From the NCBI RefSeq assembly GCF_024347615.1, contig NZ_AP025508.1:2914001-2978000 (forward strand): a stretch of DNA of 64,000 bases, written 5' to 3'. Position numbers and translations under genes: made by a program. Below, one piece after another: positions 1 to 64,000 of the stretch. Within the stretch, counting starts at the first letter, position 1, and every line of letters starts with the position of its first letter. This stretch comes from Vibrio splendidus (GTDB taxonomy: Bacteria > Pseudomonadota > Gammaproteobacteria > Enterobacterales > Vibrionaceae). The notes below the pieces were generated by a model, which saw only the letters and a program-made list of their open reading frames with translations, did not search any database and had not been told where the DNA came from.

Positions 1-1567
1 CAACTTCACCGTGATCAAGTGCATCACGATATTCATTAACGAGTTGAGTTGCCGTATCAATACCAAACTCACCGCGTTCCATTAGCACGTCAGCATAAAG
101 CTTACGTGGCGTTGGATGCTTCTTGATTTTTTGGTACATCAAAGGCTGCGTTGCATTCGGCTCATCGGCTTCATTGTGACCGTGGCGACGGTAACAAACC
201 AAATCAATAACAACATCACGCTTAAACGTATTACGGTAATCTAATGCAAGACGCGCTACGAAAGCGACAGCTTCTGGATCATCAGAGTTAACGTGGAAAA
301 TCGGAGCCTGAACCATCTTCGCGATATCGGTACAGTACATCGTAGAACGTGTATCGCGAGGGTTAGACGTTGTAAAACCAACTTGGTTATTTACAACGAT
401 ACGAACCGTACCACCAACACAGAAACCACGAGCTTGAGACATGTTGAACGTCTCTTGTACTACACCCTGGCCAGCGATAGCTGAATCACCATGGATAGTA
501 ATTGGAAGTACGCGGCTGCCATCTTTATCGTCTAGACGATCTTGGCGAGCACGTACCGAACCGATAACTACCGGGTTTACGATTTCTAAGTGAGATGGGT
601 TAAATGCAAGTGCTAAGTGAACGTTGCCGCCTGGTGTTGCGAAATCCGCAGAGAAACCTTGGTGGTATTTCACATCACCAGTGCCCCACGAGTCATCGCT
701 GTGCTTGCCCGCAAACTCGTCAAACAGGTCTTGTGGCTTTTTACCAAGCACATTGACCAGCATGTTTAGACGACCACGGTGAGCCATACCAACAACAACT
801 TCACGCATGCCTTGTCCACCTGCATGACGAATAATTTCCTTCGTCATTGGGATCAACGCATCACCACCTTCCAATGAGAAGCGTTTTGCGCCTGGGAATT
901 TAGCACCAAGATAGCGCTCAAGACCTTCAGCAGCAGTTAGCTCTTCTAGGAAAGCTTGCTTTTCTTCTTTATCGAAAGAGGGTTGACCAGAAACAGACTC
1001 TAAACGTTGTTGGATCCAACGCTTTTGCTCTGTGTTAGTCATGTGCATGTATTCAGCACCAATCGAACCACAATAAGTTTGCTTTAAAGATTTGTACAAA
1101 TCTCGAAGCACCATCGTCTCTTGGCCAATGGCGTAAGAGCCGACGTTAAACGTCTCATTGAGGTCATCTTCGGTAAGAGTGTGAAAAGAAGGATCCAGTT
1201 CAGCGACTGTATCTCTTTCCCATAAACCTAGGGGGTCTAGATTTGCTGATTGATGCCCTCGGAATCGATAGGCATTAATAAGTTGCAGAACCTTTACTTG
1301 TTTCGCATCGACATCTGGATCACTAACTTGGACACTGTAATGCTTTGTTTCTTGAGCGAGTCGACGGAAGTATTCACGAACACGAGAGTGTGGTTGTTCC
1401 ACTGCTTCTGAAGCTTGCACAGGCAATTCTTCAAAAACACTTCTCCATTCGTCACTTACCGAATCGGGGTCACTTAGATACAGTTCATAGAGTTCTTCTA
1501 CGTACGTTGCATTGGCGCCAGCCAAGTGTGAAGACTCGAGCCATGCCTTCATCACGCCGTTGTGCAT
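1..1567 (-). CDS. sucA: 2-oxoglutarate dehydrogenase E1 component, N-terminal part (cut by window edge)
   Basis: This is the thiamine-diphosphate-dependent E1 subunit of the 2-oxoglutarate dehydrogenase complex, which decarboxylates 2-oxoglutarate in the cytoplasmic TCA cycle. Reading leftward from an ATG at 1567 gives about 522 open codons with no stop before the window edge, roughly the first 55% of a protein of about 935 residues. Recognisable blocks include LTAAEGLERYLGAKFPGAKR, GMAHRGRLNMLVNVLGKKP, NPSHLEIVNPVVIGSVRAR and the IHGDSAIAGQGVVQET active-site region. An AAGGGA ribosome site lies a few bases before the ATG. It is downstream of sdhB on the same strand with a hairpin between them, so expression may come by read-through from sdh or from its own promoter. 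The missing C-terminal half lies outside the window. Confidence 0.96.
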   Translation of the reverse strand, partial: MHNGVMKAWLESSHLAGANATYVEELYELYLSDPDSVSDEWRSVFEELPVQASEAVEQPHSRVREYFRRLAQETKHYSVQVSDPDVDAKQVKVLQLINAYRFRGHQSANLDPLGLWERDTVAELDPSFHTLTEDDLNETFNVGSYAIGQETMVLRDLYKSLKQTYCGSIGAEYMHMTNTEQKRWIQQRLESVSGQPSFDKEEKQAFLEELTAAEGLERYLGAKFPGAKRFSLEGGDALIPMTKEIIRHAGGQGMREVVVGMAHRGRLNMLVNVLGKKPQDLFDEFAGKHSDDSWGTGDVKYHQGFSADFATPGGNVHLALAFNPSHLEIVNPVVIGSVRARQDRLDDKDGSRVLPITIHGDSAIAGQGVVQETFNMSQARGFCVGGTVRIVVNNQVGFTTSNPRDTRSTMYCTDIAKMVQAPIFHVNSDDPEAVAFVARLALDYRNTFKRDVVIDLVCYRRHGHNEADEPNATQPLMYQKIKKHPTPRKLYADVLMERGEFGIDTATQLVNEYRDALDHGEV

Positions 1568-1616
1568 ATTTTCCCTTAACCAGTAGTTTTCACGTTTGCT
1601 GCGGTCTATGCCGAGC

Positions 1617-1650
1617 TATTAAAAGGCCGCCCCAAAACTTCTAGGGCGGC
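1617..1650 (-). terminator. Intrinsic terminator between sdhB and sucA
   Basis: A GC-rich stem (GCCGCCC with GGGCGGC, 1626-1632 and 1644-1650) is followed on the minus strand by CTTTTAATAG. It lies directly after the sdhB stop and before sucA, so it probably reduces rather than abolishes read-through into sucA. The plus-strand side also has a T-rich tail. Confidence 0.7.
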
Positions 1651-1664
1651 AATTTTTATATAAC

Positions 1665-2378
1665 TTAAACCGAACGATTCACAAGCATGGTCTTGATGTG
1701 ACCAATTGCTTTCGTCGGATTTAATCCCTTAGGACAAACACTTACACAATTCATGATGCCATGGCAACGAAAAACGCTAAATGCATCATCAAGATCGGAC
1801 AGACGTTCGTCTGTCGCCGTATCTCGGCTATCTATTAGCCAACGGTATGCTGCAAGCAAGCCAGCTGGTCCGATGAACTTATCTGGATTCCACCAGAATG
1901 ATGGGCACGAAGTCGTACAACATGCACACATGATACATTCATACAAACCATCTAAATGAGCACGCTCATCAGGGCTTTGTAGGTTTTCACGAGCCGGTGG
2001 CACATTGCCATCAGACACTAAGAACGGCTTAACTTTTTCGTAGTTATCGTAGAACGGAGTCATGTCTACGATTAAATCACGTACCACAGGCAAACCTGGA
2101 AGTGGGCGAATTATGATTTTATCTTGGCCAGTAAGAGCAGACAGAGGCGTAATACACGCCAATCCGTTTTTACCATTCATGTTCAAGCCATCAGAACCAC
2201 ATACACCTTCACGGCATGAACGACGGAATGAAATCGTTGGATCTTGCTCTTTCAAAAGAATAAGCGCATCCAAAAGCATCATGTCAGAGCCTTCTTCCAC
2301 CTCTAGGGTGTACTCTTTCATGTAAGGCTTCTGGTCCACATCTGGGTTGTAACGGTATAAAGAGAAATTCAGTTTCAT
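1665..2378 (-). CDS. sdhB: Succinate dehydrogenase iron-sulfur subunit
   Basis: SdhB passes electrons from the SdhA flavin to ubiquinone through three iron-sulfur clusters. The N-terminal ferredoxin domain has the [2Fe-2S] ligands in SCREGVCGSDG and a later Cys, including the Asp ligand seen in E. coli SdhB. The C-terminal half has the CIMCACCTTSCP and CHGIMNCVSVCP motifs for the [4Fe-4S] and [3Fe-4S] clusters. Two in-frame ATGs exist (2384 and 2378). I chose 2378 because the AAGGAG site is only 2 bases from the first ATG but 8 from the second, and the product then starts MKLNFSLYRYN like its homologues. It is the last gene of sdhCDAB, starting 12 bases after sdhA ends. About 237 residues, the normal length. 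Confidence 0.97.
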   Translation of the reverse strand: MKLNFSLYRYNPDVDQKPYMKEYTLEVEEGSDMMLLDALILLKEQDPTISFRRSCREGVCGSDGLNMNGKNGLACITPLSALTGQDKIIIRPLPGLPVVRDLIVDMTPFYDNYEKVKPFLVSDGNVPPARENLQSPDERAHLDGLYECIMCACCTTSCPSFWWNPDKFIGPAGLLAAYRWLIDSRDTATDERLSDLDDAFSVFRCHGIMNCVSVCPKGLNPTKAIGHIKTMLVNRSV

Positions 2379-2390
2379 GGTCATATCTCC

Positions 2391-4157
2391 TTAGTACGTA
2401 CGTGCTTTCGGCGGGAATGCTTCACGATGGATAGGTTCCATGTTCACGCCACGCTTAGTCATACTTTCTGATTCTGGGTTGTAAAGTGAGTGGCATAGCC
2501 ATTGCTCATCATCACGGTCTGGGAAGTCAAAACGAGCATGCGCTCCACGACTCTCTGTACGGAAGTTTGCTGCAACCGCAGTTGCGAATGCCGTTTCCAT
2601 CAAGTTTTCAAGTTCTAAACACTCAATACGTTGCGTGTTGAACTCTGTCGACTTGTCTGAAAGGTGTGCATTCTTAAGACGCTCACGAATCACTTTAAGC
2701 TCTTCTAAGCCATCAGCCATCGCTTTACCTTCACGGAATACAGAGAAGTTGTTCTGCATACATTGCTGAAGATCTTTACGAATTACCGCAGGGTCTTCAC
2801 CGTCTGTACTGTTTTCCCAACGATTGTAGCGCTCTAGTGAACGTTCAATGTCGGCTTCAGTTGCTGGTTTTGCTTCAGCTTGCTTATTCAGAGTTTCACC
2901 AAGGTGAAGACCTGTCGCACGACCGAACACAACCAAATCAAGTAGCGAGTTGCCACCTAGACGGTTTGCACCATGTACAGATACTGAAGCGATTTCGCCA
3001 CAAGCGAATAGACCTTGAATTTCAACGTCTGTACCGTCTTCAGTTTGTTTGATTGCTTGACCAGAAACCTGTGTAGGAACACCGCCCATCATGTAGTGAC
3101 ACGTTGGGATCACAGGAATTGGTTCTTTAACTGGATCAACGTGAGCAAACGTACGAGAAAGCTCACATACACCCGGTAGACGAGACTCAAGCGTCTCTTT
3201 ACCTAGGTGATCAAGTTTCAGCTTAATGTGAGGACCCCATGGGCCATCGCAACCACGACCTTCACGAATCTCAACCATCATCGAACGAGCTACCACATCA
3301 CGACCTGCTAAATCTTTAGCATTCGGAGCATAACGTTCCATGAAGCGCTCGCCGTCTTTATTGAGAAGGTAACCACCTTCACCACGACAACCTTCTGTTA
3401 CCAAAACACCTGCGCCAGCGATACCCGTTGGGTGGAACTGCCACATTTCAATGTCTTGCATTGGAACGCCAGCACGAATTGCCATACCAACACCGTCACC
3501 AGTGTTAATGTGTGCATTCGTTGTTGATGCATAGATACGACCAGCACCACCAGTAGCAAGGATTGTTGCCTTCGCTTTGAAGTAGCAAACCTCGCCCGTT
3601 TCCATACAAAGCGCGGTAGTACCTAAGATTGCACCATCTTCGTTTTTAACAAGATCCAGTGCATACCACTCAGAGAAAACCGTCGTTTTGTGTTTAATGT
3701 TTTGTTGGTAAAGCGTGTGTAGCAGTGCGTGACCAGTACGGTCGGCTGCCGCTGCGGTACGAGCCGCTTGCTCACCACCAAAATTCTTAGATTGGCCACC
3801 AAACGGACGTTGGTAAATACTGCCGTTATCAAAGCGAGAAAATGGAAGACCCATTTTTTCTAATTCGATAACCGACTCAGGGCCATTTTTGCACATGTAC
3901 TCGATAGCATCTTGGTCGCCGATATAATCGGAACCTTTAACCGTATCGTACATGTGTTGTTCCCAGTGATCTTCATGCGCATTACCAAGAGCAACGGTGA
4001 TACCACCTTGCGCAGATACAGTATGAGAACGAGTTGGGAAAACTTTAGAAAGCAACGCACAAGATAGGCCTTGCTCAGAAATTTGTAGCGCGGCGCGCAT
4101 ACCAGCACCACCAGCGCCAATTACTACAGCATCAAACTCACGAACAGGAATAGTCAC
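2391..4157 (-). CDS. sdhA: Succinate dehydrogenase flavoprotein subunit
   Basis: The catalytic subunit oxidises succinate to fumarate with covalently bound FAD. The Rossmann GAGGAGM motif is at residues 14-20, and the SHTVSAQGG segment supplies the flavin-linked histidine at residue 45, as in E. coli. Later blocks such as [20 protein letters not shown] and [18 protein letters not shown] are characteristic of SdhA/FrdA and include substrate-binding residues. At 588 residues it is the normal length. It follows sdhD with no gap and precedes sdhB by 12 bases, so translation of the operon is probably coupled. SdhA rather than FrdA is supported by the SdhC/SdhD-type anchors upstream and the TCA neighbours. 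Confidence 0.98.
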
Positions 4158-4505
4158 TTACGCACCCCACAAAATAAACAGACCAGAGAAGAAATATCCT
4201 AGAAGAACCGCAACAACACCGACTTGAAGACCAACGCGCAATTTTGCACATTTGATATAGTCAGTTAGTACTTGCCACAAGCCGATCCACGCGTGAACCA
4301 AAATTGAAGTAAGCGCTAACATGGTGAAGACTTTAGTGAAGGTACCACCAAAGAATTGCGTCCAAGATGCGTAAGAAATATCACCTGAGAAAGCACAGAA
4401 GCTCACTAGGTAGATAGTGTAAAGCGTCATAATGATGGCTGTTGCACGAATCAATAGATAATCATGCACACCATTACGACCAAAAGTAGAAACGTTGTTT
4501 ACCAT
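4158..4505 (-). CDS. sdhD: Succinate dehydrogenase membrane anchor subunit
   Basis: SdhD is one of two inner-membrane anchors that bind heme b and ubiquinone and hold SdhAB to the membrane. The 115-residue protein has three hydrophobic segments (about residues 20-38, 58-78 and 92-112). The HAWIGLWQVLTDYIK stretch is the conserved segment containing the heme-ligand histidine and quinone-site residues. It overlaps the end of sdhC by 7 bases and abuts sdhA. Length and gene order match the enterobacterial operon. Confidence 0.96.
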   Translation of the reverse strand: MVNNVSTFGRNGVHDYLLIRATAIIMTLYTIYLVSFCAFSGDISYASWTQFFGGTFTKVFTMLALTSILVHAWIGLWQVLTDYIKCAKLRVGLQVGVVAVLLGYFFSGLFILWGA

Positions 4506-4891
4506 ACTAAGATCCCCGCTAGTAGAGACAATACCGCTGTTGCTGCGAATGCAACCTTCGCGCTCTTAGCGCCAGATTCCAGCTCTTCAAAGTGACCAAG
4601 GTCCATAAGAAGGTGACGAATACCACCAGCAATGTGGTAAGCCAAAGCGGTTAAAATGCCCCACAGAATAAACTTCACGAAGAAACCGTCGACAATGTCG
4701 CTAGCTTCCATAAAGCCTACAGGGGAAGAGAGGGAAATGGATAGTAACCAAAGCAGAATTCCGATCGCAACAAAAGTAATCACCCCAGACACACGGTGTA
4801 GGATGGAAGCTATTGCTGTGATAGGAAAGTGGATGGTCTGTAAATCTAAATTAACAGGTCTTGTCTTTCTTTCTTTCACGGGCTCGCTCAC
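4499..4891 (-). CDS. sdhC: Succinate dehydrogenase cytochrome b556 subunit
   Basis: SdhC is the first gene of sdhCDAB and encodes the larger cytochrome b anchor. The protein opens with KTRPVNLDLQTIHFPITAI and SILHRVSGV, the family signature for the quinone site, and has AYHIAGGIRHLLMDLG containing the heme-ligand histidine. Three membrane segments are visible. The start is a GTG at 4891 with GGAG five bases upstream. An ATG at 4901 is out of frame and was not used. The 130-residue length is typical. Transcription comes from the region shared with gltA, where an ArcA-like repeat is visible. Confidence 0.96.
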   Translation of the reverse strand: MSEPVKERKTRPVNLDLQTIHFPITAIASILHRVSGVITFVAIGILLWLLSISLSSPVGFMEASDIVDGFFVKFILWGILTALAYHIAGGIRHLLMDLGHFEELESGAKSAKVAFAATAVLSLLAGILVW

Positions 4892-5305
4892 TCAGCTCCA
4901 TTGAGCATGATGGTCATTAAATAACCTTATGTATTGTTATGGACAAAATTTGATTGCAAACCTTCAAAATTTAACATTAACTTAACAAATAACGTAAGTT
5001 GAGCCTTAGATAATTGTAAAATAATTGTTAACAGCTAGGTTTCTGAAGACACCTCACATTTCTTCTTAGCCTTGCATTTATAAGGTTTTAACCAAACTTT
5101 TCAGCGCCACTATACGGCTGGCAACATTCTAATACAATTGATGCAACAAATAATGCTACACAGAACAGATTTTTAACGAATTTAATGTAAAAAACACTAA
5201 CAAGTGCACACAAAGCTGCAGAAAAATTGACTTTCTCACGTAAGACCAGTAAAAAAATGGCACATAAACATCCTGGACGGATTAATAATAACAAAGGAGA
5301 TTGTT
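4892..5305. other. Divergent sdhC / gltA control region
   Basis: This AT-rich stretch of about 410 bases separates the divergent sdhCDAB and gltA genes and must hold promoters for both. It contains closely spaced TTAAC repeats at 4971-4993 that resemble ArcA sites. A strong ribosome site (AAAGGAG) precedes gltA. No convincing small gene was found; the minus-strand open frames here lack a good ribosome site. Confidence 0.6.
4971..4993. promoter_or_regulatory. ArcA-like direct repeats upstream of sdhC
   Basis: TTAAC occurs at 4971, 4977 and 4982, with ATAAC at 4989. The 4971 and 4982 copies are spaced 11 bases apart. On the minus strand this reads as GTTAA direct repeats with one-helical-turn spacing, the known architecture of ArcA boxes. 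ArcA represses sdh and gltA in E. coli, which fits the position. Assignment is by eye only. Confidence 0.4.
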
Positions 5306-6595
5306 ATGGCGGATAAGAAAGCTACCCTTCATATTGAAGGTCAAGCACCGATCGAATTGCCGATTACAGAAGGTGTACTTGGTACTCCAGTCATCGACGT
5401 TCGTACACTGGGTTCTAATGGTTTTTTCACTTTTGATCCTGGTTTTCTTGCCACTGCATCTTGTGAATCGCAAATAACTTATATTGACGGTGGAAAAGGT
5501 ATCCTTCTACACCGTGGTTATCCAATTGACCAACTGGCCAATAACGCTGATTACTTAGAAGTTTGTTACATTCTTTTATACGGCGAAGCTCCTTCTCGAT
5601 CTCAATACGAAGAGTTCAAGACGACAGTCACACGTCACACCATGGTTCACGAGCAAATTGCTAGTTTCTTCCACGGCTTCCGTCGTGACGCTCACCCAAT
5701 GGCTGTTATGTGTGGTGTGGTAGGTGCGCTTGCTGCGTTCTATCATGATTCATTAGATGTTAATAACGACACACACCGTGAAATTGCGGCATATCGCCTA
5801 ATTTCTAAGATGCCGACACTGGCTGCAATGTGTTACAAATATTCTATCGGTCAACCGTTTATCTACCCGCGCAATGACCTAGGCTACGCAGAAAACTTCC
5901 TACACATGATGTATGCAAACCCATGTGAAGAATATGAAGTAAACCCTGTTGTCGCTCGCGCAATGGACAAAATCTTTACGTTACATGCTGATCACGAACA
6001 GAATGCTTCAACGTCAACGGTTCGTTTAGCAGGTTCTTCGGGTGCAAACCCATTTGCTTGTATTGCTGCTGGTATCGCTTCTTTGTGGGGTCCTGCTCAC
6101 GGTGGTGCTAACGAAGCTTGTCTAATGATGCTTGAAGAGATCGGTAGCGTAGACAACATTGAAGAATATGTAGCAAAAGCAAAAGACAAAGATGACCCAT
6201 TCCGCCTAATGGGCTTTGGTCACCGTGTCTACAAGAACTACGATCCACGTGCAACGGTAATGCGTGAAGCGTGTCACGAAGTACTTAAAGAGCTAAACAT
6301 TCAAGATCCACTACTAGACGTAGCAATGGAACTTGAGCGCATCGCTCTTTCTGACGAGTACTTTGTTTCTAAGAAGCTATACCCGAACGTAGATTTCTAC
6401 TCAGGTATCATTCTGAAAGCGATCGGCATTCCTGTATCAATGTTCACAGTAATCTTCGCGATGTCTCGTACTATCGGTTGGATTGCACACTGGAACGAAA
6501 TGCACAGCGATCCGACGAACCGTATCGGTCGTCCTCGTCAGTTGTATACTGGTGAAGAACAGCGTGATTTCCAAGCTCTACACGAGCGCGAATAG
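5306..6595 (+). CDS. gltA: Citrate synthase, type II (NADH-sensitive hexameric family)
   Basis: GltA condenses acetyl-CoA and oxaloacetate to citrate, the entry step of the TCA cycle. The 429-residue protein has the beta-rich N-terminal domain of the large Gram-negative enzymes, then the conserved [10 protein letters not shown] segment (active-site histidine) and [15 protein letters not shown] (second catalytic histidine and substrate-binding residues). The closing [12 protein letters not shown] block is standard. AAAGGAG lies 7 bases before the ATG. It is transcribed away from sdhCDAB and ends in a clear terminator. Confidence 0.98.
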
Positions 6596-6628
6596 TAAAG
6601 TTTAGACTTTTCTAATCGATTGAAATCC

Positions 6629-6665
6629 AAAAGGGTTGATGTATTAACATCAACCCTTTTCTTTT
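6629..6665 (+). terminator. Terminator of gltA
   Basis: AAAAGGGTTGATG pairs with CATCAACCCTTTT around a short loop and is followed by CTTTT. It lies 34 bases after the gltA stop. The symmetric A and T runs could serve either strand. Confidence 0.85.
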
Positions 6666-6680
6666 ATATGCTCTCAACTC

Positions 6681-6786
6681 CGTCATCCTCAAGAGTGAGG
6701 GACGAGCGAGTTGGGGATCTCACTAATTGTATCGACAAGCTTTTAGAGATTCCCTACTCCTTCCTTCGTCAGTCTAGGGAATGACG
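6681..6786. repeat. Inverted pair of a 41-bp dispersed repeat
   Basis: Two 41-bp arms, 6681-6721 and 6746-6786, lie in opposite orientation around a 24-base spacer. Each arm, read toward the spacer, begins CGTCAT and ends ATCTC. The same type of paired element occurs at 53063-53192. It lies in the non-coding gap between gltA and the NIF3-family gene. Confidence 0.75.
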
Positions 6787-6894
6787 AATTACTTGAGATC
6801 TCTCGAAATAAAATCCATTAGAGTTCTAACTAGCCAGTCTCATCGACGGGTACAAATTTATAGTGACTCGTATCCTACATCCCATATTTTCTTT

Positions 6895-7653
6895 TTATAC
6901 CGGGTTGTCGATATCGATAAACTCAACATCTAAGCCATGTTCTTTCGCTAACCACTCACCTAATGCCTTCACACCATAACGTTCTGTTGCGTGGTGTCCT
7001 GCTGCAAAGTAATGAATATCTTGCTCACGCGCTGAGTACGTAGTGCGCTCTGAAATCTCTCCAGAGATAAACGCATCAATACCTTGAGAAGCAGCTAACT
7101 CAATGTAGTCTTGACCACCACCGGTACACCAACCGACAGTCGTAATCATTTTGTCTTGGTTATCTGGAGCGATATGTAATGGCTTGCGGTTCAAAGCTTG
7201 GCCAATCTTTTCTGCAAACTCCGCACCAGTTATTGGTGAACTCAACTTACCAAACATCGCAACTGATTGTGGGTGCCCTTCTAAACCGCCTTCAACTTCA
7301 ATGTCGAGCAACTCTGCAAGCTTGGCGTTGTTACCAAGTTCAGGGTGGATATCCAGTGGTAAGTGGTAACCTAAAAGGTTGATGTCGTTTTTAATCAGAG
7401 TTCGAATGCGCTTACCCTTCATACCACGAATGGCTTCTGACTCACCTTTCCAAAAGAAACCGTGATGGACCAATAAAGCGTCTGCGTTCAGTTCTACCGC
7501 TTTATCAATTAATGCTTGAGAAGCTGTCACACCAGTAACAATGCGCTTTACTTGAGAAGTACCTTCCACTTGAAGACCATTAGGACAGTAATCTTTAATC
7601 TGCTGTGGCTGAAGTTTTTCGTTAAGTAGCTTTTCTAATTGTAAGTTATTCAT
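6895..7653 (-). CDS. ybgI: NIF3-family dinuclear metal-center protein (YbgI type)
   Basis: This belongs to the NIF3/YbgI family, whose members form toroidal hexamers with a two-metal site. The biological role is not well established, although GTP cyclohydrolase-like relatives and nucleotide-related functions have been proposed. The metal-ligand segments LLVHHGFFW (two His) and, in the C-terminal half, AAGHHATERYGV are present. The CPNGLQVEG segment near residue 24 is a family hallmark. At 252 residues it matches the bacterial short form without the inserted PII-like domain. The start at 7653 has an AAAG-type site upstream. It stands alone; in E. coli the homologue is also near sdh/gltA. Confidence 0.9.
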   Translation of the reverse strand: MNNLQLEKLLNEKLQPQQIKDYCPNGLQVEGTSQVKRIVTGVTASQALIDKAVELNADALLVHHGFFWKGESEAIRGMKGKRIRTLIKNDINLLGYHLPLDIHPELGNNAKLAELLDIEVEGGLEGHPQSVAMFGKLSSPITGAEFAEKIGQALNRKPLHIAPDNQDKMITTVGWCTGGGQDYIELAASQGIDAFISGEISERTTYSAREQDIHYFAAGHHATERYGVKALGEWLAKEHGLDVEFIDIDNPV

Positions 7654-7743
7654 TTTTCTTTCCAGCTTAACTTTATAATAACGTCGTTATATCAATTTAC
7701 GGGTAGAATGTCGAAAGCCCCACGATGAGTTTATGAGGAACCG

Positions 7744-8502
7744 ATGACAGCACTGCAACGTTTTTACCAATGGGTCATCGACTCACCGCCATTACTAGAA
7801 ATCAAGCCACCGATTTCCGATCTTGGTGCATTCTTAAGCACCCATGCCATCGACTCATCACACACTTATAACGGAAACCCAAGGTTAGGTTTCCTTTACC
7901 AGCATCTATGTGAACAAGTCATTGAAGCCTCACCTGATTATTCGGTCAAGTACGATGAGATTCAAATTAATGTTGAGGGAAGAACACTCGGTGCTATCGA
8001 CTTTATTCTTGAAAAAGAGAACAACCAAAAGCTGCAACACTGGGAAGTCGCGATCAAGTTTTACCTACTCCATGAACAGACATGGTTTGGTCCTAACTCT
8101 CATGACCAATTGGATAAGAAGTTAGACAGGATGCTCACCCATCAACTTGGCATGTCCTCTTCAGCGGCGTTTGTGGAGCAATATCCAGAGATCGATGTCG
8201 ACTCAAAACATCTCCTCATGCAGGGTCGTCTATATACAAATCCATTCTTAGATCAAAAAGTACCTACTGAATGTTTGGGTTATGACATTAATTCAAGCCA
8301 AGTAAACGGTTTTTGGTGTTATCAAAACCAAGCCCATTTAATTACTGATGTACTCTACCCTCTCACCAAAGAGCAATGGGCAGCTGGCACTGATGACTTC
8401 ACCTGTGAACCTATCACCGAATTTGGTGATCGCTTCGTTCATGGGCAAACTAAATCAGGGCAGTTTTGGTTTGTGATGCCACAAAGTTGGCCACACGGAT
8501 AG
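7744..8502 (+). CDS. DUF1853 family protein, probable PD-(D/E)XK-like fold
   Basis: The 252-residue protein matches what I recall of the DUF1853 family, which has no established function. Its most telling block is TLGAIDFIL followed about 15 residues later by HWEVAIKFYL. This D...ExK spacing is the core of the PD-(D/E)XK nuclease-like fold. The remainder is soluble, with no signal peptide or membrane segment. It is divergent from ybgI with about 90 bases between them, and TGAGGAACCGATG gives a GAGGA ribosome site 5 bases before the start. A nuclease role is inference; the fold is also used by inactive proteins. Confidence 0.75.
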   Translation: MTALQRFYQWVIDSPPLLEIKPPISDLGAFLSTHAIDSSHTYNGNPRLGFLYQHLCEQVIEASPDYSVKYDEIQINVEGRTLGAIDFILEKENNQKLQHWEVAIKFYLLHEQTWFGPNSHDQLDKKLDRMLTHQLGMSSSAAFVEQYPEIDVDSKHLLMQGRLYTNPFLDQKVPTECLGYDINSSQVNGFWCYQNQAHLITDVLYPLTKEQWAAGTDDFTCEPITEFGDRFVHGQTKSGQFWFVMPQSWPHG

Positions 8503-8569
8503 TATAACCTACTCAGTTGTACAGTAATTCAACCACCTAGCTTTAGCCGCTTTACCCACGAGCTGATAT

Positions 8570-8603
8570 AAAAAAGGGCTGATGCTTTCACATCAACCCT
8601 TTC
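8570..8603 (-). terminator. Terminator between the DUF1853 gene and pgm
   Basis: GGGCTGATG pairs with CATCAACCC. On the minus strand the stem is followed by TTTTTTATATC, so it terminates pgm. The plus-strand side has a weaker T tail and may also serve the DUF1853 gene. Confidence 0.75.
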
Positions 8604-8639
8604 ACTATTTACTTGATGACTCTACTAATCGGTATTCGA

Positions 8640-10286
8640 TTATAGGCCAGCCGCTGCAAATACTTGGTTAACAATCTCTTGAGCTTCTGCTTCGATTGCT
8701 TTCAGGTGCTCTTCACCTTTAAAGCTTTCACAGTAGATCTTGTAGATGTCTTCTGTACCTGATGGACGAGCAGCAAACCAACCGTTTTCAGTCGTCACTT
8801 TTAGGCCACCAATCGCAGCGCCATTACCTGGAGCATGCGTTAGGCGTGCAGTAATTGCATCACCAGCCAGCGTCTCAGCAGAAACCATCTCTGGAGACAG
8901 CTTCTTAAGTACGTCTTTTTGTGCACCATTTGCTACCGCTTGAATACGGTTATACTTAGACTCACCGTGTTTAGCAGCAAGCTCTTCGTAATATTCTTGT
9001 GGGTTCTTACCCGTTACTGCTGTGATCTCAGCCGCAAGCAAACAAAGAATTAGGCCATCTTTATCTGTTGACCAAGGCGTTCCGTCTTTACGTAAGAAAG
9101 ATGCACCCGCACTCTCTTCACCACCGAAACCAAACTGACCGTTGTATAAGCCATCAACGAACCATTTGAACCCAACTGGCACTTCACAAAGCTCACGGCC
9201 TAAGTCAGCAACAACACGGTCGATTAGTGCACTTGATACGAGTGTTTTACCCACTGCAACGTCTTTGCCCCAACCTTCACGGTTACGGTATAGGTAGTCA
9301 ATACAAACCGCTAGGAAGTGGTTTGGATTCATCAGGCCTTTTGGCGTAACGATGCCGTGGCGATCGTAATCAGGGTCGTTACCAAACGCTAGTTGATAGT
9401 CATCTTTAAGCGCCAGTAAGCCTGCCATTGCGTACGGAGAAGAACAATCCATACGAACCACACCATCTTTGTCTAGAGACATAAATTGGAACGAAGGATC
9501 AACCGCTTCACTGACCAGAGTAAGATCTAGGTTGTACGCTTTGCCAATTTGACGCCAGTAATCAATACCGCTGCCACCCAGTGGATCAACACCAATCTTG
9601 ATGTTTGCTTTCTGGATCGCTTCCATATCAACCACGTTAACCAAGTCAGCAACGTAAGGAGCAACTAAATCAACTTCTTTCACTAGCTCAGACTGTTTAA
9701 CCTGTGCGATAGGAGTACGCTTTACACCTTGCATTTGCTCAGCAATGATGACGTTCGCACGATCTTCAATCGCTTGAGTTAGCTCAGCCTCAGCAGGGCC
9801 ACCGTGTGTCGGATTGTATTTAATACCACCGTCTTGTGGTGGATTATGCGAAGGCGTGATAACAATGCCGTCTGCTTTTTTGTCATTCACTAGGTTATGC
9901 GTAAGAATCGCGTGCGAGATACCTGGTGTTGGAGTAAAGCCATTGTTTTCTTGAATAATAACTTCAACACCGTTGGCTACAAGCACTTCGATTACAGTAG
10001 AAAACGCAGGCTCAGAGAGAGCGTGAGTATCTTTACCTAGGAAAAGAGGTCCTGTTGTACCTTGCTCAGCACGAACTTCAGCCACCGCTTGTGCGATCGC
10101 TAGGATGTGGTTTTCATTAAATGTTGATTTGTCTGCTGTACCACGGTGACCTGAAGTACCGAACAGTACTTTGTGGTCTGGGTTAGTAGCATCCGGTTGC
10201 TGTAAGAAATAGTTAGCCACTAAAGCCGGAATATTATGAAGATCTTCCTGCTGAGCTTTCTGCCCAGCACGAGGGTGCATAGCCAT
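8640..10286 (-). CDS. pgm: Phosphoglucomutase (alpha-D-glucose phosphate-specific)
   Basis: Pgm interconverts glucose 1-phosphate and glucose 6-phosphate, linking glycolysis to UDP-glucose and glycogen. The 548-residue protein carries FGTSGHRG near residue 42, the phosphoserine loop TPSHNPP with the catalytic serine near residue 146, the metal-binding [10 protein letters not shown] motif, [10 protein letters not shown] for sugar specificity, and [15 protein letters not shown] for phosphate binding near the C terminus. All are intact and the length is that of the E. coli enzyme. The start follows an AAGGAT site. In E. coli pgm follows seqA in one unit; here a strong terminator separates them, so pgm probably has its own promoter. 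Confidence 0.97.
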
Positions 10287-10315
10287 TTTTCGACATCCTT
10301 ATATATAAAATTTAA

Positions 10316-10365
10316 AAACAAAAAAACCTCATAATATCTTCTTATCCATGGATATTATGAGGTTT
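10316..10365 (-). terminator. Strong terminator after seqA
   Basis: AACCTCATAATATC pairs perfectly with GATATTATGAGGTT over 14 bp around a 12-base loop. On the minus strand the stem is followed by a long T run. It sits between seqA and pgm and should largely uncouple them. Confidence 0.85.
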
Positions 10366-10378
10366 AAATCAGATTTCG

Positions 10379-10918
10379 TTAAATTGAACCTGTTACTTTT
10401 TCTATCAATTCTGCTTGGAAACTCATGCGGCTCATAAGCTGTTCAACCATTTGTCTTTTACGGCTAGTGTTATTATTAGTTATAACCCAAAAAGGACTTT
10501 GTGGAATGGCTTTAGGCTTAGTTGTGTTGCCGTTTGCTAGCAAGGTCTCTTCGTTGTCTGCAAAGTAAACACGCTTGCGGCCTTTTACTTGAGTTGCTTC
10601 TGAAAAGCTTAAAGGGTCGATTTTATGCAGTGTCGATAACACAAGCATGAAACGATCAATGGCTTTCTTCAGTGATGCAAACTCATCTGATATTAGTAGT
10701 GAGCGCATTTCTTTAACACCATCGAACTTCTCTGGAGTAAAGCCTACCTCTTTGCTAACAACGATACCTTTTGGCTCAACGATCTCTTCGATCGGAACCA
10801 TGCCTTGGCTATCAACCTGTAATAAGCGGCGCAGAATATCTGAAGCGCTTTCGCCAATACGTTCTGTCTGACCCGCAATAAAACGGTATAGGTCCTCATC
10901 AACCTCAATTGTTTTCAT
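10379..10918 (-). CDS. seqA: Replication initiation negative modulator SeqA
   Basis: SeqA binds hemimethylated GATC sites, sequesters new origins and limits re-initiation. The N-terminal oligomerisation domain starts MKTIEVDEDLYRFIAGQTER and continues with GESASDILRRLL. The C-terminal DNA-binding domain includes KGRKRVYFADNEETL and the NNNTSRKRQMVEQLM segment. At 179 residues it matches the family. It is divergent from ybfF, as in E. coli, and is followed by a strong terminator. Presence of SeqA implies a Dam-methylating host, as expected for Vibrio. Confidence 0.96.
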   Translation of the reverse strand: MKTIEVDEDLYRFIAGQTERIGESASDILRRLLQVDSQGMVPIEEIVEPKGIVVSKEVGFTPEKFDGVKEMRSLLISDEFASLKKAIDRFMLVLSTLHKIDPLSFSEATQVKGRKRVYFADNEETLLANGNTTKPKAIPQSPFWVITNNNTSRKRQMVEQLMSRMSFQAELIEKVTGSI

Positions 10919-11011
10919 TCGCTTTTCACAATCTCAATGTTTAAACTCAGGGGGATTATAGCGAGATCCGCGCGGATACTCTACGTCAAACCCACCATGA
11001 ATAAGATAAAA

Positions 11012-11773
11012 ATGTCAGTACAGCTCAACTATAAATTAGAAGGTGCGGGTCACACCATTGTTTTGATCCATGGATTATTCGGTAATCTGGACAACCTTGG
11101 CTTGCTCGCTAGGGATCTAAAAGCCGATCACCAGGTACTTAGTATCGATCTACGCAACCACGGCCAATCCTTCCATAGTGACACTCACAACTATAAAGCA
11201 ATGGCACAAGATGTGGCTCAACTACTGAATGTTCTTGAGTTAAATGATGTCACTGTGATTGGTCATTCCATGGGTGGCAAGGTAGCGATGGCGCTGACAC
11301 AACATCTTACGCTGCATAAATTGATTGTCTTGGATATGGCACCAGTCGCGTACACCCAAAGTCGTCACGACAACGTATTCGCCGGCCTACAAGCCGTGAT
11401 AGAAGAAAAACCGACCTCACGCTCAGACGCGCTTAAGATCCTCGCAAAACATATCGAAATTGATGGGGTTCGCCAGTTCTTGACCAAATCTTTGTTCAAA
11501 ACGGAACAAGGCATCATGGAATGGCGCTTCAACGTTGCTTCGTTATTGAGCAACTATCCACAAATTATTGGTTGGGAACCGATCGAGAAAACCTCGGTCA
11601 AAACCTTGTTAATAAAAGGTGGGGATTCTGATTACCTCACAGCTGAGCATCAAACCGCCGTTCAACAGCAGTTTTCCAACGCAAAGGCTCATGTTATCGC
11701 TAACACGGGACACTGGTTACACGCGGAAAAGCCAGCTGAAGTACTCCGTGCAATAAGAAAATTCATCGCTTAG
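11012..11773 (+). CDS. ybfF: Alpha/beta-hydrolase esterase YbfF
   Basis: This is an alpha/beta-hydrolase of the YbfF esterase family; E. coli YbfF hydrolyses acyl thioesters and small esters in vitro. The oxyanion segment VLIHGLFGNLDNLG, the nucleophile elbow VIGHSMGGKVA and the late acid and NTGHWLHAEKP histidine segments complete a Ser-Asp-His triad. The frame is open from 10937, but residues before the MSVQLNYKLEG segment have no homology to family members, so I place the start at 11012. An ATG at 10997 is an alternative, and none of the candidates has a strong ribosome site. It is divergent from seqA, the E. coli arrangement. Confidence 0.9.
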   Translation: MSVQLNYKLEGAGHTIVLIHGLFGNLDNLGLLARDLKADHQVLSIDLRNHGQSFHSDTHNYKAMAQDVAQLLNVLELNDVTVIGHSMGGKVAMALTQHLTLHKLIVLDMAPVAYTQSRHDNVFAGLQAVIEEKPTSRSDALKILAKHIEIDGVRQFLTKSLFKTEQGIMEWRFNVASLLSNYPQIIGWEPIEKTSVKTLLIKGGDSDYLTAEHQTAVQQQFSNAKAHVIANTGHWLHAEKPAEVLRAIRKFIA

Positions 11774-11881
11774 ATAGGTTGATTAGTCGATATAAATGAG
11801 AGCTGTGTAATCACAGCAGATTAACTTTATCTCACAACAGTGATATAGTGCGCCCAAGCAAATTTGGTATATAAGGTTCCC

Positions 11882-12100
11882 ATGCTTTACGACTACATGA
11901 ACATCATTGAATCTATTGGTTTAGATCTTCTGTTTGCCGCGATTTTCTTTCTAATCGGAATGGCAATTAAAGACGTTCTAAAGGAAGGAAATGTTCCTGC
12001 ATTTGGTCGTCGCATCGTATGGTTAGTACTTTTCCTTGGCTGCGCAGGTTTTATCGCAAAAGGGATAATCCAACTAAGCTGGGAAGGAACTGGAATCTAA
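11882..12100 (+). CDS. DUF2788 family small membrane protein
   Basis: This is a 72-residue protein with two predicted membrane segments (about residues 14-30 and 45-65) and a short charged loop, KDVLKEGNVPAFGRR, between them. It matches the DUF2788 family of gammaproteobacterial inner-membrane proteins as I recall it; the function is unknown. The start is the ATG at 11882 with AAGG about 6 bases upstream. A TTG further upstream is in frame but less likely. It lies between ybfF and fldA on the same strand, about 57 bases before the flavodoxin start. Confidence 0.8.
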   Translation: MLYDYMNIIESIGLDLLFAAIFFLIGMAIKDVLKEGNVPAFGRRIVWLVLFLGCAGFIAKGIIQLSWEGTGI

Positions 12101-12157
12101 CGATTTCCTCCGAACTTTATTACACCGACAACAGACAAAATGAAAGGTAATGATTCT

Positions 12158-12691
12158 ATGGCAAGTGTAGGTCTCTTCTTTGGTAGCGATACAGGTAACA
12201 CTGAAGCTGTTGCTAAGATGATTCAAAAGCAATTGGGCAAGCAGCTCGTTCAAGTTCAAGACATTGCAAAAAGCAGCAAAGAAGATATCGATAACTTCGA
12301 TCTACTGCTGCTTGGTATCCCTACGTGGTACTACGGCGAAGCACAATGTGATTGGGACGACTTTTTCCCTGAGCTAGAAGCTATTGATTTTTCAACTAAG
12401 CTTGTTGCTATCTTTGGTTGTGGCGACCAAGAAGATTACGCAGAATACTTCTGTGATGCTATGGGTACTATCCGTGACATCGTTGAAGCGAAAGGCGGTA
12501 CTATCCTAGGTCACACATCAACTGAAAGCTACGAATTCGAAGCATCGAAAGGCTTAGTTGAAGGCGATGACAGCCAATTCGTTGGTCTATGTATCGATGA
12601 AGACCGTCAACCTGAACTAACTGATGAGCGTGTATCTAACTGGGTTAAACAAATCCACGAAGAAATGTGCCTAGCAGAGCTAGAAGACTAA
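12158..12691 (+). CDS. fldA: Flavodoxin
   Basis: FldA is a small FMN electron carrier that supports reductive activation of enzymes such as biotin synthase, IspG/IspH and methionine synthase. The phosphate-binding loop FFGSDTGNTEAVAKMI is at residues 6-21. The WYYGEAQCDWDDF segment and the later GCGDQEDYAEYFCDAMG segment are the two isoalloxazine-contacting loops. At 177 residues it is a long-chain flavodoxin. The start at 12158 has AAGGT about 8 bases upstream and gives the usual MASVGLFF beginning; the ATG at 12140 is less likely. The fldA-fur neighbourhood is conserved, although here a hotdog-fold gene lies between them. Confidence 0.95.
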   Translation: MASVGLFFGSDTGNTEAVAKMIQKQLGKQLVQVQDIAKSSKEDIDNFDLLLLGIPTWYYGEAQCDWDDFFPELEAIDFSTKLVAIFGCGDQEDYAEYFCDAMGTIRDIVEAKGGTILGHTSTESYEFEASKGLVEGDDSQFVGLCIDEDRQPELTDERVSNWVKQIHEEMCLAELED

Positions 12692-12741
12692 TTCTCTAGC
12701 GATTGTTAATTGTTACAATTAATGACCGATATGTAGATATG

Positions 12742-12769
12742 AAAAAACCTCCTTATAGGAGGTTTTTTG
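12742..12769. terminator. Bidirectional terminator, fldA / hotdog-fold gene
   Basis: AAAAAACCTCC pairs with GGAGGTTTTTT around a short loop. It lies between the converging fldA and DUF4442 genes and has T runs on both strands. Confidence 0.9.
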
Positions 12770-12787
12770 CTATTTAATGTTCACCAA

Positions 12788-13294
12788 TCAACACTCAGCT
12801 TCTAATGCTTCGTCATCATCTCTAAATTGTGGCTTCTTTCTCACATACAGGGTTCGCTGAATTTCTGACACTACATTCCCCTGCTTATCTTTAACGTGGA
12901 TAATAAATTCGGGGAAACACTTCTCACCAAGCTGCGTCTGACGATAGATATCATCCAGTTGCCCTTGGCTTATCTCAAAATCTGCATACAAGTCAGATTG
13001 ACCCGGCTTGATAAAGTTAATACTCGCCTCTTTATCCCAAACATAATATCGCTCACCTAAAATTCCCATTAACATCAAAGAGTAAACTGGATCGGTAAGA
13101 GAAAAGATACTGCCGCCATATTGAGTACGATTGGCGTTCTTATTCCACCAGCGCAGCTTTAGTATCGTCTTAACAACCCTAAAGTCAGGGCTAATGTGAG
13201 CTATTCGAATTCCCGATCCCCAAAAAGGAGGCCAAATATTGAGAGCAAATTTTACAATGTTGGGTTTATATATTTTTGCGAGTTGCTTATTCAT
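12788..13294 (-). CDS. DUF4442 hotdog-fold protein
   Basis: The 168-residue soluble protein resembles the DUF4442 group of hotdog-fold proteins, related to PaaI/YiiD-type thioesterases. The segments NRTQYGGSIFSLTDPVYSLMLM and YYVWDKEASINFIKPG correspond to the central helix and following strands of the fold. A substrate cannot be named. It is on the minus strand between fldA and fur, convergent with fldA and divergent from fur. The family is often annotated as a possible thioesterase, which is inference only here. Confidence 0.75.
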   Translation of the reverse strand: MNKQLAKIYKPNIVKFALNIWPPFWGSGIRIAHISPDFRVVKTILKLRWWNKNANRTQYGGSIFSLTDPVYSLMLMGILGERYYVWDKEASINFIKPGQSDLYADFEISQGQLDDIYRQTQLGEKCFPEFIIHVKDKQGNVVSEIQRTLYVRKKPQFRDDDEALEAEC

Positions 13295-13501
13295 AACAAC
13301 ATTCCATGTTCATATCAGAAACACCGTCAGCTTGACTGGTCGTACCTCCACTATAAGTGAGATACTTCCAATTTACAAAACAGATTGTGATGTCAGTAAG
13401 TAACCCTTTGAAGTTCGTGGTTTATTGTTATGCCTGACTAAACTATAATGGTATTAATATTGAATTCTGTTAATTGCTGCAGATCGTCAACAGGAAAGTA
13501 T

Positions 13502-13951
13502 ATGTCAGACAATAATCAAGCGCTAAAAGATGCTGGTCTTAAAGTGACCCTCCCACGGCTCAAAATTTTAGAAGTATTACAACAACCAGACTGCCAACAT
13601 ATTAGTGCTGAAGATTTATATAAAAAGCTGATCGACTTAGGTGAAGAGATAGGTCTTGCGACCGTTTATCGCGTACTGAACCAATTCGATGATGCTGGCA
13701 TTGTAACTCGCCACCACTTCGAAGGCGGCAAGTCTGTATTTGAACTTTCAACACAGCATCACCACGATCACCTAGTATGTTTAGACTGCGGTGAAGTTAT
13801 CGAATTCTCTGATGATCTTATCGAAGAAAGACAAAAAGAAATCGCTCAACGCTACAACGTACAGTTAACTAACCACAGTTTATATCTGTATGGTAAAAGC
13901 ATCACTGGGGATTGCAAAGGCAACCCAGACGCACATAAAGCGAAGAAGTAA
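13502..13951 (+). CDS. fur: Ferric uptake regulator Fur
   Basis: Fur is the Fe(II)-sensing repressor of iron uptake. The N-terminal winged helix includes GLKVTLPRLKILEVLQ and the recognition helix GLATVYRVLNQFDDAGIV. The dimerisation domain carries the metal-binding HHHDHLVCLDCGEVIEF stretch and the later HSLYLYGKS segment. From the ATG at 13502 (AGGAAAG upstream) the protein is 149 residues, as in other vibrios. The frame is open to 13448 but the extra residues do not resemble Fur. It is followed by its own terminator. Confidence 0.97.
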   Translation: MSDNNQALKDAGLKVTLPRLKILEVLQQPDCQHISAEDLYKKLIDLGEEIGLATVYRVLNQFDDAGIVTRHHFEGGKSVFELSTQHHHDHLVCLDCGEVIEFSDDLIEERQKEIAQRYNVQLTNHSLYLYGKSITGDCKGNPDAHKAKK

Positions 13952-13957
13952 CACAGA

Positions 13958-13987
13958 ACGCTGGCTTAGGCCGGCGTTTTTTATTTG
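13958..13987 (+). terminator. Terminator of fur
   Basis: AACGCTGGC pairs with GCCGGCGTT and is followed by TTTTATTT, a few bases after the fur stop codon. Confidence 0.85.
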
Positions 13988-14049
13988 GGCTGATACCGTA
14001 TTAAGAATCACAGTAACTTGGCCCACAATTTGGTTATTTCCCAGACACA

Positions 14050-14078
14050 AAAAAACCGGCTCTAAGCCGGTTTTTTAT
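14050..14078. terminator. Bidirectional terminator, glnS side
   Basis: AAAAAACCGGC pairs with GCCGGTTTTTT. It lies about 70 bases beyond the glnS stop on the minus strand and also backs up the fur terminator. Confidence 0.85.
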
Positions 14079-14149
14079 TAAGCGTATCTTGAGAAACTAA
14101 GCTTTAAGACACTAAGCTTGGAAAAACAGAGCTGAGAAAAACAAAGCCA

Positions 14150-15817
14150 TTAAGCTTCAGTTTTACCCCAAGTGTCACGTAGACCAACCGTGCGGTTGAA
14201 TACTAGTGCGTCTGTTTTAGAGTCTTTCGAATCCACACAGAAGTAGCCTGTACGTTCAAACTGGTACGCTTGCTCTGCTACACCTTCCGCTAAGCTAGGT
14301 TCAACAAAACCGTTTAGTGTAACAAGTGATTCAGGGTTAAGCGTCGCTGCAAAGTCATCAGCAGCGGCTGGGTTTGCCACTGTGAATAGACGATCGTACA
14401 AACGAATCTCAGCAGGTAGCGCTTTATCAGCTGATACCCAATGGATAACGCCTTTCACTTTACGGCCATCTGCTGGGTTCTTACCGAGTGTTTCGTTATC
14501 GTAAGAACAGAAGATAGTCGTAATGTTGCCTTCTGCATCTTTTTCGATACGTTCAGCTTTGATCACGTAAGCACCACGTAGACGAACTTCTTTGCCAAGA
14601 ACCAAACGCTTGTATTTCTTGTTTGCTTCTTCACGGAAGTCGTCACGCTCAATCCAAACTTCGCGTGTAAATGGAACTTCACGAGTACCCATTTCTGGCT
14701 TGTTCGGGTGGTTCGCCACTGTCAGTGTTTCTACTGTATCAGCGTCGTAGTTTTCAATCACGACCTTGATAGGGTCAAGAACAGCCATTGCACGAGGTGC
14801 ATTTTCGTTCAGATCATCACGGATACAAGATTCAAGTGAGCCGAACTCAATCATGTTCTCTTGCTTAGTCACACCAATACGTTTACAGAATTCGCGAATC
14901 GAGCTTGAAGTGAAGCCACGACGACGCAAACCAGAGATTGTTGGCATACGTGGATCGTCCCAACCTTCAACTAGGTTTTCAACCACAAGTTGGTTCAGCT
15001 TACGCTTCGACATTACCGTGTATTCAAGATTCAGACGGCTAAACTCGTACTGACGAGGTTGGCAATCAATCGTGATGTTGTCTAGAACCCAGTCATACAA
15101 ACGACGGTTATCTTGGAATTCAAGCGTACAGATAGAGTGCGTAATGCCCTCGAGCGCATCAGAGATACAGTGAGTGAAGTCGTACATTGGGTAAATGCAC
15201 CACTTGTCAGCAGTCTGATGATGGTGAGCAAAACGAACACGGTAGATAACTGGATCACGCATAACCATGAATGAAGAGCTCATGTCGATCTTAGCACGTA
15301 AACATGCTTTGCCTTCTTCGAAGCCACCGTCACGCATTTTTTCAAACAACGCTAGGTTTTCTTCAGGGCTGCGATCACGATATGGGCTCGCTTTACCTGG
15401 CTCTTTTAACGTGCCACGGTATTCACGGATCTGCTCAGGACTTAGCTCGTCAACATACGCTAAGCCTTTATTAATTAATTCCACAGCATAAGCGTAAAGC
15501 GTATCGAAGTAGTTTGATGAGTAACAAATATCACCCGACCATTCGAAGCCTAACCAGCTTACATCATTCTTAATTGACTCAACGTATTCAACGTCTTCTT
15601 TTTCAGGGTTTGTATCATCGAAACGAAGATTACATTGTCCCTGGTAGTCCTGAGCAATACCAAAGTTCAAGCAAATAGATTTAGCGTGACCAATGTGCAG
15701 GTAGCCATTTGGCTCCGGCGGGAAACGAGTATGCACGCTACTGTGTGTACCATCCGCTAAATCTTTATCGATAATTTGGCGAATGAAATTCGATGGACGA
15801 GCCTCAGCTTCACTCAT
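14150..15817 (-). CDS. glnS: Glutaminyl-tRNA synthetase
   Basis: GlnS charges tRNA-Gln and is a class I enzyme. The HIGH motif appears in [15 protein letters not shown] near residue 40, and the second class I signature is VMSKRKLN near residue 270. The C-terminal beta-barrel anticodon-binding domains follow, ending GLRDTWGK. At 555 residues it matches E. coli. It is glutamine-specific rather than glutamate-specific, judging by length and by the [12 protein letters not shown] and [14 protein letters not shown] blocks. As in E. coli it is close to nagE, with both genes on the same strand here. Confidence 0.97.
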
Positions 15818-16119
15818 CTATAGCACCTCTATGTATTTAGTATTGTCAGAGAAAGTTATCTTTCATATCCGAGACAAAGGCCGCTTTTGCTGCCAGTCAA
15901 AGATAGAAAGATCATTGTTGCTAATCATCCACAATTCTTCGCCTTTGCACAATAAGAACCATCAGTTAATTGTGATTATTTCCGCTATTCGATGAAGAAT
16001 AGAACGAACCTTGCTCACTGGCTGTAAATGACAAGTACAAAAAAGCCTCCCGTGTGGGAGGCTTTCAATTTGAAACTTACTTAAGAGCCGTTGTTACGTC
16101 TTAATAAGTACTTCCTTTA
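15818..16119. other. Gap between glnS and nagE
   Basis: About 300 non-coding bases. They contain the probable glnS promoter (minus strand, near 15850-15990) and the nagE terminator at 16039-16065. I see no supported gene. Confidence 0.6.
16039..16065 (-). terminator. Terminator of nagE
   Basis: GCCTCCC pairs with GGGAGGC around GTGT. On the minus strand the stem is followed by TTTTTTGT. It lies about 55 bases past the nagE stop. Confidence 0.85.
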
Positions 16120-17679
16120 CTATGGAAGTTTTACATCAGATAGGTCTTCACCTGCACCGATAGCTTTCATTTCGCCAGCGACGATTTCAGCTAGTGGGCC
16201 TAGGATAACCTGTAGGTTGTTCTCACCTAGTTTAACCACACCTTTAGCGCCAAGTTTCTTAAGAACAACTTCATCAGCGATAGAGCGGTCTTTAAGAGTT
16301 AGACGTAGACGAGTGATACAAGCATCGATTGAAGTCAGGTTTTCGTGACCACCTAGAGCTTTCAGGTATTGACGAGCAACGTCACCTTTTGGCGCGTCAC
16401 CAGCAGGAGCTGCTGCAGCTTCGTCATCATCTTCACGACCTGGCGATTTCAAGTTGAAAGCGCGGATTGCGAAAGAGAAAGTGAAGAAGTATAGAGCACC
16501 GAATGCTAAGCCAATCAATAGTAGAGTGAATGGTTTAGTTGCTAGACCCCAGTTCAGTACGAAGTCGATTAGACCAGCAGAGAAACCGAAACCGTGCAGA
16601 GTACCAAACATATTTGCCACTACTAGAGACAGACCTGTAAATACCGCGTGCATTGCGTATAGAGCAGGAGCTAGGAATACGAACATGAATTCTAGCGGCT
16701 CTGTGATACCTGTTAGGAATGAACAGAATGCAACTGAGAACAATGCGCCACCAACTTGGCTACGTTTTTCAGCAGGAGCAGCGAGGTACATTGCAAGTGC
16801 AGCACCTGGTAGACCGAACATCATTACTGGGAAGAAACCGTTCATGAATACGCCAGCGCCTTTATCGCCACCGAAGAAACGGTGTAGGTCGCCAGATTTA
16901 ACTGTTTCAGTCACTTCTTTAACAACAGTAGTAATCTCTGGAGTTACTGAGTTAGCGAATGTGAATGTGTGCTCTTGACCAACAACTAGAGTTTTAGCCA
17001 GTGCAGGGTCAACACAAAGTTGAGTGATGTTAGCGAATGCGCCTTGACCAGCAACAACGATTTCTTGACATGTACCCATACCGAACCAGAAGTATGAGTT
17101 CAATACGTGGTGTAGACCTACAGGGATTAGTGCACGGTTAAGAGTACCGTAAACGAATTGGCCAACAGCACCAGACGTTGATACCGCGTGAGCTAGTGCA
17201 TCTAGACCAGATTGAATACCAGGCCAAACCACACCAGACACAGCACCTGCAACAAGTGCAAATAGACCGGCCATGATAGGTACTAAACGTTTACCCGCGA
17301 AGAAAGCCAGCCACTCAGGAAGGCGTGTTGCATGGAAAGCGTTGTAAGAGTGACCTGCGATGATACCTGCGAAGATACCGCCGAAGAATGACATGTTAAC
17401 GTCTGCGTTAATTGTCGTTGCTGTTGCTGTTAGTACGAAGTAAGCAACTGCACCAGCAAGACCCGCTGCGCCGTTACCGTCTTTAGAAAGACCAATCGCG
17501 ATACCTAGACCAAATAGCAATGGTAGGTTACCGAAGATAGCACCACCAGCTTCTGCCATGAATGGAATATCAAGTAGATCGCCTTGACCTAAACGTAAAA
17601 GAAGCGCCGCAATCGGAAGCGTTGCGATTGGTAGCATTAACGCCTTACCAAGCTTCTGTGCATATCCTAGAATATTCAC
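16120..17679 (-). CDS. nagE: PTS N-acetylglucosamine transporter, IICB (no IIA)
   Basis: NagE imports and phosphorylates N-acetylglucosamine. The first 390 or so residues form the membrane IIC domain, including LIPVGLHHVLNSYFWFGMG and FLTGITEPLEFMFVF. An Ala/Asp-rich linker follows, then a IIB domain with the phosphocysteine in SIDACITRLRLTLKD. At 519 residues it stops after IIB, whereas E. coli NagE continues with a IIA domain. It therefore needs a separate IIA, most likely Crr encoded at 52.3 kb. It is divergent from nagA-nagC, with a NagC-type operator and CRP site in the shared region. Confidence 0.95.
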   Translation of the reverse strand: MNILGYAQKLGKALMLPIATLPIAALLLRLGQGDLLDIPFMAEAGGAIFGNLPLLFGLGIAIGLSKDGNGAAGLAGAVAYFVLTATATTINADVNMSFFGGIFAGIIAGHSYNAFHATRLPEWLAFFAGKRLVPIMAGLFALVAGAVSGVVWPGIQSGLDALAHAVSTSGAVGQFVYGTLNRALIPVGLHHVLNSYFWFGMGTCQEIVVAGQGAFANITQLCVDPALAKTLVVGQEHTFTFANSVTPEITTVVKEVTETVKSGDLHRFFGGDKGAGVFMNGFFPVMMFGLPGAALAMYLAAPAEKRSQVGGALFSVAFCSFLTGITEPLEFMFVFLAPALYAMHAVFTGLSLVVANMFGTLHGFGFSAGLIDFVLNWGLATKPFTLLLIGLAFGALYFFTFSFAIRAFNLKSPGREDDDEAAAAPAGDAPKGDVARQYLKALGGHENLTSIDACITRLRLTLKDRSIADEVVLKKLGAKGVVKLGENNLQVILGPLAEIVAGEMKAIGAGEDLSDVKLP

Positions 17680-17765
17680 CAGTTGTTTCCCCCTATAGGA
17701 TTTTTTAGAATTCGTTTGAGAAACTTATTTTAGTCGCTCAATTTAGTCCTATTCAGTGTATTCAA

Positions 17766-17788
17766 TTAATTTTGCTCCGCAAATTAAA
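17766..17788. promoter_or_regulatory. Probable NagC operator
   Basis: TTAATTTTGC and GCAAATTAA form an inverted repeat around TCC. The CGCAAATTAA half matches E. coli nagE/nagB operator sequences as I recall them. NagC is encoded by the second gene of the divergent unit, so this would be feedback control released by N-acetylglucosamine 6-phosphate. Confidence 0.65.
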
Positions 17789-17799
17789 ACCTTACCATT

Positions 17800-17815
17800 T
17801 GTGATCGTAATCACC
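17800..17815. promoter_or_regulatory. CRP-cAMP binding site
   Basis: TGTGA and TCACC are separated by six bases (TGTGATCGTAATCACC), matching the TGTGA-N6-TCACA consensus with one mismatch. It lies 12 bases from the NagC operator, the usual pairing for nag promoters. Confidence 0.65.
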
Positions 17816-18154
17816 AGTTTTTACCAAATCCAGAGGTTTTTGCTAGCGAGATCATAAAACTTATTTTATCATTCAAAAAAATGAACGTTTATAGATAAAA
17901 TCTAAACCTAACCATTAGGTAAAATGATGGTATCCCTGGGTTTACGCTGTCCAATAAATAATCATTAAAAGTGAACCTAAATGTATATTAATAATCAATT
18001 GTTCATTTATTTTTCAACAACTTAAATCGCTTCCCATTTTGAAGCCGTTTGCCCATAAAAGATAAATCGTTACGTAAATGATGCTCGCAAACTAAGTCCA
18101 CATTTAGGTAACGAACAAATTTTAAAGATCTCACGAAATAAGGATTAGCTGACT

Positions 18155-19291
18155 ATGTACGCGCTAAGTAACTGTAAAATTTACACTGGTAGTGATGTTC
18201 TAACCGATCATGCTGTTGTAATCGAAAACGAACTGATCAAAAAAGTCTGTCCTATCTCTGAATTACCAGAAGGAATCGAAGTTCGCGACCTAAACGGAGC
18301 AAACCTAAGCCCAGGCTTCATTGACCTACAATTGAATGGTTGTGGCGGTGTAATGCTTAACGATGAGATCACTGCAGACACAATGCAGATCATGCACAAA
18401 GCAAACCTTAAATCTGGCTGTACTAGCTTCCTGCCAACGCTAATCACTTCTTCTGACGAAGACATGCACGCGGTTATTACCGCAGCTCGTGAATATCACA
18501 ACCAATACCAAAACCAATCTCTTGGCCTACACCTTGAAGGTCCGTATTTAAACGTTGCGAAAAAAGGCATTCACAGCGTCGATCACATTCGTAAATCAGA
18601 CAGCGAAATGATTGAGCTTATCTGTGAGAACAATGACCTTGTTGCAAAAGTAACATTGGCTCCAGAACTCAACGACCCAGAACACATTGAGCGTCTGCGC
18701 AAAGCTGGTGTGGTTGTTTCGATTGGTCACACGAATGCAACGTACGCAGAAGCGCGTCAAGGTTTCGAATCAGGTATCACTTTTGCCACTCATCTATTCA
18801 ATGCAATGACTCCTATGGTTGGTCGTGAGCCTGGCGTTGTTGGCGCGATTTACGATACACCTGAGGTTTATGCTGGCATTATTGCCGATGGCTTCCACGT
18901 TGATTACGCAAACATCAGAATTGCGCATAAAATCAAGGGAGAAAAGTTGGTATTAGTGACGGATGCCACAGCTCCTGCAGGTGCTGACATGGAATACTTT
19001 ATTTTTGTCGGTAAGAAAGTATATTACCGTGATGGTAAGTGTGTTGATGAAAACGGCACACTGGGCGGCTCAGCTCTGACTATGATTGAAGCAGTTCAGA
19101 ATACAGTTGAGCACGCCGGTATCGCTTTAGACGAAGCTCTTCGCATGGCTACGCTATACCCAGCTACGGCTATCGGTGTAGAAAGCAAGCTAGGTCGAAT
19201 CAAAAAAGGCATGGTTGCAAACCTAGCTGTATTTGACCGAGACTTTAACGTTAAAGCGACTGTTGTTAACGGACAATACGAGCACAATTAA
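18155..19291 (+). CDS. nagA: N-acetylglucosamine-6-phosphate deacetylase
   Basis: NagA removes the acetyl group from GlcNAc-6-P to give glucosamine 6-phosphate. It belongs to the amidohydrolase superfamily. Visible motifs are [12 protein letters not shown] near residue 55, the metal-ligand [33 protein letters not shown] and the catalytic-Asp segment VTDATAPAG. At 378 residues it is normal. AAGGATTAG precedes the ATG. It is followed 2 bases later by nagC, clearly in one transcript. No nagB (glucosamine-6-P deaminase) is in the window, so that step must be encoded elsewhere. Confidence 0.97.
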
Positions 19292-19293
19292 GT

Positions 19294-20508
19294 ATGAATG
19301 GCGGACAAATAGGTAACGTAGACTTAGTTAAACAACTAAACAGTGCGGCGGTATACCGACTAATAGACCAACAAGGGCCTATCAGTCGTATACAAGTGGC
19401 TGATGTAAGTCAACTCGCACCGGCAAGTGTTACAAAAATTACCCGCCAACTTTTAGAGCGCGGCCTAATTAAAGAGGTTGCGCAGCAAGCGTCTACTGGC
19501 GGTAGACGCGCTATCTCCCTAACCACAGAAGTAGAGCCTTTTCACTCTGTCGCTGTGCGCTTGGGTCGAGACTACATTCAAATAAGCCTGCATGACCTTG
19601 GCGGTCGTGAGCTGGCTTTCCAACAGCAAGACCTGAATTACTCAGACCAATCAGACCTCACCCAAGGCTTGGTCAATAACTTGAAGGCTTTCATTGCTGA
19701 ACACCAACCAAAGATCGACCAACTGATTGCCATTGGTGTCACTCTTCCAGGCTTGGTTAACCCAACGACAGGTGTCGTTGAGTACATGCCAAATACAGAC
19801 ATCGATAACCTTGCGTTAAGCGACATTATTCGCGACACATTCCATGTTGCTTGTTTTGTTGGTAATGACGTTCGAGGAATGGCGCTTGCTGAGCACTACT
19901 TCGGTGCAAGTAAAGACAGCCAAGATTCTATTTTGGTTAGCGTTCACCGTGGTACTGGTGCTGGTATTATTGTTAATGGTCAGGTTTTCCTTGGTCATAA
20001 CCGCAACGTGGGTGAAATTGGTCATATCCAAATTGATCCACTTGGCGAGCAATGCCAATGCGGTAATTTCGGTTGTCTTGAAACCGTAGCGGCAAACCCT
20101 GCCATTGTTGAGCGTGTCCAAAAGCTAATTAAGCAAGGTTATGAGTCCTCGCTAACAGAGATTGAGCACATTACCATTCAAGATGTATGTGACCATGCTA
20201 TCAATGGCGACGAACTGGCTAAGCAAAGTTTGGTTCGAGTAGGTAATCAACTGGGTAAAGCTATCGCAATGACGATTAACTTGTTTAATCCTCAGAAAGT
20301 TATCATTGCTGGTGATATTACAAAGGCACAAGAGATTGTTTTCCCTGCAATTAAGCGCAATGTAGAGAATCAGTCGTTAACGGCTTTCCATAGCGGCCTG
20401 CCTATTGTAGCATCACAGATCGATAAACATCCTACGATGGGAGCTTTTGCCATGATTAAGCGCGCCATGCTCAACGGTGTGTTACTTCAAAAGCTTCTTG
20501 AAGACTAA
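19294..20508 (+). CDS. nagC: N-acetylglucosamine repressor NagC (ROK family)
   Basis: NagC represses nag genes and, in vibrios, parts of the chitin programme, and is released by GlcNAc-6-P. The N-terminal winged helix-turn-helix includes ISRIQVADVSQLAPASVTKI. The sugar-kinase-like ROK domain follows, with the signature CQCGNFGCLET containing the zinc-ligand cysteines and GEIGHIQIDP just before it. At 404 residues it matches E. coli NagC. It starts immediately after nagA, indicating translational coupling, and is closed by a terminator. Confidence 0.95.
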   Translation: MNGGQIGNVDLVKQLNSAAVYRLIDQQGPISRIQVADVSQLAPASVTKITRQLLERGLIKEVAQQASTGGRRAISLTTEVEPFHSVAVRLGRDYIQISLHDLGGRELAFQQQDLNYSDQSDLTQGLVNNLKAFIAEHQPKIDQLIAIGVTLPGLVNPTTGVVEYMPNTDIDNLALSDIIRDTFHVACFVGNDVRGMALAEHYFGASKDSQDSILVSVHRGTGAGIIVNGQVFLGHNRNVGEIGHIQIDPLGEQCQCGNFGCLETVAANPAIVERVQKLIKQGYESSLTEIEHITIQDVCDHAINGDELAKQSLVRVGNQLGKAIAMTINLFNPQKVIIAGDITKAQEIVFPAIKRNVENQSLTAFHSGLPIVASQIDKHPTMGAFAMIKRAMLNGVLLQKLLED

Positions 20509-20532
20509 AGAAAAACAACTCTGATTTTCCGC

Positions 20533-20567
20533 GGGCCGTGTTTGTATAAACACGGCCCGTTTTTTTA
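20533..20567 (+). terminator. Terminator of nagAC
   Basis: GGGCCGTGTTT pairs with AAACACGGCCC and is followed by TTTTTTTA, about 25 bases after nagC. Confidence 0.9.
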
Positions 20568-20592
20568 AGCTAGGGAACTACTACTACAAGTT

Positions 20593-22179
20593 ATGGAACT
20601 TATATTAATATCCACTGCGTTTATTGCAGGATTTATTGCTTTAAAGTGTCACCTTCCCCCATTGGTCGGCTTTTTGGTCGCTGGTTTTGGGCTTTTTGCT
20701 CTGGGTTTTGAAACCAATGACACCATCATTACCTTGGCTGACCTTGGTGTCACCCTGCTTCTATTTACGATTGGCTTAAAGCTCGATATCAAAACCCTGC
20801 TCTCTAAAGAGATCTGGGCTGGCGCAACAATCCACAACCTTTTATCCACTCTGTTTTTTGCGGTCGCCCTGTTTGGTTTTAAATTCCTAGGTATTTCCTC
20901 GTTGGCAGCTATGTCAATAGAACAGATTGTTCTACTCGGTTTTGCCCTTTCATTCTCTAGTACCGTATTCGCAGTTAAGTCTCTGCAAGAGAAAGGGGAA
21001 ATGAATGCGACCTATGGAACATTAGCGATCGGTATTTTGGTCATGCAGGATATCTTTGCCGTGGTCTTCTTAACGGCATCGACAGGCAAAATTCCAGAGT
21101 GGTATGCCATCGCACTGTTCGCTTTGCCATTCTGTCGTCCATTGTTCTACAAAGTCCTCGACTGGGTTGGTCACGGCGAAATGTTGGTGCTGTTCGGCAT
21201 TTTCTTCGCATTGGTCGTCGGTGCAGGCTTGTTCCAGTTTGTAGGGGTTAAACCAGATCTAGGTGCTCTGATCTTAGGTATGTTGTTAGCCGGTCACCCA
21301 AAAGCTTCAGAGCTGTCGAAATCGCTGTTTAACCTCAAAGAGCTTTTCCTTGTCTGCTTCTTCTTGAATATTGGATTATCCGAGCAACCTACCATTCAAG
21401 GCTTTATGCTCGCCATCTTATTCTTGCTGTTGCTGCCAGTGAAAGGCGTGCTTTACTTCTTGGTACTCAACCGCTTCAAATTCCGTGTTCGAACCTCTCT
21501 ACTCGCCTCTCTATCATTATTTAACTACAGTGAATTTGGTCTTATCGTCGGTGGTCTTGCCTTTAAGATGGGGTGGATGTCTGGCGATATATTAGTAGCG
21601 GTGGCAATTGCGGTTTCGTTATCGTTCTTAATCGCTGCTCCTTTAAACAAAGCGGGTCATAAGCTTTATCAACAGTCAGGTAAGTGGCTCAAAGAGCACG
21701 CTGCTGAAAAGCTTCACCAACGTGATAAACGAATTGATCCTGGTCGCGCACAAGTGCTTATTCTTGGTATGGGGCGCATTGGTACCGGCGCCTACGATGA
21801 ATTGCGTTCTCGCTATGGCAAGGTTAGCTTAGGTGTCGAAGTTCGTGAAGAAGCCGCACACAACCATAGAAGCCTTGGAAGAAACGTTATTTCTGGCGAT
21901 GCAACTGACCCAGATTTCTGGGAGCGTATCTTAGATACAGCAAACGTGAAGCTAGTGATCTTGGCGATGCCTCATCACCAAGGTAATCAAACAGCCTTAG
22001 AACAGCTAAAATCACGTAATTTTAAAGGTCAAATCGCCGCCATTGCTGAATACTCCGATCAGCTAGAAACATTGAAAGAGAATGGTGTCGATGCAGCATT
22101 CAACATCTACAGTGAAGCTGGTAGTGGTTTTGCTCGACACGTGTGTGAGCAATTAAACCCTAACATCAATAAGATCTAA
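20593..22179 (+). CDS. CPA2-family cation:proton antiporter with TrkA-N domain
   Basis: The N-terminal 370 or so residues form about 11-13 membrane segments of the Kef/CPA2 type, including GFLVAGFGLFALGFETND, LGVTLLLFTIGLKLD and ALSFSSTVFAVKSLQEKGE. The cytoplasmic part carries a Rossmann RCK-N (TrkA-N) domain starting VLILGMGRIGTGAYDEL, which normally binds NAD(H) or nucleotides to gate transport. The ion, K+ or Na+, cannot be decided. At 528 residues it is a little shorter than KefB/KefC (about 600). It lies on its own after the nagC terminator and ends in its own hairpin. Confidence 0.85.
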   Translation: MELILISTAFIAGFIALKCHLPPLVGFLVAGFGLFALGFETNDTIITLADLGVTLLLFTIGLKLDIKTLLSKEIWAGATIHNLLSTLFFAVALFGFKFLGISSLAAMSIEQIVLLGFALSFSSTVFAVKSLQEKGEMNATYGTLAIGILVMQDIFAVVFLTASTGKIPEWYAIALFALPFCRPLFYKVLDWVGHGEMLVLFGIFFALVVGAGLFQFVGVKPDLGALILGMLLAGHPKASELSKSLFNLKELFLVCFFLNIGLSEQPTIQGFMLAILFLLLLPVKGVLYFLVLNRFKFRVRTSLLASLSLFNYSEFGLIVGGLAFKMGWMSGDILVAVAIAVSLSFLIAAPLNKAGHKLYQQSGKWLKEHAAEKLHQRDKRIDPGRAQVLILGMGRIGTGAYDELRSRYGKVSLGVEVREEAAHNHRSLGRNVISGDATDPDFWERILDTANVKLVILAMPHHQGNQTALEQLKSRNFKGQIAAIAEYSDQLETLKENGVDAAFNIYSEAGSGFARHVCEQLNPNINKI

Positions 22180-22198
22180 TCCTAAACATTGTCTAGTT

Positions 22199-22247
22199 AA
22201 CCTCTCAAAATTGCTGTTCTTTTGCACTTTTGAGAGGTTTTTGTTTA
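22199..22247 (+). terminator. Terminator of the antiporter gene
   Basis: AACCTCTCAAAA pairs with TTTTGAGAGGTT around a longer loop and is followed by TTTGTTT. It starts 20 bases past the stop codon. Confidence 0.8.
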
Positions 22248-22413
22248 AAAAACCAACCGCAATTAGACGCCACTCACCAAAACCACCTTAAAATTAGATA
22301 ATTTCTAACATAAACCCCTTTATATTATTTTTTTGCTCACATTCGGTTGCTTTTTTTAGCCAGAATGGCAAATTGAATACAGTTGATTTAGAAATTATTT
22401 AAAAGGAAGTTCT

Positions 22414-24084
22414 ATGTGTTCAGTATTTGGCATTCTCGACATTAAAAGTGATGCCGCAGCACTTCGCCCTATTGCTTTAGAAATGTCTAAAAAGCTTCGT
22501 CACCGTGGCCCAGACTGGTCTGGTATCTATGCTGGTGAAAAAGCAATTCTTGCTCACGAGCGTTTGGCTATCGTTGGTCTTAACAGTGGTGCACAACCAC
22601 TATACAGCCAAGATAAAAAGCACATTCTTGCAGTGAATGGCGAAATTTATAACCACAAAGAACTTCGTGCACGCTATGAAGATAAGTACCAGTTCCAGAC
22701 TGACTCTGACTGTGAAGTTATCCTAGCGTTATACCAAGAAATGGGCGCGGACCTTTTAGAAGAACTTAACGGTATTTTCGCATTCGTTTTATACGACGAA
22801 GAGAAAGACGAGTACCTAGTCGGCCGTGACCATATTGGTATCATCCCGCTTTACCAAGGCTACGACGAGCACGGCAACTACTACGTTGCTTCAGAGATGA
22901 AAGCACTCGTTGAAGTATGCAAGACGATCAGTGAGTTCCCTCCTGGTAGCTTCTATTCTTCGAAAGATGCAGAGCCTCAACGCTACTACATCCGCGATTG
23001 GAATGAATACGCTGCGGTACAAGGTAACAGCACAAGTAAAGAAGAACTGACTGAAGCGCTAGAAGCTGCAGTTAAACGTCAACTAATGACAGATGTACCT
23101 TATGGTGTACTTCTATCTGGTGGTCTTGATTCTTCAATCACTTCAGCAGTCGCTAAACGTTTTGCTGCAATGCGTATCGAAGACGATGAGCAATCAGAAG
23201 CTTGGTGGCCACAACTGCACTCATTCGCAGTAGGTCTAGAAAACGCGCCTGATCTGATCGCTGCTCGTGAAGTTGCTGATAAGATTGGTACCGTACACCA
23301 CGAGATGACTTACACCATTCAGGAAGGCTTAGATGCAATCCGTGATGTTATCTACCACATTGAAACTTACGATGTAACGACGATTCGTGCTTCAACGCCG
23401 ATGTACTTGCTTGCTCGTAAGATCAAGGCAATGGGTATCAAAATGGTACTGTCTGGTGAAGGTGCTGATGAGATCTTTGGTGGCTACCTGTACTTCCATA
23501 AAGCGCCAAACGCAAAAGAGTTCCACGAAGAAACCGTGCGTAAACTTCTTGCTCTAAGCATGTTTGACTGTGCTCGCGCCAACAAATCTCTTGCGGCATG
23601 GGGTGTTGAAGGTCGTGTTCCATTCTTGGACAAAGAGTTCATCGATGTAGCAATGCGTTTGAACCCTGAAGATAAGATGTGTGGTAACGGTAAAATGGAG
23701 AAACACATTCTACGTGAGTGTTTTGAAGACTACCTACCAGATTCAATTGCATGGCGTCAAAAAGAGCAGTTCTCTGATGGTGTTGGCTACGATTGGATTG
23801 ACACATTAAAAGCAACGGCTGAAGAAAAAGTAACGGATCAACAAATGGAAGCTGCGAAGTTCCGTTTCCCTTACAACACGCCAACAACCAAAGAAGGTTA
23901 TGCTTACCGTGAAATTTTTGAGGAGCTATTCCCTCTAGAATCAGCGGCAGAATGTGTACCTGGTGGTCCTTCAGTTGCTTGTTCATCAGCGAAAGCGATT
24001 GAGTGGGATGAGTCATTCAAAAACTGTGTCGACCCATCAGGCCGTGCAGTACAAGCCGTTCACAACGATGCTTACAACGCTTAG
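22414..24084 (+). CDS. asnB: Asparagine synthase B (glutamine-hydrolysing)
   Basis: AsnB makes asparagine from aspartate, ATP and glutamine. Met1 is followed by the nucleophile Cys2 (MCSVFGI) of the Ntn glutaminase domain, with KLRHRGPDWSG and VNGEIYNH for glutamine binding. The synthetase domain carries the pyrophosphate loop LLSGGLDSS near residue 232 and the later SGEGADEIFGGY block. At 556 residues it is normal. AAAAGGAAG lies 6 bases before the ATG, and a bidirectional terminator separates it from rfaH. Confidence 0.97.
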   Translation: MCSVFGILDIKSDAAALRPIALEMSKKLRHRGPDWSGIYAGEKAILAHERLAIVGLNSGAQPLYSQDKKHILAVNGEIYNHKELRARYEDKYQFQTDSDCEVILALYQEMGADLLEELNGIFAFVLYDEEKDEYLVGRDHIGIIPLYQGYDEHGNYYVASEMKALVEVCKTISEFPPGSFYSSKDAEPQRYYIRDWNEYAAVQGNSTSKEELTEALEAAVKRQLMTDVPYGVLLSGGLDSSITSAVAKRFAAMRIEDDEQSEAWWPQLHSFAVGLENAPDLIAAREVADKIGTVHHEMTYTIQEGLDAIRDVIYHIETYDVTTIRASTPMYLLARKIKAMGIKMVLSGEGADEIFGGYLYFHKAPNAKEFHEETVRKLLALSMFDCARANKSLAAWGVEGRVPFLDKEFIDVAMRLNPEDKMCGNGKMEKHILRECFEDYLPDSIAWRQKEQFSDGVGYDWIDTLKATAEEKVTDQQMEAAKFRFPYNTPTTKEGYAYREIFEELFPLESAAECVPGGPSVACSSAKAIEWDESFKNCVDPSGRAVQAVHNDAYNA

Positions 24085-24110
24085 CGCGTTTTGAACAAAC
24101 CCTAAAGACT

Positions 24111-24139
24111 AAAAAAGGCGCATTATGCGCCTTTTTGTT
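24111..24139. terminator. Bidirectional terminator, asnB / rfaH
   Basis: AAAAAAGGCGC pairs with GCGCCTTTTT. It lies between the converging asnB and rfaH genes. Confidence 0.85.
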
Positions 24140-24171
24140 TTAAGCCTATTTTTTGCTTTGTATTACTGCAC

Positions 24172-24690
24172 TTATGCGTGAGCTTGTAGTGCTTCGTTCT
24201 CAATACTGATCGGAACCACTTTGCTGATCATTTTTACCAGCATAATAGATCGAGCTTCACCATCTTTCTGATGGAAAATAGCTTCAACCCCAGCAAACTG
24301 ACCACTATTGATCTTGACCACTTGCCCTGATTCAAACTCAACACAGCACTCTTCAGGTTCATCTTCGCAACACTTCTCAAACTCTTTCAGTTCATACACT
24401 AAGTCGCCTTGGACTTCATGTGGCCTTGCGCCAAACTTAATAAAGTCGACAACGCCACGAGTCGAACGAACTGTCGTAAAACTAGGGCCTTGCTCATAAT
24501 CAAAGCGAACAAAGATATAAGACGGGAACAGCGGTTCTTTGACCTGCTTCTCTTTCCCTCTCACGACCTTCTTGACATCGATTTGAGGATAAAAGCACTC
24601 TACCCCCTGGTTTTCTAGGTGCTGTTGAGCGCGTTTTTGATCACCACGCTTACAGTAAAGTAAATACCAACGTTTCATTTTACTAGCCAT
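24172..24690 (-). CDS. rfaH: Transcription/translation regulatory transformer protein RfaH
   Basis: RfaH is the NusG paralogue that joins RNA polymerase at ops sites and prevents termination in long envelope-polysaccharide operons. The NGN domain begins KRWYLLYCKRGDQKRAQQHLENQ, the RfaH-type opening, and contains VKEPLFPSYIFVRF and TRGVVDFIKFGARP. A C-terminal KOW-like domain has the FAGVEAIF segment. The 172-residue frame has two in-frame ATGs (24690 and 24678). The second matches the E. coli start, but neither has a clear ribosome site. A Cys-rich CCEDEPEECC linker between the domains is unusual. No ops element is seen in this window, so its targets are elsewhere. Confidence 0.9.
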   Translation of the reverse strand: MASKMKRWYLLYCKRGDQKRAQQHLENQGVECFYPQIDVKKVVRGKEKQVKEPLFPSYIFVRFDYEQGPSFTTVRSTRGVVDFIKFGARPHEVQGDLVYELKEFEKCCEDEPEECCVEFESGQVVKINSGQFAGVEAIFHQKDGEARSIMLVKMISKVVPISIENEALQAHA

Positions 24691-25180
24691 TTTCTATTTT
24701 GGGACATATTACCACAAGCCTAAAACCGTTAGTCACCGTTAATAAAATGAATCCTGATAAGCAATAAATTATGCGTAACAGGCCAACTTATCAACAAAAA
24801 GCCATAGGGACAAAAAGTGGTTAAGCATTGTACAGGGAACATTTACAGATAAAAAGACGCATTATTGTAAGGCTATGTATGCTACAAATAAAAGGAACGC
24901 TATACCATTTAAATCCAGAAACCATCCGACAAACCAATCAATTGGACGGTTAGCATTCGATAATTCTTATAAAAAGAACACTATGCGCTCAACTCAAAAC
25001 TGGAAAATTAGTTTGCAGCACGCATTATCTGGGCAACATTTCCAATAAAACCCCATATTTTCATGAGCTTACAAAAAAATAGTTATCGTGACCATAAAAG
25101 ACACCTATTGCAGATGGTTATTCCACTCTGTATACATAAGGAACTATAAAATCTTTTAATACCTAAAATTAGTAAAACTT
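24691..25180. other. Gap between rfaH and the peptide transporter
   Basis: A non-coding region of 490 bases, AT-rich. It should contain divergent promoters for rfaH and the POT transporter. A 21-codon open frame at 24982-25047 has no ribosome site or family signature and is not called. No strong operator or terminator is visible. Confidence 0.5.
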
Positions 25181-26566
25181 ATGCCAAGCAATCACAACAT
25201 CTTTGGCCACCCTAGAGGCCTATTTCTACTTTTTAGCACAGAGCTATGGGAACGTTTCTCCTACTATGCGATGCGTGCGATCCTTGTTTTATTTCTTACC
25301 GATACCACTATCAATGGTGGCCTGGGTTGGTCAACAAAAGATGCCCTCGATCTTTATGGTATCTATACTGGTTTAGTCTATATCACGCCATTAATCGGCG
25401 GCTGGCTTGCCGATAACTACTTAGGACAACGTAAATCGATCCTAGTGGGCGGTGTATTAATGGCATTAGGCCAATTTACGCTTGCTCTTCCTAACGGCGC
25501 TATTGGCTTAGACCAAGTAAATGCTCTTTATCTAGGTTTAGCACTGCTTATCAGTGGTAACGGTATGTTTAAACCAAACATCTCGACCATGGTTGGCGAC
25601 CTATACCAAGAAGGCGATAACCGACGTGACGGCGCTTTCACCATTTTCTACATGGGCATCAACTTAGGCGCGCTACTGGGTGGCTTAATTTCAGGTGCTG
25701 CAGTCGATTCATTCGGCTGGAAAGCTGGCTTCCTAGCCGCTGGTATCGGTATGGTTATTAGCTTAGTTATGCAATTGACGATGGCTCAGTCATGGTTAGG
25801 CAACATTGGTTCAGTACCTGCAGCTGCACGAGCGAAAGCGCTGAACAAATCGAAAGAGAAAACACCACTGACCAAAGAAGAGTTCGACAGACTAAAAGTT
25901 ATTCTTGTTATGGGTCTGTTCGTAATCGTTTTCTGGGCTGGCTTTGAACAAGCTGGCGGTTTGATGAACATCTACACTCAACAATATACGGACCGTATGA
26001 TTGGTGGCTTTGAAGTTCCTGCAGCTTGGTTCCAATCTCTGAACCCATTCTTCATCATTACACTTGCACCAATCATTGCTGCATTTTGGGTCAAGCTTGG
26101 TAAGCGTGAACCAAACTCGCCAGTGAAATTTGCGATGGCGTTGTTTTTCTTAGCACTAGGCTTTGTGTGCATGATGGGTGCAGTAATGGAGCAAGGTGGC
26201 GACCTAACAGTGAAAACATCAATGCTGTGGCTAGTCGGTGCTTTCTTCTTCCATACTCTTGGTGAGCTTTGTCTATCTCCTATTGGCCTGTCGTTGGTCA
26301 CTAAGTTAGCTCCGCTTCGTCTAGCGTCGTTAATGATGGGTGCATGGTTTGGCTTCAATGCTGTCGCAAACTACGTCGCTGGCCTTGTGGGTTCTCACGT
26401 TGGTGAGCTTGGCGCAATGTCTATCTTCGGTGGTATCGCAATTACAGCGACTATAAGTGGCGTCTTACTGCTTCTTTGTGCAGGTAAACTTGTATCATGG
26501 ATGCATGGTGTAGAAACCAACATGACGCTTGAAGCAGAACCAAAAGCAGAAACTTCGGTTGCTTAA
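25181..26566 (+). CDS. POT-family proton-coupled di/tripeptide transporter
   Basis: This is an inner-membrane major-facilitator transporter for di- and tripeptides. The family signature ELWERFSYYAMRAIL (ExxERFxYY) is near residue 21, followed by the GGWLADNYLGQRKSI loop and the second POT signature FTIFYMGINLGALLGG near residue 154. About 12-14 hydrophobic segments are present. At 461 residues it is slightly shorter than E. coli DtpA (500). The start is preceded only by AT-rich sequence and the ribosome site is weak. Specificity among the DtpA/B/C/D types cannot be assigned from sequence alone. Confidence 0.9.
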   Translation: MPSNHNIFGHPRGLFLLFSTELWERFSYYAMRAILVLFLTDTTINGGLGWSTKDALDLYGIYTGLVYITPLIGGWLADNYLGQRKSILVGGVLMALGQFTLALPNGAIGLDQVNALYLGLALLISGNGMFKPNISTMVGDLYQEGDNRRDGAFTIFYMGINLGALLGGLISGAAVDSFGWKAGFLAAGIGMVISLVMQLTMAQSWLGNIGSVPAAARAKALNKSKEKTPLTKEEFDRLKVILVMGLFVIVFWAGFEQAGGLMNIYTQQYTDRMIGGFEVPAAWFQSLNPFFIITLAPIIAAFWVKLGKREPNSPVKFAMALFFLALGFVCMMGAVMEQGGDLTVKTSMLWLVGAFFFHTLGELCLSPIGLSLVTKLAPLRLASLMMGAWFGFNAVANYVAGLVGSHVGELGAMSIFGGIAITATISGVLLLLCAGKLVSWMHGVETNMTLEAEPKAETSVA

Positions 26567-26601
26567 TATCTAGATCGATTTCAAGAAGAAACATCAAGAT
26601 C

Positions 26602-26632
26602 AAAAAGGGCTGCTCAATGAGCAGCCCTTTTG
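26602..26632. terminator. Bidirectional terminator, POT transporter / hemH
   Basis: AAAAAGGGCTGC pairs with GCAGCCCTTTT. It sits between the converging peptide transporter and hemH genes. Confidence 0.85.
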
Positions 26633-26656
26633 TTATTTATTCTATTGGCATATCAG

Positions 26657-27619
26657 TTAGCGATGAAGCGCCACTAGCTCAGCCATCATATCGATGTGTG
26701 AGTCTCTGTCGTTAAGACACATAATGTAGCTAAAGTCTGAGCCACCAGCATCAATGAACGTCTCTTTACACTGGTCAGAAATCTCTTCCAACGTTTCCAA
26801 ACAGTCAACCGAGAACGCAGGAGCCATGATATCAATCTTCTTGATGCCCTTACTCGGCAGTGATTCAAGTGTCTCGTCAGTGTAAGGCTTCAACCACTCT
26901 TCTCGACCAAATCGAGACTGGTATGTCATAGTGATATCGTCCGCAGATAAACCTAACTCAGCAGCAAGTAATTTTGTCGTCGCTTCACAATGCTGAGGGT
27001 AGATGTCACCTTCATCAGCGAGTCGCTTCGGAATACCGTGGAAAGAACACACTAAATGATCACCTCTGCCATTTTTATCCCAATGACTACGAACACTTTC
27101 AGCCAATGCTTTTGCATAGCTTGGGTGCGCGTAGTAGTCGCGAATAAAGCGATAGCTCGGAATCACTGGCATCTGCTTAAAGGCTTTGGTTAAACCATCA
27201 GAAACAGCCGCTGTGGTTGTACCTGAGTACTGGGGATATAAAGGCAGGACGATAATGTCTTCAACACCCTGCTCCATCAGTTGCTCGACCCCCGCCTTAA
27301 GGCTTGGGTTGCCATAGGTCATACCCAGCGCTACGGGCATCTCTAATTTTTTCTGGAGCTTGTCGGCTTGTCTTTGAGAGTAAACAAGCAGTGGTGAGCC
27401 TTCATCCATCCAAACAGACTGATACAGCTTAGCCACTTTCGGCGCTCTAATCGGTAAGATCACCCCATGCAAGATAGGACACCAAAGCCAACGCGTTAGG
27501 TTTACGACTCGCTTATCGTGTAAGAATTCACTCAAAAATCGACGAACGCCAGCCGGGGTCGCCGAATCTGGTGTTCCTAAGTTCACCAGTAAAACGCCCT
27601 GCTTTTTATTATTTTCCAT
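26657..27619 (-). CDS. hemH: Ferrochelatase
   Basis: HemH inserts Fe(II) into protoporphyrin IX, the last step of heme synthesis. Motifs are [24 protein letters not shown] at the N terminus, [15 protein letters not shown], the metal-ligand [22 protein letters not shown] and the [15 protein letters not shown] block with the second active-site acid. At 320 residues it is the usual bacterial length without the C-terminal [2Fe-2S] cysteines found in some bacteria and animals. It is followed upstream by adk on the same strand, as in E. coli (adk-hemH), with a terminator between. Confidence 0.97.
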
Positions 27620-27833
27620 AGATACCTGAGACCAATGTGTGATTTTCTGGAACGTAATATACTAATCGGCATAAGTTTAAGATCATTGTTGTGCCACTAA
27701 ATTTAAGAATAATCGTTCTTAACCTGGGTTATCACAATATCACCTTGAGCGTTAGCCTCGCGAATCTAAGCCGTACCGCGGAAACAGTGCACAATCGATT
27801 TATCTAGATTGGTATATTACTAAAAATTGAAAC

Positions 27834-27860
27834 AAAAAAAGCGACCTTAACGGTCGCTTC
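27834..27860 (-). terminator. Terminator of adk
   Basis: AAGCGACC pairs with GGTCGCTT. On the minus strand a run of seven T follows. It lies 35 bases past the adk stop and separates it from hemH. Confidence 0.85.
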
Positions 27861-27895
27861 CAATATATCAAATTCTAAAACTGGCTGTTAGCCAA

Positions 27896-28928
<1,033 letters not shown>

Positions 28929-30833
28929 CTAACGTTTTGTTAGTAGCTCGTTGATTGCACCTAAGAATTGTGACGGATCTTCCATTGAGCCTTTTTCAGC
29001 CAGCATAGCTTGGCCAAGTAGTAACTCAACCCAACGGCCGAATGCTTGCTCATCCGCTTCGTCAGCCATCTGCTTAACTAGCGCATGTTCAGGGTTAATC
29101 TCAAAGATGTACTTCACCTCAGGAGCAGCTTGACCCGCAGCTTCAAGAAGTTTAGCCATTTGAGTGCCCATCTCGAAATCATCGGTAACAACAACAGCAG
29201 GTGTAGTTGCTAGCTTGAATGTCGTGCGAACCTCTTTAACACGATCACCAAGATAAGATTGAGTGCGCTCAACAACAGATTTGAACTCTTCTTCTGCCTC
29301 TTTTTGCTTCTCTTTCTCTTCTTCGCCTTCGAATTTGCTTAGGTCTAAGCCCGCTTTGGTGATCGATTGGAACTGCTTACCATCAAAATCAGTCAGGTAG
29401 TTCATTACGTACTCATCAATACGATCGTACATTAGAACCACTTCGATACCTTTTGCTTTGAACTGCTCCAAATGCGGGCTGTTCTTGGCGGCAGCGTAGT
29501 TATCTGCTGTTAGGTAATAAATCTTGTCTTGGCCTTCCTTCATACGTTCAACGTAAGAAGCTAGGCTGATAGCTTGGTCAGCAGAGTCAACTTCCGTTGA
29601 CGAGAAACGAAGTAAACCAGCGATTTTTTCTTTGTTCGCCATGTCTTCCGCTGGGCCTTCTTTCAGTACAAGGCCAAACTCTTTCCAAAACTCTAGATAC
29701 TTATCATTGTCATTCTTCGCCATGCGCTCAAGCATAGTCAGGACACGCTTGGTACATGCGCCACGAAGAGACTGAGTTACCTTATTATCTTGCAAGATTT
29801 CACGAGACACGTTCAGTGGTAGATCGTTTGAGTCAATCAAGCCGCGAACGAAACGCATGTAAGATGGCATGAACTGCTCTGCATCATCCATGATGAATAC
29901 TCGCTGTACATAAAGCTTAAGGCCGCTCTTATGGTCACGATTCATCATATCCCAAGGTGCTTTAGCTGGGATGTAAAGTAGGCTTGTGTAGTCGTTCTTA
30001 CCTTCAACTTTGTTATGGCTCCACGTTAGTGGATCAGCAAAGTCGTGAGAGACGTGCTTGTAAAACTCTTGGTACTCTTCTTTCTCGATATCAGACTTGT
30101 TACGAGTCCAAAGCGCTTGAGCCTTGTTAATCTGTTCCCAATGTTTATCTTCGGTGTCTTTACCTTCGTCATCTTTAACCGCAGTTAAGATAGAAACAGG
30201 GATACCGATGTGATCAGAGTATTTACCAATGACTTCACGCAGACGCCATTCATTTAGGAATTCTTTACCGTCTTCGCGCATATGAAGAATGATATCAGTA
30301 CCACGAGACTCTTTAGTGATGTCTTCGATGGTGTAATCACCTTCCCCTGCAGAGTGCCACTGAACAGCTTCATTACTCGCTAGACCTGCTGCACGTGTGC
30401 GAACCGTTACCGCGTCTGCAACGATGAATGCAGAATAGAAACCAACACCAAATTGACCAATCAATTGAGAGTCTTTGCTTTGGTCTTCAGACAGCTTTGA
30501 GAAAAAGTCTGCAGTACCCGATTTAGCAATCGTACCTAAATGCTCAATCACGTTGTCGCGGCTCATGCCGATGCCGTTATCAGAAATCGTTAAAGTATTG
30601 GTTTCAGCGCTAAAAGATAATTTTACGCCTAGGTCTGCATCACCTTGGTAAAGGTCACCGTTTGACAAGGCTTGGAAACGAAGCTTATCAGCCGCGTCAG
30701 ATGCGTTAGAGATCAGCTCACGTAGGAAGATTTCTTTATTTGAATACAGTGAGTGAATCATTAGGTGAAGTAGTTGTTTTACTTCAGATTGAAAGCCACG
30801 AGTCTCTTTATTTTGCGTTGCTGTTTCGCTCAT
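28929..30833 (-). CDS. htpG: Molecular chaperone HtpG (Hsp90)
   Basis: HtpG is the bacterial Hsp90, an ATP-dependent chaperone that works with DnaK. The GHKL ATPase domain includes [17 protein letters not shown] with the catalytic Glu and Mg-binding Asn, ISDNGIGM, and the [14 protein letters not shown] lid region. At 634 residues from the ATG at 30833 it matches E. coli (624). The frame stays open to 30950, but that start gives a non-homologous extension, while TGGAG lies 6 bases before the 30833 ATG. A good sigma-32 promoter is about 80 bases upstream. It is divergent from toxR, the standard Vibrio arrangement. Confidence 0.97.
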
Positions 30834-30910
30834 TTTTACTCCAAAACATCTATACTTTATGTTGAATAACCATAGGGGCGTAACACTTGATGCCACTCTT
30901 ATGTTCATTA

Positions 30911-30939
30911 ACATGAGGATGACAAATGTAAATTCAAGG
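30911..30939 (-). promoter_or_regulatory. Sigma-32 heat-shock promoter of htpG
   Basis: On the minus strand, CCTTGAA is followed after 14 bases by CCTCATGT. This matches the sigma-32 consensus CTTGAA-N(11-16)-CCCCATNT with one mismatch. It predicts a leader of about 70 bases before the htpG ATG. Confidence 0.75.
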
Positions 30940-31103
30940 TCAAAAATCATAAAAACACTGTTTTTTTGATCTGTTTTTATTATCCTTGAGCCTGATAAAT
31001 ATAAAAGAACATAAAAGAAGCCATGATTTGGTGAAGAATTAACGGAACTTCACCTGAGATTTGTCTATTTCGCAATCAAAATCATCCAAAATAGAAGAAT
31101 TCA

Positions 31104-32015
31104 ATGAGTAATATCGGCACAAAGTTTATTCTCGCACAGCGGTTCGTATTCGATCCAAATAGCAATTCACTTGTTGATCAAATGAGCGACGGCGAAGTCG
31201 TGCGCCTTGGCAGCAATGAAAGCCGCATTCTCCTGATGCTGTCAGAAAGACCCAATGAAGTTATCACTCGTAATGAATTGCACGAGTATGTTTGGCGAGA
31301 TCAAGGCTTTGAGGTTGATGACTCAAGCTTAACGCAAGCAGTTTCGACCCTGAGAAAGATGCTCAAGGACTCGACCAAATCTCCAGAATTCGTAAAAACG
31401 GTACCTAAACGCGGTTACCAATTTATTGCAACCGTTGAACGCTCTGCACCACTTTCATCAAATGATCAGCCAGCAGCGGCTGAAATTGCAGAAAATGACG
31501 TAGAACCTATCTTAACGTTTGCAACGCCTACAATGACTGAAGAAGCAATGACTGAAGCTGTCGAGCCCGAGTCAATTACAAAGTTTCAAGAAACCAAAGT
31601 TGAAGTGGAACCAGCAACAACACCAACTGCGACCCCGGTTAAAAGCACCAATAAGTGGTTAGCGTTTTCGTTATTGCTTGCGGCTTTCATCATGCCAATT
31701 CTGGTTTTGACATTTACTAACCCAGCAGAGTCAGAATTCCGTACATTAACAGAAGTGGATGGTGTAAAGATTCAATCCCCAATCAATCATCCTGATCTCA
31801 GTAGTTGGCTACCTGCGATAGAGAAGTGTGTATTGCGCTACAACACTAATCACACTGGTATGCTGAAACCGACTGAGGTGATTGCAACAGGTGGACAAAC
31901 CAACAACCTTGCCCTCAACTACATTCACCCGCAAGATTACTCTAGCGAAAATGTAACCCTAAGAATTTACGCAAACCAGTCGGATGTAAACGACATTTGT
32001 AACGGTGGTCAGTAA
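31104..32015 (+). CDS. toxR: Transmembrane transcriptional regulator ToxR
   Basis: ToxR is an inner-membrane regulator that senses bile, pH and envelope state and controls porins and, in pathogens, virulence genes. Residues 1-112 form an OmpR-type winged helix (RLGSNESRILLMLSERPNEV, WRDQGFEVDDSSLTQAVSTL, VKTVPKRGYQFIA). A variable acidic linker follows, then one membrane helix at about 185-204 and a periplasmic domain with two cysteines (242 and 299) that likely form the known disulfide. At 303 residues it is typical. AGAAG precedes the ATG. It is divergent from htpG and followed one base later by toxS. Identity is firm from the DNA-binding domain and context. Confidence 0.96.
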   Translation: MSNIGTKFILAQRFVFDPNSNSLVDQMSDGEVVRLGSNESRILLMLSERPNEVITRNELHEYVWRDQGFEVDDSSLTQAVSTLRKMLKDSTKSPEFVKTVPKRGYQFIATVERSAPLSSNDQPAAAEIAENDVEPILTFATPTMTEEAMTEAVEPESITKFQETKVEVEPATTPTATPVKSTNKWLAFSLLLAAFIMPILVLTFTNPAESEFRTLTEVDGVKIQSPINHPDLSSWLPAIEKCVLRYNTNHTGMLKPTEVIATGGQTNNLALNYIHPQDYSSENVTLRIYANQSDVNDICNGGQ

Positions 32016-32016
32016 C

Positions 32017-32532
32017 ATGAAATTAAAAGTATCGATTATTTTACTGGTTCTATCTGCATTCTTAAGTGGTTGGTTATATTGGGGTAGCGATGCAAAAGTC
32101 GAGCGCTTGCTCACTCAGCATGAGTGGCAATCGAAAATGGTGACGCTGATTAGCGATAACAAGCAAGCAGACTCAATCGGCCCGCTGCGTAGAGTTGAGC
32201 TATCATCGAATGCGAAATACCTACCAAATGGTACATATTTGAGAATGTCAGTGGTTAGACTTTACGGTAATCAAACTGAGCCTGCGAATGTCATCAACAT
32301 CTCTGAAACGGGTCAGTGGGATATTAACGACAACTACTTACTGGTTTCGCCAACGGAGTTTAAAGATGTGACTTCGGCTCAGCGCCAAGACTTTTCAGAA
32401 GAACAACTAGAGCTGATCACTCAAGTCATTAAGATGGACGCAGAACAAAGCCGCCGCATAGACATTGTTAATCCGAAGGCACTGCTACTGACTAGCTTAA
32501 ATCATGGTTCTACAGTATTGTTTTCAAACTAA
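32017..32532 (+). CDS. toxS: ToxR-associated periplasmic protein ToxS
   Basis: ToxS is anchored by an N-terminal membrane helix (about residues 4-22) and its periplasmic domain stabilises the ToxR periplasmic domain. The 171-residue length and the segment SDAKVERLLTQHEWQSKM after the helix agree with ToxS. The ATG at 32017 follows the toxR stop by one base, with GGTGGT inside toxR as the ribosome site. An in-frame GTG at 32005, overlapping toxR, is an alternative start. Both genes are in one transcript that ends at the terminator near 32600. Confidence 0.93.
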   Translation: MKLKVSIILLVLSAFLSGWLYWGSDAKVERLLTQHEWQSKMVTLISDNKQADSIGPLRRVELSSNAKYLPNGTYLRMSVVRLYGNQTEPANVINISETGQWDINDNYLLVSPTEFKDVTSAQRQDFSEEQLELITQVIKMDAEQSRRIDIVNPKALLLTSLNHGSTVLFSN

Positions 32533-32592
32533 GATTGGAAAGCTATTTATTTCATTCCAACGACTAAATACCATGAAACGGTAAACCAATAG

Positions 32593-32619
32593 AAAAGGGG
32601 CATGAAGCCCCTTTTTTGT
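32593..32619 (+). terminator. Terminator of toxRS
   Basis: AAAAGGGGC pairs with GCCCCTTTT and is followed by TTG. It lies 60 bases after toxS. Confidence 0.85.
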
Positions 32620-32665
32620 TAGCCGTTGGTATCAAATTACGGATGTAGCATTTTAAGGATTAACT

Positions 32666-32986
32666 ATGAATACGGATCAACTAAATCTGACGCCAGCTAA
32701 AGAGACAGCAACAAAAGCGACAATCGCAATATACTATTGCCGTCAGTGTAATTGGATGCTTCGTTCTAGTTGGTTATGCCAAGAGCTGCTGCATACCTTT
32801 AGCGAAGAAATTGAACAAGTGAGCTTGCATCCAGACACCGGAGGCAGGTTCGAAATCTTTTGTAATGGTGTGCAGATTTGGGAAAGAAAAGCAGATGAAG
32901 GTTTTCCAGAAGCGAAAGTTCTGAAGCAAAGAGTGCGCAACATCATTGCTCCAGACAGGGACCTCGGCCACGTAGACTCAAAGTGA
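32666..32986 (+). CDS. SelT/SelW/SelH-like (Rdx) thioredoxin-fold protein
   Basis: The protein belongs to the Rdx family related to selenoprotein W, small thioredoxin-fold proteins of unknown redox role. The signature YYCRQCNWMLR near residue 24 has Cys25 and Cys28; the second position is Cys rather than selenocysteine. SLHPDTGGRFEIFCNG and IWERKADEGFPEAKVLKQRVRN complete the family pattern. At 106 residues it is standard. It is a single gene between toxS and yfcE, reading toward yfcE. Redox function is inferred from the family only. Confidence 0.88.
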   Translation: MNTDQLNLTPAKETATKATIAIYYCRQCNWMLRSSWLCQELLHTFSEEIEQVSLHPDTGGRFEIFCNGVQIWERKADEGFPEAKVLKQRVRNIIAPDRDLGHVDSK

Positions 32987-33016
32987 GCCTTTTCTAACGC
33001 CGCCGATTGAGTTTAT

Positions 33017-33562
33017 TTAAAGCTCGCCACTCACAATTACGTCACCTTCAAGGCTAATGACTTTAAAGGTATTATTTTCATAGATGCCATGGCTCGCTGC
33101 GTGACCATCTCGTGGGAATGTCACCGAACTAGGGTTAAAGATAAAGATATCATCTTGGTATTCGGCAACTGGAATATGGGTATGCCCATGGGCAATAATA
33201 TCACCCGCTTTTAGTGCTGGTCGTTTAGTGGTGTTATACAAATGACCATGGGTTAGAAAGATACGCTGACCTGATTCCAATAACACCCATGAGTAATCCA
33301 TCATCATTGGAAAAGACAACAGCATTTGATCCACTTCACTATCGCAGTTACCACGAACGGCGATGATCTCTTGAGAAAACGCATTCAACTTCTCTGCAAC
33401 CGCCGGTGGATTGTATCCTTCTGGAATCGGATTTCTTGGCCCATGATTCAGAATGTCACCCAATAGCACTAAATATTGCGCACCAGACGCTTGGTAGAGT
33501 TCTAATACCTTTTCTGTTGCTGGCAGCGAACCGTGTAGGTCTGAAGCAAAAAATAATTTCAC
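33017..33562 (-). CDS. yfcE: Phosphodiesterase YfcE (metallophosphoesterase)
   Basis: YfcE is a calcineurin-like metallophosphoesterase active on bis-p-nitrophenyl phosphate in vitro; the natural substrate is not known. The five metal-binding blocks are visible: FFASDLHGS, LLGDILNHGPR, VRGNCDSEVD, LTHGH, and AHGHTHIP. At 181 residues it matches E. coli (184). GGAG precedes the ATG. In E. coli yfcE is near yfcH; here a four-gene DUF1538/PII/CBS cassette separates the two. Confidence 0.92.
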   Translation of the reverse strand: MKLFFASDLHGSLPATEKVLELYQASGAQYLVLLGDILNHGPRNPIPEGYNPPAVAEKLNAFSQEIIAVRGNCDSEVDQMLLSFPMMMDYSWVLLESGQRIFLTHGHLYNTTKRPALKAGDIIAHGHTHIPVAEYQDDIFIFNPSSVTFPRDGHAASHGIYENNTFKVISLEGDVIVSGEL

Positions 33563-33609
33563 ACGTACTTCTCCATAAAATTTATGAGCCTATTGTACGT
33601 ATCTAAATG

Positions 33610-34017
33610 CTACACGTCATCTCTCGCCATACCGTTGATCACGATATTATTGTAACTAACCATACCGACTATCTTGTTATCACGAACTACTGGCGCGCGA
33701 CTGATACCAAAGCGTTCAAACAGGCGAGCGCAATACTTTACGTTCATCTCAGCAGACACGCTCAAGGCCGGCTTAGTCATAATTTCATAAACGTTGGTTC
33801 GCTTTGGTGAACGGTTCTTAGCCAGTACTTTTTTGGCGATGTCATTCATCAACACGATGCCGTACTCATCATCCTCATGACGTTTATCGACGATGATCGC
33901 TTTCACTTGGTGTTTTTTCGCCATCTCAATCGCTTCCAACACCGTGGTTAGCCCATCAATAATCACGTAAGTATTGGCCATTACATCGCCCACACGGATC
34001 TTTTCACTGGTACTCAT
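33610..34017 (-). CDS. CBS-domain protein of the DUF1538 cassette
   Basis: The 135-residue protein consists of two CBS motifs and little else. The first covers about residues 8-70 (VMANTYVIIDGLTTVLEAI to GIVLMNDIAKKVL) and the second about 75-133 (IMTKPALSVSAEM to GISRAPVVRDNKIVGMVSYNNI). Tandem CBS pairs typically bind adenosine nucleotides and gate transporters or enzymes. Its start overlaps the stop of the PII-like gene by 4 bases, so it is the last gene of the four-gene operon. The partner-sensing role is inference from context. Confidence 0.85.
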   Translation of the reverse strand: MSTSEKIRVGDVMANTYVIIDGLTTVLEAIEMAKKHQVKAIIVDKRHEDDEYGIVLMNDIAKKVLAKNRSPKRTNVYEIMTKPALSVSAEMNVKYCARLFERFGISRAPVVRDNKIVGMVSYNNIVINGMARDDV

Positions 34018-34364
34018 AGTTCATCCTCCACAACCTTGGTTAATGTCTCAACTTGGTGCGCAACGCCTACAGCATCTTCCACATCGATCTGGACAGCTAT
34101 TCCTTGTCCTGGCTCTTGGTCAAACTCCCCGACTTCACCAATGGTTTCTAAAATATGCCTCGCCAAATGCTCTTCAACCACAAACAGCAACACATCTTTT
34201 TGTACCTCTAACGTTAAACCAAAGAAGGTGCGCTTTTGGTTTAAGCCCTGCCCTCTGGCATTATTAATCACGGTTGCTCCGGTTGCGCCCGCATCACGCG
34301 CGGCATCGAGCACGGTATCTGTCTTACTCTCTTCTACAAACGCTAAGATAAGTTTAAAGCGCAT
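34014..34364 (-). CDS. PII-like regulatory protein of the DUF1538 cassette
   Basis: The 116-residue protein has a PII/GlnB-like ferredoxin fold: it begins [33 protein letters not shown], like PII proteins, with a GRGQG-like ARGQGLNQ loop and GKV-like later strands. The canonical uridylylated tyrosine segment of the GlnB T-loop is not seen, so it is not GlnB or GlnK. It overlaps the second DUF1538 gene by 11 bases and the CBS gene by 4, which means tight translational coupling. PII paralogues beside membrane transporters commonly gate them, as GlnK does AmtB; that role here is inferred. Confidence 0.82.
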   Translation of the reverse strand: MRFKLILAFVEESKTDTVLDAARDAGATGATVINNARGQGLNQKRTFFGLTLEVQKDVLLFVVEEHLARHILETIGEVGEFDQEPGQGIAVQIDVEDAVGVAHQVETLTKVVEDEL

Positions 34365-35148
34365 CTTTGCTCTCCTTAGAGGTGTGTAAACGGTTTAACC
34401 ATTGTGTTATTTGGGCGTAGCTCATCACTGAGATGATCGGAAACAAACTGGCAAACGCTATTAAGCCGAAACCGTCTATTACTGGGTTTCTCCCCGGTAC
34501 GGTTGAAGCAAGCCCAAGCCCAAGAGCCGTCACTAAAGGTACAGTCACGGTAGATGTCGTCACCCCGCCTGAATCGTAAGCCAATGGAATAATGAGCTTG
34601 GGGGCGTAAAAGGTTTGAATCACCACGATGACATAACCACAAATAATGTAGTAATGGATAGGATCGCCCGCAACGATACGGTAGCTGCCAAGTGAGATAC
34701 CGATGGCAACGCCTAATGCCACAGCGATTCTCAGACCATTCACGCTGATACTGCCACCAGATACTTGGTTCGCCTTAATCGCCACTGCAATCAAAGAGGG
34801 CTCGGCTATCGTGGTACTGAACCCAATACAAAACGCGAAAAGGTAAACCCAGTAATAATCAAACCAAGCCAAGGTAAGACCTGAACTGATCTTGAACTCA
34901 GTTAAAAAACTGGGCTCGGTCAATTGCATGGCCATTGTCTCCCCTAGAGGAAACAACGCGAGCTCCAACCCCATCAAAAAGAGGGACAACCCAAGAATGA
35001 CGTAAAAGAAACCTATCAGCACTTTGCCTAAGTTATTCACTGGCTTGCGCAGCACCGCTAATTGAAAACCGAAGATGATCACCGCAATCGGAATCACATC
35101 CATGACAGTGCCAAGAAAGGTGTCGATAAATTGCTGAGCACTGATCAT
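34354..35148 (-). CDS. DUF1538 membrane protein, second subunit of the pair
   Basis: The 264-residue protein is polytopic, with about seven hydrophobic segments and no signal peptide. The segment [20 protein letters not shown] followed by [20 protein letters not shown] is the DUF1538 core. [11 protein letters not shown] near the N terminus and [12 protein letters not shown] in the middle are shared with the neighbouring gene. It overlaps both neighbours (4 and 11 bases). I recall that a two-component DUF1538 pair from Halomonas (UmpAB) is a Na+(Li+,K+)/H+ antiporter, which makes a heteromeric cation antiporter the best guess here. Confidence 0.85.
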
Positions 35149-35879
35149 GTCACCACCATCCCGTAGACCATGACAAACATCATCGGCAGCAGTGAAGCAA
35201 AGGCGATCAAGCCAAAGCCATCAATCATCGGATTTCTCCCTTTAATCGCAGAGGCTAAACCCACTCCCAACGCTGTCACTAACGGAACGGTGATCGTCGA
35301 TGTTGTCACTCCGCCGGAGTCATACGCAATCCCAATGATGTTTTCAGGGGCGAAAGCAGTGAGCACCACCACTCCAATATAACCTCCGATGATCATGTAC
35401 TGGATTGGCCAACCTTTTAAGATCCGCAGCACGCCAAGTAAGATGGCGATCCCCACCGACAACGCTACCGTGAAACGCAGACCATCTGCATATTCTTCCA
35501 TTTCATCTAACGTATTGGGGATGACGCCTCCCTCGGCAGCCACTTCCGCTGCTTCAGCCGCCACCGCGGTTAACGCAGGTTCTGCAATGGTGGTGCCAAA
35601 GCCTAAACAGAAAGCGAAGGTCAATAACCAAAACACGCTCCCCTTACGAGCAAAAGCTTGAGCCATCGACTCGCCAATTGGGAACAGACCCATTTCAAGG
35701 CCAAAGATAAAAAAAGTCAGTCCAAAAACCACCAGCACTAAGCCAGTTAGAATAGACAAAAGATGAGGGAGTGGCTCTTGCAAAACAGCAAGCTGGAAGA
35801 AAGCAATCACCGCCACGATCGGCAAGAGATCCCTTAGACTACCTAACATGGCTCGAAACAAAGCAAGCACAGCCGTCAT
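35145..35879 (-). CDS. DUF1538 membrane protein, first subunit of the pair
   Basis: This is the first gene of the cassette and a paralogue of the next one. The 244-residue protein has about seven membrane segments, [15 protein letters not shown] near the N terminus, [17 protein letters not shown], and the family core [20 protein letters not shown] then [17 protein letters not shown]. Compared with its partner it carries an extra soluble stretch, [20 protein letters not shown]. It ends 4 bases into the start of the second DUF1538 gene. The pair resembles two-component antiporters such as UmpAB, from memory. No experimental role is known to me in Vibrio. Confidence 0.85.
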
Positions 35880-36179
35880 CGCAACTCCTAGTCATTGAAA
35901 TTGTGTCTGGTTATTAATTACTAATAATCATGGCAAATCCTTATCATTCCTTATGTGACAAATATTACGCAGTTGGTAACATATCCGAGTAAAGTCCATA
36001 AGTGTGATAGCGGTATACATCCTAACTTGATGAATTTAATTTCATTCTTTCGTAAATTGATACGGCGTAATTTAGGTATCACACGATTGAAACCAACTGA
36101 TCGTTATAGTGATTTTTTCGTATTGATTGGCGTTCAAAAACAAGCCATGTCTATAATTATGTTTAATAGGGAGATTGGT
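35880..36179. other. Divergent region between the DUF1538 cassette and yfcH
   Basis: About 300 bases carrying promoters for the cassette (minus) and yfcH (plus). A frame is open across it in phase with yfcH, but it has no homology and no ribosome site before 36180. An AT-rich ATTACTAATAATCATG stretch near 35920 is only a weak partial match to a Fur box and is not called. Confidence 0.5.
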
Positions 36180-37094
36180 ATGAAGATATTGTTAACGGGT
36201 GGTACGGGATTTATTGGTTCTGAATTGGTCAAAAGTTGGAATACTGACGACGTGACATTGTTGACGCGGAGCCCCGAAAAAGCGAAGCAAAACCTAAATC
36301 ATCTGAACCAGAATAACCTTCATTACATTCAATCTCTTGATGAACTCAGCGATCTCAATGACTTCGATGTAGTGGTCAATCTTGCTGGCGAACCTATCGC
36401 TGACAAGCGTTGGAGTGCGGAGCAAAAAGAGAGGATCTGTAACAGCCGTTGGCACATTACTGAAAAACTGGTCGAATTAATTCATGCCAGCAGCAACCCG
36501 CCGAAGGCTTTTATTAGCGGCTCAGCCGTGGGTTACTATGGTGATCAACAGCAACATCCGTTTGACGAATCACTACAAGTAGAAGATGAAAGCTTCCCTC
36601 ACAAAGTTTGCGCGCATTGGGAAGAGATAGCCAAGAGAGCACAATCAGAAAGCACACGCGTGATACTACTGCGAACAGGTATTGTACTTGGTGAAAATGG
36701 CGGTGCGCTCAAAAAGATGCTTATGCCGTACAAACTCGGAGTTGGTGGACCGCTAGGTTCAGGCGAGCAATATATGCCTTGGATTCACATGCTAGATATG
36801 GTGAGAGCCATCAACCACTTATTGTCGATGCCTCACGCTCAAGGGGAATTTAATATGTGTGCCCCGCACCCTGTCACCAACAAACTGTTCAGCAGCACAC
36901 TCGCCAAACAACTACGCCGACCGCATTTCTTGTTCACACCTAAATGGGCAATGTCGCTTCTGATGGGTGAATCTTCTTGTCTGCTTTTTGACAGCATTCG
37001 TTCTAAACCAAAGAAGCTCACTGAAATGGGATTTATCTTTAGTTATTCAAGAATCGAACCAGCACTAAAAAACTTGTTACAACATCAAGACTAA
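36180..37094 (+). CDS. yfcH: TIGR01777-family NAD(P)-binding epimerase-like protein YfcH
   Basis: This is an extended short-chain dehydrogenase/epimerase-like protein of the TIGR01777 (YfcH) group, whose reaction is not established. The Rossmann motif LLTGGTGFIGSELVKS is at residues 4-19, NLAGEPIADKRWS follows, and SAVGYYGD contains the YxxxK-region tyrosine. The C-terminal DUF1731-type domain starts near PHFLFTPKWAM. From the ATG at 36180, which has GGGAGA upstream, the product is 304 residues, the usual length. An in-frame upstream extension of 75 codons was rejected. Confidence 0.92.
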   Translation: MKILLTGGTGFIGSELVKSWNTDDVTLLTRSPEKAKQNLNHLNQNNLHYIQSLDELSDLNDFDVVVNLAGEPIADKRWSAEQKERICNSRWHITEKLVELIHASSNPPKAFISGSAVGYYGDQQQHPFDESLQVEDESFPHKVCAHWEEIAKRAQSESTRVILLRTGIVLGENGGALKKMLMPYKLGVGGPLGSGEQYMPWIHMLDMVRAINHLLSMPHAQGEFNMCAPHPVTNKLFSSTLAKQLRRPHFLFTPKWAMSLLMGESSCLLFDSIRSKPKKLTEMGFIFSYSRIEPALKNLLQHQD

Positions 37095-37137
37095 TTCTTT
37101 ACTCTAAAGCGATAGAGACTCTAATAAAGGATTAAGT

Positions 37138-37965
37138 GTGAACAAGTCGATTCTTATCACTGGTTGCTCAACAGGCATTGGCTATACATGTGCTCATGCA
37201 CTTCAAAAACGCGGCTTTCATGTCATTGCATCTTGCCGTGACCCACAAGATGTTCAACGCCTTCAAGATGAAGGCCTCACTTGTATTCAATTAGATCTTT
37301 CCAACCAAGAGAGTATCGAGAATGGCGCCAAGCTTGCGATTGCACTCGCACCTAACGGGTTGTATGGGTTATTCAATAACGGCGCTTACGGTCAAGCAGG
37401 CGCGCTAGAAGACTTACCGACCCAGGGGCTCAGGGAGCAATTCGAAACCAACTTCTTTGGTTGGCATCATCTTGTTTGTCAGATCCTCCCGCACATGCGC
37501 GAACATGGTGAAGGCCGAATAGTGCAAAACAGTTCCGTATTAGGTTTTGCCGCAATGAAATATCGTGGCGCTTATAATGCGTCAAAGTTCGCGATTGAAG
37601 GCTGGACGGATACCTTGCGTTTAGAGTTGCATGGCAGCGGTATACACATCTCGTTACTACAACCTGGGCCAATTGAGACTCAATTTAGAACCAATGCCCT
37701 GAAAGCATTCAATAAATGGATCAACATTTCTGGCAGTGCTCACCAAGACGCTTACCAACAACAAAAAGACCGACTCGAAAAGGAGTCATCGAACAACGCT
37801 TTTGTTCTTCCGCCTGAAAGTTGTGTTGAGCCAGTTTATCACGCACTCACCGCAGAGAAACCAAAGCTAAGATACCGAGTTACGACCCCGACTAAAGTGT
37901 TCGCGGTATTGAAAAGAATTCTACCGAGTCGCTTGCTAGACCCTATTTTGAGAAAAGCTGCATAA
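37138..37965 (+). CDS. ybbO: SDR-family oxidoreductase YbbO
   Basis: This is a classical short-chain dehydrogenase. The cofactor motif ILITGCSTGIGYTCA is near residue 5, the SSVLGF serine is at the catalytic position, and the YNASKFAIEG (YxxxK) active site is intact. The normal NNAG motif reads FNNGAYGQ, a one-position variant. The C terminus VFAVLKRILPSRLLDPIL resembles E. coli YbbO. The start codon is GTG with AAAGGA upstream. The gene order ybbO-cnoX-qmcA-ybbJ-cueR is conserved with E. coli and supports the name. Substrate is unknown here; E. coli YbbO has been reported to act on aldehydes. Confidence 0.87.
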   Translation: MNKSILITGCSTGIGYTCAHALQKRGFHVIASCRDPQDVQRLQDEGLTCIQLDLSNQESIENGAKLAIALAPNGLYGLFNNGAYGQAGALEDLPTQGLREQFETNFFGWHHLVCQILPHMREHGEGRIVQNSSVLGFAAMKYRGAYNASKFAIEGWTDTLRLELHGSGIHISLLQPGPIETQFRTNALKAFNKWINISGSAHQDAYQQQKDRLEKESSNNAFVLPPESCVEPVYHALTAEKPKLRYRVTTPTKVFAVLKRILPSRLLDPILRKAA

Positions 37966-38093
37966 TTTTCTAACTTTGAATGCACAGTCGCAAACTTTAA
38001 TGTAACGATGTAATTTTTCCGTAACAATAAGATGTCATGATTTATCCTATCTCATCAATTACTCCCAATTGGTGAATCTAATCTGGATATTTC

Positions 38094-38159
38094 ATGACTT
38101 TAAACCGCCTTAATTGGGTAGGTGTGAGTGTGGCGATTACGTTGTTTATTCTGTTTTGA
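38094..38159 (+). CDS. Possible 21-residue hydrophobic peptide
   Basis: The frame encodes 21 residues, MTLNRLNWVGVSVAITLFIL plus a final F, which could form one membrane helix with a basic N terminus. A GGAT segment 8 bases upstream is a weak ribosome site. A strong terminator begins about 40 bases after the stop. No family is recognised, and it may be fortuitous. Confidence 0.25.
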   Translation: MTLNRLNWVGVSVAITLFILF

Positions 38160-38197
38160 GTATCTCACGCAATACCTCACTGACCACCTCAATGATT

Positions 38198-38262
38198 ACG
38201 CTATGCCTTCTATGTAGAGATAAACATCCTACCAACATCGAAGCATAGCGTTTTTTATTTTT
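38198..38262 (+). terminator. Long-stem intrinsic terminator
   Basis: ACGCTATGC pairs with GCATAGCGT, extended inward by TTC/GAA, AT/AT and GTAG/CTAC pairs with small bulges. TTTTTTATTTTT follows. It is about 230 bases beyond ybbO and may end ybbO or a short separate transcript. Confidence 0.7.
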
Positions 38263-38360
38263 GTCTCTTTTTACCTGAGATACCCCAGTTAGATCTTGAA
38301 GTTACCGACTTATCCCCCCATATTTGCAACGTATCCATAAACAAACCTCAAGGAACGTAA

Positions 38361-39215
38361 ATGCAATCTCCGCATATTGTTGAACTTAATGAGCAGAACT
38401 TTCGTCAAGTATTAGAAGGTTCGATGCAGACCCCTGTACTCATCCAATTTTGGGCACCAATGAGCCAAGAGAGCGCCCAAGTCATTCCTGAACTGCAAAC
38501 ATTAACTCAGCAATACAATGGCGCTTTCACCCTAGCTTTATTGAACTGCGAGCAAGAGCAAGCCATTGCTAGCCAATTTGGGGTTCAAGCACTACCGACT
38601 ATTGCACTGTTTGTTAACGGTCAGCCTGTCGATGGGCTTGGTGGCCCTCAGAGCTTAGAAGCCATTGTTGAAATGCTAAACAAGCACCTTCCTAGCCAAG
38701 ATGAACTTGCATTACGTCAAGCTCTAGAGCAAATGCAAGCAGGTGAGCACACACAAGCACTGGCAGCAATGCAACAACTTCCAGCTGCGCTAACAAGCAA
38801 AGGCGAAGTAAAACTGGCGATTGCAGAGTGTTTGTTAGAAACGCAACAGTTTGATCTTGCTGAAACTCAACTAGCCACCATTCCTCTAGAGTACCAAGAC
38901 AACTACTACAAAGGCTTAGTCGCGAAACTTGAACTTCACAAGCAAGCAGCAGACAGCCCTGAAATACAGGCATTAGAAACCGCTCTGCAGCAAGACCCGA
39001 ATGATGCTAAGACTGCCTCAGAGTTAGCATTGCAATATCACCAAGTAAACCGCAACGAAGAAGCGATGGAGCTGTTGTGGTCTTTCCTAGCAAAAGATCT
39101 AAATGCTTGCGATGGCGATATGAAAAAAGAGTTCATGGACATCTTAAGTGCGCTTGGGCAAGGAAACCCAGTTGCCAGTAAGTACCGTCGACAACTTTAC
39201 TCTCTGCTTTACTAA
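38361..39215 (+). CDS. cnoX: Chaperedoxin CnoX / YbbN (thioredoxin-TPR co-chaperone)
   Basis: CnoX joins a thioredoxin domain to a TPR domain and protects substrates from oxidation, handing them to GroEL and DnaK. Residues 1-110 are thioredoxin-like ([39 protein letters not shown]). Residues 115-284 are helical TPR-type repeats. The active-site CxxC is absent: the segment reads APMSQES, so the residue equal to E. coli Cys38 is Ser38, while Cys63 is retained. At 284 residues it is a full-length homologue. Gene order with ybbO and qmcA supports the assignment. Loss of Cys38 may change its redox role. Confidence 0.92.
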
Positions 39216-39291
39216 CAAAACCCTAAAATCGTTAGATTAAACATCGAAAACTGACAATTTAATCAATTAGTTTATCGAATGAAACAATATA

Positions 39292-39332
39292 AAATGGGCC
39301 ATAAAATCAATATTTTATGGCCCATTTCTCGT
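39292..39332 (+). terminator. Terminator of cnoX
   Basis: AAATGGGCCATAAAA pairs with TTTTATGGCCCATTT. The stem is long and perfect but the following T tract is short (TTTCTCG). Confidence 0.7.
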
Positions 39333-39412
39333 TTATAAATTTGCTCAGAATTTAAATATGAGCCAGTATCAATAGTGAACTATCAAAAACTTAAACTTAC
39401 AAAGGATTTTGT

Positions 39413-40342
39413 ATGGCTATTGATACATTGATTACTATTGGCGTCTTTACTGTCGTCGCACTACTGTTCATTTTCGCTGGTGTCAAAACCGTTCCACAGG
39501 GCAATAACTGGACCGTAGAACGCTTTGGCCGCTATACACAGACACTCAAACCAGGCCTAAACCTGATCATTCCATTTATCGATAAAGTCGGACAACGCAT
39601 CAGTATGATGGAACGAGTTCTCGATATCCCAGCTCAAGAAGTCATCTCCAAAGATAATGCTAATGTCATGATTGATGCAGTTTGCTTCGTACAAGTTATC
39701 GATGCACCGAAAGCGGCTTATGAAGTAAATGACCTTGAGCATGCGATCCGTAATTTAACCCTCACCAATATCCGTACTGTACTTGGCTCTATGGAACTGG
39801 ATGAAATGCTTAGCCAGCGTGACATGATCAATACCAAGCTGCTAAATATCGTGGATGAAGCAACTAACCCATGGGGCGTAAAAGTTACTCGTATCGAAAT
39901 CAAAGATGTACAGCCACCAGCTGATTTAACCGCCGCAATGAATGCCCAGATGAAAGCTGAGCGAAACAAACGTGCCGACATTTTATCGGCTGAAGGTGTC
40001 AGACAAGCTGAGATCCTAAAAGCGGAAGGTCATAAGCAATCAGAAATCTTAAAAGCGGAAGGTCAAAAGCAAGCAGCAATCCTACAAGCAGAAGCTCGTG
40101 AGCGTGCAGCAGAAGCAGAAGCTAAAGCGACAGAAATGGTGTCGACGGCCATCGCTCAAGGTGACATGCAAGCGGTCAATTACTTTATTGCACAAGGTTA
40201 CACCGACGCACTGAAGTCTATTGGCCAAGCTGAAAACGGCAAGATAATCATGCTACCACTCGAAGCGACTGGCCTAATGGGTTCTGTTGCAGGTATCGCA
40301 GAGATGTTTGCACAAAGCAACGACAAGGGTAGTAAGGACTAA
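39413..40342 (+). CDS. qmcA: SPFH/stomatin-like protein QmcA
   Basis: QmcA is an inner-membrane SPFH protein that assembles into microdomain-like complexes associated with FtsH. One N-terminal membrane helix (about 6-24) is followed by the SPFH domain ([35 protein letters not shown]). A long coiled coil rich in KAEG repeats ([20 protein letters not shown]) covers residues 195-245, then the conserved [15 protein letters not shown] tail. At 309 residues it matches E. coli QmcA (305). It is 3 bases from ybbJ, so they are one operon, as in E. coli. Confidence 0.95.
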
Positions 40343-40345
40343 CTT

Positions 40346-40795
40346 ATGTTCGAGTTACTAGAGCAAGTAAACCACTGGCATTGGTTAGCATTTGGTCTAG
40401 CGCTGCTAGCCCTAGAGCTGGTTGGTACTGCTGGTTACTTTTTGTGGATAGGCATATCTGCCATGTTGGTCGGGGCGCTATTAGGCGCGCTACCAATCGG
40501 TTGGCAGATGCAATGGTTGTCCTTTGCGAGTTTTTCACTTATCACCACTTGGTTGTGGTGGAGAAGACAACTATCGAATGACAAGCAGTCAGACGCAGGG
40601 CGAGAGCTAAATCAAAGAGAAAAACAACTTGTAGGGCAAACTGTTTTTCTTACCGAAGAGGTCAAAAGAGGTAACTGCCGAATTAAGGTAGGAGACTCTT
40701 CTTGGTCAGCAAGAGCTAGCCAAGATATTCCATCAGGCACAGAAATTAAGATTGTGGCATTAGACGGAATAATTCTAATAATCCAGCCTTTATAG
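40346..40795 (+). CDS. ybbJ: NfeD-family protein YbbJ
   Basis: YbbJ is the NfeD-type partner of QmcA and is thought to act in the same membrane complex. The 149-residue protein has two or three N-terminal membrane segments (about 12-32, 36-52 and 55-70). A C-terminal OB-like soluble domain follows, with LVGQTVFLTEEVKRGNCRIKVGDSSW and DIPSGTEIKIVALDG. It starts 3 bases after qmcA; both appear to be read together. The domain order is the short NfeD form without the protease half. Confidence 0.92.
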   Translation: MFELLEQVNHWHWLAFGLALLALELVGTAGYFLWIGISAMLVGALLGALPIGWQMQWLSFASFSLITTWLWWRRQLSNDKQSDAGRELNQREKQLVGQTVFLTEEVKRGNCRIKVGDSSWSARASQDIPSGTEIKIVALDGIILIIQPL

Positions 40796-41114
40796 CTAAT
40801 TGACATATTAGGCCTACATTATCGATAAATGTAGGCTTTAATAACTTTAGAGAGCAAAGAACATTCGAATTATCATTGTGATAGATTGAATTGAAAAAAA
40901 AATAAGTTCTTATTTCGTAAAGCTAAAAAGTTTGATTGAGCTAAAAAGATATAAGAAAGACAGTTTTCTTATCCAAAATACATATGAATAGTTAACCTTA
41001 CTCTCCCTTAATTATAATTATTAAAAATGTTAAGTCCGTCCAATTTTTGAAATTTTCTTTTCCTTGTCCATACTTTCAATTATCTCAACTAGAGATAAAC
41101 CTAATGGAGTTTGT
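40796..41114. other. AT-rich gap between ybbJ and the small exported protein
   Basis: About 320 AT-rich bases. A weak terminator-like hairpin (40812-40840, CCTACATT pairing with AATGTAGG) lies just past ybbJ. The remainder presumably contains the promoter of the small exported protein gene. Nothing else is supported. Confidence 0.5.
40812..40840 (+). terminator. Weak terminator of qmcA-ybbJ
   Basis: GCCTACATT pairs with AATGTAGGC and is followed by TTTAATAAC. The T tract is short. Confidence 0.5.
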
Positions 41115-41294
41115 ATGAGACATCTTTTAATAATTCTAACGGCTATTTTCAGCTTAACATTCGGAAGCGCTCTGGCGAGCAGTCAGTCTCCAGGTAACGG
41201 AAACATGGGGCCTATTGTTAAGTGTTCAGATGGAAACGCGGTCACTCATGTGCCATTGCTGATCTGCAAACACTATGGCGGAAAGGTGCTTTGA
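41115..41294 (+). CDS. Small exported protein of unknown function
   Basis: The 59-residue product begins with a signal peptide (hydrophobic core LLIILTAIFSLTFG, likely cleavage after SALA near residue 21). The 38-residue mature part has two cysteines (37 and 51), suggesting a periplasmic disulfide. TGGAGT lies 7 bases before the ATG at 41115. The frame is open to 41064, but this start and the signal peptide make 41115 the better choice. It lies upstream of cueR, convergent with it. I do not recognise the family. Confidence 0.65.
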   Translation: MRHLLIILTAIFSLTFGSALASSQSPGNGNMGPIVKCSDGNAVTHVPLLICKHYGGKVL

Positions 41295-41305
41295 TAGGTA
41301 ACTAA

Positions 41306-41338
41306 TGTCAGGCAAGTAATATTCTTTGTTGCCTGACA
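41306..41338. terminator. Hairpin between the small exported protein and cueR
   Basis: TGTCAGGC pairs perfectly with GCCTGACA in the gap between converging genes. There is no clear T tract, so terminator activity is uncertain. Confidence 0.4.
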
Positions 41339-41377
41339 CACTATTTGATTGCTAGGCGAGCTTTAAAGAAAAATATG

Positions 41378-41770
41378 TTATTTTCGGCCTGACAAATTGT
41401 TCAAAATTGGGCATTCGTTTGAAGCATCTCCCGGGCAATCATGCACCCAAGACTGTAACTGAGCCTTCATTTTATTTAACTCAGCAAGTTTCAATTCAAT
41501 TTCATCTAACTTCTGAGTGGCCTTCTTCTTTACTTCGTAGCTTTGTCTGTTCGGATTCATTGCCAACTCGACAAGCGACTTACACTCATCGAGAGTGAAT
41601 CCAACCATTTTAGCTCTCAGTACGAACTCTAACTGTTCGATATGAATATCGCCGTATTGCCTGTAACCATTTTCTGATCGGTGTGGTGGGCTCATCATGC
41701 CTTTACTTTCGTAAAAACGAATGGATTTAGCTGTTGTACCAACACGTTTCGCTACTTCACCAATATTCAC
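41378..41770 (-). CDS. cueR: Cu(I)-responsive transcriptional regulator CueR
   Basis: CueR is a MerR-family activator of copper export and oxidation genes. The N-terminal helix-turn-helix starts MNIGEVAKRVGTTAKSIRFYESKGMM. A dimerisation helix follows, and the metal loop DCPGDASNECPI has Cys112 and Cys120 exactly as in E. coli CueR, supporting Cu(I)/Ag(I) sensing rather than Zn or Hg. At 130 residues it is normal. No copA or cueO gene is in the window and no clear CueR operator dyad is seen here, so its targets are probably elsewhere. The position beside qmcA-ybbJ matches E. coli. Confidence 0.93.
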   Translation of the reverse strand: MNIGEVAKRVGTTAKSIRFYESKGMMSPPHRSENGYRQYGDIHIEQLEFVLRAKMVGFTLDECKSLVELAMNPNRQSYEVKKKATQKLDEIELKLAELNKMKAQLQSWVHDCPGDASNECPILNNLSGRK

Positions 41771-41821
41771 TCTATTACCTACAATTCAAATTGTTACCTA
41801 AAACAAAGAGCGCGACCTAAA

Positions 41822-41858
41822 ACAAAAAAACGCAGTACTGCTGTTATACAATACTGCG
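41822..41858 (-). terminator. Terminator of the lipoprotein gene
   Basis: CGCAGTA pairs with TACTGCG. On the minus strand the stem is followed by seven T and GTTTT. It lies 35 bases past the stop at 41894. Confidence 0.75.
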
Positions 41859-41893
41859 GTTGAAAAGCATAGCTAGAGACTTACGTTAGAGGA

Positions 41894-42697
41894 TTACTCT
41901 TGCTCTAACAGCCAAATCATAGTTTGAGACTTTTCTTCGCTGTCTAGCTTATTGAACCAATATGAAACCATCTCGATTTCTTTTGAGCCTTCAATTGATG
42001 CTGGAGAAGCGTTCTTACGATTTTTGAATGCCCAATCTGTCACTGCAGACTGCTCTTCTTTTGTCGCTTGTCCATACCAGTAGTTAACCATCTCTTGAGC
42101 TTGTGAAGCTGTTGGTTCTTCAGCAACAACCGCTGCTACAGGTACCGCTACTGGGGCAACCGCGATCGCAGTATGATTATTCGCACCATTGTAGATCGTG
42201 TCGATATACGCTTTCGGCACAATAAAGTTTGTACTCATTGTTGAGTTTTGTCCATCAAGCGTAAACTCTAAATTTTTTTCTCTTGCTTGCTGGATATCAG
42301 CGTCGCTTAATGGAAATTTAATATATTGAGTCTTTGTACAGTGCTCGCTGCAACTTTCTCTTGGAACCTGTCTCTCTTCTAGCTCTATCGTCTTGCCGAA
42401 AAAGCTTACAGTTTCATATTCTTTATAGCTCTGGAAGTAGCTCACATCCATTATAATTGAAGATTCTGGAGCCGAATTCTGTGTTACTTCTTTGTTGTAC
42501 GTAAAGTAGAGTGACGATTTCAAGATGTCTGCTCCAACATTCGCTTTACTTTCCGCAACGTAAGATTGCCCAGTTACCTGAATATAACCACCTTTAGGCT
42601 GTACATCCGCAACTGAATCTGAAAAATTACTTTTTGAATCGAGTGAACTACAAGCTCCCAAAAATAATGATAATACAACTACACTAACTTTATTCAT
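41894..42697 (-). CDS. Outer-membrane lipoprotein of unknown function with C-terminal repeat
   Basis: The protein has a lipoprotein signal peptide with the lipobox LGAC (start MNKVSVVVLSLFLGACSS), so it should be lipid-modified. The body is not recognised. Near the C terminus two related units of about 26 residues occur: EMVNYWYGQATKEEQSAVTD (about 202-221) and EMVSYWFNKLDSEEKSQTMI (about 242-261), sharing EMV-YW, EE-S and W positions. The start at 42697 has AAGGA upstream; the frame is open to 42739, but that would overlap the terminator of the porin gene. About 267 residues. It lies after a porin gene but is separated by a hairpin. Confidence 0.75.
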   Translation of the reverse strand: MNKVSVVVLSLFLGACSSLDSKSNFSDSVADVQPKGGYIQVTGQSYVAESKANVGADILKSSLYFTYNKEVTQNSAPESSIIMDVSYFQSYKEYETVSFFGKTIELEERQVPRESCSEHCTKTQYIKFPLSDADIQQAREKNLEFTLDGQNSTMSTNFIVPKAYIDTIYNGANNHTAIAVAPVAVPVAAVVAEEPTASQAQEMVNYWYGQATKEEQSAVTDWAFKNRKNASPASIEGSKEIEMVSYWFNKLDSEEKSQTMIWLLEQE

Positions 42698-42725
42698 TAT
42701 GACTAATTCCTTATGTTCACTATGG

Positions 42726-42760
42726 AAAAACGCTGGCAAAATAATTTACCAGCGTTTTGA
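42726..42760. terminator. Terminator between porin and lipoprotein genes
   Basis: AAAACGCTGG pairs with CCAGCGTTTT around a 12-base loop. On the minus strand it lies 35 bases after the porin stop and ends in TTTTTCC. Any read-through reaches the lipoprotein gene. Confidence 0.7.
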
Positions 42761-42794
42761 TTCTCTTTAACTATTTTAAGCTGATAACTTTAGC

Positions 42795-43895
42795 TTAGAA
42801 ACCGTACTCAAGACCAACGCGAGTTACGATATCTGTATCAGCGTCGCCAACAGTACGACCCGCTACACGTAGGTAAGGTACGAAACCGTTGTGAACTGCC
42901 ATTAGCTGACCAGAGATAGTGTTGCTATCTGAGTTAGCTTCTTTATTACCGTTAAGTTCAGATTCTAGGTTCGCTGCATAACCCAGTTTGAAACCAATTG
43001 GACCATTCCAGTATTGACCAATAACAGAATAAGAATCTTGTGTTTGCTTGCGAATACCGTTGTCTAGCTCTTCGCCTTTAAATGCTGCCGCGATACCGAA
43101 GCCAGCAGGTAAGCTTGCTTCGAAACCAACGATATATGCGAACGTATCATCATCGTAGCCAGCAACTTCCGGAGCTTGCTCTGCATTACCATTTTCATCA
43201 AATGACCAGTCACCACCTGAAGCCGCGACTACACGAGTACCCGATTCAACAGCACCCATGAATGTCACTTTTTCGAAGCTGTACTTAGCGCTTGCACCAA
43301 CGAAGTTTGCGTCACGAGTCGCGGCACCACCACCGTTGTCGTTATCATCACGACCAACAGAAGCTGCAAAAGAGAAACCACCAAATTTAGCTGAATCGTA
43401 ACGTACTTGGTTAGATTGACGATCATAGTGACCATTGATGCCGCCCCAATCGAATACAGAACCTAGACCAGGGTTAGAGAATGGCCAATCGACGATTTCG
43501 TATAGTGGTGTAAGAACACGACCCACACGTAGGTTACCCCAAGAGCCAGAAGCACCAACGAAAGTATCACGGAAACCTAGAACACCGCCTGAAACGCCAC
43601 CGTGAGACCAGTCTGTGCTATCTACGTAACCAGATTCGATCTGCATTGTGATAGTAACGTCTTCAAACATATCTTTGTGAGCACGGAAGCCGATACGAGA
43701 TTCATTCTCAACAGCATAACCAGAGCTAGAGTCATTGTTGTCAGTTGTGTTGTAGTTAACTAAAGAGATAGCTGCAACACCGTATACGTCAACGTTGAAG
43801 TCAGAGTTGATACCAACTTCTTTCGCCATTACACCTGTCGATAAAAGTGCAACCGTTGCACCTAGTAGAGTACGTTTGAAAATTTTGTTTTCCAT
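42795..43895 (-). CDS. General porin, possible chitoporin by position
   Basis: A trimeric beta-barrel outer-membrane porin. A 24-residue signal peptide ends VMA, followed by the barrel with alternating strands, the porin segment GFRAHKDMFEDVTITMQIESGY, and a C-terminal strand ending GLEYGF with terminal Phe, as required for BAM-dependent assembly. At 366 residues it is a normal size. It is upstream of ligA-zipA-cysZ-cysK, the place where I recall V. cholerae carries VC0972, a putative chitoporin. That identity is inference from synteny; sequence alone supports only a Gram-negative porin. The gene has a 500-base upstream region. Confidence 0.85.
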   Translation of the reverse strand: MENKIFKRTLLGATVALLSTGVMAKEVGINSDFNVDVYGVAAISLVNYNTTDNNDSSSGYAVENESRIGFRAHKDMFEDVTITMQIESGYVDSTDWSHGGVSGGVLGFRDTFVGASGSWGNLRVGRVLTPLYEIVDWPFSNPGLGSVFDWGGINGHYDRQSNQVRYDSAKFGGFSFAASVGRDDNDNGGGAATRDANFVGASAKYSFEKVTFMGAVESGTRVVAASGGDWSFDENGNAEQAPEVAGYDDDTFAYIVGFEASLPAGFGIAAAFKGEELDNGIRKQTQDSYSVIGQYWNGPIGFKLGYAANLESELNGNKEANSDSNTISGQLMAVHNGFVPYLRVAGRTVGDADTDIVTRVGLEYGF

Positions 43896-44024
43896 GGAAT
43901 AAAACTCCTAAAAATGGATATAGCTGTTTGAATATTCCCCGCCTAAAGTTGGCCGCCGTAGAGAGAAATACCTTTTCTTGTTTGAGAACCCTAAACTCTG
44001 AATTCTCTATTTCCTTTCTGGTTA

Positions 44025-44041
44025 TGCACATCGTGTGCATC
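44025..44041. promoter_or_regulatory. Perfect palindrome upstream of the porin gene
   Basis: ATGCACA and TGTGCAT are separated by TCG, about 130 bases before the porin start. It has the shape of an operator for a dimeric repressor, but I cannot match it to a known consensus. It is not a CRP site. Confidence 0.35.
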
Positions 44042-44364
44042 CATGGCATTAAGACTAACTTCGCCCTCAAAAAGATCAATGAGAACTTAATTTTCATCTA
44101 AAAAAATATGAGTTGGTGCAAATTTAGTAGGTACTTAGTGATCCAGATCGATAAATTGTAAAGCTCACAACCAAAAACAACAAAAACAATAACTATCAAC
44201 AACTTAAATAAATGCCATCCTTGTAAACATAGAAGTGACTCGCATTTTCAATACAACCACCATGGTATTTCATTAATGTTGAGCAGCGTCACTGTCCTGA
44301 TTTTAGAGTTCGTATAGGAACAAAATTCTCAACAATTAAAAAGACATCTAATTTGTAGCAGACA

Positions 44365-44396
44365 CAAAAAAAGCACTCCCTTTAAAGGAGTGCTTT
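44365..44396 (-). terminator. Terminator of ligA
   Basis: AGCACTCC pairs with GGAGTGCT. On the minus strand the stem is followed by TTTTTTTGTG. It is about 30 bases past the ligA stop. Confidence 0.85.
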
Positions 44397-44420
44397 TGAG
44401 CTTTTTTTACCTTGGTTTAC

Positions 44421-46488
<2,068 letters not shown>

Positions 46489-46525
46489 TATAAATATAGA
46501 TTATTTACAAGGCTAAACAATACGG

Positions 46526-47572
46526 TTAGGCATTCGTAGCCGTCATAAAGTCTCTGATTTGCTTACGGTAGTCTGACAAACGATTGGGCGTCATTAAGTT
46601 ACGTGACTCGTCCAAAACGTTTCCGCCCATATCATCAGCAATTTTCTGAGCTGCACTCAGCATTACATTGAAGTTCTGATCAGCTTGACCGTAACAAGGC
46701 AGTGTCATGAAGAACGAAATACCTTTCGTTGTAAAGTCAGCGGGATCATCATGTTCTAGAGTTCCCGGCTGCATCATGTTCGCAACACTGAAAATAACTT
46801 TTGGCTCATCGCTAGATTGTGCAAAGCAATGGTAGATAGACATTTCACCATAAGTTAGGCCGTTATTCTCCATACTACGGAAAAGTTCAGTCCCTACGAA
46901 TGGGATTTCTCCTGCACAGTGAACATTAAGAACAATCACTTCTAAGCCAAGTTCTTCATCTGGCTTAGCTTCTTCAACAGGCGATGCACTTTGTGGAGCA
47001 ACGACCTCTTTCGAAACAAGCGGTTCACTTGGCGTCAATGATTCACTAGGAACGAGTGGCTCGGTAACAACCGAATCAGAAGCTTCTTCAAACGAACCGC
47101 ACTGCTCTTGAAAACCAGCATGACTTTCTTTTTGCTCGTCAGTCAATTCAAAGCTTGGAACCTCTGGTTCAGCGGCCTCTTTTATGTCTTCAGGTTCACT
47201 CTCGATCTGAATTGGTTCTTCTTTAACACTGAAAGAAGGAAGATCATTCAATTCGATGTCGTCTTCGATAACTTCTTTCGCTTGTGGCGCTGTGAGTGGA
47301 TCTGAGTCAATCAGCGGATCAGTCTCAGATGGTGAGACTGCAAAATCCGGCTCTTTACGCTCTTTTCGGATTATCTCAAAATCATCTTCTGGGGCGAATG
47401 AACGGTTTGGGATCGTTTCTGCTTCATCTAAGCTGTCGTTATCAAGCTTACCAAGCGGCTTATCTCCAAACTTTGCTTTCCCTTCTTTTTTACTCGTCCA
47501 TAGACCATGGAACAATAATGCGGCGATAGCTAATGCGCCAACAATAATGAGTACAAATCGCAATTCCTGCAT
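46526..47572 (-). CDS. zipA: Cell division protein ZipA
   Basis: ZipA anchors FtsZ to the inner membrane at midcell. It has an N-terminal membrane helix ([22 protein letters not shown]) preceded by only a few residues, then a long acidic, Pro/Glu-rich unstructured linker, and a globular FtsZ-binding domain starting near [13 protein letters not shown] and ending [16 protein letters not shown]. At 348 residues it is close to E. coli (328), with a longer linker. It is upstream of ligA on the same strand and divergent from cysZ, the E. coli arrangement. Confidence 0.94.
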
Positions 47573-47801
47573 TTTTCGCTCTCAGCTTTCTTAGTCGACT
47601 AGCTATAAACACGCTGTCACTAAGTTGGGTTAATTTGGCTAATCTCACTACTCTATCAAAAGTAGCCACTGTTTTAGAACAACTTAATACAATTAGTTCC
47701 TTACATGGTGTGATTTTCACCACGCTTTTTTTCTTAATTTCGGTCTAGTACACTAGGGATGTTTGCTATTTAACCAAATTCACATGTGACCTAATTTAAA
47801 T
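47573..47801. other. zipA / cysZ divergent region
   Basis: About 230 bases hold divergent promoters. A CysB site would be expected but none can be defined by eye. No gene is supported. Confidence 0.45.
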
Positions 47802-48560
47802 ATGACTATTGAATCTGTTCCCCGCTCAGGCTTTGGCTATTTTATTTTCGGAATAAAAATCGCTTTGTCGCCGAGCATTCGTAAGTTTGTACTAATGCCA
47901 CTTATTGCTAACGTGTTACTCGTTGGTGGTGCCTTGTTTTATATCTTCTCCAACCTAAACACTTGGATTGAGGGCTGGATTGGTGCATTACCAAGCTTTT
48001 TGTCGTGGTTGTCATACATTCTATGGCCACTACTTGTGTTAACCGTCTTAGCCACGTTTTCGTATTTCTTTAGTACGCTCGCTAACTTCATTGCCGCACC
48101 TTTCAATGGGTTGCTCGCAGAAAAGGTAGAAGAGCTGCTCAGTGGCAAAAAAGTGAATGACGATGGTTTGCTGGATGCACTCAAAGATACTCCACGTATT
48201 TTAGCGAGAGAATGGCGCAAGCTTGTCTATATTCTGCCAAAAGCGATAGGTTTATTCCTACTTTTGTTAATTCCAGCACTGGGACAAACCGTTGCACCGT
48301 TTTTATGGTTCATTTTCACAGCATGGATGTTAGCGATCCAGTACGCCGACTATCCATTTGATAACCATAAAATCAAATTTGATGATATGAGAAACAATTT
48401 GAAACAAAAACAAGGTAAGAGCTACAGCTTCGGTGCACTTGTGTCTGTTTTCACAACGATTCCAATTTTAAATCTGATCGTCATGCCCGTTGCCGTCTGC
48501 GGCGCTACTGCAATGTGGGTTACTGAGTTTAAAGACCAAGCTCTGCGTTCTCGTCTATAA
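47802..48560 (+). CDS. cysZ: Sulfate transporter CysZ
   Basis: CysZ is an inner-membrane sulfate channel/transporter that feeds cysteine synthesis. The 252-residue protein has four or more hydrophobic segments (about 25-50, 65-95, 145-185 and 205-225). The signature FIAAPFNGLLAEKVEELLSG is near residue 98, with AIQYADYPFDNHKI in the second half. Length and segments match E. coli CysZ (253). It is followed by cysK about 220 bases later on the same strand, also as in E. coli. Confidence 0.95.
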   Translation: MTIESVPRSGFGYFIFGIKIALSPSIRKFVLMPLIANVLLVGGALFYIFSNLNTWIEGWIGALPSFLSWLSYILWPLLVLTVLATFSYFFSTLANFIAAPFNGLLAEKVEELLSGKKVNDDGLLDALKDTPRILAREWRKLVYILPKAIGLFLLLLIPALGQTVAPFLWFIFTAWMLAIQYADYPFDNHKIKFDDMRNNLKQKQGKSYSFGALVSVFTTIPILNLIVMPVAVCGATAMWVTEFKDQALRSRL

Positions 48561-48783
48561 CCTTCATTCTCTCTTTAACAACGCCTATCTTTTTGAAATT
48601 CTGAATACAATAAAGATAGGCGTGAACTCTGCTACATATCTATATGATATAACTTTTTAATCCTTTTACCTTTTTTTCAACTTGTTTAATCTAAATTCAA
48701 GCTAAACAAACATCGAAAGACACTAGACGGTAAAGTGATTGATATACTACGTTTAGTTCTGTCATTAAATGAAGGAATATCGC

Positions 48784-49752
48784 ATGAGCAAGATCTACGA
48801 AGACAACACCCTAACGATTGGTAACACACCGCTAGTCCGCCTTAACAAAGTAAGCAAAGGCAACGTTCTAGCTAAGATTGAAGCTCGTAACCCAAGCTTC
48901 AGCGTTAAGTGTCGTATCGGTTCAAACATGATCTGGGAAGCAGAAAAAGCAGGAACTTTAAAACCAGGTATCGAGCTTGTTGAACCTACCAGTGGTAATA
49001 CAGGTGTTGCTCTTGCATTCGTAGCAGCCGCTCGCGGTTACAAGCTAACGCTAACGATGCCTGAGTCAATGAGCCTAGAGCGTCGTAAGTTGCTTAAAGC
49101 ACTAGGTGCAAACTTAGTACTGACTGAAGCACCAAAAGGCATGAACGGCGCGATAGCTAAAGCAGAAGAAATTGTCGCTTCAGACCCAGAAAAGTATCTG
49201 CTACTTCAGCAATTCAACAACCCAGCTAACCCACAAATTCACGAGAAGACAACTGGCCCTGAAATTTGGGAAGCAACAGATGGCGAAATCGATGTATTTG
49301 TCGCTGGCGTAGGTACCGGCGGTACGCTTACTGGTACAAGCCGTTACATTAAAGGCGAGAAAGGTAAAGCGATCACTTCAGTAGCGGTTGAACCAGCAGA
49401 ATCTCCAGTGATTGCACAAGCGCTTGCTGGCGAAGAAATCAAACCAGCTCCACACAAAATCCAAGGTATTGGTGCAGGCTTTATCCCTGGAAACCTAGAT
49501 TTAGACCTTATCGACCGTGTAGAGCCAGTAACTTCTGAAGAAGCGATTGAGATGGCTCAACGCCTAATGAAAGAGGAAGGTATTCTTGCGGGCATCTCAT
49601 CTGGCGCAGCGGTAGTAGCGGCGAACAGAATCGCGGAACTACCTGAATTTGCAGGAAAAACCATTGTCACCGTATTACCAAGCTCTGGCGAACGTTACCT
49701 AAGTACAGCCCTATTTGCAGGCATCTTTACGGAGAAAGAGAACCAACAATAA
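48784..49752 (+). CDS. cysK: Cysteine synthase A
   Basis: CysK makes cysteine from O-acetylserine and sulfide with PLP. The Schiff-base lysine lies in [13 protein letters not shown] near residue 42, the substrate loop is [12 protein letters not shown], and the PLP phosphate loop is [14 protein letters not shown]. At 322 residues it is normal. The ATG at 48784 has AAGGA 6 bases upstream; an upstream in-frame ATG at 48769 is less likely. It ends in a clear terminator. Confidence 0.96.
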
Positions 49753-50054
49753 TATGTGGTCAAATCAATTTTTCGTCCAAAAAAGCCCCGTTTAGGGGCT
49801 TTTTTGTTGATCCCTGCCCCACCTTTGGTAATATCGGGTCTGTTTTATTTTTCGCTTCAAAATAAAAGAAGCAATAAACAAATTCTGAAAGTCATGAGTA
49901 CTCAACAAAAGACGACCATGGCTGGATAAAAATTTATAACCAGTCTAAGTTCTAACACGAACATGGCGTACTAGCCTCTAGCGCATTTGGGCTAAAGCAG
50001 TTAAGCTAATCTGGTTACAAACTTACAAAAAATAAATTAATTGGGGTATATAAA
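49753..50054. other. Gap between cysK and ptsH
   Basis: A 300-base gap with the cysK terminator and the pts promoter region. A TTCGCTTCAAAATAAAAGAAGC stretch near 49852 is symmetric but does not match a clear Cra or CRP consensus. No gene is supported. Confidence 0.5.
49779..49807 (+). terminator. Terminator of cysK
   Basis: AAAAAAGCCCC pairs with GGGGCTTTTTT, about 25 bases after the stop. Confidence 0.9.
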
Positions 50055-50312
50055 ATGTACGAGAAGCAAGTAGAAATCACAGCAGAAAACGGCCTTCACA
50101 CACGTCCAGCTGCACAGTTCGTTAAAGAAGCAAAATCTTTCGACGCTGACATCACAGTGACTTCTAACGGCAAAAGCGCTAGCGCGAAAAGCCTGTTCAA
50201 ACTACAAACTTTAGGCCTAGTAAAAGGTACTAACGTTACTATTTCAGCTGAAGGCCCTCAAGCTCAGCAAGCTGTAGACCACCTAGTTGCTCTTATGGAT
50301 CAACTACACTAA
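50055..50312 (+). CDS. ptsH: Phosphocarrier protein HPr
   Basis: HPr carries phosphate from EI to sugar-specific IIA proteins of the PTS. The active-site histidine is His15 ([19 protein letters not shown]), and Ser46 lies in [15 protein letters not shown]. At 85 residues it is the standard size. TTGGGGT precedes the start. It is followed by ptsI after a 153-base gap that contains a stable hairpin and a tandem repeat, unlike the tighter spacing in E. coli. Confidence 0.97.
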
Positions 50313-50329
50313 TACAGTCTCCTTCTTTC

Positions 50330-50358
50330 AAAGCCATTTTGCACAGCAAAGTGGCTTT
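50330..50358 (+). other. Stable hairpin between ptsH and ptsI
   Basis: AAAGCCA and TGGCTTT plus TTTGC and GCAAA form a near-perfect stem around ACA, about 18 bases after the ptsH stop. There is no following T run, so it is more likely an mRNA-stabilising or processing element than a terminator. It could raise ptsH expression relative to ptsI. Confidence 0.55.
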
Positions 50359-50359
50359 G

Positions 50360-50392
50360 TTCGAAATAGATAGCAATTCGAAATAGATAGCG
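50360..50392. repeat. 17-bp tandem repeat before ptsI
   Basis: TTCGAAATAGATAGCAA occurs at 50360-50376 and again with one change at 50377-50392. It lies between the ptsH hairpin and the ptsI start. Confidence 0.75.
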
Positions 50393-50465
50393 ATAAGCGC
50401 GACATTAGTCGACGACTTAAAGTCACACATTCTCCCGTTTACAGTTGAACAACTAAGGTAAGGCT

Positions 50466-52190
50466 ATGATTTCAGGCATCCTAGCATCTCCTGGTATTGC
50501 TTTCGGTAAAGCACTACTACTTCAAGAAGATGAAATTGTCCTAAACACTCAATCTATCTCAGACGATCAAGTTGAAGCAGAAGTTCAGCGTTTTTTTGAC
50601 GCTCGTAACAAATCTTCTCAACAACTTGAAGTTGTAAAGCAAAAAGCACTTGAAACTTTTGGCGAAGAAAAAGAAGCAATCTTTGAAGGCCATATCATGC
50701 TGCTTGAAGATGAAGAGCTAGAAGAAGAGATTTTAGCACTCATCAAGAAAGACAAAATGCACGCAGACAACGCGATCTACACAGTGATCGAAGAGCAAGC
50801 TGTTGCACTTGAGTCACTTGATGATGAGTACCTAAAAGAACGTGCGACTGATATCCGTGATATCGGTACTCGCTTCGTTAAAAATGCACTAGGCATTAAC
50901 ATTGTGTCTCTAGCAGATATCAATGAACAAGTTATCCTAGTTGCTTACGACCTAACGCCATCTGAAACTGCACAAATCAACCTAGACTACGTTCTTGGTT
51001 TCGCTTGTGACATCGGCGGTCGTACATCTCATACTTCAATCATGGCACGTTCACTTGAGCTTCCAGCTATCGTTGGTACTAACGATATCACTAAGCAAGT
51101 TAAGAACGGCGACATGCTTGTGCTAGACGCGATGAACAATAAGATCATCATCAACCCTTCTGACGCTGAATTAGCAGAAGCTAAGAAAATCAAATCTGAT
51201 TTTGAAGCAGAAGCGGCTGAACTAGCAAAACTTAAAGACCTACCAGCTATCACACTTGATAACCATCAAGTAGAAGTTTGCGGCAACATCGGTACAGTTA
51301 AAGACTGTGACGGTATCCTGCGCAACGGTGGCGAAGGTGTTGGTCTGTACCGTACTGAATTCCTATTCATGGACCGTACTGCACTTCCTACTGAAGAAGA
51401 GCAATACGTTGCTTACAAAGAAGTAGCTGAAGCAATGCACGGTGAGTCAGTGATTATCCGTACTATGGATATCGGTGGCGATAAAGATCTACCATACATG
51501 GATCTTCCACAAGAGATGAACCCTTTCCTAGGCTGGCGTGCAGTACGTATCAGCTTGGATCGTCGTGAAATCTTACGTGACCAACTACGCGGCATTCTTC
51601 GTGCATCTGCACACGGTAAGCTACGTATCATGTTCCCAATGATCATTTCTATTGAAGAGATCCGTGAACTGAAAAAAGCAATCGAAGAGTACAAAGTTGA
51701 ACTTCGCGCTGAAGGTCATGCTTTCGATGAAGACATCGAAATTGGCGTAATGGTTGAGACTCCAGCAGCAGCTGCAATCGCACACCACCTTGCTAAAGAA
51801 GTGGCTTTCTTCTCTATCGGTACTAACGATCTAACGCAATACACTCTTGCAGTTGACCGTGGTAACGAGATGATTTCTCACCTTTACAACCCACTGTCTC
51901 CAGCGGTTCTTCTTGTAATCAAGCAAGTAATCGATGCTTCTCATAAAGAAGGCAAATGGACAAGTATGTGTGGCGAGCTAGCAGGCGATGAGCGTGCAAC
52001 TCTACTTCTTCTTGGTATGGGTCTAGATGAGTTCTCTATGAGCGGTATCTCTATCCCTAAAGTTAAGAAAGTAATCCGTAACTCTAACTTCGCAGAAGTT
52101 AAAGCTATGGCTGACGAAGCACTATCTCTACCTACAGCTGCAGAAATTGAAGCTTGCGTAGAAAAATTCATCGCTGAGAAAACTCAGTAA
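50466..52190 (+). CDS. ptsI: PTS enzyme I
   Basis: EI takes phosphate from PEP and passes it to HPr for all PTS sugars. The phosphorylated histidine is His189 in [13 protein letters not shown]. The PEP-binding domain carries [16 protein letters not shown], the metal-binding MVETPAAA region and the C-terminal SMCGELAGD block. At 574 residues it matches E. coli (575). TAAGGTAAGG precedes the ATG. It lies between ptsH and crr and is followed by a hairpin. Confidence 0.97.
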
Positions 52191-52210
52191 TCACCAAGAG
52201 CTTAATAAAG

Positions 52211-52236
52211 TTAGACGGCTAAAAATAGTCGTCTAA
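52211..52236 (+). terminator. Hairpin after ptsI
   Basis: TTAGACGGCT pairs with AGTCGTCTAA around AAAAAT, followed by TTTGTT. The T tract is short, so it may attenuate rather than end transcription into crr. Confidence 0.5.
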
Positions 52237-52296
52237 TTTGTTAGATTGGTATAGTATATTCTACAGAATAAAACTAAACGTTAGGAGCATGACACA

Positions 52297-52806
52297 ATGG
52301 GTCTGTTTGACAAACTGAAAAAGCTTGTATCTGATGACAGCGCTGATGCTGGTGCAATCGAAATCATCGCACCTCTTTCTGGTGAAATCGTAAACATCGA
52401 AGACGTGCCAGATGTAGTTTTCGCTGAAAAAATCGTTGGTGACGGCATCGCTATCAAACCAGCTGGCGATAAAATGGTAGCTCCAGTTAACGGTACTATC
52501 GGTAAGATCTTCGAAACTAACCACGCATTCTCTATCGAGTCTGACGACGGTGTTGAGCTTTTCGTTCACTTCGGTATCGATACTGTTGAACTTAAAGGCG
52601 AAGGCTTCACTCGTGTTGCTGAAGAAGGTCAATCTGTTAAAGCTGGTGACACTATCATCACTTTCGACCTAGCGCTTCTAGAAGAGAAAGCGAAATCTAC
52701 GCTTACTCCAGTTGTTATCTCTAACATGGACGAAATCAAGGAGCTGAACAAGCTTTCTGGTTCTGTAACTGTTGGCGAAACTCCAGTTCTTAAAGTAACT
52801 AAGTAA
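52297..52806 (+). CDS. crr: PTS glucose-specific IIA component Crr
   Basis: IIA-Glc passes phosphate to glucose-type IICB proteins and, by its phosphorylation state, controls inducer exclusion and adenylate cyclase. The two active-site histidines lie in [10 protein letters not shown] and [10 protein letters not shown] (about 76 and 91, or 75/90 without Met). At 169 residues it is normal. It is the third gene of the pts group and the probable phosphate donor for the IIA-less NagE at 16-17.7 kb. A terminator follows. Confidence 0.97.
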
Positions 52807-52830
52807 TTTCGATTACTTATCTGCTTTAAT

Positions 52831-52861
52831 TAAAACGCTACCTAAGGGTGGCGTTTTTTGT
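52831..52861 (+). terminator. Terminator of crr
   Basis: AAACGCTACC pairs with GGTGGCGTT and is followed by TTTTTG, about 25 bases after the stop. Confidence 0.8.
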
Positions 52862-53062
52862 GCCTGCTATATTTGTTCAATACCTCAGATAGGCATTACT
52901 GACTATCACACCGAAACCCTTCTCCTGGCTCCCTCAACCAATGACAACTACACTGACCGTTTATCCCCTGCTATCCGACCTGGCTTTTTACTAAACGTTG
53001 TTAAGCGCTATTCAAGGCATTTCACCTATACATCAAATTACACTTGTGAATTTTAACAAACA

Positions 53063-53192
53063 GAGATCTCTGATATCTCGTTCTACTCGATTTTGAGATG
53101 ACGACTAAAGACTTCGATTCAGGTAAACAATGGATCAATACCGCCTATAGTCGTCATTCCCTAAGTGAGGAACGAACGTGATAGGGAATCTC
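53063..53192. repeat. Second inverted pair of the 41-bp dispersed repeat
   Basis: Two 41-bp arms, 53063-53103 and 53152-53192, lie in opposite orientation with a 48-base spacer; each arm has the CGTCAT and ATCTC ends, here with CGTCAT facing inward. GACGACTA and TAGTCGTC at the inner borders extend the pairing. The right arm is close to the 6746-6786 arm; the left arm is more divergent. Confidence 0.7.
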
Positions 53193-53249
53193 GCTTTTGC
53201 GTCTGCTTACCAGCACTGCACTTTTCCAAATACACCTTCGCCAAATTGC

Positions 53250-53282
53250 AGGCAATAAAAAACCCAGCCGAAGCTGGGTCTG
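53250..53282 (-). terminator. Terminator of the crr-side flagellin
   Basis: ACCCAGC pairs with GCTGGGT around CGAA. On the minus strand the stem is followed by TTTTTTATTG. It lies about 100 bases past the stop codon. Confidence 0.85.
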
Positions 53283-53381
53283 TTTAGCGCTCATCTCTCA
53301 CCACGAGCTAATTTGTGGAAGCCTTACGTTAACACTTATGATTCAATAACGCTTAATAAGTCAACGTGGCTTTTTAATCGA

Positions 53382-54515
53382 TTAACCTAGTAGGCTAAGT
53401 GCCGAGTTCGGAGCTTGCTTCGCTTGAGCAAGAATCGAGCTTGAAGCTTGAGAAAGGATTTGAGACTTAGTCATCTGAGTCGTTTCTTTCGCGAAGTCGG
53501 TATCTTTAATACGGCTCTTAGATGCGTTAACGTTCTCGTTAATGTTGTCTAAGTTGCTGATAGCGTGGTCGAAACGGTTTTGGAAAGCACCCAGTTCAGC
53601 ACGGTGGCTATCTACATACTTAAGTGCCGCATCGATAACTGCAACAGATTCTTGTGCCCCGCCAACTGATGTTACGTCGATAGTATCAACCGTTACATCT
53701 TTGCCTGGTTGCATGCCTAGTTCGCCAGCAAGGCTGCCAGAGAATGCTACTTCGCCTTCAACTTTATTGTTACCAGTAAACATTTGCAGCTTACCGTCTT
53801 CAGTTACAGACGCTTTAACAGAATCTTGTTGACCGTTGATGTACGTTGCTAGCTCTTCGATGTCGTCGCCCGCTTTCGCAGACACATCGATTTCTTGTGC
53901 TTGGCCGAAGTTATCAGTGAACGACATTTTTAGGTCGTTTGCGCCAGCTTGAACGTTCCAGTCTTTGTCTTTTGCGTTCTCAGTTTGGTAGCTCTTACCA
54001 CCCATCTGAGCGTTATCAGAGCGCATGTCTTTCAGTTGAAGCATTACCGCTTCACCGTTGTCCGCACCGATTTGGAATGATTTAGTACCGTGAGTACCGT
54101 TAAGCAGCTTGTTACCACCAAAAGACGTCGTTTCCGCAATACGGTTTAGTTCGTCGTTCAGTGCTGTTACTTCTTCTTGAATCGCTACACGCTCAGATTT
54201 TGAGTTTGAGCCGTTTGAAGATTGTAGAGACAAATCACGCATACGTTGCAGGATGTTCGTTGTCTCGTTCATTGCACCTTCAGCAGTTTGTGCAATAGAG
54301 ATACCGTCGTTCGCGTTACGTACAGCAACATCAAGACCACGACTCTGAACGTTCAAACGGTTCGATATTTGTAGGCCCGCAGCGTCATCTTTCGCGCTGT
54401 TGATTTTAGAGCCTGAAGCTAGACGCTCCATTGATGTTTGTTGTGCGCTGTTTGCATTGTTTAGGTAACGTTGCGCTGTCATCGCTGAAACGTTTGTATT
54501 TACATTCACTGCCAT
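53382..54515 (-). CDS. Flagellin (sigma-28 class, crr-side copy)
   Basis: A polar flagellar filament subunit. The conserved N-terminal region begins [20 protein letters not shown], includes [20 protein letters not shown], and the conserved C terminus ends [20 protein letters not shown] followed by ALSLLG. The central part is variable. The ATG at 54515 has TTGGAGA about 8 bases upstream; the frame is open to 54572 but the extra residues are not flagellin. The 377-residue length equals the neighbouring flagellin. A sigma-28 promoter is about 90 bases upstream. Which of the several Vibrio fla genes it is cannot be decided. Confidence 0.95.
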
Positions 54516-54812
54516 GGTGACTTCTCCAATTGATTTTCCGGTATAGCGGTTTCCGACGTCTCGGAAAACCAAGTAGTTATCTCTAAGTTACTATTAATAA
54601 CGGCGTGAATGCTGAAACCTTTAGGAAAAAAACAACAAAATTAACGAAATAGAGAGAAAGGGGAAGAAAGCGTGACTGGCAGTAAAATTATCAAAAAAAG
54701 ATGAGAAAAACGCTAAAGTTGTCGCTAAGTCGGTCGAGCGAAAAGTTGTATTTTAATTAACCAAAGGGCTTTAATTAACCTAGAGCACCTTTATAAGATT
54801 AGGCTTAATTTA
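54516..54812. other. Gap between the two flagellin genes
   Basis: About 300 bases with the sigma-28 promoter of the crr-side flagellin at 54596-54623. The AT-rich portion near 54770 has weakly symmetric sequence that may terminate the upstream flagellin, but no clear T-tailed hairpin is seen. Confidence 0.5.
54596..54623 (-). promoter_or_regulatory. Sigma-28 (FliA) promoter of the crr-side flagellin
   Basis: On the minus strand, TAAAG is followed after 14 bases by GCCGTTATT. This matches the FliA consensus TAAAG-N(14-15)-GCCGATAA with few changes. It lies about 85 bases before the flagellin ATG. Confidence 0.75.
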
Positions 54813-55946
54813 TTAGCCCAGCAGCGTTAAAGCTAAATTGGGCGCTTGCTTAGCTTGAGCCAAAATAGTGGTACTGACTTGTTGCAGTATTTGTTGCTTA
54901 AGCATTTGAGTGGTTTCTTTGGCGTAGTCGGTATCTTTGATTCGGCTGTTGGATGTCGCCAAGTTCTCATGAACGTTTTCAAGGTTATTGATGGCATGGT
55001 CAAAACGATTTTGCATCGCGCCTAATTCGGAACGATGACTATCTACGTACTTCATCGCTGTATCCAAAATAGAGACAGCACGCTGCGCGCCACCTACATC
55101 AGTGACATTGATGTCATCGACTGATTCGTAATAACCCGCCGACATCGAAAGTTCACTGGCTAACGAACCTGAGAAAGAGATCGTGCCTGCGGTGTCTTCG
55201 CCAGACATATAGATCTGAAGCTGCCCTTCATCATTGACGGAAGCAGAGACGAAATCCGTTTGACCATTAATATAGGTCGCCAACTCTTCAATATCATCAC
55301 CTGCTTTAGCATTAATGGTGATCTCTTGTGGCTGACCAGAACGGTCAGTAAACGACATTGTCATATCATTCTGATCGGGCGTCACTTCCCATGAATCACT
55401 TGCCATGCCATTGGCGACATAGCTAAAACCACCCATATTGATGTCATCGGTACGCATGTTTTTCAAACCTATCTGCACCGCTTCACCAGAACTGCCACCG
55501 ATTTGAAATGAAGAACTACCAAAGCTACCGTTAAGGAGTTTTTTACCACCAAACGAGGTGGTTTCAGCAATTCGATTCAACTCATCATTTAAGGCGGCCA
55601 CTTCTTCTTGAATAGCGGTCCTTTCCGACTGGCTATTCGAGCCATTACTCGCCTGCAGTGACAAATCTCGCATACGCTGCATGATATTGGTGGTTTCATT
55701 CATCGCTCCTTCTGCTGTCTGCATAATGGAGATACCATCGTTAGCATTACGAACAGCAACATCAATGCCACTCATCTGTGCTTCTAATCGATTCGAGATT
55801 TGTAAGCCAGCCGCATCGTCTTTTGCACTATTAATACGGCTCCCTGAAGCTAAGCGCTCCAAAGATTGATTCAGCATGTTATTAGCATTAGAGAGGTTTC
55901 TCTGAGCGACTAAAGCTGAGACATTTGTATTAACAGTTATAGCCAT
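54813..55946 (-). CDS. Flagellin (sigma-28 class, peroxidase-side copy)
   Basis: A second filament subunit, paralogous to the adjacent one. It begins [20 protein letters not shown], has [20 protein letters not shown], and ends [20 protein letters not shown] followed by G. It is also 377 residues. The N- and C-terminal thirds are strongly similar to the neighbour and the central third has diverged (for example [19 protein letters not shown]). The ATG at 55946 follows GAAGG. A sigma-28 promoter lies about 45 bases upstream. Tandem flagellin genes with separate promoters are usual in vibrios, where they fine-tune the filament. Confidence 0.94.
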
Positions 55947-55991
55947 AGACCTTCACTTACAAAAATATGAATAAAACTCACGATTGCTCTT

Positions 55992-56018
55992 ATATCGACC
56001 AGTTCATCTAAAGCTTTA
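55992..56018 (-). promoter_or_regulatory. Sigma-28 (FliA) promoter of the peroxidase-side flagellin
   Basis: On the minus strand, TAAAG is followed after 14 bases by GTCGATAT, close to the FliA consensus. The -35 element abuts the terminator of the upstream peroxidase gene. Confidence 0.7.
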
Positions 56019-56045
56019 ATAAAAAAAGGAGCCCTGAGGCTCCCG
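56019..56045 (-). terminator. Terminator of the Dyp-type peroxidase gene
   Basis: GGAGCC pairs with GGCTCC around CTGA. On the minus strand the stem is followed by TTTTTTTATT, directly before the sigma-28 promoter. Confidence 0.8.
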
Positions 56046-56068
56046 TTCTTTACTGCATACGAGGTGAT

Positions 56069-56992
56069 TTACTTAATCGTTAATGCACTCAACATGTCAG
56101 TCGAAGGCGCAAAGTAGTAAGCGCCTGTCACTGCTTTAGTAAAGCGAAGCAGTTGGTCTGTTTTACCATCTGTTACGCCGTACATGCTCTCTAGCATCGC
56201 ATCGAAGTTATGACGAACATTACAGTAAGCAATGAACAGTAAGCCGTGATCGCCCGTAGCGGTACCGTAAGGTAGGCTGTGACGAACAATCTTAAGACCC
56301 TTGCCTTCTTCTTTGATATCTACGCGACCAACGTGAGACGCCGCTGGAACATCATCTAGCTCGATAGAGTCCGGTTTAGTGCGGCCAACCACTTTCTCTT
56401 GTGCTGAGACATTCAATCGATTCCAAGCTGGCAGGTTGTGCACAAAACGCTGCACCATCACATAACTACCACCAGCGAATTCACCTTCAGGAACAATCGC
56501 TACTTCAGCGCGCTGTGCGTCTTTTGGGTTTTCAGTGCCATCAACGAAATCAGTCATGTCACGAGAATCTAGGAAGCGGTAACCGTAGGTTTCATCAACT
56601 ACTTCAACGTCCACAGCTACTTCAGATAACAATTTACGTAAGATAAAGAAGTGCAGGTCATGTCGATTTGAATGGCAGTGAATCAGAACATCAGACAATG
56701 TGCTCGGTGCAGTGACATCACCTTCACCAAGCGCAGGGAAATCAATCAAATCAGAGGGAGCAGCTTGCTCGAACTTATCCCAAAAAGCTTTTGAAAACGC
56801 AACCGATGCCGTTAAGTTTGCGTCTGGTTGAGTTTGGTTTAGTTCGTCGATTAAACTCGGAAGCTTTTGAAGTTCCGCTAATACGTTAGCAGCGTTCTCA
56901 TTCACTTTTAGTTGAACATAAAGAGCGAAAGGCCCTGCTTCTGGCAAGATAGCACTTTGAATTTTAGGCTGCTCATTTGAGGTGTTAAGCAT
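56069..56992 (-). CDS. Dyp-type peroxidase (YfeX-like)
   Basis: This is a heme-binding Dyp-type peroxidase. The family signature FVDGTENPKDAQRAEVAIV is near residue 150 (GxxDG-type with the catalytic Asp). The proximal histidine lies in VHNLPAWNRL or the ADHVGRVD-like ASHVGRVDIK segment, and GLLFIAYCNVRHNFDAML is a conserved C-terminal block. At 307 residues it matches E. coli YfeX (299). No signal peptide is visible, so it is probably cytoplasmic. Its downstream neighbour in gene order, DUF2919, is also beside yfeX in E. coli as yfeZ. Confidence 0.9.
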   Translation of the reverse strand: MLNTSNEQPKIQSAILPEAGPFALYVQLKVNENAANVLAELQKLPSLIDELNQTQPDANLTASVAFSKAFWDKFEQAAPSDLIDFPALGEGDVTAPSTLSDVLIHCHSNRHDLHFFILRKLLSEVAVDVEVVDETYGYRFLDSRDMTDFVDGTENPKDAQRAEVAIVPEGEFAGGSYVMVQRFVHNLPAWNRLNVSAQEKVVGRTKPDSIELDDVPAASHVGRVDIKEEGKGLKIVRHSLPYGTATGDHGLLFIAYCNVRHNFDAMLESMYGVTDGKTDQLLRFTKAVTGAYYFAPSTDMLSALTIK

Positions 56993-57057
56993 AGATTAAT
57001 CCTTTCATTTTTAGCTTCTAAGTATAATTGTGAATGGGGCAAATGTTTTGATGAAAA

Positions 57058-57534
57058 TCAGTCTTCGTGCTCAACCACTTTAAAGCAATCCCTAGCGGCA
57101 TGGCTATTGGTTAGATAAAGCGCTAACCATAGGAGCAACAATAGGGTGATAGCATTAGACCAACGGAACCATCCGTTATCTAAATAGATTAAATAAAGTG
57201 TATGGGTTCCTTGTGCCAAGATAGCCATCATGGAGACCCAACGTCCCCATGAAACCACTTTATTAAGGCGCTTTCTATCTGGTGATCTGAGTCCAAACAA
57301 CCACATGAGTAACAAGCTCGGAATACTCAATGCAATCCCAACATAAAACATTTGATGATCTGGATAGATGATTTCGAGGATATCAGTGCCCGACTCTCGG
57401 CTTGCACCTGCAACAATGAAAACGACCAAAGCTTTCGCCAGAAATAGCCAACCTAACCATAATAGGATTGGGGCTTTTAAAAAGCCGTGCTTGTCGTATT
57501 GTTCTATGGAGTACCGCACAAATCTCACTTTCAC
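57058..57534 (-). CDS. DUF2919 membrane protein (YfeZ-like)
   Basis: The 158-residue protein has four hydrophobic segments (about 22-42, 62-82, 95-113 and 126-144). The segment VVFIVAGASRESGTDILEII followed by YPDHQMFYVG is the DUF2919/YfeZ hallmark as I recall it. Function is unknown. It lies upstream of the Dyp-type peroxidase on the same strand with a 65-base gap, and the same pair occurs in E. coli (yfeX, yfeZ). This suggests a shared envelope or heme-related context, which is inference. Confidence 0.82.
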   Translation of the reverse strand: MKVRFVRYSIEQYDKHGFLKAPILLWLGWLFLAKALVVFIVAGASRESGTDILEIIYPDHQMFYVGIALSIPSLLLMWLFGLRSPDRKRLNKVVSWGRWVSMMAILAQGTHTLYLIYLDNGWFRWSNAITLLLLLWLALYLTNSHAARDCFKVVEHED

Positions 57535-57628
57535 TTATTTTCAAACCAACACTTTAACGCAAATCATTCATACTTAACTAGGTTTGCGTTATCTTATTGG
57601 TTAATCCGTTTTAATTATCGAACTCAGT

Positions 57629-57973
57629 ATGAAAAAGAAAACTAATACACCATCTGTTGAATCTCAACAAGAAGCACTGAAGATAGCCAAAGCGACGCAA
57701 AAGCCAGCTCAAACCAAAGAACAAACCAAGTTGATTGCTCAAGGTATCGAGAAAGGCATCGCACTCTATAAAAAGCAGCAGAAAGAACGTGGCCGCCAAG
57801 CCGATAAAGCTAAAAAGCGCGTACAAAAAGAGAAGCAGACTCTACAAGCGAACCAAGACCAAGAACAGAATGTCTACTCGAATAATGAAACAACATCAAA
57901 TCACGCCAGTAAATTGCCGTGGTTATTATTGTTCGCAAGCTGGATAGGTTTCGCGATTTATTTGATGAAATAA
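57629..57973 (+). CDS. DUF2956 protein, Lys/Gln-rich with C-terminal membrane helix
   Basis: The 114-residue product matches DUF2956: PSVESQQEALKIAKATQKP and TKEQTKLIAQGIEKGIALYK form the conserved N-terminal block. A highly charged Lys/Gln/Arg helical stretch follows to about residue 80, and one membrane helix (about 96-113, LPWLLLFASWIGFAIYLM) ends the protein. Such a C-terminal anchor suggests a cytoplasmic tail-anchored protein. No function is known. It is divergent from the DUF2919 gene and is followed 12 bases later by the DUF4156 lipoprotein gene. Confidence 0.8.
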   Translation: MKKKTNTPSVESQQEALKIAKATQKPAQTKEQTKLIAQGIEKGIALYKKQQKERGRQADKAKKRVQKEKQTLQANQDQEQNVYSNNETTSNHASKLPWLLLFASWIGFAIYLMK

Positions 57974-57985
57974 CAGGATAAGCGT

Positions 57986-58318
57986 ATGAAAAAGGAATTA
58001 ATCGCTTTGGCTATGAGTAGCGTGTTACTCGGTTGCACGACACCGACATCAACGCCTCATAGCGAAGCTGCCAACGTGCAAATGGATTACCATGGCGTGA
58101 TTAATATCGATAAATGTCAGTATAAAGGGGAAGTCACTGGCAGCGAGGGCCATTGGTATAGTTACCTGTTTTACCCAAATGACACCTTGATTCAGGGCGC
58201 GATGAATGAGCTCAAGTCAAATACGATTGAGTTAGGTGCAGATACCGTGATATTTACACTTCCCCAAGACTTTTCCACTTCCGTGACTATGTTGGGCACT
58301 GCCTATCTGTGTAAGTAG
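57986..58318 (+). CDS. DUF4156 family lipoprotein
   Basis: A lipoprotein signal peptide with lipobox LLGC (cysteine near residue 17) begins this 110-residue protein. The mature part has NIDKCQYKGEVTGSEGHWYS followed by ELKSNTIELGADTVIF, the pattern of DUF4156 (YjeI/RcsF-fold-like) lipoproteins, with paired cysteines at the two ends of the domain. Function is unknown. It follows the DUF2956 gene by 12 bases. The stop codon lies inside the first copy of a 19-bp tandem repeat. Confidence 0.8.
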   Translation: MKKELIALAMSSVLLGCTTPTSTPHSEAANVQMDYHGVINIDKCQYKGEVTGSEGHWYSYLFYPNDTLIQGAMNELKSNTIELGADTVIFTLPQDFSTSVTMLGTAYLCK

Positions 58319-58345
58319 GTAGAAACTGTGTAAGTAGGTAGAAAC
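58307..58345. repeat. 19-bp tandem repeat spanning the DUF4156 stop codon
   Basis: CTGTGTAAGTAGGTAGAAA occurs at 58307-58325 and again, perfectly, at 58326-58344. The first copy contains the last codons and stop of the DUF4156 gene. Confidence 0.85.
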
Positions 58346-58388
58346 ATAGTTAGATAGCTCAGCGCTCAAATGAGCGAGATGCTACCTC

Positions 58389-58425
58389 TTCTATTTCGAT
58401 TTCTACTTCCACTTCTACTTCTACT
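58389..58425. repeat. TTCTAC-type pyrimidine microsatellite
   Basis: A run of imperfect TTCTAC units (TTCTATTTCGATTTCTACTT and onward to CTTCTAC) lies between the DUF4156 gene and the HTH gene. It is low-complexity and lies in non-coding DNA. Confidence 0.6.
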
Positions 58426-58427
58426 GC

Positions 58428-58455
58428 AAAAAAGAAAGCCAGCTTTCGCTGGCTT
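58428..58455 (-). terminator. Terminator overlapping the HTH gene stop
   Basis: AAGCCAGC pairs with GCTGGCTT around TTTC/GAAA. On the minus strand the stem is followed by TTTCTTTTTTG, and its first base lies in the stop codon of the HTH gene. Confidence 0.75.
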
Positions 58456-58741
58456 ATGCACTAAATCCAAGGCTTGTTGCTATATCGCCTTTACGCTGGA
58501 TAACCCATTGACTGTCAAATGGACCCCAGTCGGATAACTGGTAATAGCCATCATTATGACGTCGCCCATCTTGAACAAACATAAGTTCGATACCGATCCC
58601 CGGTAACGCCTTGAGTACATCTTGAATAGTACGACGAGGCCAACCCGTTTTTTCGATGAGTTTAGGCACATTTGGCCTATCAAGGCTTTCCACTAACAAT
58701 GCTAAATATAGCCGCCTTGCAAAAACAGGACTCAACTCCAT
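58454..58741 (-). CDS. Small winged-helix/HTH protein
   Basis: The 95-residue protein is mostly a winged helix-turn-helix: MELSPVFARRLYLALLVESL, then VPKLIEKTGWPRRTIQDVLKAL as the HTH, then a wing-like QDGRRHNDGYYQLSDWG. It resembles Vibrio proteins annotated only as helix-turn-helix; target unknown. A textbook AGGAGG site (58747-58752) lies 5 bases before the ATG at 58741. An in-frame GTG two codons earlier is therefore not the start. It stands alone on the minus strand between two plus-strand genes. Confidence 0.78.
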   Translation of the reverse strand: MELSPVFARRLYLALLVESLDRPNVPKLIEKTGWPRRTIQDVLKALPGIGIELMFVQDGRRHNDGYYQLSDWGPFDSQWVIQRKGDIATSLGFSA

Positions 58742-58746
58742 TGACA

Positions 58747-58752
58747 CCTCCT
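58747..58752 (-). promoter_or_regulatory. Consensus ribosome binding site that fixes the HTH gene start
   Basis: AGGAGG on the minus strand, 5 bases before ATG 58741. It is the strongest Shine-Dalgarno match noted in the window and indicates ATG 58741 rather than GTG 58747, which it overlaps. Confidence 0.8.
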
Positions 58753-58946
58753 ATATATGTGCAACTCAATTATTTCTTTTTTCGCTGACAACATGTTGAG
58801 GTTGATCAATAAGTCTCCAATAGTGACATTTTCTTACTGTTTTTTTTCACTCTATGAAATATTCCTCACTCTATTTTGTCTGAATTGCAGCTTCCTGATA
58901 GGATTCAACTCATAACAACGAAATAAAATCACCCAAAGGAAGAACA

Positions 58947-59294
58947 ATGACTATCACTATGTTTGGCATTCCGAACTGCGACACCATTAAAAAAGCAAAG
59001 AAATGGCTCGAAGCTGAAGGGATCAAGTTCGAATTTCACGATTATCGCAAACAAGGCATCACTGAAGAGTTGGTTACGACCTTCTGTTCAGAACTTGGCT
59101 GGGAACTTGTATTGAACAAACGTGGTACGACTTATCGCCAACTTTCACAAGAACAGAAAGATACATTAACGGAAGACAAAGCCGTGACTCTGCTTGTTGA
59201 GCAACCAGCAATGATTAAGCGACCAATCCTAAAAGTAAACGGTAAGCTTCATATCGGATTTAAAGCCGACCAATACGCCGCTATTTTTGCTTAG
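58947..59294 (+). CDS. yffB: ArsC/Spx-family thioredoxin-fold protein (YffB)
   Basis: A glutaredoxin-like ArsC-family protein of the YffB type. It begins MTITMFGIPNCDTIKKAKKW with a single active-site Cys11 (C-x-T rather than CxxC), followed by a helix, HDYRKQGITEE, and PAMIKRPILKVNGKLHIGFK near the C terminus. At 115 residues it is normal. The closest well-studied relatives are arsenate reductase ArsC and Spx, but YffB proteins are usually thought to act as glutathione-dependent reductases of unknown target. It precedes dapE, as in E. coli. Confidence 0.88.
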   Translation: MTITMFGIPNCDTIKKAKKWLEAEGIKFEFHDYRKQGITEELVTTFCSELGWELVLNKRGTTYRQLSQEQKDTLTEDKAVTLLVEQPAMIKRPILKVNGKLHIGFKADQYAAIFA

Positions 59295-59393
59295 AGCACT
59301 GTATTTAGATAGACAGACTACTGGACGTTGATCATTAAATCAGCGCCCTAAAAATTAATGACTAGACGTTTTATTTAAACAAGGAATTCAAGG

Positions 59394-60530
59394 ATGACAG
59401 ATAGCCCAACTTTGGCTCTGGCAAAAGACCTCATTAGCCGCCAATCAGTAACCCCTGAAGATGCAGGCTGCCAAGATTTAATGATTGAACGCTTAAAAGC
59501 ACTCGGCTTCGAAATCGAAGTGATGGTATTTGAAGATACGACGAACTTCTGGGCTCGCCGTGGTACAGAGGCGCCTCTATTTGCCTTTGCAGGCCACACT
59601 GATGTTGTACCTGCAGGCCCGATTGAACAGTGGCACACCAAACCATTCGAACCGACTATCGTAGATGGTTTCCTACACGGCCGTGGCGCTGCGGATATGA
59701 AAGGCTCTCTGGCTTCAATGATTGTTGCAGTCGAGCAGTTCATTGCCAAACACCCAGACCACACAGGCTCAATCGGTTTCCTTATCACGTCAGATGAAGA
59801 AGGTCCTTTCATCAACGGTACGGTACGCGTTGTGGAAGCTCTGATGGCGCGTGGCGAGAACATCGATATGTGTATTGTTGGTGAACCATCAAGTACTGAG
59901 TATGTTGGTGACGTTGTGAAGAACGGCCGTCGTGGTTCTATCACTGGCGATCTCACGATTAAAGGCACACAAGGTCATGTTGCCTACCCTCACCTAGCGA
60001 ACAACCCGGTACACAGCTCTCTGCTTGCGATCAACGAACTGGCAACGACTGAGTGGGACAAAGGTAATGACTACTTCCCACCAACCAGCTTCCAGATCCC
60101 AAATGTAAGTGCGGGCACGGGCGCGTCAAACGTTATTCCTGGTGAATTTAATGTTCAGTTTAATCTTCGCTTTAGCACTGAATTAAACAACGACATCATC
60201 GTTGAACGAATCACAAATACACTCGACAAGTACGATTTCGAGTACGATTTGAAATGGACATTCAATGGCGACCCGTTCTTAACAGACGCAGGCTCACTGC
60301 TTGATGCTATTGTTGATGCCGTTGGTCACGTTAATGACGTAAAACCAGCACTACTGACTACAGGTGGTACATCTGACGGACGCTTTATTGCGCGCATGAA
60401 AGGGCAAGTCGTAGAACTAGGTCCGGTTAATGCAACCATTCACAAGGTTAACGAGTGCGTGAAAGTGGCTGACTTAGAGAAGCTAACCGACATGTATGAG
60501 AGAACATTAGTGAACCTGTTCGCTAAATAG
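59394..60530 (+). CDS. dapE: Succinyl-diaminopimelate desuccinylase
   Basis: DapE removes succinate from N-succinyl-L,L-diaminopimelate in the lysine and cell-wall pathway. It is a dinuclear zinc M20 peptidase-family enzyme. Metal and catalytic segments are [12 protein letters not shown] near residue 65, [12 protein letters not shown] near residue 96 and [11 protein letters not shown] with the catalytic Glu near residue 135. The dimerisation domain contains [17 protein letters not shown]. At 378 residues it matches E. coli (375). AAGGAATTCAAGG lies just before the ATG. dapA, earlier in the same pathway, is at the other end of the window. Confidence 0.97.
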
Positions 60531-60576
60531 TTCTTTCATCAGCGATTGATAGCATCTAATTATTGAGAGACGCGTT

Positions 60577-61251
60577 ATGACACCAGAGCAGCTTACCGGA
60601 CAATCAGATTCTCATCTGGAACCTAGCCTGATTGGCACCAAGACATTCTTGGTTCACAGTAATGTCAAAGATGACCTAAACAGTTTGATTGAAGCTGCTC
60701 AACTCGCTGGCTTTAAAATGGAGATTGCCAGTGGCTTTCGCAACTATGAAAGGCAATCTCGGATTTGGAACCGTAAGTTTTCTGGTGAAGCACCAATATT
60801 AGACTCAGAAAGCCAACCACTTGATGCATCAACACTTAGTGAACATCAAAAGTTGTCAGCGATACTGAGGTGGTCTGCACTGCCTGGGGCGAGTCGTCAC
60901 CATTGGGGATGTGACTTTGATGTATTTGCTCGTAATCACTTACCTGAAGGCACACAGCTGCAACTGGAACCATGGGAATACCTTACTGGCCACCAGCAAG
61001 CGTTTTACCAATGGCTTTATGCCAATGCATCTCAATTTGGGTTCTTCTTTCCGTACAGCCAAGACCTCGGCGGTGTGGCGATAGAACCATGGCATATCAG
61101 CCATCGAAAAGTATCGGAGTTGTGTTTATCACAGTTATCTCCCTCTTTACTTGGCAAGCAACTCCAATCTAAGCCAATATTAGGGTATGAGATTATTATG
61201 GAGCAGCTAGACGAGATCTATGCGCGCTTCGTGGCGAATATCAGTCATTAG
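60577..61251 (+). CDS. M15-family D-Ala-D-Ala carboxypeptidase-like protein
   Basis: The protein has the VanY/M15 metallopeptidase core: ASGFRNYERQSRIWNRKF, the metal-binding SRHHWGCDFDVF (H-x6-D type) and the EPWHISHR segment with the final zinc ligand. At 224 residues it is the catalytic domain alone; no signal peptide or lipobox is evident, so whether it acts in the periplasm is unclear. It follows dapE and is 8 bases before a DUF2897 gene, so the two are probably cotranscribed. A role in peptidoglycan peptide trimming is inferred from the family. Confidence 0.85.
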   Translation: MTPEQLTGQSDSHLEPSLIGTKTFLVHSNVKDDLNSLIEAAQLAGFKMEIASGFRNYERQSRIWNRKFSGEAPILDSESQPLDASTLSEHQKLSAILRWSALPGASRHHWGCDFDVFARNHLPEGTQLQLEPWEYLTGHQQAFYQWLYANASQFGFFFPYSQDLGGVAIEPWHISHRKVSELCLSQLSPSLLGKQLQSKPILGYEIIMEQLDEIYARFVANISH

Positions 61252-61259
61252 GAGCGCAT

Positions 61260-61469
61260 ATGTTGGAGTGGCTTACAAACCCTTGGGTGATCATCATCAT
61301 CGTGGTTAGTGTGGTGGTGGGTAATATTGCTGCGCTCAAACAGACCGCCAATATGGATCTGACTGGTCGTAACAAAACAGAGAAAGACTTAGACAAGCTC
61401 AATCAATTGGATAAACAGAACCAAGAGAAAGCTCAAAAAGATGAGTCTACGGACAACAAAGACGCTTAA
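61260..61469 (+). CDS. DUF2897 small membrane protein
   Basis: The 69-residue protein has one N-terminal membrane helix (LTNPWVIIIIVVSVVVGNIA, about residues 5-24). It is followed by a charged, Lys/Asp/Gln-rich tail (NKTEKDLDKLNQLDKQNQEK). This matches DUF2897, a family without known function. It starts 8 bases after the M15 peptidase gene with GGAG upstream and is followed by a strong terminator, so it ends the yffB/dapE-side cluster. Confidence 0.8.
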   Translation: MLEWLTNPWVIIIIVVSVVVGNIAALKQTANMDLTGRNKTEKDLDKLNQLDKQNQEKAQKDESTDNKDA

Positions 61470-61533
61470 TTTTGTAGCTCTAAGGAGCTAATCTAATTTG
61501 CTAATAATCCGCTGACGACTAATCAACGAATAC

Positions 61534-61565
61534 AAAAAAGAGGACACAATGTGTCCTCTTTTTTA
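61534..61565. terminator. Bidirectional terminator, DUF2897 / bamC
   Basis: AAAAAAGAGGACAC pairs with GTGTCCTCTTTTTT between converging genes. Confidence 0.9.
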
Positions 61566-61635
61566 TTGGCTTTAGCTAACCACAGGGCTTATATGACTTA
61601 CTCTGTGGTTTTTCAGCTATGCTCACTCAGCTTAC

Positions 61636-62682
61636 TTACTCTGCATCAGCTTCTTTGTCATCTTTGGTTTGGTCAGCAACATGTGCTAATACCGGTACCA
61701 TTGACTTCAGTAGCTCTTCTTCTACTGGCTTACCTGATGCATCCGTTACGTTAATTGACGTACGGTTACCAAGATCACCAAACAAGAAGGTGTAAGTGCC
61801 TGGAGCCAAATCAATGGGTTGTAGGCCAATTGTTTCCCAGAATTCATCATCTGGCGCAGCATACTTAGCTTTTACAGTACCTTGAGACTGGTTACGCTCT
61901 TCAAGCTCAAAGCCCATCGTCGGTAGCAAGGTAGGCAAACGCTGCCACAATACATTGTATGGAGTACGAGCAATGATCACAGGGAAGCCACTGCGGTCAG
62001 CACCCATTGAGATTGGAATGCGTTTAACCAACTCTTGCGCTTTCAACGCTGCTTCAGCACGAAGGTTTTCATCGTACTTAGCCATCACTAGATTCGTTAA
62101 GAACGCGTTGTAACGCTCCTTATTGGTTGCCGATACCGGCTTCTCTTCAGAGCCTTCACGCCAATCGATAAGGTTGATCTTGAAGCCATGGCGGTTGTTC
62201 GCTTGGAAACGAGAGATAGAGTAACGACTGCCGATCTCTACTTCTTCATCTTCAGAAACCCAAGTAACCCAATCGGTCTCAATATCGTTTTCTGACTGTT
62301 CACGAATACCAATGCCACGTTGTGCCAGCATATCTACAGCCGTTTGCCACACGCGGTCTGCTTCTTCAGCACGAAGAAGCCATAGTGTCACTTCACCATT
62401 CTGACGCTCAGATCGAGCACCTGGGATCAGCTCAAGAACCTGTTGCGGCGGACGAATATCCACTTCACGGCCTGTACCACCACTGAACTCACCGCTTGGG
62501 ATGTCAAAATTTGGATAGAACTGAGGTTGAGCATCTTCAGGCAGCTGCCATTGTGAAAACTCAGGTGTTTCTAAGTATTCGAAATCATCTTTGGCTTGGC
62601 GACGTTGAGTCGGGCTGCCAGAACATGCTGTAAGAACGAAAACAGCCAGTGATCCAATCACTAGCTGGTGAGAATACTTCAT
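61636..62682 (-). CDS. bamC: Outer membrane assembly lipoprotein BamC
   Basis: BamC is a lipoprotein of the BAM complex that inserts outer-membrane proteins. The signal peptide ends in the lipobox VLTAC with Cys20. The unstructured N-terminal stretch with YLETPEFSQWQLPEDA (the part that binds BamD) follows, then two helix-grip domains (for example LRAEEADRVWQTAVDMLAQR and IARTPYNVLWQRLPTLLPTM). At 348 residues it matches E. coli (344). It is downstream of dapA on the same strand, separated by a small hairpin, the same arrangement as E. coli dapA-bamC. Confidence 0.95.
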   Translation of the reverse strand: MKYSHQLVIGSLAVFVLTACSGSPTQRRQAKDDFEYLETPEFSQWQLPEDAQPQFYPNFDIPSGEFSGGTGREVDIRPPQQVLELIPGARSERQNGEVTLWLLRAEEADRVWQTAVDMLAQRGIGIREQSENDIETDWVTWVSEDEEVEIGSRYSISRFQANNRHGFKINLIDWREGSEEKPVSATNKERYNAFLTNLVMAKYDENLRAEAALKAQELVKRIPISMGADRSGFPVIIARTPYNVLWQRLPTLLPTMGFELEERNQSQGTVKAKYAAPDDEFWETIGLQPIDLAPGTYTFLFGDLGNRTSINVTDASGKPVEEELLKSMVPVLAHVADQTKDDKEADAE

Positions 62683-62694
62683 TTATACTCCTAA

Positions 62695-62717
62695 ATGCCG
62701 AAGGTTCACTTCGGCAT
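62695..62717 (-). other. Hairpin between dapA and bamC
   Basis: ATGCCGAAG pairs with CTTCGGCAT around GTTCA. It has no T tract, so it may be a processing or stability element in the dapA-bamC transcript rather than a terminator. Confidence 0.5.
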
Positions 62718-62731
62718 CACTTCATACGTTT

Positions 62732-63610
62732 TTAGTAAATGCACGCTTCAGTCATTGCTTGAGCAACAACGGGTTGAGCTGGCTTTGACAATTCAGTCAA
62801 CGGTAGACGTAAGCCACCTTCAGCAATCAGACCCATTTTATGAACCGCCCATTTTACGGGAATAGGGTTGGACTCAACGAACAAATTCTTATGTAGAGGC
62901 ATCAAACGCTCATTGATCGCTTCTGCTTCTTCAAACTTGCCTTCTTTCGCTAACTTGAACATGGTTGCCATATCAGCGGCTGCAACATTGTTTGTTACAG
63001 AGATCACGCCATCGCCACCACGCTTAACAAATTCTAGACCTGTTAAGTCATCACCACTTAGTAAGATAAAATCTTCGCCACAAAGTTCACGGTGAATTGC
63101 AATTCTGTCGAGATCACCCGTCGCATCTTTAAGTGCAACGATGTTTTCGATCTCAGCAAGGCGAGCAACCGTTTCAGGTAACAAGTCTACAGCAGTACGA
63201 CCTGGTACATTGTATAGGATTTGTGGAACGTCACTGACTTCAGCAATCGCTTTGTAGTGTTGGTACAAACCTTCTTGAGTCGGTTTGTTGTAGTAAGGCG
63301 TTACGCTCAGGCAACCAGCAATACCAGAACCATTCAGCAAACGGCTGAATAGAACAGATTCGTGAGTTGCATTTGCACCTGTACCAGCGATAACGGGAAT
63401 ACGACCATCAGCAAATTCAACGATCTTATTGACGACTTTGACATGCTCTTCAATAGTGAGTGTTGAAGACTCACCTGTTGTGCCAACCGCAACCAGACCA
63501 TCACTACCTGCAGCAACATGGTGCTCAACTAACTTTTTAAGGCTGTCGAAATCCACTTCACCATCTGTATTAAATGGCGTAACTAGCGCAACGATACTTC
63601 CTGAAAACAT
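62732..63610 (-). CDS. dapA: 4-hydroxy-tetrahydrodipicolinate synthase
   Basis: DapA condenses pyruvate with aspartate semialdehyde, the first committed step to lysine and diaminopimelate. Visible motifs include [10 protein letters not shown] at the N terminus, [44 protein letters not shown] and [13 protein letters not shown], the last with the Schiff-base lysine near residue 161. At 292 residues it is normal. The ATG at 63610 has AAGGGAGA upstream; the frame is open to 63667 without homology. bamC follows on the same strand. Confidence 0.97.
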
Positions 63611-63984
63611 GTCTATCTCCCTTAATTTATTCTTTTTGCATGTTACTGTAAGCCAATCAATAAACACAAGACATTAAAGTGGCTTACCGGCAACATCTGC
63701 ATTAAATATTGTCGTATGTTTGAGGTAAAACGACTTCTAACGGCGTTCTACCGAGAATTTGGGTAACCTGCGCTCAATCTAGCGGATAGCACAGCACTGG
63801 ATGTCAGTAACAAGTAAGCTGTGCTCTCACCGCTCAATCTCATTTTTTAACGCTCTCGATATTCTTATCATTGGTTGCATGTTAGAAGCAAGGTGCCTCA
63901 TAAAAAGCCCCGTACGCACGCTTATTCCACGAGCTAACTGTGCTAACATGCATGAATCAATGGAATATAAAGAGACGTGATTTT
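63611..63984. other. Divergent region between dapA and the next gene
   Basis: 374 non-coding bases that should hold the dapA promoter (minus) and the promoter of the plus-strand gene starting at 63985. No operator or terminator could be defined. Confidence 0.5.
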
Positions 63985-64000
63985 ATGACTCAACATCTAG
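63985..64000 (+). CDS. gcvR: Start of a gene, probably glycine cleavage regulator GcvR (cut by window edge)
   Basis: Only ATG and four further codons (MTQHL) are visible, with AGAGA 9 bases upstream. The position, divergent from dapA, and the MTQHL opening match what I recall of GcvR in vibrios and the E. coli dapA/gcvR arrangement. The identity rests on synteny. Confidence 0.45.

Follow-up and report, generated by a model that had tools for sequence, protein, structure and literature searches.

The closest described relatives of the locus reported here are UmpA and UmpB of Halomonas zhaodongensis, paired proteins of the DUF1538 family that, according to the portions of the original report available to us, form a heterodimeric Na+(Li+,K+)/H+ antiporter with an activity optimum at pH 9 and a requirement for both subunits (PMC5484666). 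The same portions describe antiport in Escherichia coli carrying umpA and umpB alone, without a PII gene (PMC5484666), so that basal activity in that system does not depend on a PII protein, which would be at most a regulator there. The main text of that paper mentions neither PII nor CBS (zero occurrences of each). Elsewhere, DUF1538 appears with the Mrp, Trk and Kdp families in a list of pH-adaptation features (PMC13255231), and work on cable bacteria considers UmpAB as a means of adapting to salt (PMC12093952; PMC10030654).

Few signal carriers are as widespread as PII proteins. The available sections of a review describe direct inhibition of the transporters AmtB and SbtA by PII proteins, a mode of use that appears restricted to transporters able to be trimers, with transporter partners whose cargo is mostly nitrogen or carbon nutrients (PMC10710835). 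These sections also describe tandem CBS domains as nucleotide sensors of the transporters MgtE and OpuA, where they are part of the transporter itself (PMC10710835). Our search of the open-access literature, with subscription papers outside its reach, found no report that links DUF1538 to either PII or CBS.

The locus under study brings all three protein families together. It lies in a window, by which we mean the whole analysed stretch of 64,000 nucleotides, from a Vibrio splendidus genome of 5.88 Mb in two contigs, in which a genome search found a single DUF1538 pair. The block and its surroundings comprise the following features:

35145..35879, minus strand, UmpA-like DUF1538 membrane protein of 244 aa, encoded first in the unit (Pfam DUF1538, 236 bits)
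34354..35148, minus strand, UmpB-like DUF1538 membrane protein of 264 aa (Pfam DUF1538, 230 bits), 4-base overlap with umpA
34014..34364, minus strand, divergent PII-like protein of 116 aa (Pfam P-II, 43 bits), 11-base overlap with umpB
33610..34017, minus strand, tandem CBS protein of 135 aa, putative accessory sensor (Pfam CBS, 64 bits in two stretches), 4-base overlap with the PII gene
33017..33562, minus strand, yfcE-type phosphodiesterase, downstream flank (NCBIfam yfcE, 101 bits over cut-off)
36180..37094, plus strand, yfcH-type (TIGR01777) oxidoreductase, divergent upstream flank (NCBIfam yfcH, 339 bits over cut-off), with the start taken as 36180 and an earlier start at 35955 in the list of open reading frames
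32666..32986, SelT/SelW/SelH (Rdx) family protein beside yfcE (family match)

A preliminary description of this DNA had proposed four coupled genes, a DUF1538 pair followed by a PII-like and a tandem CBS gene, and the coordinates, the overlaps of 4 to 11 bases and the Pfam families (DUF1538 twice, P-II and CBS) confirm this order of four overlapping minus-strand reading frames. Each of the four genes starts with ATG and is preceded by a purine-rich stretch. The yfcE gene lies on the same strand as the block and only 47 bp past the CBS stop, an arrangement that would allow read-through, and it is possibly co-transcribed with the block. Other open reading frames nearby resemble what we take to be htpG, toxR and toxS. 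A scan for promoters and terminators gave three promoter-like sites where shuffled sequence averaged 5.9, and seven terminator-like sites where it averaged 2.9; because all seven of the latter fall within the DUF1538 genes, we consider the scan uninformative.

Both membrane proteins belong to DUF1538 (PF07556), scoring 236 and 230 bits against a Pfam cut-off of 22.6, and they share an 11-residue core. Their best NCBIfam models are UmpA (382 bits) and UmpB (354 bits), in agreement with the earlier assignment of the pair to the UmpAB kind, the family of the Halomonas antiporter. These scores lie below the equivalog cut-offs of the two models (490 bits for NF041627 and 500 bits for NF041628), as do those of the other separate DUF1538 pairs that were tested. 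The window pair thus resembles Halomonas UmpAB in its overlapping paired genes, its family and its best NCBIfam models, but differs from it in falling under the equivalog cut-offs and in having PII and CBS genes where the Halomonas system was published as one of two genes. No significant solved sequence relative was found for the window UmpA (best E 0.7). By analogy with the Halomonas pair, the Vibrio pair may move the same ions.

The third protein is a member of the P-II family (PF00543; 43 bits against a Pfam cut-off of 25), and the same genome encodes two further PII proteins, both of which score better. In an alignment with these two, the block PII lacks the canonical GlnB/GlnK features (the T-loop tyrosine, the B-loop lysine and the C-loop arginines) and has a T-loop that is five columns shorter. 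The T-loop tyrosine is the site of uridylylation, and the B-loop lysine and C-loop arginines bind phosphate. As judged from this alignment, the block PII is a divergent member of its family without the usual modification and phosphate-binding residues. A sequence search against solved structures gave it no significant match (best E 0.09). A structure prediction for one of the DUF1538-DUF1538-PII fusions considered below gave a PII fold joined by a low-confidence linker; this PII domain took up both structure-match lists, with SbtB among the tied best matches to the PII part and CPII also among the structural matches.

Two known systems invite comparison, each as described in the accessible sections of the review cited above (PMC10710835). 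AmtB-GlnK likewise pairs a transporter gene with a linked PII gene, and its PII presumably acts on the cytoplasmic side; its transporter belongs to an unrelated family, its PII has the uridylylated T-loop tyrosine that the window protein lacks, and UmpAB is reported to be a heterodimer rather than a trimer. SbtA-SbtB likewise joins an ion-coupled transporter to a dedicated PII-like protein, and SbtB recurs among the structural matches of the fusion, but the transporter family is again another, there is no CBS partner, and the C-terminal redox loop of SbtB was not seen by eye in the window PII.

The fourth protein is a tandem CBS protein (PF00571; 64 bits over two stretches, against a cut-off of 24) whose closest solved sequence relative is the cyanobacterial CBS-CP12 protein (5nmu; E 2.6e-25 over residues 9-127). 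Unlike that protein, it has no CP12 domain, stopping at 135 residues after the CBS pair with only CBS and a sub-threshold DUF1694 returned by Pfam, and it sits in another gene setting. Among 96 sequences of its family, G53, P83 and G118 never vary, and conservation of R107 stands at 92%. The aspartates D59 and D124, which we presume to hold ribose, are kept only in part (38 and 65 of the 96 sequences, respectively). The c-di-AMP synthase domain PF02457, matched in 11 of 14 control genomes, was not found in the genome of the window, which makes c-di-AMP an unlikely ligand and suggests that another nucleotide would be likelier. In MgtE and OpuA the CBS pair is a domain of the transporter, whereas the block encodes it as a separate and optional protein. 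Three genomes of a single Vibrionaceae genus, g11 (L175, L176, L177), carry a CBS gene 69-72% identical to that of the window with no DUF1538 or PII matches, so the CBS protein may have a second role.

The association of DUF1538 with this type of PII extends well beyond Vibrio. We sampled 299 genomes of the window's phylum, searching for DUF1538 at E 0.001 and for PII with a 13-row profile built from proteins neighbouring DUF1538 at E 1e-6, and found 116 genomes that match DUF1538, 124 that match the PII profile and 112 that match both. The PII type therefore occurs in 112 of 116 genomes with DUF1538 compared with 12 of 183 without (Fisher 2e-62, a value that ignores kinship). The four genomes with DUF1538 and no PII match are G270, G315, G332 and G340. 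Seven of the 12 PII-only genomes give weak matches (E 1e-7 to 1e-10; G245, G320, G325, G337, G350, G353, G379), and the matches in the other five are strong (G122, G215, G227, G243, G279). DUF1538 was matched in none of the 14 control genomes.

Gene order was read in 113 clusters anchored on DUF1538 pairs. These include 26 loci from the phylum sample (the best-scoring places additional to earlier loci, two of them Vibrio), 80 loci from named genome contigs (the best 80 of at least 585, picked for their similarity to a fused query, which biases them to the fused form) and seven plasmid or chromid regions (from nine records, of which the two omitted resemble ones taken). A PII-like domain lies within 700 bp downstream in 108 of the 109 clusters that have at least 450 bp of downstream sequence, the exception being L056. 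When at least 1200 bp is available, PII is present in 82 of 82 clusters and CBS, within 1600 bp, in 54 of 82. Co-occurrence, which the preliminary description had proposed to check, is thus not rare, and its unit of four genes holds for the DUF1538 pair with PII, but not for CBS, which is common without being the rule. A wider set, including regions picked partly by a PII match and excluding seven duplicates, has PII downstream of 132 of 136 pairs; the others are L056, L165, L167 and one pair of L150, where PII is upstream. With regard to the pairs lacking PII behind them (L165, L167 and L056), a PII match stands on another contig in G192 and G183.

The block arrangement is not peculiar to Vibrio and is found in other orders and phyla. 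Five records from Clostridia carry a fused DUF1538 pair, and the protein encoded next, about 222 residues long or longer, contains PII-like domains; by profile there are two such domains in four of the five (L139, L141, L143, L144), and Pfam reports one PII domain in each of the two proteins tested, that of L139 among them. Two plasmids of Alphaproteobacteria have the order DUF1538, DUF1538, PII, and CBS is beside the block in none of these seven records. Mirror distances give Pearson correlations of 0.73 for UmpA-PII (n 154), 0.86 for UmpA-CBS and 0.92 for PII-CBS (n 109), values that fit joint inheritance and that shared ancestry alone can also produce.

The genes around the block vary, which suggests that the module is the block itself. 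Twenty flanking proteins scanned from 15 loci have no shared function, no carbon or nitrogen gene recurs among them, and no recurring neighbour names a substrate; the proteins near PII genes without DUF1538 are varied as well. An electron-transfer-flavoprotein oxidoreductase occurs at two places, next to a block in L160 and, in L159, close to a PII that is unattached. One locus from an Aquisalimonas bin (L106:1835-4889) has a P-type cation ATPase and an extra PII-like gene just upstream of UmpAB-PII-CBS; the ATPase is not a regular neighbour at other loci, and an extra upstream PII-like match is also seen in L123, L128 and L129. In G236 (L150:2562-6660) there is a double module on one strand, reading fused UmpAB, PII, CBS, PII, UmpA, UmpB. 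The matches in a phage collection comprise six records, each either very short or an unannotated scaffold of human-faecal origin.

The linkage of DUF1538 to PII becomes covalent in some bacteria. A single reading frame, 638-692 residues from stop to stop, encodes DUF1538-DUF1538-PII at 19 of the 80 loci from named contigs, a set that, as noted, consists of the best 80 of at least 585, and Pfam confirms the fusion in the one case tested (L085; P-II 29.2 bits against a cut-off of 25). Eighteen of the 19 are labelled as Campylobacterota, and the remaining one, L097, is a metagenome bin assigned to Kangiella that may be mis-binned. Among 101 genomes sampled around G393, 12, all of Campylobacterota, carry the system, seven of them in one frame (five as one match, with a stop inside the matched stretch in two, and two by reading of coordinates); four of the other five have an adjacent PII gene, and G455 is without PII. 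A CBS gene is next door in none of the 19 fusions, compared with 54 of 63 unfused loci. Because PII is nearly always linked or fused and CBS is often missing, PII is the constant partner of the DUF1538 pair and CBS an optional accessory.

Within the Vibrionaceae, DUF1538 is matched in 70 of 101 genomes (in G074 only by a partial match of 25 bits), the PII-like protein in 69 (E 0.001) and the CBS protein in 73 (E 1e-12). Visual comparison of the lists indicates that every DUF1538 genome but G074 is among the 69 with PII, and that the additional CBS genomes are G024, G057 and G065, with CBS alone, and G094, with a fragment. All four genes are together in each of the 30 best-scoring loci that were read (L001 and L003-L031; UmpB is split in L027), a grouping that goes beyond chance. 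As an exception to the lack of CBS beside fused frames, G023 encodes UmpB and PII in a single frame, which G009 does not, and retains CBS.

The block separates yfcE from yfcH, which we take to be near neighbours in E. coli, and the preliminary description had raised the possibility that it is an insertion. We now judge a recent insertion in the lineage of the window to be very improbable, even though yfcH directly adjoins yfcE in six of the 11 block-lacking Vibrionaceae that were read (L185, L186, L188, L193, L194, L195); another four have yfcH and the SelT/W/H gene with yfcE not found, and in L187 yfcE was not found. The SelT/W/H gene is present at the equivalent place in several block-lacking Vibrionaceae. 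Transfer as such does seem to happen, since Vibrio cincinnatiensis and Vibrio injensis (L131 and L137) carry a version in which UmpAB is fused and PII and CBS follow, where the window has separate genes. Against insertion, the block is found in 9 of 13 sampled genera, and yfcH stands divergently beside umpA in 21 of the 30 loci read, the other nine all belonging to genus g11. Moreover, G094, whose yfcH is 91% identical to that of the window, retains a scar between yfcH and yfcE (L178:4028-4242) that consists of a short UmpA piece (18 bits) and a CBS tail (33 bits). This scar and the presence in 9 of 13 genera favour an ancestral block, and the Vibrionaceae distribution looks like one of repeated loss.

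We propose that the block encodes a two-subunit UmpAB-type transporter, most likely a cation/proton antiporter, that is controlled by its own PII protein with an optional CBS sensor, a reading that we hold to be probable while leaving considerable room for doubt. The UmpA-like and UmpB-like proteins would form the membrane transporter. The dedicated, divergent PII would bind its cytoplasmic face, acting by direct contact as the linkage and the fusions suggest, and would set transporter activity according to a small-molecule signal, with the tandem CBS protein as a second, optional cytoplasmic sensor. Adenine nucleotides or similar molecules are plausible ligands of both PII and CBS, and control by PII may be mainly inhibitory, by analogy with AmtB-GlnK and SbtA-SbtB. 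Given that PII is linked to the pair across very distant bacteria and is fused into the same protein in some, it is probably an on-off switch for the exchanger. Near-constant linkage across distant phyla, the fusions and the predicted PII fold argue for a PII-controlled antiporter. Weighing against it are the window pair's scores under the UmpA and UmpB cut-offs, the pairs without PII (L056, L165, L167), the five genomes with a strong PII match and no DUF1538, the low-confidence linker of the fusion model, the apparently trimeric nature of published PII targets compared with the UmpAB heterodimer (PMC10710835; PMC5484666) and the activity of Halomonas umpA and umpB alone in E. coli.

The transporter might instead be regulated by PII but have a main substrate other than Na+ or K+, such as bicarbonate, ammonium or an organic ion, with the Halomonas antiport a side activity. 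We consider this unlikely, though it deserves some weight: the PII partners named in the review transport mainly nitrogen or carbon nutrients (PMC10710835), the one DUF1538 pair for which we found an assay in print was tested in a single host (PMC5484666), and the window pair scores under the equivalog cut-offs. It has to contend with the antiport demonstrated in E. coli and its need for both subunits (PMC5484666), with the pH and salt traits associated with DUF1538 in parts of other studies (PMC13255231; PMC12093952; PMC10030654) and with the lack of recurring carbon or nitrogen genes among the 20 flanking proteins scanned. Clearly less probable is an arrangement in which PII and CBS share no more than their expression with the transporter and have their targets elsewhere, such as enzymes or regulators. 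The strong matches to the block PII type in five genomes without DUF1538 and the retention of CBS alone in three Vibrionaceae genomes speak for it; one-chain fusions of PII with the transporter and DUF1538-PII linkage across phyla speak against it.

As far as we have seen, transporters of the DUF1538 family have not been described as partners of PII, here with CBS as an optional further partner. A UmpAB heterodimer facing the usual PII trimer leads to the prediction of either a trimer of pairs or a non-trimeric PII, and the one-chain fusions found in nature offer a direct way to test the PII link. We further suggest, with a confidence that falls a little short of even, that DUF1538/UmpAB proteins are general PII-gated ion exchangers from Proteobacteria and Campylobacterota to Clostridia, with a non-canonical PII as a standing subunit (covalent in some), CBS as an optional second input, and Na+/proton homeostasis set by metabolic state. 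If the proposed control is true, many proteins that now bear no more than the name 'P-II family nitrogen regulator' would gain a role, and salt and pH homeostasis would be coupled directly to metabolic signals through a PII dedicated to a cation/proton antiporter.
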